Shown here: piece after piece, positions 1-41,321 of the stretch
Numbering within the stretch: position 1 is the stretch's first letter
How the letters are laid out: each line of letters starts with the position of its first letter
Assembly (NCBI RefSeq): GCF_000003605.2
Contig: NW_003148788.1
Span: forward strand, 10,907 to 52,227
DNA length: 41,321 bases
DNA from: Saccoglossus kowalevskii
Taxonomy: Eukaryota > Hemichordata > Enteropneusta > Harrimaniidae
Reading direction: 5' to 3'
Notes under the pieces: generated by a model
The model's database searches: none
Seen by the model: the letters and a program-made list of their open reading frames with translations, nothing else
What the model was told of the DNA's origin: nothing
Program-made: the position numbers and the translations under genes

Positions 1-98
1 TATTTTTTATTTCATTTATAGGATCAACATAGTGGAAAATTGTCATTCACTTGATTTTATTTCTGTGAAGTGACAGCTGATTTATAAATTATTTAAAC

Positions 99-811
99 TA
101 CTGTGAAATACTTTATTAGTCCCCGTTCAGACGCAGTTCGAAAACGGGGACTTATGTTTTGACCCTTGTGCATCCGTGCGTGCGTTCGGACCTGTATCTT
201 AGAAATGCCTGGACGAATCATAATCAAACTTCACACATACATCATACATGATATTATACTGTTACATATGCACATCAATTTGTTTCACGATCTGATTCAA
301 GATGGCCGAATGGCAGCCATTTTTTTGTTAAAAAATCATCATAATCAATCATTTCTCGGCTGTTTACAGATGGATTTTGTTCAAACTTGGTATATACATT
401 AGACATTATAGGACCTTGATGCAAACAATTTTATTTTTCAGATCAAATTCAAAATGGCTGACTGGCTGTCATTTTGTTTTAATGAATGGGCTTCTAGACC
501 CATATTTCTGACTTGCTTTGACTGATTATGTTCAGATTTTTAATATGCATTATACATCATGTCATAGATATACAGATATTTTGGTTTGACGATCCTATTC
601 AAAATGGCCGATCCTATTCAATGGTGGCCATTTTTGTGCTAAAAAAATCATCAAATATCAAGCTGGAATTTTTTGCTAAAAAGACTTTTTGGGTGTTTTG
701 TATGGAATTTATTGATTTTTGGAGAGTTGAAATATAAGAAAAAAGGTATATTAGCAGGATTTTATTTTAGCGAAAAATAAATTCCAAGCAAAAATAAAGT
801 ATTTTACAGTA
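99..811. mobile_element. Non-autonomous inverted-repeat element (713 bp) in a CNOT10 intron
   Basis: The left end at 99-117 reads TACTGTGAAATACTTTATT. The right end at 793-811 is its reverse complement with one mismatch in 19. Between them lie two or three degenerate copies of a unit with the theme 'ttcaaaatggccg...ggccattttt' (about 290-350, 440-480, 595-650). A related block without the termini recurs at about 1900-2060 in another CNOT10 intron. No transposase is visible. The open frames inside are AT-rich and resemble no protein I know. The exact right-end 19-mer also occurs alone at 40097-40115, so the terminus is dispersed. I could not define a target-site duplication. Confidence 0.6.
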
Positions 812-871
812 TTTACCTATTTACAGTATTGTTTTTATACTAAATAGATTTAATTCAATCTTTCACTTCAG

Positions 872-3800
872 CAAATTCTCTGTCTGGTAGACCCTTGTGT
901 ACCTTAGCAATGAATAGAAGATACGAATTGCTGTACAACAGTGGCATTACGTTTTTACATGCTGGCCGACCGCTAGCTGCGTTTGACTGTCTGATTGAAG
1001 CCTTGCAAATCTACCATTGTAATGCTAGACTGTGGTTACGGATAGCGGAATGCTGTGTTGCTGCTAATAAAGGGGTGAGTCTACTGACCTTGGTGATACA
1101 TGGGTGAATTTGTTGGATATGCTCTGCGAATGATAAATTAAATGAGTGATGATTTCATGTTAACATTTTCCACATAACATATAGTTGAGGACTGTATAAG
1201 TTATACAAGTTATAATAAACTATTTATGTAAAAAGCCATCAATCAGTCGTATATATCTCAAAATTATTGTACAGAAGCATGACGTTTACAAACTTGTATC
1301 AACAATTTATGTATGGGCATTTCTGTGCAATGCTTTGAGCTCTGATTATTCAGCTATTTGAGTAATGTTTGTACCCGACTTTTATAACTGGTATATCATT
1401 ATTATAGATCTCTTGTATATTGTTTCAATTTATCAAAACTGTTCATTAAAATGTCTGACATCCTGTTATTATACTCAACTAACAATACATTTACATTTAT
1501 TTATTATTACATTACGTTGTAGAGTTCTGAAGAAGAGATGAAAGGCTTACCATCGGCGCCCAGGAAAGGTATCGTACAAGATGTGATAGGAACCAGCAAC
1601 CACAGGAAGATTGTTTTGACTTCGGGCTCATTGGATAACAAATACAAGTAAGATGTAGTACAGTAATTCAAACATGCTCAATGTACCGTCGTAGTGTGTA
1701 TCACTTGTACTAGTTATCTGTAAATTGTGATGTTTGTCATACCTTCACTTGTATGCACTTGTACTTTGTATATTAACTGTTGCCACTTGTTTAAGACACT
1801 TGCAAAAGTTCCTAATAGTATTGTTAATCGTTTAGGAGACTTAAAATTTGGAGACGTGTAATATTACAGTCCGAATATGGGCGTGTGTTGTTAATATATT
1901 CATTCTAGCATGTGCATTTGCTTCATGATCAGTTTCAAGAATGTCAAATATGGCCATTTTAAGATGAAAAATGCATCAAAATTAGACATTTTTACCATTC
2001 CGGAACTAGATCTCAGTTGTGCGTGGATGGATTTGTTTTCAACTTGATTATCATTACTGTAATGTCATTTAATATGTTTATTCTAGTTGTGATGGTCAGT
2101 CAGCTGCCATGCCAGTTGCAACTTTGCAATTTGCTGCTATCTGTCTAAACAATGCACTCTCACTGCTACAAGAGCAAGAGGCAGCGATGCCTGGTGCAGC
2201 AGTTTCAAACAGAAGAAGTAGCGACTCTGAACATAGTCAGGGAAATGAAGCTACGTAAGTATAATATTTGTAATGAGTAAATGTGTAAACACTGTATGAA
2301 AACAAACTTTCAATGCAGACGCAAGTAACGTCACCATGGTAACAAGATTGAAAAACATTATTTTACTACAATGTAAATTTACATTTTAATTAGGTCAATT
2401 CCTGATTCTGAATTAATAGGGTTTGTGCATATTGTGTGACTTGAGGTCAAAAAACCAGCAAGTAGGACAGAATGTTCCAAATGCACAGAGTCGCTGTACT
2501 CACAGTTTCCGAATCTCAGCGTGAAATATTTTCATAATTTTGGAGTTGAAATATTGACGTGGTCATATTTGCTCAGCGAAATACACATACGTTCTTCTCT
2601 GTTTATTTTCTCTGGTAATTAATGTTTCTCGTCTTGTATAGTTTATCTAGCTGTCCCTGTTTGTACCCACCCGCACTCAATCCATGATCTTTTAAAAGCT
2701 TTTTTTAATATGCCCCTGTCTTTTTCAAGGGTTCCTTCATAGTTTTGTTCTACCTATGTCCATTGCTAGGTAGGTTATGTATGAGCAAAAAAGTATTACA
2801 TCGCATGTGTCAGTAAATCAGAAAATCGTGAGATTATTTATACGGTACTTGGTAATTTTTGACTCCCATAAATTCTGTATTCATGTCAGTCATCCTGGAT
2901 GGTCGGCATCATCAAATGTAGAACATTGTACTAGTAAATATTGTTTTTTTTATTATAAATATACTTGTCATGTAAACTTGTGTTGACAGTAAAGCTAATG
3001 TACCAGCAGGAGCCTCGGCTCCACCAGGTGCTCCATTGAAGCAGTATGAAGTGGAGAGCTTGAAGTGCTCTATACTGGCGAACAGTGCATATGTGTGTCT
3101 TGGACTGGGGGACGTCTTAACTGCCTTGGAGCACTCGATTAATCTTCTCAACCAACCTAAGTTATCCGGTTCACACAAGTGAGTATTAGACATATAAACA
3201 TTCTGCTCTGAACCCACAGCCTCCCTGATGTGAAGCCAACATGCTAGGCAGATAACTGTCTAATCTGTTCATTTCATGGCAATATTGTTAATTCTGTACT
3301 TTTAGCCTATATTTTAATCATATTTGGGGTAAAAAAAGTTATTTTCGACTTCTTGAAAACTACCATTGGGGAAATTGGGACCTGCAGATATACCGCTGTC
3401 TGTGCATTTAGCTGAGACATTTAAATAAATATTTAAATGAATGGTTTACTAATTGATGTTGTATTAAACTAATTTAACTGTGATTTCAGATTTCTTGGTC
3501 ACCTATATGCAGCTGAGGCTTTGGTATCTTTAGACAAAATATCTGACGCTATTAGTCATCTTTCCATTGACAGTATTACAGATGTATCTGTAACCTATCC
3601 TGGTGCACCAGAAGTATCTGGTAGGACAATGCTTTATTTACAGTGTTAACTCGACACAGCATGGATTCTTTTCAGATGTACATTTGTAGATGTACAAGAG
3701 AAACTTGTCATGCTCTCATTTGAATATTAAACTTTTCACCATCAAACTTTCTTGCCAAAATTTGTCTGCACTCTTTTCTTATTTTCAATTTTTCGAAATT

Positions 3801-5609
3801 GAAACCTAATGTTGGGGCCGACAAACAAAAATTTGAGTCAATTTTCAGTTTTTACCCAAAAAATTTGGTTATATTTGTCCCAATCTTCTGAAGGAAAATG
3901 CAAATGAAACTATTCTGTGAAATTGTGATGGAAAGAGGGAACTGGTGGTGAAAAGGTTAATATTGTGTCCTATTTTGCCATTTTTTTAAAGGCTGTGTAT
4001 CGTGAGCCATGATTTAGTAGGATGACCTTGTCAAATTATACCAAGCAATGAATGATTCATATTTTCCAATTATCGTCTGACATTTTATTTTGTAATCACT
4101 TTTCTGCAGGTGATAAAGGTGGTAATGATATCGGCGGTAGTGAAAACAGTGGTGATGTTTCCGAGACGCCGACTGCAGTGACGCGATATTTCCCAGCCAG
4201 CATACAATCAGCTAGAGCTACTTTCTTATTCAACTTATCCACGTCATACAGTCTTCGTAGCGAGTATGACAAAGCAAGGAGAGCTCTCCAACAGGTATGT
4301 GTCAGTCCCTGAATTCTTTTAGGTTTTGTCCTAGTGTCAAATAAAACATATTTTCTACACTGCATTGAACATGTATGCAATAAGAAGGCCTGTATAGTCT
4401 ACAACATTCTGGTTGTGTTCCCGAGACCAGGAAAGTATACATTTTGGACTCAGAATAAATAAACTTCGCCACTCAATAACAATTCCTGTGAAATAGACCA
4501 CTGTGAAATGTCAACAAAACCATAAAGAACTAAATCTGCCTTAATATGAAAAAATGTTCAAAGCTTTTGTTGTGTTATTTGCTATTTTCTGGTGAAAAAA
4601 GATCACAAAAGTTTTTATACTGGTTTGTTTTTATCAAATAATTCATTTCTTAAAATTCGCTGTGATAATCGTGGTAGTGTGATATGAGGGAAGTTATGAT
4701 TGTAAACCTATTTTCAAATGAACATATTCCCTAAACACATTGGGTTTTGTCACTTGTTTTGTAACAATTTCACTGTGATGTGACCTAGTTACTATGAATT
4801 GTGGTTTGCTTTATTTGAGATTTATATACATGTACTGTGTTTATTACAGGCATGTTCACTGATACCAGCAAGTGAAATTCCACAACAAGCACTCATATTA
4901 GCAGTCTATTTAGAACTACAGAATGGTGAGTATTGTTACAAAATATTCAGCTCCCTACTAGGATTTGAATGTGCTATGCTATATAAAAGTCAAATGGACT
5001 ATCCATGTGGTTTGCACAATTTACATATACGAAAGGTTGTCATGATACGAAAATATTAATAATTTTGTTTATGTGCATAATAATTTTCAGAATACTTTGA
5101 TTCCAGTGAATGTAAATATTAGGTCATTGTAAAAATTATACATCAAAAATCTATTACAATATTGCATTACAAAAAACCCCGCAAGTATCATTTCTCCCAT
5201 AAAGCACCACTGTTGTATAACCAATGACAAGTTGCTGCCATCCCATGTGACATATACCCTACATCACATGTACATTCATTGTTCTTGTACACGATTCAAA
5301 CTAATCATGTGTGTGTAATGACAATTACTACATGTATATACACTGAGAGTCACAACTTCAAACACTTCATTTCTGTGGATGTCTATCTCTTACACAAATG
5401 CATTTGGTGATGAGAAGAATTGATTTAGAACTCAATTTAAATTTTTAACGAATATATTTTCTTTCTTGCTACAAGGTAACTTCCCGCTAGCTTTACAAAT
5501 GGTGAAGAAAAACCAGCTACTGCCCTATGCAAAAATGAGTGATTCCCGGCATGGTGGACAAGTTACCCCTACTATGGGCGTCATTGGAAGAAAATCAGTT
5601 CGAAAATAA
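872..5609 (+). CDS. CNOT10: CNOT10, CCR4-NOT complex subunit 10 (C-terminal part, 8 exons)
   Basis: This is a subunit of the cytoplasmic CCR4-NOT deadenylase. In animals CNOT10 pairs with CNOT11 and docks on the N-terminal part of CNOT1. Exons are 872-1074, 1523-1647, 2087-2254, 2990-3178, 3490-3620, 4110-4294, 4850-4925 and 5476-5609. All have AG/GT borders, and their phases join into one frame of 402 residues plus a split first codon. The stop is TAA at 5607-5609. Recognisable family blocks are [20 protein letters not shown] and [16 protein letters not shown] in the first exon, [20 protein letters not shown] in the fifth, [12 protein letters not shown] in the sixth and [10 protein letters not shown] in the seventh. 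These are TPR-like helical repeats. Residues between exons 3 and 4 form a low-complexity linker. The human protein is about 744 residues, so roughly the N-terminal half lies left of the window. I found no damage to the frame. Confidence 0.95.
1075..5475 (+). other. CNOT10: CNOT10 introns
   Basis: Seven introns of about 310-570 bp separate the exons, apart from a longer one of 735 bp (2255-2989). Acceptors have pyrimidine-rich tracts before the AG. Apart from a degenerate copy of the repeat seen at 99-811 (about 1900-2060), I see no coding or RNA signal in them. Confidence 0.75.
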
Positions 5610-5903
5610 CAGTCATGAATTTAGTCAAGCATGAAAATTATCAAAAGAATTTTCTTCCATGTATTTTTTTTTCAGAATTGTACAAATGCCCAAGAACTTT
5701 TTAGAAATTTAATTTGTAATTTACAACTTCTTGTAGATTTTTTTGTTCTCAAGTTTGTTTTCAAAAACATTTTGAAATGTTACTGGTATAAATTTTCATT
5801 TTCAGTCTTGAATCTATGTAGTGTTTCTCACTGCACTAATGCCTTGGGACAGGATAATATATCTCATTCATTCTGAAGTCACACACATGGTGATTTTGAA
5901 GGA

Positions 5904-5909
5904 AATAAA
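5904..5909 (+). promoter_or_regulatory. Candidate CNOT10 polyadenylation signal AATAAA
   Basis: This is the first canonical hexamer found on the plus strand after the CNOT10 stop, about 295 nt downstream. A second lies at 6164-6169. Which one is used cannot be told from sequence. Confidence 0.4.
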
Positions 5910-6258
5910 TATTAATTTACATTAGCCAGTTTAAATGCTTAAATTTTTCATTCAAACGAAGATCATTAGCTGTCCCCACAATCAAATTTTACTTAGAATC
6001 AAACCCATGTGGAGTGGCATATATCCACATAGATTCTATCCTTGTTATTCTTTAAATTAACATTTCCGTGAGGAATTTTTTTGCTTGCTGTGATGTCAGC
6101 AGTTCTACCACTTTGAGACTACGCTGCACTGATAGTGGTACAGATATGTAATGTACTCCTACTAATAAATATGGTTTTAATTACGAAGAAATTAAAACAT
6201 AATTGTAAATGTGAAAAAGATGACTTGTTTCAGTATGTGTGTTTCGATGTCAATGTGA

Positions 6259-6635
6259 ACATTGTGTTTGGAAATTATTGAATGGCAGTTATTGTGGTAT
6301 GCATTCATTGCATAGTTTTGGTGGTGTGCATTCATTGAATGACCTATGTGGTAATTGTTATGGTTTATATTCATTGAATGACCTACATGGTAGTTTTGAT
6401 GGTATGCATTCATTGAATGACCTACATGGCAGTTTTGGTGGTGTCCATTCATTGACGCGTGTGGTGGCTGTGACAGTATATGTTTATTGAATGGCCAGTG
6501 TGGCAGGTGTAATGGTATACATTTATTGAGTGACCTATGTGGCAGTTGCATGTTGTGCATTCATTTAATGACATACATGGTAGTTTTGGTGGTATACTTT
6601 CATTGATTGACCTATGTGGCAGTTATAATAGTATG
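6259..6635. repeat. 39-bp minisatellite, about 9-10 imperfect copies
   Basis: The unit has the core 'cattcattgaatgacctaca' followed by 'tggtagttttgatggtat'. The copies diverge from each other by roughly 10-25 percent. Because 39 is a multiple of three, both strands stay open over part of the array. The plus strand gives a repeated MHSLNDLHGSFDG-like peptide and the minus strand a His/Asn-rich one. I regard both as by-products of the period and not as genes. Confidence 0.85.
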
Positions 6636-6639
6636 TGTT

Positions 6640-7363
6640 GCGGGTGTCAATATGACAATTAACACAAGGCAAACTTTACAAAGAAAAACGGGTTCTTTAT
6701 TTCACAGAACGGAAGAGGAGATGTTGCTCCTTCACTGGCTTGGTACAATCTGCCTTTTAGTTTACTCTAGCTGTATATTGTTTCAACATTCTGTTTACCT
6801 AGTTACATAACAAAGTGACTCACAAGTTTGTACTACACATGCTCTATCAAGGTTATTATTAAATTCACTAAGCTAAAATGATCTCGCATACACTCGTGAG
6901 TAAATTCACAGGTAATACAGGCTAATACTTGTGCCAAATTATAACAATATATTCAACGTAAGGCAATTTTGTTAATTATTTTTGTAAGTGCCCGGTTAGT
7001 ATCATTGTTATACCCGTCCTAAGGTACAAATGAAATATTTTAAAGACTCAAATCAGTGACAAATTCTAAAATGTAATTATTACTAAAGTGAATGATCTGT
7101 GCATGTAGGGTACGAGTCTGTTACTGGGTAATGTCAGGAAATTAGTTGAGTTATATACGCTGGTTGTTAGTTGGTTCATCTCGCTGTGTAGTTGTGGTTA
7201 TTTAATGATGAAACACTTTTGATGAAACATTTTTGAAATTAAGTGACTCGTGCCATGCGTCATTATACAACAATTGTCGCATAAACTGCCTCATTTTGGC
7301 AATTACTTGTAATGTCGACTCTAGGTGGCGCAGTTTGTACAAATGCATTTTCTTTTATCTGGT
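6640..7363. other. Intergenic, nothing recognised
   Basis: AT-rich sequence between the minisatellite and the first TTAA element. No ORF, RNA gene or repeat that I can support. Confidence 0.5.
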
Positions 7364-7515
7364 TTAAAGAGGAGAGGTGCACGTTAGTCCCAAGCGACGA
7401 TAACAAAGCAAGCTAAAACGCGAAGGCTCATAGGTAGACGCTTGTTTGTAAAAAAAAAAAAACGACATGCTATGGTCGTCTGCCGCATGCGCAGGTGACG
7501 ACTCCCCCGCTTTAA
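7364..7515. mobile_element. TTAA-flanked MITE, family 1, copy A
   Basis: The element body is 7368-7511 (144 bp), with TTAA on both sides (7364-7367 and 7512-7515). The right end reads GCATGCGCAGGTGACGACTC then CCCCGCT. The left end (AGAGGAGAGGTGCACG) is a decayed inverted copy. The interior shares 'agtcccaagcgacgataaca' and the whole right terminus with copy B at 31472-31627. No coding capacity. TTAA targets are typical of piggyBac-type transposases, so this is probably a non-autonomous derivative of that kind, but the termini do not match any piggyBac end I know. Confidence 0.75.
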
Positions 7516-7924
7516 GGTAGAAGCCTAATTGGTCAAAAATCGCATTACAATGTTCATTGGTTTATTATAAAAAAAAATCATGGACCTATTGTCCCAAGGC
7601 ACCATGAAATAGCATTCTTTTGTGTGTTACATGCAGTGACGTATTTTGAGAAACTTGTCCTATTATTTTCCAAGAACTCTATTTTCAGAGCAATTCCATG
7701 GAACACAGCTTACATAATATCTCTGCCATAGGAACCTGTGGTATAATATTATAGTATTATAATACTGTAAAAATGGCCAATATTCACTAAAATTACAACC
7801 ATCATTTTCTCGAAAATTAGGGTGGTGATCCCTCACTAAAGTCAATATCCTTATATTGCCCGGAAGTACAATTTATTGGAAAACAAATAAATTCTGAGTG
7901 TTTGCATTTGCATTTCTACCTTAA
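7512..7924 (-). mobile_element. TTAA-flanked MITE, family 2, copy A
   Basis: The body is 7516-7920 (405 bp) between TTAA at 7512-7515 and TTAA at 7921-7924. The ends are GGTAGAAGCCTA and its near-complement GCATTTCTACC. Reverse-complemented, it aligns with copy B (33529-34083) through blocks such as 'ccaataaattgtact', 'caatataaggatattgac' and 'ctatggcagagatattatg', and it lacks about 150 bp of copy B. The TTAA at 7512-7515 is also the right border of the family 1 element next to it. Confidence 0.8.
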
Positions 7925-8490
7925 GCTGTTCGAACAAAAGAAAGCGCTAATATATTGCGTCCAACAAGTCGCCGAAAAAAACAACCTGTGGAAATCGTGC
8001 ATAATTTTAACTTTCTCGCTAGCTGCCAAATGTGCCATTTAACTGGATACATACGTATCAAGTAACCGTGGTAGAGCCATAGAAGATAGTAGTCCTACCT
8101 TTCATGGTATTTGTACCTACTTCATATATCGTGTTGTAAAGCACTTACAATTGGACTGACCAAGTGTATCAATTCACCTATATCAGCAAGGCCAACAAAA
8201 ATTATCTATAATTATAATATCTCCAGGATCGAGATCGTGCTTACAGGAAAAAAAAAATCAGCATTTTTGTTCAAAATCGTGACAGATAAATTATTCTAGG
8301 CACTTTTTAATCAGATTTTGTACTTGACTGGATTCATTCAAAACATCTTTTCAAGAAGATAAGTTTGTATTTGTTGTGGTTTTGGCACAACAATCCATCA
8401 ACAAATGAACTTTGGTTATTCTGATGTGTTGCGTAATTTACACTTGAATGTGCTTTTTACGTTCATTTCTATTGTTCTATTTAAGTATCA

Positions 8491-8550
8491 AAAAAAAATG
8501 CAGACACCGTTTTGGAGAGAAAAAAAAAGTTGATGCGTTTATTCCAAAAA
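8491..8550 (+). repeat. Direct repeat, left copy, flanking the satellite
   Basis: A block of about 59 bp, centred on 'tgcagacaccgttttggaga' and 'gttgatgcgtttattcc', recurs almost exactly at 9384-9442. The only difference I see inside it is the length of an A run. Confidence 0.85.
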
Positions 8551-8699
8551 ATCAAAACAATCGGTCAAGGGCGTTGAAGTAGATATTCACTAAAAAATTG
8601 TAAGATGCGATGAAAAGCACCTCCATGAAGGCGCGACAATGTCATATAAATCATTTTCGGATAATTATCGTCTAATAAAATCTAATGAAATGTTGGCAG

Positions 8700-9384
8700 A
8701 GATGTCTAACTTAGACATTTTTAGACATTATTAGACGCCCAGACAGACCTGTCTAACTTAGACATTTTTCGACGATATTATCGTTAATATCGGAGAAAAA
8801 CGAACTGTCCCAATAGTTGCCCAGACAGACCTGTCTAACTTAGACATTTTCAGACATTGTTAGACAATATTATCGATAATGTCGGAGAAAAACGAGCTGT
8901 CCCAACAGTTGTCCAGACAAACCTGTCTAACTTAGACATTATTAGTTAGTTTCCCGGACAGACCTGTCTAACTTAGACATTATTAGTTAGTTGCCCAGAC
9001 AGACCTGTCTAACTTAGACATTGTTAGACGATATTATCGATAATATCGGGAAAAAACGAGCTGTCCCAATAGTTGCCCAGACAAACCTGTCTAACTTAGA
9101 CATTATTAGTTAGTTGCCCGGACAGACCTGTCTAACTTAGACATTTTTAGACATTGTTAGACGATATTATCGATAATATCGGGAAAAAACGAGCTGTACC
9201 AATAGTTGCCCAGGCAAACCTGTCTAACTTAGACATTATTAGTTAGTTGCCCGGACAGACCTGTCTAACTTAGACATTTTTAGACATTATTAGACGATTT
9301 TATCGATAATATCGGAGAAAAACGAACTGTCCTAATAGTTGCTCAGACAGATCTGTCTAACTTAGACATTTAGACATTATTAGA
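8700..9384. repeat. Palindrome-rich satellite with long and short units
   Basis: The core GACAGACCTGTCTAACTTAG recurs about ten times (for example near 8743, 8826, 8917, 8957, 8999, 9082, 9123, 9214, 9255 and 9343). Spacing alternates between about 41 bp and about 83-91 bp. Long units carry a perfect 18-bp palindrome, GATATTATCGATAATATC, followed by a segment like 'gggaaaaaacgagctgtccc'. Short units carry 'attagttagttgcc' instead. The interior of the core, AGACAG-AC-CTGTCT, is itself an inverted repeat. No ORF. Confidence 0.88.
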
Positions 9385-9442
9385 AAAAAATGCAGACACC
9401 GTTTTGGAGAGAAAAAAAAGTTGATGCGTTTATTCCAAAAAA
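9384..9442 (+). repeat. Direct repeat, right copy, flanking the satellite
   Basis: Partner of 8491-8550 in the same orientation. It starts inside a 'tagaaaaaaa' junction with the last satellite unit. Confidence 0.85.
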
Positions 9443-11923
9443 TTGTAGACGACATTGTAGACGATAATGTCGGATAACGTTAAAAAGTGCAATGTCGCGC
9501 CTTAAGAAAAGTAAAATGCGTTAAATTGACTGATTTTTATAATGACTGTAATGTACTATTTTCAATCAGCCCTAACGCATTTTTATTTTCAAATACTTGT
9601 CAAACGTTACGTATAGTCATTTAATTGTATAGACATTTCTCATATAGATTGTACGTGGCCATAAATAATCACGTGAAAAAACATTTTCTCAGCATTATGA
9701 TAACATATATATTGCCATAGCTACCTTAATAATGAGTGGATAATGCCTAATTCACATATAAACAATTGTTTTCCAATGTTGATACCTGTGATGAACATTG
9801 GAGTTATTTATTGAAAATATGTACCTGAAACGCAGCGTACAGTTCGGTGTCATGTACTACATGTAGGTCGGAAGCATACAGTACTAAATAAACATATGTC
9901 AGTTGGCTCGTCACATTGTTGAACTGTGGACCTATAAACCTTGCCCGTTGTATAGTCTGGGACCACAGTCCCTATAGAGGGACTGTGCTGGGACCAACAT
10001 CAGTGCTATCAAATGAGCGCGGACATTGCTTGTTTCACTATATGCGGTGTTATAGGTAGCCTGCCTATGCTTTATTATTATTACTAATGAAAAGCTGGCA
10101 AAAAAAGATCGGAATCTAACAATATTTTATTTATTTTTAAACAGCAAAACTCATCTTAGTTGCATAATTGCTAGCGTTTTTGCTTTATATTTTCTGAAAT
10201 CGGCGAGGTTCGAGATGCAGGTTTCCTTACCCTTACAAAACCAGTGTTACTATCCGAATGTACACTCGCCCATTTAGTTGGGGAAACTACTAGTATTGCT
10301 ATATTCCGTTTCAGCTCAAGGCGCCACTGTTTGAGAACGTGCATTGTGGCTTTAAATGGAAATGATTTCCTCACTGCTGAAAAACTGGGACGAGAAAACG
10401 TGCTTTATAAAGTAAAAAATATATGAACAATCAATATACTAGTAATATAAAATACACTTCAACATTTTCGTTGTGTGTTACTGTGAACTGAACTAGCGCA
10501 GCCAGCACTTAATCACTGGGCTAAAAAAAGACCCATGCACTCAACGGATGATTTGGATTAGACTGGCCCGGCCGGGATAATTTTATTGTTTACATGATAA
10601 TTGCTTTCAAAAACGATTTTTTTTTAAAATCTCTGGCGCGTGGTAATTTCGCGCTGGGCCATGATTTAAAAGGAAGAAAAGAAGTAAAAAAACTGCCACG
10701 GCTGGTCGCGTCTAATTCTTTAATTTATTGGTTATTTTCTCTGGCGGAATACTAATTCACGCATTTAGGATAGGATAGGATAGGATAGGATAGGATAGAT
10801 TTAGTGTGGCTCAGATTGCGGACTGTGGTGTTTTTACACCTCTATGTTTACATTCATATGATTCAACAAAATAACCATGGATATGGTTTGTATATTTAAG
10901 AATTAAAGAGAACAAAGCACTTCTTAAGTCCAGGAACTCTTTAAATAAATCTCGCAAGCTGAACTAATACAGCTTTACGAGTCAGTTTGTTATAATGCTA
11001 CGTGTTGTGGTTGTCAAGGAAACAGGGTTCTTTTGAGCACTACTTTTACTCCCATCTTTACTATCGATTTCACTAGGCATTTGACAGTTCTAACGGCGAA
11101 GTGTGGAAATTAACCAGAATTGACACGTATAACCCAAAAGAAATTGTGATCCTGTCTGATGATGATGTCACAGTTGCCATGACGCCGTGTGGGTATTAGA
11201 CAAAATTCACTGCCATGTAAGTTTGTAGGGTTATTAAGAAAGGTGACTGTCAACAAGTTAGCATGGCATTTCTTTGGTCATCCTTCCTAGAACAGTAAAT
11301 TTATGCAACAATAAGCACGCAGTTATGTATTATTACAATTGATGGGCGCGTGATCTGTAGCCATCCAATTGTTTTGGGTATGTATTATTACAGTCGGTGA
11401 ACATTTGGCACAATAATGGTCGGCCATTTTATCTTCACATACGTATATAGGTCGATAAGCGTTCTTTTCGTGTATAAGAATCGACAAGAATCTAGTGAGA
11501 GAGACCGGCAAATATAATGAATTTCTCAAATTCTCATGAAGTTTTGACGATTAGAGGAATTCTTGGTTATCACTCGCTGTCAAATCATTTACTAGTACCT
11601 TATGTATAGGCTTATAATCCAAAGGATTACACGACATCCGGTGAACAACGTGTGTTATTACCAATATAAACAAATGATCAAGCCTAAAGACCTACATGAC
11701 GCCACTCGCAACAAATCGGTCGCACGATTCGTAAGACAATTACCGCACTTATGCGTATTTCAGCAAATTTTAACATATCGTTGTCTTTTTAATTTTCAAG
11801 CGCAACCTTCATCGACATATTTTTTCCTAATGAGAACACTAGTTGTGTTCACGTTACTATCGTACGGGCTAAGATTTAAGCTGATTTAGGCTTATCTAGC
11901 ATATTTGCATTTCGGCTAGACCC
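9443..11923. other. Intergenic; short hairpin and pentamer microsatellite only
   Basis: The stretch holds a perfect short hairpin at 9966-9985 (CAGTCCCT-ATAG-AGGGACTG) and a (TAGGA)n tract at about 10766-10798. The open frames are short, AT-rich and unsupported. I see no gene. Confidence 0.5.
10766..10798. repeat. (TAGGA)n microsatellite
   Basis: About six perfect pentamer copies. Confidence 0.95.
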
Positions 11924-12542
11924 AATTGCGTCCACGCACAGGGAGGGCCAGTCGTTAGCACGGGCTAAGGGGTGCCATTAGTCGGTGACCTTTGGTAAGC
12001 CGCTATTCACGAACGAACAATGGATGACACGCGCGATGTTCTATTTCTGCTGCTGGCATGTTTCGTTCTAATTTTGAAGCGACGTGCACAGGAACGCGAG
12101 AGAAGACGGACCCAACTTATTTGGATGCACATAAACAGTATACAACGGGCGTAACAGAATACAGAGTTTTATTAATGCATGTCGTAGACAGCGAACCAAA
12201 TATATTTTGTCTACGATTGGAGCTGCTGTAAGCTCTACTACAGTGACCCGATTAGTGTGGAAGCGAGCGCGGAGTAATGACTGTTGGAATAGTGTCGTTA
12301 TACGAACATGGGACAATTTTCACACCCAAAGGTCGCCGCAGAGGGCGCTTAGCCCTGGGCTAAGCGTTCGCGCATACTTCGTTAGCCCGTGCTAAGGTCT
12401 AGACCGCGTCTTAAATTCGGATCAGATTTAACCCGTACTTAGCATTCCTTAGCCCGTGCTAAGCGTTCACGCACGTTTTCTTAGCACGGGCTAAGGAATT
12501 TGACCTCTTAGCCCGTGCTAAGGAGCTGCGCGTGAACGCAAC
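11924..12542. mobile_element. Inverted-repeat element with an internal palindrome array
   Basis: The left end (11924-11941, AATTGCGTCCACGCACAG) and the right end (12525-12542) are inverted copies with 15 of 18 bases identical. Just inside each end is the palindrome CTTAGCCCGTGCTAAG or its complement (11955-11969 and 12507-12522). The same palindrome recurs inside at 12348-12364 (variant core), 12382-12396, 12448-12463 and 12480-12495. Two of these are followed by 'cgttcRcgc', which repeats the terminal sequence. No transposase is present. No target duplication is obvious, so the superfamily is unknown. Confidence 0.7.
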
Positions 12543-13803
12543 TACTGTTACTTGACGAGATTTAGAACGCTACTAACATTGATGTGTTGTATTTCTAAAC
12601 AGATTACATCTTTCACAGTCTTTTTACTGTGGAGGAACTGTGCGTCGTTCTAATCATTGACGTGTATCCATTGCAGGCTCAACTCATCATGTGACATTTA
12701 AGTGTAACTCGAGGACACGTTTATCGGGGGTTTAGCTGTCACGGTGATCACAAAAACCAATATCAAAACATCATGAAATCACAGATGGTAAAACAAATAA
12801 TATTGTGATTGTTCTCTAAAATCGACGCGAGTGGACATCGTTTATTTTTACTTTTACATTAAATTGTAAATTGTCAGTAATTGTGATTTTCTACAAATCT
12901 GTCAAAAATAACTGCGACGCGCGTCACTCAAAAATGAATATTTTTTGGGGGTTTAATTATAAAAAAAAATCGCGCTGAGACTTGTCTCGGTACTCGTATT
13001 AGTTAACAGTATGCAGACAAGTTCCGTTGACTGTAATTATTTATGACATCAACAATACCTTGTAATGTTCCCATCCAATGACGTCACCCGAAACAATGTG
13101 TTGAAATATACACAGTACACGCAGGAAACAGGGTAGTGATATGCAGGTCCACAGTTGAGGGACAGTGGCAGGTTATATATCGAGTGATTACTAGTATATG
13201 ACAAAACACCCAGAGCAAAATACACCTGGACAAAACACCCATCGTTTCGGGTCAAAAACTCGGGCAAAAACACCTTATGCAGTCATATAAAGGTGAATGG
13301 AGGTTTTTTGTTAAATCTGTGACGTGAAATTTTCATCTTGGTGATAAGGTTTTTTTTTATATATTTATATATTTTTAGTTTGTTTTCTATAGTTTGCATC
13401 TATGCATGGAGGTTTTAGTATCTGGAGTTTCATTATTGTTTACTTCTTGGGTCCATCCATCTCAACATCGTATTATTACTTTGAGTTTGGGGATTTGTTT
13501 TGTTATCTGTTTGGGTGAACATTGATTAGAATTCCACAGTTTGCAACAGTTTTTTTTTTTCGAAATAAAGCCCAACGGCTCGAGCCAGCAAAAATGGCCG
13601 TGTGAACGCGTTCGACTCGAGCCGGCTGGAGCCAAGTTCGGCTCCACTAAACTATGTCTCAGCCTCCATTGATTCAGTTTTGGACGAGATGTACTAGCAA
13701 AGACCTTAGATAACACATCGTCCCGTCAACAGCGTTGAGGGACGGTGGATAACATAAGGTCGGTGCTTATAGTCAAATATATTGTCAGCGTACTAGTAAA
13801 CAA
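12543..13803. other. Intergenic, no gene seen
   Basis: It contains two copies of a short motif GTTGAGGGACRGTGG (13154-13168 and 13734-13748) and low-complexity T runs. A segment near 13200-13275 repeats 'caaaacaccc' three or four times imperfectly. No supported coding sequence. Confidence 0.5.
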
Positions 13804-13909
<106 letters not shown>

Positions 13910-14415
13910 TATTGACATCATTCTGTTTGAAGAGAACATACAGTCAAATGCTAAAATAATAATAATAAAAAAAGGAAGAAATAAATATGTAGTTTAAATA
14001 AATACAGATATCAAATTATGAAATATTGATATATATATTTAAAATGCACCACATTCTCTAATATAATTCGTTCCTTATCTACATTGCTCATAATGTATAT
14101 GAACTTTTCATCTGGTTTCAATCAAATTAAAATATGATATATAGAAGATAATATTTGGTAATCGTAGTCCTAAATAACTATTAAAAATAGCTAGACGTTT
14201 CGAGCAATGGCTCTTTATCGACGGCATAGAAGAAAGTGTTATAACGTACAGGTAGAACATAGGAACGTAAGAACGCGCATGAACTATAAGTTAGAATCAC
14301 AAAAAAATCCACAATAGAACAAATAACGCGCCTTAGGTAGTGAGCTCAACAAATGAGTTGAACTGTTTGTTAATACCATGGGGTTCTTTAGTTCCAAGGC
14401 GGAACCTAAGGCACT

Positions 14416-15088
14416 NNNNNNNNNNNNNNNNNNNNNNNNNNNNNNNNNNNNNNNNNNNNNNNNNNNNNNNNNNNNNNNNNNNNNNNNNNNNNNNNNNNNN
14501 NNNNNNNNNNNNNNNNNNNNNNNNNNNNNNNNNNNNNNNNNNNNNNNNNNNNNNNNNNNNNNNNNNNNNNNNNNNNNNNNNNNNNNNNNNNNNNNNNNNN
14601 NNNNNNNNNNNNNNNNNNNNNNNNNNNNNNNNNNNNNNNNNNNNNNNNNNNNNNNNNNNNNNNNNNNNNNNNNNNNNNNNNNNNNNNNNNNNNNNNNNNN
14701 NNNNNNNNNNNNNNNNNNNNNNNNNNNNNNNNNNNNNNNNNNNNNNNNNNNNNNNNNNNNNNNNNNNNNNNNNNNNNNNNNNNNNNNNNNNNNNNNNNNN
14801 NNNNNNNNNNNNNNNNNNNNNNNNNNNNNNNNNNNNNNNNNNNNNNNNNNNNNNNNNNNNNNNNNNNNNNNNNNNNNNNNNNNNNNNNNNNNNNNNNNNN
14901 NNNNNNNNNNNNNNNNNNNNNNNNNNNNNNNNNNNNNNNNNNNNNNNNNNNNNNNNNNNNNNNNNNNNNNNNNNNNNNNNNNNNNNNNNNNNNNNNNNNN
15001 NNNNNNNNNNNNNNNNNNNNNNNNNNNNNNNNNNNNNNNNNNNNNNNNNNNNNNNNNNNNNNNNNNNNNNNNNNNNNNNNNNNNNNNN
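14416..15088. other. Assembly gap (673 N)
   Basis: Unsequenced. It falls within the LINE, so it is most likely a repeat-induced break. Open frames that cross it are artefacts. Confidence 1.
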
Positions 15089-15525
15089 TGATATTGGTTG
15101 TCTGCCCAGTTCACCACGCACTGCTAAGTTTGTTGACGTCTGATTAACTTGTAGTAACATTTTAGACATTTTAAGGTTGAGAATTTCTGGGTAACTTCTA
15201 TCTGTGTATTTTCCGAACCCCAAATCTCACATCCATAAGTCAGAATGGGTCGAATTACATGGTCAAATATGTTTATCCAAGTTGGTATACTTATATTAGT
15301 TGATGTAGTAATTAATTTCTTAATATAGAAAAAAGTTTTCAATGCCTTTTTATATAATTTTTCTTCGGCTAAATCAAAATTTCCACTAGGTTTAAATTCT
15401 ATGCCTAAATATTTATAATTTCTAACTATATCTAATTCTTCATTTTTGTAATGAAAGATAAACTTATGGTTAAATAATTTTCCACTTTTATTGAATATCA
15501 TTATTTTTGTTTTTGTATAAATATG

Positions 15526-18500
15526 GAAGGTACTAACGGTTAGTACCGTCCATGCTCCAAAGTTGGGTAGCTCGGTCGGGCTGGTTTCTCTCGACTCGTC
15601 AGAAAATACACAGTTTGAGGGCGTGGTAAATGTCCTACACTAACCAGATGTAAAACATTATTCGTTTGTGGTATGTGAAAACACGTGCTTAGTAACGTAG
15701 TACGTGACATCCAAAGCCACTGAATTTGTCAACTGTCAATTACACAGAACACAGCGTCGAGGTGACATCATACAGTGACAGAACTAAAACAGGAAGTGTG
15801 TTTAAAAAGGTAAAAAAAGGTGTTAAATAATTACGTCTCGCATGTATTTATCAGATAGGGAAGGTATGCATAGAGTTAGTAAGTAAAGTAGGTCCATGGT
15901 ACCAATGTCATTAAACAATTTTTGTTCACAAACACTGCTATTTTATCACGTTATTCGTCAGGACAATAAATCGTCGTGTGTACATGCGCATGCGCATGTA
16001 ATAGCGGAGTAACTGCTTTCAGCTTGGCTACGGCGTCCGTATTGAACCATAAACTTTCCAGTAGATCGTGAGTAGATTCAAAACCACCTTACATCAACGA
16101 AAATACCGCAGTTCCGTACCCCTCTACTGTAAAGTCTTATGATTAAATCAGGATATTGCAATAATTTGGAGTGGTATTTTACGACATGCCGTAATTAAAA
16201 CACTGTTTATACAAGTTTTTTTTAAATAATCTCAGGGGTTCACGCTTGGCATGGACCCAACATATACGGTCGTACAAAAGAATGCATTTGTGATTAACCG
16301 TGAGCCACGGAATAAAACAAATGGCAATTACTTCAGTAAATAAACTGACTGTATACGTTTAATTATTGACATAGGATTAGGTCAGAATGTAATTATACAA
16401 AGGTATGCAAATCAAATGAACGCTGCAATCGTTGCAATAATTATTAATTGTCTAAGGTTGCAGTAAATACATATTATTGGCTCCATTGTACCACAGATTA
16501 TAATTGCATAACCACATACTTGTATCTTTATTACCACATATTGTATTGTATATCGTATAATATGAGTTAGTATACTGCTGGTATCCATGTTTTAGGCGGA
16601 GGCTGTCTAAACGGGTTTCACTATTTTTACCCAGAATTCGTCGTGGCCGGAAGATATGTACCCAATTTCGGAAACGTGCGAAATGCAATGACAAATATCT
16701 GACAGATTTATCGGTAATCGATGTTTTTTGTGGAACAATGATAAAATAAATTTTCTTCAAGCAGGAGTTCTTAGGAAGTCGCGAGGTAGCACAGGATTTT
16801 TTGAGCCGATGGAATGCGGCAATGGAGATATTAGCACACAATTATTATAAATATAGCGTCAGTCAAGGTTGACATAGCCCACACATGGCGTGATTTGACA
16901 AATAAACTCGGTAAACAATTTAACAGCCATGTAGCTCGGTTCGTTTCGTTTCCAAACCGAATCAAATCATACTAGCGTAACGGACCCAGCCATCGCAATA
17001 ACATGATTGGCACGATTCAAATGACGTCATCGACGGCTTCTTGTCATAAGCCCAAGGAGGTCTATCATGCCTCCATGTTATCTGTAATAAAACAAAATAC
17101 AGTAGTGCTATATTATTTTTTGAATAACTTATCTTCTTGTTTAAACGCCTGACGGGATTTATAGCAGAGATGTTATTGTTAGATTTATTGGCTATGTCAA
17201 CAAATGGAAGCCACAATGAGGTGTAAGTGTCGACAGTAAGACCACCAATGAGTCGCAGCAGGAGTATATCCATAATATTGTTGCAATATATCACTCACAG
17301 CTCATCGATGTGTCACGTGCTGACAGAGTAGCATTTCGCCAGAACAAGGTTTCTCTCGTCCAACCCTAGACCAGCACGTGCAATTGTTACGTAACCAACC
17401 CCATGTGAGAGATCAGGTTTCGTTATGGAAATTAAAGCCGGTGATAAAGATTTGAAAAAGACACCTCCCTGCTTAGATTAACAAAGGTTTATTTTGGTTA
17501 TCAAGCATACGGTGTTTATTTCACCAGATAGCGGACCTTGTCGTGCCTATTGTGGCTAATATTACACTTTTATCCAAAAAAAGTTTTCAATCCAACAGAA
17601 CCTATCTAGCATCATTATATCAACATCTCTCAACAACAACAGACAAAACAAATTATGAGGAGAACCCTCGTCAGGATTGAATTGTGGAGCACGGTCGGAG
17701 TTTAGTCGTCTATATAAAACACGTGATAGTCCCGAGTATTTATTTTATATATTCAACCCCCGATGTCGCTTGACGTTCATCATATCCCTCATCCCGGAAT
17801 GTCTCGCCGCAGGTCATGTCTGTAATGTACCTTTCGCCCAAGGTTGAAATACAAGTTTGACTGTTTCACCCCCGGAAATCGTACAGCATTGTAATTTGGT
17901 GTATATATTCTAAGTTAAATGTTATCACACCCTCATTGTCCTCGCCAATTTTCTCCCCAGATAAGAGTGCGATAAGGTATTAGCGTGCAAACTGTTCCTC
18001 CCTGTTTTATAAAATTTATATCCAAACCCAGAGCCTGCTCCCCGCTGTGCGAAACAACACTCCAATAAACATGAAAGTAATTATTACTCGGGCTTCTTAT
18101 CCTCTCTATGGGGAGCAATAGTAATACGATATGCATCGGCGTCAACTGTAGGCCATTTGGCCCCATGCTTGTTCACCAGTGGGGTCTTTTATATTTCCGA
18201 AAGAACAGTCCTCGAAATCTTACACAGTTTTTGTGCGTGATTTTTTTATGGTATCTTTATTGTATCCACAGTCCCAGTGTTGGGAACTGTGTTGTATCAT
18301 GGTTGTATCTAAGACATAATCAAAATAGTTTAGGAAATAACTTTTCGGAAACTGCAAAATTTGAGATTAAACAACAAATGTGCCATTGCCGTCTAATCTT
18401 TGAGTTAGTACTTAGAGAAAATCCGCACAGCTGTATTTTTACAATGTCCGTTTAGACATGGTTTAGACATGGAAGGTAGTGGTTTAGACAATTCACTGCA

Positions 18501-19604
18501 GATAAATTACATGGGGGCATCTCGGCCGCTTCGACCGCTCGTCTAATTTCGATGGATTTAACGGTGACGTCGTCGTAATTTTGACCATGGACCTTAAATA
18601 TACAAATGCAAATATAATTCTAAAGTTTTCGTTTTGATTTTTCATTTATAGTTCGATGCTTGAGAAAAAAATCCAAAACGGATGTTGGATTTGTACTGTC
18701 AGAATCCGTGCATTTCTGTCGAGGTTGTGTTTTTTTATGTGTCTTAATCCCCCCCCCCCGGGTAATTTTGAAAAAGGCGGGAAGTTTGATTTTGTGTAAT
18801 TTTCTAGCATTCACAGATTGAAAAAAAATCAGCAAAAATCTCCAACGAAATCGTTCCGTTTACAATTAATTATCTAGTGATAATTTGCATAAAAGCTTAG
18901 CACAACAAAATAATCACAAGCGACCGGTTATTTGTATTGGATTTAATAAACCATAACTACCACACCCTTCCCCTCCCGCCCAACTATTTATATAATCTGA
19001 TAAAAGAATAACTATTTTTCACTAATTACGAGTGTTGTAAATCTTACAGCCTCCCCCCGCGTTGCTACCGTAATTTGAGCACAGTCCCTCAACACCGAGA
19101 GACCGTGATTTAATTTGTACCTCAGACAACTGATAAATTACCGGGATAAATCGTGTTTTATAGGGACCGTGCTCGGGCAACTTGCCGCAATCGAAGCAAT
19201 GTTCGACATTCAAACTAAATCGCGTACGGCGCTGCGTTATGGTGCGTAATATGAATTGGGTATCTTATATCATTAGCACATTCCAAACTTTTCTGTTACT
19301 TTCATTTTCCCGCGCTATTGCCCCCGACTACTGCAGTTTCTTCAATAATCCTCTCACACATTATTACTGGCGAGATTATTTCACGAACAGTTGTTTCTCA
19401 TCCTGCATTCACAAACGCTCATTGTTTATTTTGAAAAGGCGGGAATTGATATGACCCCGTTACATCACGGCAAACTTCCTGCTTCTGTCATGTCTTCATT
19501 AACTTAGGGAGTACGCTGAAGACAGCTGGGTTTAATCTCTTCAGTGAGCTGGGTGGATACTCGTCCGCTCACTTGAAAAAAAAATCGCTTCATCATTTTT
19601 CGAC
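15526..19604. other. Upstream region of the homeobox gene; no gene seen
   Basis: About 4 kb without a convincing ORF. It holds a 9-bp perfect inverted repeat at 15529-15547 (GGTACTAAC-G-GTTAGTACC) and the NRF-1-like palindrome at 15981-16000. A C10 run lies near 18751-18760, and 19081-19093 is the reverse complement of the GTTGAGGGAC motif. This is the natural place for promoter and enhancers of the homeobox gene, but I could not identify a TATA box or initiator with confidence. Confidence 0.45.
15981..16000. promoter_or_regulatory. Perfect palindrome containing an NRF-1-type site
   Basis: TACATGCGCATGCGCATGTA is a perfect 20-bp palindrome. Its centre (15985-15996) matches the NRF-1 consensus YGCGCAYGCGCR at every position. 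NRF-1 sites are typical of promoters in animals. No transcription start is known here, so function is inferred from the motif only. Confidence 0.45.
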
Positions 19605-22600
19605 ATGTTTACGTGGGTCGTAAAAGACGACGTAGCAGTGTCTCTCGTATCACCTGCCAACAAACGCTGTACCAAGATGTCACGAAATGCCGACGGTCTG
19701 AAGATCCCAACGGTGCATCCGAGCGATGCGGGTAAGTAGTCAGTCTTTTAGTAGTTAATGCGACAATGATACTTTTTACCGTTTCTTGTCTATTTTTATC
19801 GAAAACCGACCATCCATTGTGTGCCTGGCTGATATAGGTACAAAGTATCGACAAACACTACACAAATTAATTATGTACTAGTATTGACATTTATTTTACA
19901 GGTCTATAACTAGTGTTTATTTTAGCGTGCCTTCTATATTGAACTGACGCGATCGCATCTTGTCACTGTCAGTCCCGTAATCTTGACATTCTCCGAATCT
20001 ACGCATACCCACTCTCAGTTTCCCATTCGCCTTAGCCTCAGTGCTGGTAAAAAGATGTAGGACATCTCCGAATGTATTGTTACAGGAAACGGGGAAAGAA
20101 AGGAAGAAGTCCGTCGTAAATTTTCAATTTATTCGGATGGGTCATTAAATTGAGATTTTGTTAAATCTCCACGAAATTCCAGGTTTGCCCTGAATGATAG
20201 ACGACGATCGAAATGCACAAATTGAGTTATTGGTACGTATGCCCTGCTGTATCGTGTCATGCCCAAATGCTATGAGTCATAAAAACCCGATATGCAAGAG
20301 AGGGCAAAGTTCGCTGTATTAGCCCTGTTTGCATTGGCAATAAAGCAGCTTTGTTTGGTTCCCCGTATCTGTGTACTCTGGCCACATAGAAATTAGCGCC
20401 ACACCAGAGTCCCATTGCTTGCGGGTTCTATCAGCCGAAATGCGACATGAAATATGGTCGTAATTTAAGGCCCTGCGTGTAAGGCGAGATCTCGCTTTCT
20501 CTCGATGGTATTTGTGTGTATGTTTGTTTTATTACGTACGGCATTCCAACCTTAATTGCCCTAACCTTTTATTACGTTATGACGATATTCGTACTAATGA
20601 TGTTTGGATAGCACGGTTAGAGGGCCACCATGGGATGTTTGCTTCTTTTTCCAGCCGACCGCACAAACATCGCTTAATTTATATGTGTGTGTGAATTTTC
20701 ACAATTACCGACAAATTGCCCGCGTGTGTTCGTCGCGAATAGCGGACATGAACTATACTCGTTCCGTTGCGCCCACGATATATTTTGAGTCCGCGCTCCT
20801 GCTGCATCAATCGGTCCTTTCACATTTTCATCTTTATCTTTTTTTTGTTTGTTTTAAATTATCTATCAACATTGTTAATGTGTTGATTAGCGTTGTGGAA
20901 ACGAATCGAGAGTCAAGCTACCCCCCAACGGGTTCGTTCCAGCATAAATCTGGGATCAATTGAGTGAGCTTAATTTGCAAAAATTCCGATGGCATCATTG
21001 TGTACGCTTAAATTTAATGAGTTTTGTTTAAGTTCCCGTCTCTTTAAAACCACCTCCCAGTTATAAAACGGATCAAGTTGATACCATAACAAGTTTACAG
21101 AGAAACTATAAACTTCACAATAAATGTTTAGTTCCTCCGATATTTGGCGATCATAAAACAAATAAATGGTACTTCTTCGGTGCTCCTTCTATCACGAGCA
21201 AGGCCGTTCTCCGAGAAGCATATGATACACACTTCGGGCAATTTACCAATCAGTGATGGAAAATGTAACATGATACAGCTTGTCACGGTGCCCTGCCTGG
21301 TAATTTAGATGCTGTACACCGAAAGTTTATTGCCGCGGCGGAAGTTGGCTAGTTGCATCATAAATCTGCCGTATATGTGTACTCAAGCCTCCTGCTGTGA
21401 GCGCAAAGTGAGTTATAATGAAAGCTAAAATGCTTTCTGTATACAAGGCATACTGTGAGACAGGGATGTTGAACTCTCAGGATCCCATAAAGCTCCTTAA
21501 GCCAGTGGGGGAAAATAACACCGATCTTCTTTTTGAGCGTCCATATTGATATAGGAGATAATATTTATTGCGCAATGTACGATGAATATTGCCCGCCATT
21601 GTTTAATTGCCCTGCTCTTTACACCTCAGTACTGTTTGGGGACAGGGTACGCGATGGTACGTACTTCGCGAGAATGATGTGTCTCCGTAGTCACAAGCGA
21701 CTGGCCCCTGTTCCATCAGTCACCCCGCTGTCATTGTATATCACCATTGAGTCGTATATTATCTTTTCCTCACCAAAACAAACGACGAGTGTTAATTATG
21801 GACCTACAAACCCATTTGATCAATTACACTTTTTTTCCTCATTCGCCGGGAATGGTGATACCGTAACGTTGTCATGGTGACTAGGAGTTTCTCTTTATAT
21901 TCTCATCCCCGTCCACTACATGTCAGACCATAATAAAGCGCACTAGTGGCGGCTATCTCTAAGTACGCCATCGTCTTTTAAATTAAAGTATATAGTCTAC
22001 AATATCTTCTTACAATTTTCTCTGAACGTAATCGTCGTCAATAGTTTCACTGAATACGAGAATTGAAATCAACGCCACATGAGAAAAAACATGTCACGCC
22101 TTTTAAAATTATTTCGAAATGGTCGAGTCATTGATGTTAAACGCAGCGATATAATTAAACACACAAAACAGTAGAAGCGAAAAAATACAGTCACTCGAAA
22201 ATACTCATTAAATCTACCTCGACCTCGAGTGTTACATTTCATGGATGACGTAGTGTGGGCATAATGTCGATCCATACTTCCATCGTGCCATTCTTTGTTT
22301 CTTATAACAGCGTCATAAAAACTCCAATCATAAAATTATTGGTCTGACGTAAAGTTACGGCTTGAGGGGTATACATCGTATAACGATTCATAAAACTTTA
22401 CAAGTCCCACCATCAAAATCCAGCTCCAAGCGTCTAGTGGATGATTGGTGGAAACAGCGCATATAGTGGTCAGGGTGTGGGGGCAAAACGGCGAGATTCG
22501 CTTCCATCAAAAATAACGACTTTGGTTTGTTTTATTACCCGAGCTCGTGAAATTGCTTACTAACTCGGGTGAATGTCCTAGAAGAGGGATGTTTTTCTAC

Positions 22601-25600
22601 TTTATTGCGTTTAGAACCAGTTAAAGCATTGCGCAAGTTAAAATACGTCTTATTCGCAATAACGACATTTACCAGCCCTCCCATCCAACGCAGTGATCGC
22701 AACTGTCGGCGTCCAAGAGGTGTATTAACTGCTGCGCCGAACAGCAATGTAAGCATACCTATATCGGCGACGTCCGATCATTTCTTATATCACGACTGAC
22801 TAAACCCATTATCAAATAGATTATCATTTTTTTTTATCCGTCTCATTTATTTTTTTCAGTGTTGTTAATATCTCACGGTTGTCAAATAATATCGCTCCTC
22901 TGTATCTGCGTAGATTGTTTTATGACGCCCATATCGGTACCAGGCCGTAATTGCTCTCTGCCTGTCTCTTTACTCAATCTGTCTTATATATATATATATG
23001 GCTGGCAATTTTTCAATGTCATGCCGATGACAAAACAGATAACATCGCGTTATTAAATGCGGGTATTATTATAACCGTCGACCCCCGCTCCCCAAGTACT
23101 AACTGATTAATATCTCCGATTCCTTGCAGTCGAACTTTCCAGCGTGGCGGTTCTCCCAGAGCACCGAGGATACAAGTTGTACAGGGAATCACTGGAACAT
23201 AGTGACCAAGCAGATATGACTGATATAGGAGCGATCGGTGAGTAGTTAGTTAAATACGCTTCCGTCGTATCATACGAAACCGTGATATGAGTACACATTA
23301 TATGACCATCGTCTCCGTAGCTGTACCCCCCCAAAAAACAAACAAACTACAAACACTACAGTCGTGTGGTATTTACCCGCATGGGTTTCACAATTTACGC
23401 CACATTTCAGCAACTTTCATAAAAAAAAAACATGTGCTACTCCCCTCCCTTATATTTTACACCATGTTTCGTGTCAAAGTACTTTTAACATTTCCCTGGC
23501 CCCTTTCCATGTAAACGCGTTTTATTTCGCGCTGTTCTAAAACTGTTTACGTGTATTTCGTAGCGCGAACTGCTTATTTATCTATTTCTGTCAATTTATT
23601 GATTTGATTTATAGTCACCAAGAGCCATCGGTACCATCCTTCAATATTTGTTCGGCGTCTGTGTGTCTGTTTGTAACCCTCATAATATATGAACTCCTAA
23701 GTTGTTGGTACGCGCTGTGGAGAGGAGGGGTGGGGTCTCAAACTATTTCTATGTCAGGTCAAAGTCATAGAAATTAATTCTGTCCGTGTAATAACTGCCA
23801 ATTTTTACTGTGTGGTTAACCTAGATACCTTCAATACTATATAAGAACGCATATCAGTGTGAAACATATTGACTTTACGTAAAAATACTCACCAATTCAC
23901 GTACGCCCTTTTTATTGTCTACTTCAAGTTTTTTATTGCCACTATTCTATGCAGCGTATCCTTATTCCTGGTACTAAACTTTTAAGTTCAGTGCAAATAA
24001 ACTGTTACAAAGGGAACAAATATCCGTCAACGAAATGTTTGTTTAATATTACCTCATTGCCTCTGTAACGACGCAGTGTGACATCGCGCGTTTGGGCAAT
24101 CACGTGCCATCGAATGTCCACGCCAGAAGAACGCCCTCTTATTTAACAACACCGAGAATCCACCTCCCAGACTCTCACTATGGAGTTTCTTTTCGTAAAA
24201 CTGTCTGGGTTTTTTTTAATGATATATCTATCTGCGACGAAAAAGTAGAAAGTACTCTAACCTCACACAACTATAAAATATTCCCAAGTAGCGGCGTAGT
24301 TGGTGATTAACTTTCGCTTTATTGCATATGCCCAGGGCTATGTATTTGCATGGATTGAGTGACTAACAGCTTGGGAGATGGCACACTTTAAAAAAAGCCA
24401 GGTGTTCTTAATAGCTAAAAAAAAACAAAAAAACTTTTCATTTCTGTTTCGTTTTTTTTAGAAACGTGGAGCAGACAGAGTAAAAGAGGCTTCGTCCGAG
24501 CTGTCACTAACAGGTAAGTTTAGAGTTGTAATATTTCCACAATTTTACCGGGCGGAGACAGATACAATGGGATTCTTGAAGGTTAAGCATGTTACTTGTG
24601 GCGTACCTTATTAACCTACCGTACGTATAAGGTAGGCATGTGAACTGGTATTTCCACACGGTTGAACGGGTTATATTACTGTCTGTGTTTGACGGTCGTA
24701 ATGTGAATTGTGACGTTGTTTAATCGTCTTGGGGTCATCATACACTGTGGGGATAATATGTAAGAAACATTCTCACGGTAGATATATGGTTATACCTATG
24801 AATAATCATTCGTTCGTCAGTACGTAACATGAGAACATTGTGCTCCATACGAACCAAGCGGAACAGTGAAGTTGTCCAACCTTATCCAATTCGAACGACG
24901 TTCTAGCGAGTCTCTCATTGACGCATGCTCATATGCTATACAGTGACCGAGTTGCTATGAGCAACGACAGTGACGTCCCGGGGACTAGTTGTGGCAGCTG
25001 TTTTGTCTTGGTTTCTCGTATTTATAATTCGGACTTCAAGATTATTAGAATTTCTATCATCTACTATTTTCGCTATTGTCTCGGACGTTTGCCCACTGCT
25101 GCCACTTAATCTCGTCCACCACTTAGTCATATGGCGTATATTTTGTATTACGTCCATTTTCACTGCATGGTCGTAGGTTGAATTTCACAAAATCTAAAAA
25201 TATAATTACGTTTTGTCTATAGGTACAGAACTCCATACTCGGACATACAGAAAGGGATATTGGAAACCGCATACATACAGAACTGGGGCTTCATCACTAT
25301 CGAGAAAAAGCGTTATTTAGCAAGACAATTAGGACTTACTGAACGTCAGATTAAAGTCTGGTTCCAGAACCGGCGTGCCAGGGATAGGAGGGAGAACAAA
25401 CGAAAGGTACAAGAGAGAGGACTTCTCCGTAAGGGCAGCCCCGGTAGCCTTGGAGATAAACAGGCTGAAGGCGAAATGAACGGCGATAACGAAGACTGTT
25501 TTGAAGACCAGGAGATCGATATGGATGAGGGAGATTCTGACGAGGACGAGGAAATAAACGAAAGGTCAGACTCAACTCTTTCCACTGAAATGCCGCGCGA

Positions 25601-26891
25601 TTATACGTACTCGTCGCCGTACACGTATGATAAGCCGTCTCCCATTTCCGTAAATCGGTCACCATCTAACCAGATACCGTCTCCAAATCAAGTTTCGCCG
25701 AGGGAAAGCGCAACCCCGCCACCGCTGAGGCCCCTTATGATCGACATAACCCCATACGACATAGTGAATCGATCGTCGAAGAGTTCGCGAAAGGACTACG
25801 AACCGAGAAAACATCAAAACGAAGGTTTGGTGGAAACATTGATGCACCAACACGAGAAGTTGTTGCAGTCGACCCGTGACCCGAGGAACGTAAACAACCA
25901 ATCACAGTCTCCCAAGGATGCAGAAATTACAAACGACCAACAACCCAGAGATGCCAAATCAGCAAATCAACAATCAAAGTCCAGTAAACTTAAAGACAAA
26001 ACCGACCAATCACAAACACGTGATCTATCCTTGAAGATTAAAATTAAACAAGAGAAGTACAATGATGACGAGTACTTGAAGCAAGCGAAGGATGACTTTA
26101 TAAAGTTTTCCAATAATAGAGCATCGGAACAATTAGACAAATACCACGAAGAACTGATCAGACAGATGACTTTAAAACATTTTTATGAACACGTCAGTGC
26201 TTGGAACGCGGATTCACAGGGAATAAGAAACGATGTTCCTAGTTCTGTGCCGTGGCTCTTCAGCGCACAGAGAAACACTCCCGGCGCTCTTCGGAATGGT
26301 GGTTCACATAAAACTATCATGGACAACAGTCACCAGGTTGATGCCATAGCAAATTTACGTAGTATGCACCAGAATTTGTTCCCTGCCTACGGCATGCAGA
26401 CAGCGCCACCTCGTATGCACGCAACCGCCGTCAAAACAGCGCCAATTACGTTGATCACGAATAACGTCGCTTCTACTCCAAAGCAACATGTCCCTCCACA
26501 AGCAGCGCCACCACCGGTGACAGTTTTGCAACCATCGCATATACTCCGCCATTCGTTACAGCTTCCTACTCGAAGAGAACACGAATCCGTCGATCGAATC
26601 GAATCTGTGCAAGAGGACACCGGCCCATTAGATTTGTCAATGACTTCAAAGAAGCGCAAACTGTCAACAGGATACCCATCAGGGAAAATCCAGAGAAACT
26701 TTCGTTTCTCTAGGAAGCACAGTTTACCAAGTGACGAGGAGAAGCCACGGCGAGAAACAGAAGTTCTTCCAACTAACCTTGTTGTCAATCAAAACAGAAC
26801 TCAACAACCACTTTATAAACATAAAAACGTACCTTTCATATGGAGGGGGACGTGTGCTAAACCGAAAACAAGCGCTGTAAAAGCATCGTAA
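19605..26891 (+). CDS. Divergent homeobox transcription factor, 4 exons, Cdx-like homeodomain
   Basis: Exons are 19605 or 19677 to 19731, 23130-23237, 24462-24513 and 25223-26891 (stop TAA). Junction phases 1, 1 and 2 match, giving 627 residues from ATG 19677 or 651 from the in-frame ATG 19605; I cannot choose between them. The homeodomain is residues 70-130 (short form). R5, Y8, L16, Y20, W48, F49, Q50, N51 and R53 are all present, but with 61 residues because the loop after helix 1 is one longer. The stretch ITIEKKRYLARQLGLTERQ and NRRARDRRENKRK most resemble Cdx. An acidic block spans 159-183. A ProSerThr-rich and Gln-rich tail follows, with IKQE (346-349, a SUMO consensus), PLDLS (540-544) and a basic KKRK nuclear signal (548-551). 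It is presumably a sequence-specific nuclear regulator, possibly a repressor. Exons 1-3 rest on splice signals and phase only. No orthologue name is assigned. Confidence 0.85.
19732..25222 (+). other. Introns of the homeobox gene
   Basis: Intron 1 (19732-23129, 3.4 kb), intron 2 (23238-24461, 1.2 kb) and intron 3 (24514-25222, 0.7 kb) all start with GTAAG or GTGAG and end in pyrimidine-rich AG. Apart from a short (TA)n near 22986-23000, I see no transposon in them, unlike the DNA to their left. The absence of visible repeats could reflect regulatory constraint, which would need a comparison with related species. Confidence 0.6.
25223..25397 (+). other. Homeobox (helices 1-3) with one-residue loop insertion
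   Basis: The intron splits the codon of homeodomain position 3. Helix 1 runs from about SDIQKGILETAYIQN. The loop and start of helix 2 read WGFITIEKKRYLARQL, and the recognition helix is RQIKVWFQNRRARDRR. Between the position-20 aromatic (Tyr) and the 'ITI' of positions 26-28 there are six residues where ordinary homeodomains have five. TALE proteins have three extra residues here, so it is not TALE. Confidence 0.93.
26043..26054 (+). other. SUMOylation consensus IKQE
   Basis: Codons 346-349 (IKQE) fit the psi-K-x-E consensus and sit in a LysIle-rich strand, LSLKIKIKQEKY. Prediction only. Confidence 0.5.
26625..26639 (+). other. PLDLS motif (CtBP-binding type)
   Basis: Codons 540-544 of the homeobox protein (short form) spell PLDLS, the canonical PxDLS peptide bound by the CtBP co-repressor. 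It is flanked by GlyPro upstream context and a basic KKRK cluster four residues later, as in many CtBP partners. Confidence 0.7.
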
Positions 26892-29126
26892 CCGAACAAA
26901 AACAAACATTTGCTTGTTTTATTGAATTTACAAATTTGTTATTTGCAGTGTTGTATTTATTTATAACTGCGTCCGCCATTGCTTGTGTATTATTCGCTTT
27001 TGATGCGATAAGTTTTCATAGATAGTCAATGACATCATGTTATTGCTACCATGTTAGTTTCTCGTTCATCGTTCATGAGTTGTTTGTTTGTTTGTTTGCA
27101 ATCTGTATTTTTGAGCACTATTTATTTTCTTAATACGTGTTATTTTATTGTTCAGTTTTTTTTCTTTATATATTATTTTGTTCGTAAAGCTTCAACCCAT
27201 AAAGTACATATTACCTGACACTGACGATGTCGGACGACAGAAGTGACCAATCGTTTTTTAATTGACAGACGTTAGTTTGTGCCCACTGCCAAATACGCTG
27301 ATTTTAAAAAATATTAGCAAAATGTGACGAAGTGCCAATTTTTTTTTTTTAATTTAATTGACACGTAATGAAAAGATAATTCTCACCGATAGTGCTTTAC
27401 ATCATGGAAATCCATGGTAACAGGAATATGTTATATATGAAATTTCAAAAAAAAAACCATAAATATTTTTGTTTAGAATTTTTAATAAATATTCCATGCG
27501 TATTTAAACCTAACTCAAGGCGTGTATTTAATCTGAAGTTGATTTTTTCTCTCACGATCCTGTTGACGAGTTTGTGAAAATGCCCTTCTTATTAATATTT
27601 CACAAATTTGAACAATGTTACTCAAAGTCGGCCTACATTGTTATTAACACGTAAAGTTCTATTTATTTAAGATGGCATATCACTGTAAAAGGTCAGGTAA
27701 TCTACATTTATACTATGACACGTGCCTTGTGACGTCATGGGGAAACCCCTTAACTATGTCCCCGAAGTGCTCTGAGTCCTACAAAATACAGTTTAACCGT
27801 CATCTTTCACAAAATAAAACACAATTTTTTTCACAAAACTCGACCAAAATCTGTAGCCTATGGGAAATTATATTTCAATATATGTAAATAAGCAAAATGT
27901 GTCAATTTTGGCGGAAAAAATAATGGCTCCCAATACGGGTCACGTTTTAAACGAGTCCGCCCCACCAGACGACTTCGTTTCATACTTTGTTCGAACGGGA
28001 GCCAACAAAATATTGTACAGTCAAAAATGTGTACTAACCACTCAAATACTTTACAGACAGACAGTTTTTATATGACGGTGTACAAACAATTACAATAATT
28101 TCCCAGTTTTAGGGACAATTCTCAACTTATATTTAAAGGCGGGGAATAATAAGTATATGCTTGATAGGTCTGTGTAGAGACTAAATTGTAAAACAACACT
28201 AAACATGTATACACAGGTTCATTAACTAAAGCGAAGTCAAAAACAACAGTCACTGGTCACGTTAGACAGGTGGCCTTTTTATACAGGTAACTGTATATGG
28301 CCACTATGGGCAGGTGGTTTTTTATAAAATTATGGTCACCAACACTGGTTATAATACGGTTACTAGTTACTTTTTAGTAACCAAGGTTTGACTCACTGTT
28401 ACCAGTATTTGTTTTTATATTTGCCGAGGGATTTTTCAGCCATGATAATAAGTTACAGCAGGACAATATACAAAGTGGACCAATTGCATTATGGGAGATT
28501 GTCGCAAGCCCACTGACTGAGCATACGAATGAGGTTTTCCCACGTTAAAATTGCAACTAGTTTTTACTCATCCTATTTTCCCAAAGTTTCATTGTAACAA
28601 CAACATCTCCGCATTTATTTACTAAAAAGGGTAGTTTATTTAGTGAAACGTTTTGTCCATAAAGTCATGTGCCATGTTTTTATTTTTTTAAATTAATTCA
28701 TACATCGGACCCCTTTGAATTTAGTCAGATAATTACTAGACTAACTATAATATTATTTGTGGTTCGGATGTTACCAATTGACGTATTTGATGCTGATGCT
28801 AGTGCAAAGTAATTCTTTTCGTAGCCATGTGTAATGCAACAATATAAAGTACTTTCATTCCGTGGCGGGAGACTCCATTTTTGTACTGGGAATGAACATA
28901 CCCCACTTTCTGTACAAGTGCTACATCATATATTCGTATATACATATATACATAGGTTTTGTCATAATTCCTCTAGATTTACTATAGTTTTCTTTGTAAA
29001 TTGACGCATAATTTTAGTCACATGCACGGGTGTGTATGAATACAAATTCTCAGTCACGTGGTCGGCCTACCTTCTTTGTAATATGAGTTTCCGCATTTAT
29101 GAATATTAATATCCAGAAGTTGCTAA
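26892..29126. other. Homeobox 3' UTR and intergenic DNA
   Basis: After the stop there is a (TTTG)n tract near 27082-27097 and a candidate AATAAA at 27484-27489, about 590 nt downstream. The rest is AT-rich. An ATG in good context at 27922 opens 51 codons but shows no family resemblance or clear donor, so I do not call it. A short inverted repeat (GGTTACTA...TAGTAACC) lies at 28359-28382. Confidence 0.5.
27484..27489 (+). promoter_or_regulatory. Candidate polyadenylation signal of the homeobox gene
   Basis: The first AATAAA I find on the plus strand downstream of the stop at 26891. Confidence 0.35.
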
Positions 29127-32100
29127 GAACAGCATTGTCTGTTGCATACTGGTAAATACGTCATTCTGGAGTCTTGTCATAGGATTGACTACAACCCGAC
29201 TATTTTGACACCCTCTGCCGTACAGTACATATCCAGCGGTACCTCCCTCGTAGACAAAATGGACAAAGAGAAGCAAAAAGCAGTAGTATCGAACTACTTC
29301 GGGTGTACCAAACAGGTGAGTCAAGTCATGGAGCTCCATGATCAAGTCAACGCGACCGAGTAATTTTAAACATCAATAGTATTTACAAGTATTCGAGTTT
29401 ACATACGACAAGCCAAGCAGTCAGTCCAATTCTGACTTCCATAAACGGCTTCCCACCCCGATGTTTTTAAATCTGAAATGAAGTAACTTGTATCAATTTA
29501 AAACGAGATCGAAATCTTCGGAATAATATTTAGTAGTAACAGCGAAAACATGCATTTCTTTCCGTTGACGTATCCTCAAAAAACTATTACTAGTATTTAC
29601 CACCATGAAAAAAAAATAAAGCATCACAGTCGTCGCGTCGTGTTCAATATGGGTTCCATGCGACGTTTGCAACGCATTGAAAACAAACTTTGTTTATTTA
29701 CAATAAATTCGAAATTTGTCGCTTTGATTGGCGATTACCTATATTTTTATTTATGCATCTGCTCGGAAGAAGTTACGCCGACGTATAAGTCTTTTAGAGG
29801 CGCGCCGAAGTATGGCGGCCATTCAATTATGGACACAATGTTTCGGTTCACTATATATTTAAGTCTTCTGCGTACTTTTTCATTTCTTTATATGTATTTG
29901 GCGCCATCGAGAACTAATTGTTGACAGTTTTTGGCCATGTTAAATATCATACTAATACATATGTATAATAATGTGACCGAAATATGTCATTGAAACGTTA
30001 AGTTGACCATGGCACTCAATTTCAGTTTAGAACCCGAATTCACTTACAAACTCGCTGCGGATGTTTATGTTCTACGTCTACGACTGTTTTTTTTACGCCA
30101 GCGTAAAATCCATCTTCATCTTAAAACCCATCAACACCGGCGTAACTTGTTCACATATGTCGGTATAAAGGAACACAAAAAGCAGATTTTAACACGCTAT
30201 TAGTTCACTACGAGAAAATATAAATAAATAAAAGACATGGAGAGTTGCGGTTGCCGCCTTGGCAGGAGGAGGGGCATCACAAAGGTGCACACTAGATATT
30301 ATTTGTATTGAGCAGGTTTATAAATCCCACAACGACACTTGCATCACTCGAGAAGTGTCATTTAGAACAAGTCTCCTCATTGTCGTCGAGTGAATCGTAT
30401 ACCTTTTCTGAATACAAGCCCCCTCCGGCGAAGAATGAAATATCCATTCCCCCAACATTTCCTCCTTTCCTGCTCCCATCATTCATATTTAATTATCGTA
30501 ATATCCGGTTTAAATTGTTGTCACGTGACGTGACTTTTGTACAAGCTGTATAGTGCACAGAAAGCAGGTGCATGGCGCTGATTTATGGGGTGAAGTTCTC
30601 GGGTTGTTATGGTAACATTTTGTTTATTTGTCTTACTCCTGGCGCTCATAAAAGAAGGCTGGTAGTGAGTATTTCTGAAGTTGACAAAACCATTTAAAGA
30701 GATAAAACTACCTTCGTTCTAACATTATGTTGAGTGTGTATGGAAACGAGGGCGGTTGCCATGAGATTGTCACGACAACAATCAATGCAGAAAACTACTA
30801 TTACGCACGTGATGTGTGCAGCTGAAATCTACCGGAAGGGCGGGGTCAAATATTCACGCGTAATGCCATACAGGTCGCGGATGTTATTTAGCTAGTTTAT
30901 ATTTAGTATGTATGGTAGTAGGTGAGAGGCCAAGACGATCTCGTGATAGAACACAGGTTATCTATTATATTGTTGTCAGAATGACAGGTTTATATTTCGA
31001 AGGATCTTATATGTATTTGTATACGTATGTGATTCTTACCCGAAGGTTTCAGCTAGAGAGGTGGTGAGGCGAAATGAATATTAACGCTATCAGATCGATA
31101 TAAATACTTTTCTTTGCAGCATACGAGGCATTTGTTGTACGACCAGTTATTCCACACAACGGAAGGGTATGAAAACAAAAGACGACGTGACGACAGAACG
31201 TCAGCACACAGAGCCGATGTTGGCGAAGAGGTGGGTGGCGTATATGGAATATGATGGGGGTACAGCAGGGTTTGCGTTAGGGTCTCGGCAAGACGAGTCC
31301 CACTTAACAAATTTTAAGAAATTGAAATTTGAGCCTGGATAACTTTATTAGACTCAAGTGGAACCCAGCTTGCCTGAAAAAACTGGGTCCCTCTTCAATA
31401 ATTGGAGCTGTTAGAGTCCGGGAAGCAAAATATGGGGTTAACGCAATCCCTGAGTACATGTTTGAAATTAAAGCGGGAAGGTCGTCACCTGCGCATGCGC
31501 GGGAATTGAGTCCCAAGCGACGATAACAACAAATTCTAAAAACGCAAAGGCTAATGGGTAGACATTTGCTTATAAACAATGACACGCTTGGCCATCTGAC
31601 GCATGCGCAGGTGGCGACTCCCCCGCTTTAAAGTTGTTTTCACAGTTATCAAATTTACTAGCCCATAACTAACCCAGTCAATTCAAATCGGAAACGAGAG
31701 GTTGGTTAATCGAATAACATTAGAACTTACGTCATTGTGCACTGTGCTAGTTGAGCGGCTGGATTGACTCAACTGCCATTGAAATTTATAAATACTAGTA
31801 TTTATTTATTTATTAACACATACTCATTCCCCGGAGGGAATGGCAATGGTTATAAAGATGAAGGAAATGCCTTTGTTGCGCCGAGTGCTATAACATGTAT
31901 ATCATGATTGACGTAGAGGCACCCTCACAGACTCCCATTCCCGACTCGCAATAAATCCGACCGGAAGAGGCACGTGTTTGGAACATATTTTAGCATACAT
32001 TTCTAGTGTATGTACATATACCGCCTTCAGTTACGTCAAAACGATTTACCATTTCCAACAAAGGTGATAAAGTATTCAGTTTCCGGCACAGTGCTGTTGT

Positions 32101-32790
32101 TGGACCAGTGCCCGGCGATTTGGTCTGAGACACCGTTATTTTAAGAGTTGGTTGCCTCTTCGCAAAGTTTAATTATAGCACGATCCATATTTCAAACTCG
32201 ATGGTGTCGATAGTTTTTGTTCGACTTGTACAATTCCAATATTTTAACATTGATGTATAGCGTACTAAAATAATGTTCAGAAATATAAAACAAATGTACA
32301 TAAAGAATCTTGCAAGTTGTCGCGTGCCTTTGGAAAGTTTCGCCATAGATGGCGCTCTTCGTCACTATTTACTTGTTTCCGCTGCAATTAGCTAGCAAGA
32401 CTACTAGTATTTATACGCCGGCCAACTGAAAACCCCTGAATGAAACAAGTACTCTGAAAACTTGTAATCGAATCAATCATACTAAGTTGACCCAGTGGAA
32501 TATTTATTGTACACGTGTTATTTCACTTACTAGTATACGGTTTTTATCAGGCCTTCCTAAGCAAAACTTTGGGTTGCCCTGATTTTATATAATTATATGC
32601 TAATTTATGTGCATTGCAGGAGAGACAGCGGGCAGTGCCCATGTTGACGAATTCAATCTATGGTAAACATAAACCATTAGTGAAGGACACACCGGAAAAG
32701 AAAAATCAGCGAGAAACCGTGATCGGCGACAAGGACTTCTACAGACCAAACGGGAGTAACATTCCTTTCGGAGACGCTATACTGCATTGA
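29127..32790 (+). CDS. CFAP90: CFAP90 (C5orf49-like) ciliary microtubule protein, 3 exons seen, 5' end open
   Basis: Exons are about 29127 (or 29183, after an AG) to 29315, then 31120-31230 (37 codons) and 32620-32790 (56 codons plus TGA). Donors and acceptors are canonical and both junctions are phase 0. The human protein is about 147 residues. Shared features in order are SA-x-x-YI in the first exon (SAVQYI here), LYD-x-x-F, a YxxKxxRDDRxxA block (YENKRRRDDRTSA), acidic EEE across the second junction, RAVPMLTNSIYGKH, and FYRPN near the end. CFAP90 is a small protein reported inside the doublet microtubules of motile cilia. I compared it with the human protein from memory. The first exon has no ATG upstream of the SAVQYI segment in frame, so a start exon must lie further left (or ATG 29262 is used, which would drop that segment). 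Confidence 0.8.
29316..31119 (+). other. CFAP90: CFAP90 intron 1
   Basis: 1.8 kb between a GTGAGT donor and a 'cttttctttgcag' acceptor. An open stretch at 30308-30553 follows an AG but does not fit the phase 0 junctions without meeting a stop. I treat it as intron sequence. Confidence 0.65.
31231..32619 (+). other. CFAP90: CFAP90 intron 2, containing a MITE
   Basis: 1.4 kb from GTGGGT to 'atgtgcattgcag'. It contains the family 1 element at 31468-31631; otherwise nothing recognised. Confidence 0.75.
31468..31631. mobile_element. TTAA-flanked MITE, family 1, copy B (inside CFAP90 intron 2)
   Basis: The body is 31472-31627 (156 bp) between TTAA at 31468-31471 and TTAA at 31628-31631. The first about 30 bp (AGCGGGAAGGTCGTCACC, then TGCGCATGCGC) and the last about 30 bp are inverted copies with only a few mismatches, so this is the better preserved copy. 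The interior matches copy A (7368-7511) over 'agtcccaagcgacgataaca' and 'acgcaaaggctaatgggtag' (the last with changes). The left terminus contains an exact NRF-1-type consensus, TGCGCATGCGCG (31490-31501). Confidence 0.85.
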
Positions 32791-33524
32791 AAAAAACAAA
32801 GTCAAGTGTATTAGACACCATAGCGGGCGCCTTCCTGAAGACGTTATAGGTGTGCACGACAGGGGCCTGTTTGCACGTGTTTCCGGGGGTACGATTGTTT
32901 CCCTTTGGATATATAGCCACAATAACTTGAGTACTGGATTCAAATAACTAGTTCGCTCCAATTTTTTGTACACGTTTTCCGATTTTTCACCGCTATAAAA
33001 CTACGCTAAAAGGAAACAACTTCACAGTTTTCCCCGACAGTTTTTGGCGACTTTAGAACTGAAGACAATAATGAGAACAGTCGTTTGGGGTCTGAAAATG
33101 CAAATATGTACAAGTATTTAGTACTGGTCAAATTATTCTGATGTTCAGTCCACCAGGTGACAAAGCTAGGGGTAGTGGCTTAACATCAAGCATTAAGAAA
33201 ACATCCAAATATCCGGTTATGTATCGGGGCCATCACAATCATAAATGTAATGGACATTGGACCATAGATCCTCTATGATTGGACGTACTCTAACTTAATC
33301 GGCATAGAGTTTCATAGTTTAGCGGAGTAATGACTAAAAGTTTGCTTCCATACACTGAGATTGGCTTTGGGAACAAAGCAATCTTGCCGATACGCTGATT
33401 GAGTCGCATGCATGCACATTTCATGACAAAAAAATTGAAAAAGATGCAGGTGCATCACAAGTCTTACATCTAAACAGTAACATAGAATATACCCTGCGTG
33501 ACTGATACAGCGTACAATTCTGAA
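32791..33524. other. CFAP90 3' flank
   Basis: I find no AATAAA between the stop and the TTAA element at 33525. The first one is inside that element, at 33578-33583. No other feature. Confidence 0.4.
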
Positions 33525-34087
33525 TTAAGGTAGAAGCCTACTCATAAATTAAAAAACGCAGAGTTTATTCATTTTGCAATAAATTGTACTCCAAGGCAAT
33601 ATAAGGATATTGACGTAAAAAAAGTTGGGTGTCACCAGCCTTTTTTTCGAGAAATTGATGGTTTAATTTTAGTGGAAAATCGCCATTTTGACACTATTAT
33701 AACGCTTTTACCACAGGTTTCTATGGCAGAGATATTATGCAATATCTCAAAATCTAGCCTGGTGACATAGGCTGAAAAAAATCATATATTGTTAATGATG
33801 GAGTACTTTTTGTTGTTCTGAATTATTTAAAAAATCTGGGTTTTAAAAAGTGTCAAAAAATGCAGTTTTTCTTTAACATTGTGTTCTATGGAAATGTTCT
33901 AAAAATAGCAATTTTCAGGAAATATTAGGACGCGTTTCTCAAAAAGCATAACTGTAACACACAAAATAATCCTATTTCATTGTACCATGAGACATTAGCT
34001 TCATGATTGTACATAATAAACTAATGAACATTGTCATGCGATTTATGACCATTTTTTTCAAAAATTATGACTAGGCTTCTACCTTAA
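33525..34087 (+). mobile_element. TTAA-flanked MITE, family 2, copy B
   Basis: The body is 33529-34083 (555 bp). It is bounded by TTAA at 33525-33528 and 34084-34087, with perfect 12-bp inverted ends GGTAGAAGCCTA and TAGGCTTCTACC. It is longer and has better ends than copy A (7516-7920), which is in the opposite orientation. No ORF of note; it contains AATAAA at 33578-33583. Probably mobilised by a piggyBac-type enzyme encoded elsewhere. Confidence 0.85.
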
Positions 34088-36774
34088 CAGAATGGTGAAA
34101 TCGAAAGGTAAATCAGAAAGCAAACAAAGAGTTCTCTTCTGTAGAACATACACATTGTATCAAGATCCGTTTTTATTGTATTTCCCCGAACAACACAATA
34201 CTGGTACAATACATATAGTCGAAATGACACCGTGGTAAAAGAACAACTCGACAATCAGTGGCGATATCCGTACATGACATGCAGGTTACAATACGTTTCC
34301 ATAGGTTTTGATATACTAGTACATTCGACATCACCATTCCATCGCCATTCGAGGTTTCATCAAGTGTTAATCTAAAATAGAACTCGGATGTACCGTACAT
34401 GTGAATCAAATTACCCTAAATTAAATTTAAAAAATACAATACCTGGACGACTTTAGATATGTGCAAATACTTCCTTATAGCGAGAAGGGTTTGATGACGT
34501 TTTTGAATAAGCATTTTATGTCTGTTGTCTCATCCAGAACCGTAATTTAGCGTATATGATTCAAAAGACCAAGTAGAAGCACAGGTTCGAACAAATTGCA
34601 CAGTCATTATTTACATAATTACCACGCGACGACAAAAATGGCAAACCTTGTAATTGCGATTGCAAGAGCTCATTGAGGAATTTTCGGGTGAAATTTGCGC
34701 CATGCATTGCCCGTAATCAAGTCCATTGAAACGTGTCCCCGATAATCAAGACATATTCCACCGATTTCTATGCAGGTTTGTGTTTTTGTCCCCTAATTAT
34801 TGCATACTTGGCACTTTTAACAGACTATCATGCTTGTTATTATTGATGTTTAGTGGATTCAAAAATATTCCTGCAAGCAGAGACATGTGAATAATTCATA
34901 AAACAAAGTTCATGAGACAACAATCAGCGAAATACGTTGTAGAAGCGTCAGATCTTGAAATGTACTAACATACAACTGCATGACACACAGGCCAAAAGTA
35001 TAACACAAAATCGAAATCAACTAGATTGTTTTGATGGCATCCAAGTCTGCAGTCCAGGTTACCTTGTACTCTCTCTAATTGACAGTAAAAGTCTGCTATG
35101 GCTATACAATTCTGTAGTCCAGACAGGAATTTAGTCTAATATATGAGGCATGTAAAATGGCACTGACACGGTAGTATTGCAGTCATCAACCATACTGAAT
35201 CTACCCGATGGTAAATGCTTTATTCAGCAGTACAACTATTGGACAACGACGAGATAGGAAAGCTCAGTGGAGCCTGTCAAGATCTCCCTGTTGCTTGGTT
35301 TAACAGCAAGAAGTCGTCTCAGAGAATAACTTGTTTTCTTCTGGGATAAAAAAAAACTCGTCTTACTACCGTACTGCTGGTGGGGACATTCAATGAATGA
35401 AAACTAGTTGTTTTGCGTTTTCATATTTTCTTTTTAATTTTACAATATTTAAAACATGTACATGGTAAACAAAATCTCTTCATTAAACCTTTAACTACCC
35501 ATGTGAAAGAAAGTTTGCAGGTGTGAAAAATGTGTCAACAATATTTATTCTATTTAAACTTCAATAACATTTCACAGGGACACATATCTACAATATTTCA
35601 ATGCTACCCATGTGACCACAAGTTAGAACCAGCTGTCGGTTGCACGGTTATAAAATACACCATTCAAAAGTATATTGTGATTTTTACAGAATAGCGATAA
35701 ACCAACTTTACCAACGCATTGTAGGATACCAACATGTATTCATTCATGGAATTTTACGCAAAAAATAATAATTGGGAGTTGTATGTGCAGAGACCCCCCC
35801 CTCCTCCTCTAATGAAGAGATTACGTTTTTCATGCACTTGTCTTAATTATCCACGACATTACAAAACTCATCTGGTTATTCCTCATTGGTGTCCTTGCAC
35901 AATGACATTCACATCTGTGGTGTTTGTGCAATATTCATTTCACACAACAAGCGTGTGAGTGAGTGAGTGAGTGAGTGAGAATAAACAGATGATGTACAAT
36001 GTGTAATACTGTACATGATTCAATTTATTTAGATTTCTAAAATTAAAAATACAAAGCGTATTTTGGTCTCGGGGTAAGCAATGAGCAAAAATAGGATTAC
36101 AATCAGATAGCACACACATTAGGATGATAAAGATCTGTTCAATGTTTCGGCCTTATACCGATATCACAAGTCACGTTATAGACGTTCATAAATACTTGTA
36201 TGAAGTTCACAGGTGCTTGGATCAAGCATCCTCGTTAATCGCGAACTATGAATGTGACATTCCCAAAATAAACACCACATGTACTTTTGCACTGATGCAA
36301 ACTGCTTCCACAATTCTTTTATTGCGGGTGGTTGAGAAAGGGAGGAGGGGTAGGGGAGAAGTCAGAGACGTCAACAGTATTGTATTCAGAGTAAATGAGA
36401 CCCCTTGGCAATGACACAGATTTATGTAACATCAGATATATTGGTAATATACAATAAGAGATACAGCAGAAGTATTACATCTGTTCATAACGTGGTAGCA
36501 ATATATATATAATATACTACCAAAACTACACTTCATGATTGTGGGATTCATGATAACTTACGACAAAAAATAAAAAAAAAAGTAAAATCATGTTTTCTAA
36601 AGTTGAACTATTATCTGTCATATGATTAAAACCCCTTATTAGTTTGAAAACAAAATCACTTCTTATAATTGCATGAAGATTTCAATAATGTTGCAACCCA
36701 GTGCGACATTAGAATAGTGTCAAACAATTCTTATCTCTTGAGAATTTATGCAAATGAGTACACTGTTGTAGTTA
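34088..36774. other. Intergenic; (GTGA)n tract only
   Basis: Between the family 2 element and the 48-bp array I see a (GTGA)n microsatellite at 35955-35980 and AT-rich sequence. No supported gene on either strand. Confidence 0.5.
35955..35980. repeat. (GTGA)n microsatellite
   Basis: About six copies of the tetramer after 'gcgt'. Confidence 0.95.
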
Positions 36775-37062
36775 GTTATAGTGAAGTGTTCACTATAGTG
36801 AACCATACAATGCATTGGATTTGTTATAGTGAAGTGTTCACTATAATGAAACGTATAGGGCATCGGGTTTGTTATAGTGAAGTGTTCACTATAGTGAACC
36901 ATACAATGCATTGGATTTGTTATAGTGAAGTGTTCACTATAATGAAACGTATAGGGCATTGGGTTTGTTATAGTGAAGTGTTCACTGTAGTGAACCATAT
37001 AATGCATTGGGTTTGTTATAGTGAAGTGTTCACTATAATGAAACGTATAGGGCATTGGATTT
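36775..37062. repeat. Six 48-bp tandem units in A/B alternation
   Basis: Each unit starts with GTTATAGTGAAGTGTTCACT. Odd units continue with 'aRtgaaccata' and 'gcattgg'. Even units continue with 'ataatgaaacgtataggg'. The order A-B-A-B-A-B makes a 96-bp higher-order repeat. TATAGTGAA-GTG-TTCACTATA in each unit is an inverted repeat that could form a hairpin. As 48 is divisible by three, both strands are open (plus-strand peptide unit CYSEVFTIVNHTMHWI). I take this as a by-product. Confidence 0.92.
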
Positions 37063-37469
37063 GTTATGAGACATGCTATATATTAATTATATCAGGAAAT
37101 GTATCATAAAGGTGTTTATCATAATGAGGTTACAATGTATTTATTTTCGATAATAAGGACCAAAATAGCTTTAGTGTTATAATACTGCAAGACTGAACAA
37201 TAAATTTCTCTCAAAATGTTGTTGGATTTTAAAGTACATGTAATGCAGCCCCAAACCCCCCAAAAAATATACACCCCCTTAAATGACATGTAAATGTTCC
37301 TTTACTTAATAATAACAGGTCTAAACGAAAGAACGAGTGACATCAGTAATCCTGGCTACTACGGTATACACAAACTGTTTGCCAGTTGGAATAGCACTCA
37401 AAGTATAACACATATAGGAGACAGCAAGTAGAAAGTGATCAGGGAGAATATATTGTGATCAATCAAATT
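37063..37469 (-). other. VPS35 3' UTR / intergenic
   Basis: Minus-strand AATAAA at 37140-37145 (TTTATT on the plus strand), about 325 nt past the VPS35 stop, is the best polyadenylation candidate. If it is used, the 48-bp array (36775-37062) is just outside the transcript. Confidence 0.4.
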
Positions 37470-39617
37470 TTATAATACTAATCCGTCATATGCAGGACCG
37501 TCAGATTCAGGTGCTTCTTGTTTCATTCGAAGATGTTCTATTGTATTCTGGAAATGTTTGTTGATTTGTTCGGTTTCTTCGTTGCCTTCTAAATTGGGCA
37601 GATCTTCTCGGATTTTTTCTATGAGTTGATTGAGCACTTGTACTGTGACCTTGTGGGGAAAACAAAAATTGATATACATTTATCAAAGGCCCCACTGGTA
37701 AAGAAAAAAACTAGTCTTCAGCCACTACATTTTGTCATATTTGACGTTAAAATAAAGTAATTGAAATAGAGAATGTATTAACTACTACAAACAATATCAA
37801 TGTTGCGTTGAAATACTTAAATTAGAGCGCAAGGATTGCACCAACCAGCGCAAGGATCGCACCAACTCATAAAAAAGATTACTTACTGCGTCATTTCCTC
37901 TCTCGTAAAAGTAAATATATCTATTAAGAATTTCTACAAACAACTGTACTTGGACAGAGTTATCCATACACTGATTGGCAATACGTAGAGACTTCTTCAA
38001 ACACTCCATCACACGTTTACCGTCTTGAATCTGAAAAAAATGTAAATGATGCATTTAAAATATAAACAAGTATCATTCTTGGTGTCAAAATATTTGTTTT
38101 CCCTTTTACATCACCAGAGTTGGGGTGACACTTGAATACCATAACACAGTAATATCAACAGCACTGAATGAAAATTAAATTGCACTTTTCAACATACATG
38201 ATATCACCACCATACACTCAATGTTTCAACTACACTTCAAACAGATACAGTTTAAAGGCTGAAAGAAAACAATCTGTTTTCATCGAGTTCTTCACGCACA
38301 ATCCAACCTACCTCTTTGCCTTCACTTTCAACAGTTCTACCCGACCAGAATAAATGTGAGCACGTACTCACACCTCGACACTGGTCGGGTTTTTTAAGTA
38401 ATTTAGAAGCTGCTAAAGCACACTGTGTTCGGAGTGGTTCGTGATTTTCTTCACCAAAACAACTCATTCTTTCAAAGGTGGCGATAATAAGAGTGATCGC
38501 GGCAAGCTGTGCTCGCGAATCACTGATTTCATCTTCATAAAGTGAAAAAGCCTGTAAAAAAAAAAGAAACAATTTTATAATATGAAATTTCAGTTACAAC
38601 CTTTGGTAACTTTTCCATAGGCTACAAATACATGGCTAAGTGAGAGGATGTTCATACCATTTATTGTCACAATTCTAATTACCTGGCAATCATAACAAGA
38701 ATGTGACTGTCATGGTTGAAGATGGCGGACAGATCAAAAGAACTTAAACAGCGAGTGGAGAAAAATATTCAACTCACATCCACCATTAGAGGGCAGTGTA
38801 CTCGCCCCCAAGGTGTGCCAATTTCATCACAACCACCACTAGAGGGCGGTATACTCACCTGAGACATGAATTCATATGCCACTGTTTCATGATTATCAAA
38901 GCCAATTTCGCCAGCTGTTACGGCACCTTGAAGGAATAATCTGAGTGGTAGTTCTGATAATTCTGCTTTGATCAAAGCACCGATTGTTTGATGACAAAAT
39001 GTAAAGATTTTCTGGCATTTTTTCTCCCATTTATCATCCTGAAGACAAGGAAAGACAAAAATTAACCCAAATAGTTGATCCATGGTTCTGGTGTGAGGAA
39101 CACAGTTGAGCACACTAGTCATACTTTATTTTTACTACCCCACCATTCATTGCATATACCAAATTTGTCCGATAAACAACTCATTCAAAACATCAACCAT
39201 GAGTGATGTTTGGGCAGGAATAGCATTTTTGACCAAAAATGGCAAAAATATTCGCTATAAATCAGACAATTGAACATATCCACACAAAATGAACAAATCT
39301 GAGAGAGAACCACCCAAGGTACCTTCCTAGAAGGTTCCACAGCCATACAGTTTGTGGTTTTTAAGAAGAAGTCGAAAATGTAAAGTTGACGACGGTGATG
39401 ACGGACAATCAGTAATACTATAAGCTCCGCTCAACTTCGTCGACAGCGGAGCTAAAAAACAGCAATTCAGCGATATAGAATGACCAAGACTTACCTCTTC
39501 AGCAATATCCCTATACCGATAGGCCAACTGAAAAGCACTGAACACCAACGGTGGCAAAGTGTATTTTATTCGTTTATTGCCGCCATTACCAAAATGCTTC
39601 CTGGAGGTGGTTAAAAT
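37470..39617 (-). CDS. VPS35: VPS35, retromer scaffold subunit (C-terminal part, 5 exons)
   Basis: Exons in coding order are 39617-39495 (41 codons), 39038-38859 (60), 38551-38312 (80), 38030-37887 (48) and 37649-37470 (59 plus stop). All junctions are phase 0 with AG/GT borders. They give 288 residues equivalent to the end of the human protein (796 residues). VPS35 is an alpha-solenoid that holds the retromer together on endosomes. This C-terminal part binds VPS29. Blocks seen are [76 protein letters not shown] and [20 protein letters not shown]. The aspartate equivalent to human Asp620 (in YEDEISDS) is kept, at 38519-38521. The five exons are intact. The rest of the gene lies to the right of the window. 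Confidence 0.97.
38783..38849. promoter_or_regulatory. Duplicated CTCF-like motif in a VPS35 intron
   Basis: CCACTAGAGGGCGG at 38836-38849 fits the 14-base CTCF core CCASYAGRKGGCRS at every position. CCATTAGAGGGCAG at 38783-38796 fits with one mismatch. The two lie in a local direct duplication of about 28 bp ('accaYYagagggcRgt.tactc') next to the donor of exon 38859-39038. Motif match only. Confidence 0.4.
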
Positions 39618-41321
39618 CTGAACAGGAAATGAGAAATTATATATATCACAAAAAAGGAAACAAATCAAGTTTTTAAAAATCAATGAAGGATATGAGCTCT
39701 GTAGAACAAATGTACATTAATAATTTGCACATGAATTTTGTTGAGTCACTATAAATCATCTCAATATTGAGTATAAATGACCACGCAAAAATTCTCGATT
39801 TTCAAGACGTGAAGCGTTTAATCCCCCACAAATTATCAAAATTACAATTTCCACTCACGATTTGCCACATTTGGAGCACATAATAAAAATAAAACATTGT
39901 TTTACAAAAAGAGTTGTGTTGTCATTGATTTCCACAACACCTTTGCAATAAACATGGCACACTTTATTACTTATATCAGAGTCAGTGGGAAAAACAATCT
40001 GAGTAAACATCGTCAACATTATCATCATTCTTGAATGTTTTTCATTGAATTTTTAAATATGATTTTCTCCATGATAGGTCAAGTCTGTTATGTAAATACT
40101 GTAAAATACTTTATTTTAGGTGAAAATTAATTAATTTAGGTGTCAGGAAAGAGTGAAAGGTCTTTGGATACATTAACGCTTGATGTGATACGAGTTGACT
40201 TGAAGCTGTATTCTTAGAACTAATATGAAAGCCAATTATTAACCAATCAGAATGCTGGATGGTGTCAACATATTTGAATTACCCAATTTAAATATGTTAA
40301 TGAGGGTACAGCGACCTCATTAAATGAGAACTCATTGCAAGAGATTTACCAATGTTGTATTATGATCTTTTGGTGTTGATTTTGGTGTTAAAACAGCATG
40401 ACCATGACATACCAGTAACTTTGCAAGATAAACTGAAGCATTTTCAGGGTGATAACAGCTCATTGTCGAAAGTCAAAATAAACCCATGAATAGGCGTTAG
40501 TAACCACCGAAAACTTAAATTGTACTCTAATTTAGGTGCCAGGAAAGACTGAAATGTTTGAAAAATGACGCCCAGTATTAATCAATCACAATCCAATTGG
40601 AACTGATGCAATTTTTAGAGAATTCAGGAATATTGTTGATGGTAAACACACTACAGAGTTATATTATCAATGTTAAAAATACGATCTGTTGACATTAAAT
40701 TTCGAAATAATTTTTTTTTAAAACTAGTAATAGCTAATTGTTGAATAGTAGTTTGTCCATTCACGTACAGTGTTCTGGATAATCACAATAGATTCTGGAT
40801 TTCATTGTTCAGAAAAGTAAAACAATGAACAATGTCCAAGTTATTAGACTATACATAATTTGGGATGTTCAGAAGGAATAGGTACTAAATCAAACTTTTT
40901 TTCAAAATTTACATTAGCAACATTATTTTTCAACACAGAAGGCATGGTCTGAACATGGTGGCTAGAAAGCCAAATCAAAGAAAGCTTAGAAAGAACTCCC
41001 ATGTGCTGAGAGTATTGGAGACACATTAAATATAATTCGAAATTACTTAGCTGAAAACTAATTATGCAAATCAGAAAATTAATATGACCAGATTTGAGTG
41101 TAAAACTAATGAGGTCTGCGCAATGTAACAGAAAATCTATGTCTCCAAGTTTAATTGAAATGTGATTAGAACCAAAAAATTATGAATTATTATGCTTATT
41201 AGGGAATTAATATGAACAGATTTTTACCCAAAACTAATTAGGTTTGTACATTGTCCTAGAGCATCTTTATACTAAGTTTCATTGAAATGGAATAATTAGT
41301 ACCGTGAAAACTCCAAAATTT
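39618..41321 (-). other. VPS35: VPS35 intron continuing past the window edge
   Basis: No further VPS35 exon recognised in these 1.7 kb. An isolated copy of the 19-base terminus of the 99-811 element is at 40097-40115. Further right the sequence is AT-rich. Confidence 0.6.

Follow-up and report, generated by a model that had tools for sequence, protein, structure and literature searches.

A divergent Cdx-like homeobox gene with one extra residue in its homeodomain loop

Here we describe a homeobox gene that appears to be real and intact, and whose divergent homeodomain, of Cdx/posterior type, has 61 residues. It lies in a window of 41,321 nucleotides, the whole stretch of DNA analysed here, which corresponds to positions 10907-52227 of contig C3913 in a 572-Mb, 4830-contig genome. 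Judging from sequence comparisons, we lean, at somewhat better than even confidence, towards a divergent ANTP homeobox gene of the Cdx (caudal) type that is distinct from the genome's canonical Cdx, from which it most likely descends. Its product would be a fast-evolving, Cdx-derived transcription factor that is probably repressive.

Results

A long open exon carries most of the homeodomain

The following features, all on the forward strand and in window coordinates, make up the partial gene model:

23130..23237, +, probable coding exon, read by eye (acceptor TTGCAG, donor GTGAGT, frame running on into the next exon)
24462..24513, +, 52-base exon (polypyrimidine tract and AG, donor AACAG/GTAAGT, matching frame)
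25223..26891, +, last exon with the remaining homeodomain, a 497-residue C-terminal tail and the stop (open frame; Pfam PF00046, E 1.4e-14)
25224..25397, +, homeodomain from position 4 to 60, spanning 58 residues with the extra one included (translation, Pfam, phmmer and alignment)
25278..25292, +, segment of the helix 1-helix 2 loop (alignment to Cdx; predicted structure)
25539..25553, +, acidic run DEDEE within an acidic stretch 3' of the homeodomain (translation)
26043..26054, +, IKQE, putative sumoylation-type motif (pattern match)
26625..26639, +, PLDLS, putative CtBP-binding-type motif (pattern match)
26649-26660, +, KKRK, after PLDLS (pattern match)

The last exon follows an acceptor at 25221-25222 and closes with a stop codon at 26889-26891. 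In standard numbering, Y4 lies at 25224 and N60 ends at 25397, which agrees with the frame and coordinates of the original prediction; to these can be added the residues on the 52-base exon, which ends with T1-N2 and two bases of R3. The exon at 23130-23237 (+) consists of two bases, 35 codons and one base, in a phase that matches 24462-24513, and contains an in-frame ATG at 23216. A scored scan of 15.3-24.4 kb yielded no convincing first exon, and that scan also failed to pick up the exon at 23130-23237.

The exon of about 1.6 kb had been proposed to be open and free of sequencing slips, and this held: 555 codons run without a stop, for which the chance at the given composition is about 1e-13, and three-base periodicity is strong (3.8, against a maximum of 2.8 among 1000 base shuffles). 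A sequencing slip as the source of the extra residue was ruled out because the insertion is in frame within 555 open codons; a three-base insertion in so long a frame implies no frameshift error. The same observations bear on the very improbable alternative of a duplicate in decay, with an extra residue that reflects functionless drift. The long branch of the gene in our trees would fit decay, but so many open codons with such periodicity, and core homeodomain residues that are intact, argue against it.

One added loop residue is uncommon, and marks no new class by itself

Between Y20 and I26-T27-I28 the window domain has six residues (IQNWGF), as opposed to five in 60-residue homeodomains and in Cdx. 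Both a gapped global alignment to the Cdx of the same genome and a phmmer alignment to human CDX2 require one insertion at this site, bearing out the single extra residue originally placed between helices 1 and 2. A home-made homeobox profile alignment comprised 97 domain matches in the genome, of which 90 span the loop, and loop length differs in five of these 90: L060 is a misread intron, L083 is TALE-like with three extra residues, and the remaining three, namely the window gene, the PRD-like L078 and the CERS-like L079, have one extra residue. The L078 exon (C4668:105446-105986, -) has the loop sequence HFHNVSKYPDV and matches Paired best in the PDB. HOPX also has a similar loop.

At three in 90 loop-spanning homeodomains, a one-residue insertion is indeed uncommon, as had been suggested. 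The accompanying claim that known loop insertions are either of three residues or much longer does not survive: L078 and L079 carry one residue, as does C. elegans unc-39 in loop 1 according to Burglin and Affolter (2015, PMC4901127), who also describe homeodomain insertions as having arisen many times. UNC-39, L078 and L079 share with the window domain a single extra residue in the turn from helix 1 to helix 2. Since their classes are SIX, PRD-like and CERS-like, that residue was gained independently. Given the unc-39 precedent and two further such homeodomains in this genome, the insertion by itself marks no new homeodomain class. A TALE origin was considered separately and ruled out by the single extra residue together with Q50, using the position-50 rule given in PMC5322547.

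The domain has the three helices, W48, F49, N51 and R53, and core L16 and F/Y20 of ANTP-class homeodomains, as seen in its residues, in the PF00046 match and in the predicted structure. The assertion that all core and DNA-contact residues are in place stood for the core, whereas position 25 is Phe in place of the usual Tyr, as in HOXA13 and HOXB13, and position 47 is Val where Cdx has Ile. The residues with which Cdx reads DNA, known from homeodomain structures, are R5, Q50, N51, A54 and R57; all five are retained in the window domain alongside these two replacements (F25 for Y25, V47 for I47), and arm residues Y4 and R5 are as in Cdx.

Despite the extra loop residue, the homeodomain is predicted to keep its normal fold. 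The best single-sequence AlphaFold2 model (pLDDT 84.4; the other four 84.2, 82.1, 81.9 and 65.1) places helices over residues 7-19, 26-36 and 40-68 and accommodates the added residue in a longer loop at 20-25, in keeping with the position first proposed. A Foldseek search with this model returned CDX2 in the top four rows (TM 0.83-0.84 to the query, rmsd 1.8-1.9), followed by AbdB, with CDX1 at rank 8; VIA-align gave tied Z scores for CDX2, Ubx and other homeodomains, and such ties are uninformative.

Searches and trees place the gene with Cdx

When searched against the PDB with phmmer, the window domain found CDX2 as its four best chains (E 3.9e-14 to 5.2e-14) and CDX1 as the sixth, while HOX13 scored lower (40 vs 56 bits). 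Among aligned homeodomains of its own genome, the canonical Cdx was best (29/59 identical, score 147; next 123), although with helix 3 excluded the lead over the next domain was small (83 vs 77).

A tree of 33 rows, comprising 31 own-genome domains hand-picked as ANTP-type, the window domain and human CDX2, grouped the window gene with its own Cdx and human CDX2 at 99/97; the grouping with Cdx stood at 98/94 on columns 1-41 and at 99/97 without human CDX2. Once HOXA13, HOXB13, HOXC9, HOXA9, AbdB, caudal and PAL-1 were added, the window gene joined the Cdx set at 100/100 (30 rows), where the HOXA13 and AbdB domains are identical to PDB chains and the sequences used for Drosophila caudal and C. 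elegans PAL-1 may be approximate. The trees omitted PRD, POU, ZF and intron-truncated domains as well as ANTP-type domains cut near residue 46, and their own-genome family names (Hox7/8, NotoLike, NK1 and so on) are ones we take as working labels, some of which may be wrong. One of the surveyed domains, L009, resembles Gbx.

Forcing the window gene in with posterior Hox cost 7.7 or 11 log units and was not rejected (AU p 0.066 and 0.096), nor was a placement with Hox11/13b-d alone (AU p 0.119) or with HOX13 (AU p 0.079). Since the window branch is long, the placement with Cdx is a preference and no proof. The description of the domain as Cdx-like nonetheless draws support from trees, sequence search and Foldseek alike, and every tree built here puts the window gene with Cdx.

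We took as diagnostic 13 sites that are invariant in 3 Cdx sequences (PAL-1 left out), with a residue that none of 10 posterior Hox sequences has. The window domain carries the Cdx residue at 6 of them and a posterior residue at 3; the other 4, which include the gapped column, show neither. Such a mixture of Cdx and posterior residues is what might be expected if the gene belonged to a distinct and more ancient ANTP family outside both Cdx and posterior Hox, whose likeness to these two reflects shared Hox/ParaHox ancestry; a tail without a match elsewhere in the genome and an unshared intron position would fit this too. We consider such a family improbable, as the Cdx grouping is strong across all trees and a tree that keeps the Hox/ParaHox rows as one group and leaves the window gene outside it is disfavoured (AU p 0.023, for groups named after the first tree was seen).

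The likeness to Cdx/caudal lies in Y4, R5, D10, I26-T27-I28, K31, Q50, N51, A54 and R57, and the sequence NK(K/R)KV directly after the homeodomain is common to the window gene and the own-genome Cdx. About half of the homeodomain differs from Cdx, however, including F25, P7 and the extra loop residue; furthermore, the window gene has a long PLDLS-bearing tail, no recognised hexapeptide and no ParaHox neighbour on the parts of the contig read. We do not file the gene as Cdx itself because the family has homeodomains of 60 residues, whereas this one has an extra residue in loop 1, and because the intron layout differs: the window acceptor falls in codon 3, phase 2, and that of the own-genome Cdx, as deduced, about five residues before the domain in phase 1. 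Vertebrate HOX13 shares other features with the window domain (P7-Y8-(T/S)9, Y20, F25-I26-T27, an acidic residue at 29 and basic residues at 30-32), but has V54-K55-E56-K57 where the window domain has A54-R55-D56-R57.

A hexapeptide pattern scan of three forward frames to position 26000 matched twice: once at 7146, where stop codons surround the match, and once within the homeodomain. In the partial gene model a lone W stands 13 residues before position 1 (ETWSRQSK), with no YPWM-type match; it is possibly the vestige of a hexapeptide.

Genomic surroundings

The genome survey returned 95 homeobox matches from 150 candidates scored of 209; 88 of these 95 lie in stretches that were examined and one is the window gene. 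No further homeobox match came from the parts of the window's 95-kb contig that were read in this survey. The contig does carry VPS35 exons at window positions 38252-39716 (-), found by Pfam on 8 window frames (three named, all VPS35, the third below the cut-off), and an ORC6-like exon (L103:4003-4230), the only one named among 8 frames further along. VPS35 and ORC6 are neighbours in human as well, so their presence on one contig looks like old microsynteny. The window also contains tandem repeats at 36771-37067 (48/96-base units) and 8760-9370 (41/92/133/164-base units).

The canonical Cdx is a separate gene (L022, C4312:44139-44306, -) with a PYAWMR hexapeptide on an upstream exon and a homeodomain that is not split by an intron, unlike the homeobox of sea star PmCdx as described in PMC3710244. 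A Gsx-like gene (C628) is also among the matches examined, from which no Xlox homeodomain stood out by eye; one may lie outside the stretches read. A DNA-level search, which skips very common words, found no second copy of the window exon in the genome, and the protein tail likewise had no second match there. By our working labels, Hox1- and Hox2/3-like genes share one contig; a second holds an 11/13a, 9/10, 7/8 and 5-like series with one more anterior-type gene; and a third holds two 11/13b/c-like genes. Going by these labels, the set looks ambulacrarian and most likely echinoderm, so that the genome is a probable echinoderm one. Separately, C2714:1-8200 (L069) holds PRD-like homeobox genes that are nearly identical and arranged in tandem, some of them inverted relative to the others.

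Comparison with Hox11/13e

The main rival reading, which we hold to be less likely, is that the gene is instead the echinoderm Hox11/13e or another dispersed posterior Hox derivative, in which case its likeness to Cdx would be long-branch convergence; the comparison is by published description alone. Szabo and Ferrier (2018, PMC6307216) report Hox11/13e from every class of echinoderms; the gene lies apart from the Hox cluster, lacks a hexapeptide or conserved N-peptide, and combines a highly distinctive homeodomain with a long charged region that follows it. The window gene fits this wording: like Hox11/13e and other 11/13 genes so described, it has a divergent homeodomain with a charged region behind it (DRRENKRKVQERGLLRKG, then the acidic stretch); no hexapeptide was recognised in the partial gene model, and no Hox neighbour was seen on the contig parts read.

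The Hox complement of the genome adds to this case. Candidates for Hox9/10 and Hox11/13a, b and c exist by position and sequence, and a further gene, L036, is 63% identical to the c-like gene and has an upstream W-containing N-peptide, YRWLKP, which fits Hox11/13d and not e. L036/L098 (C4628:123125-123313) is a divergent posterior Hox, probably Hox11/13d, and the sole homeobox match on its contig. A search with the c-like gene as query (all 115 candidates scored, with 40 matches) found no further e-like posterior domain above the window gene (42%), which leaves Hox11/13e unaccounted for in the genome. The AU tests, too, do not reject a posterior placement (p 0.066-0.12).

Several points stand against this identification. 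The main text of the Hox11/13e paper does not use the word "insertion", and no inserted residue is described in the parts consulted; the published trees set Hox11/13e among the Posterior Hox genes, in contrast to all of our trees, which join the window gene to Cdx; and the published description (PMC6307216) mentions no tail of some 500 residues. The lone W 13 residues before the window homeodomain also departs from that description, and Hox11/13e may sit in stretches of the genome outside those read. Copine, a conserved neighbour of Hox11/13e, gave 7 matches, on C1553, C2729 and C886 and none on C3913, which is weak evidence since published distances are large and the contig was partly read.

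Discussion

We favour an origin in which Cdx was duplicated and the copy then diverged fast and lost its linkage to the ParaHox genes. The protein would bind AT-rich sites of Cdx/posterior type, with its arm entering the minor groove and helix 3 the major groove, and the six-residue loop together with Phe25 may alter a backbone contact or a partner surface while the fold survives. The tail contains PLDLS, which we take to be a CtBP-binding-type motif, and could recruit CtBP-type corepressors; from such recruitment it would follow that the protein mainly represses. IKQE matches psi-K-x-E, which we assume to be a sumoylation-type motif, and sumoylation there is possible.

The gene may belong to a lineage-specific homeobox family. 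A bolder version of the same idea, which we put forward tentatively from sequence features, is an undescribed, echinoderm-restricted fourth ParaHox-type gene: a Cdx duplicate off the cluster that has Phe25, lacks a hexapeptide, and is remodelled by a stably extended loop and a tail that recruits CtBP. Its dedicated role would be to repress Cdx-type sites in animals whose body plan has lost ordinary axial patterning. A limited search of the published literature, seen in part, found no extra Cdx in echinoderms.

Should the gene prove to be Hox11/13e, it would suggest that an extended homeodomain with Cdx-like recognition residues can occur in an echinoderm Hox gene that has hardly been studied. 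Cdx genes are gut- and tail-patterning genes, of which the window gene would be a fast-evolved relative; if it is indeed a Cdx duplicate, it would offer a test case for the freeing and reshaping of a conserved axial gene in five-fold symmetric animals.
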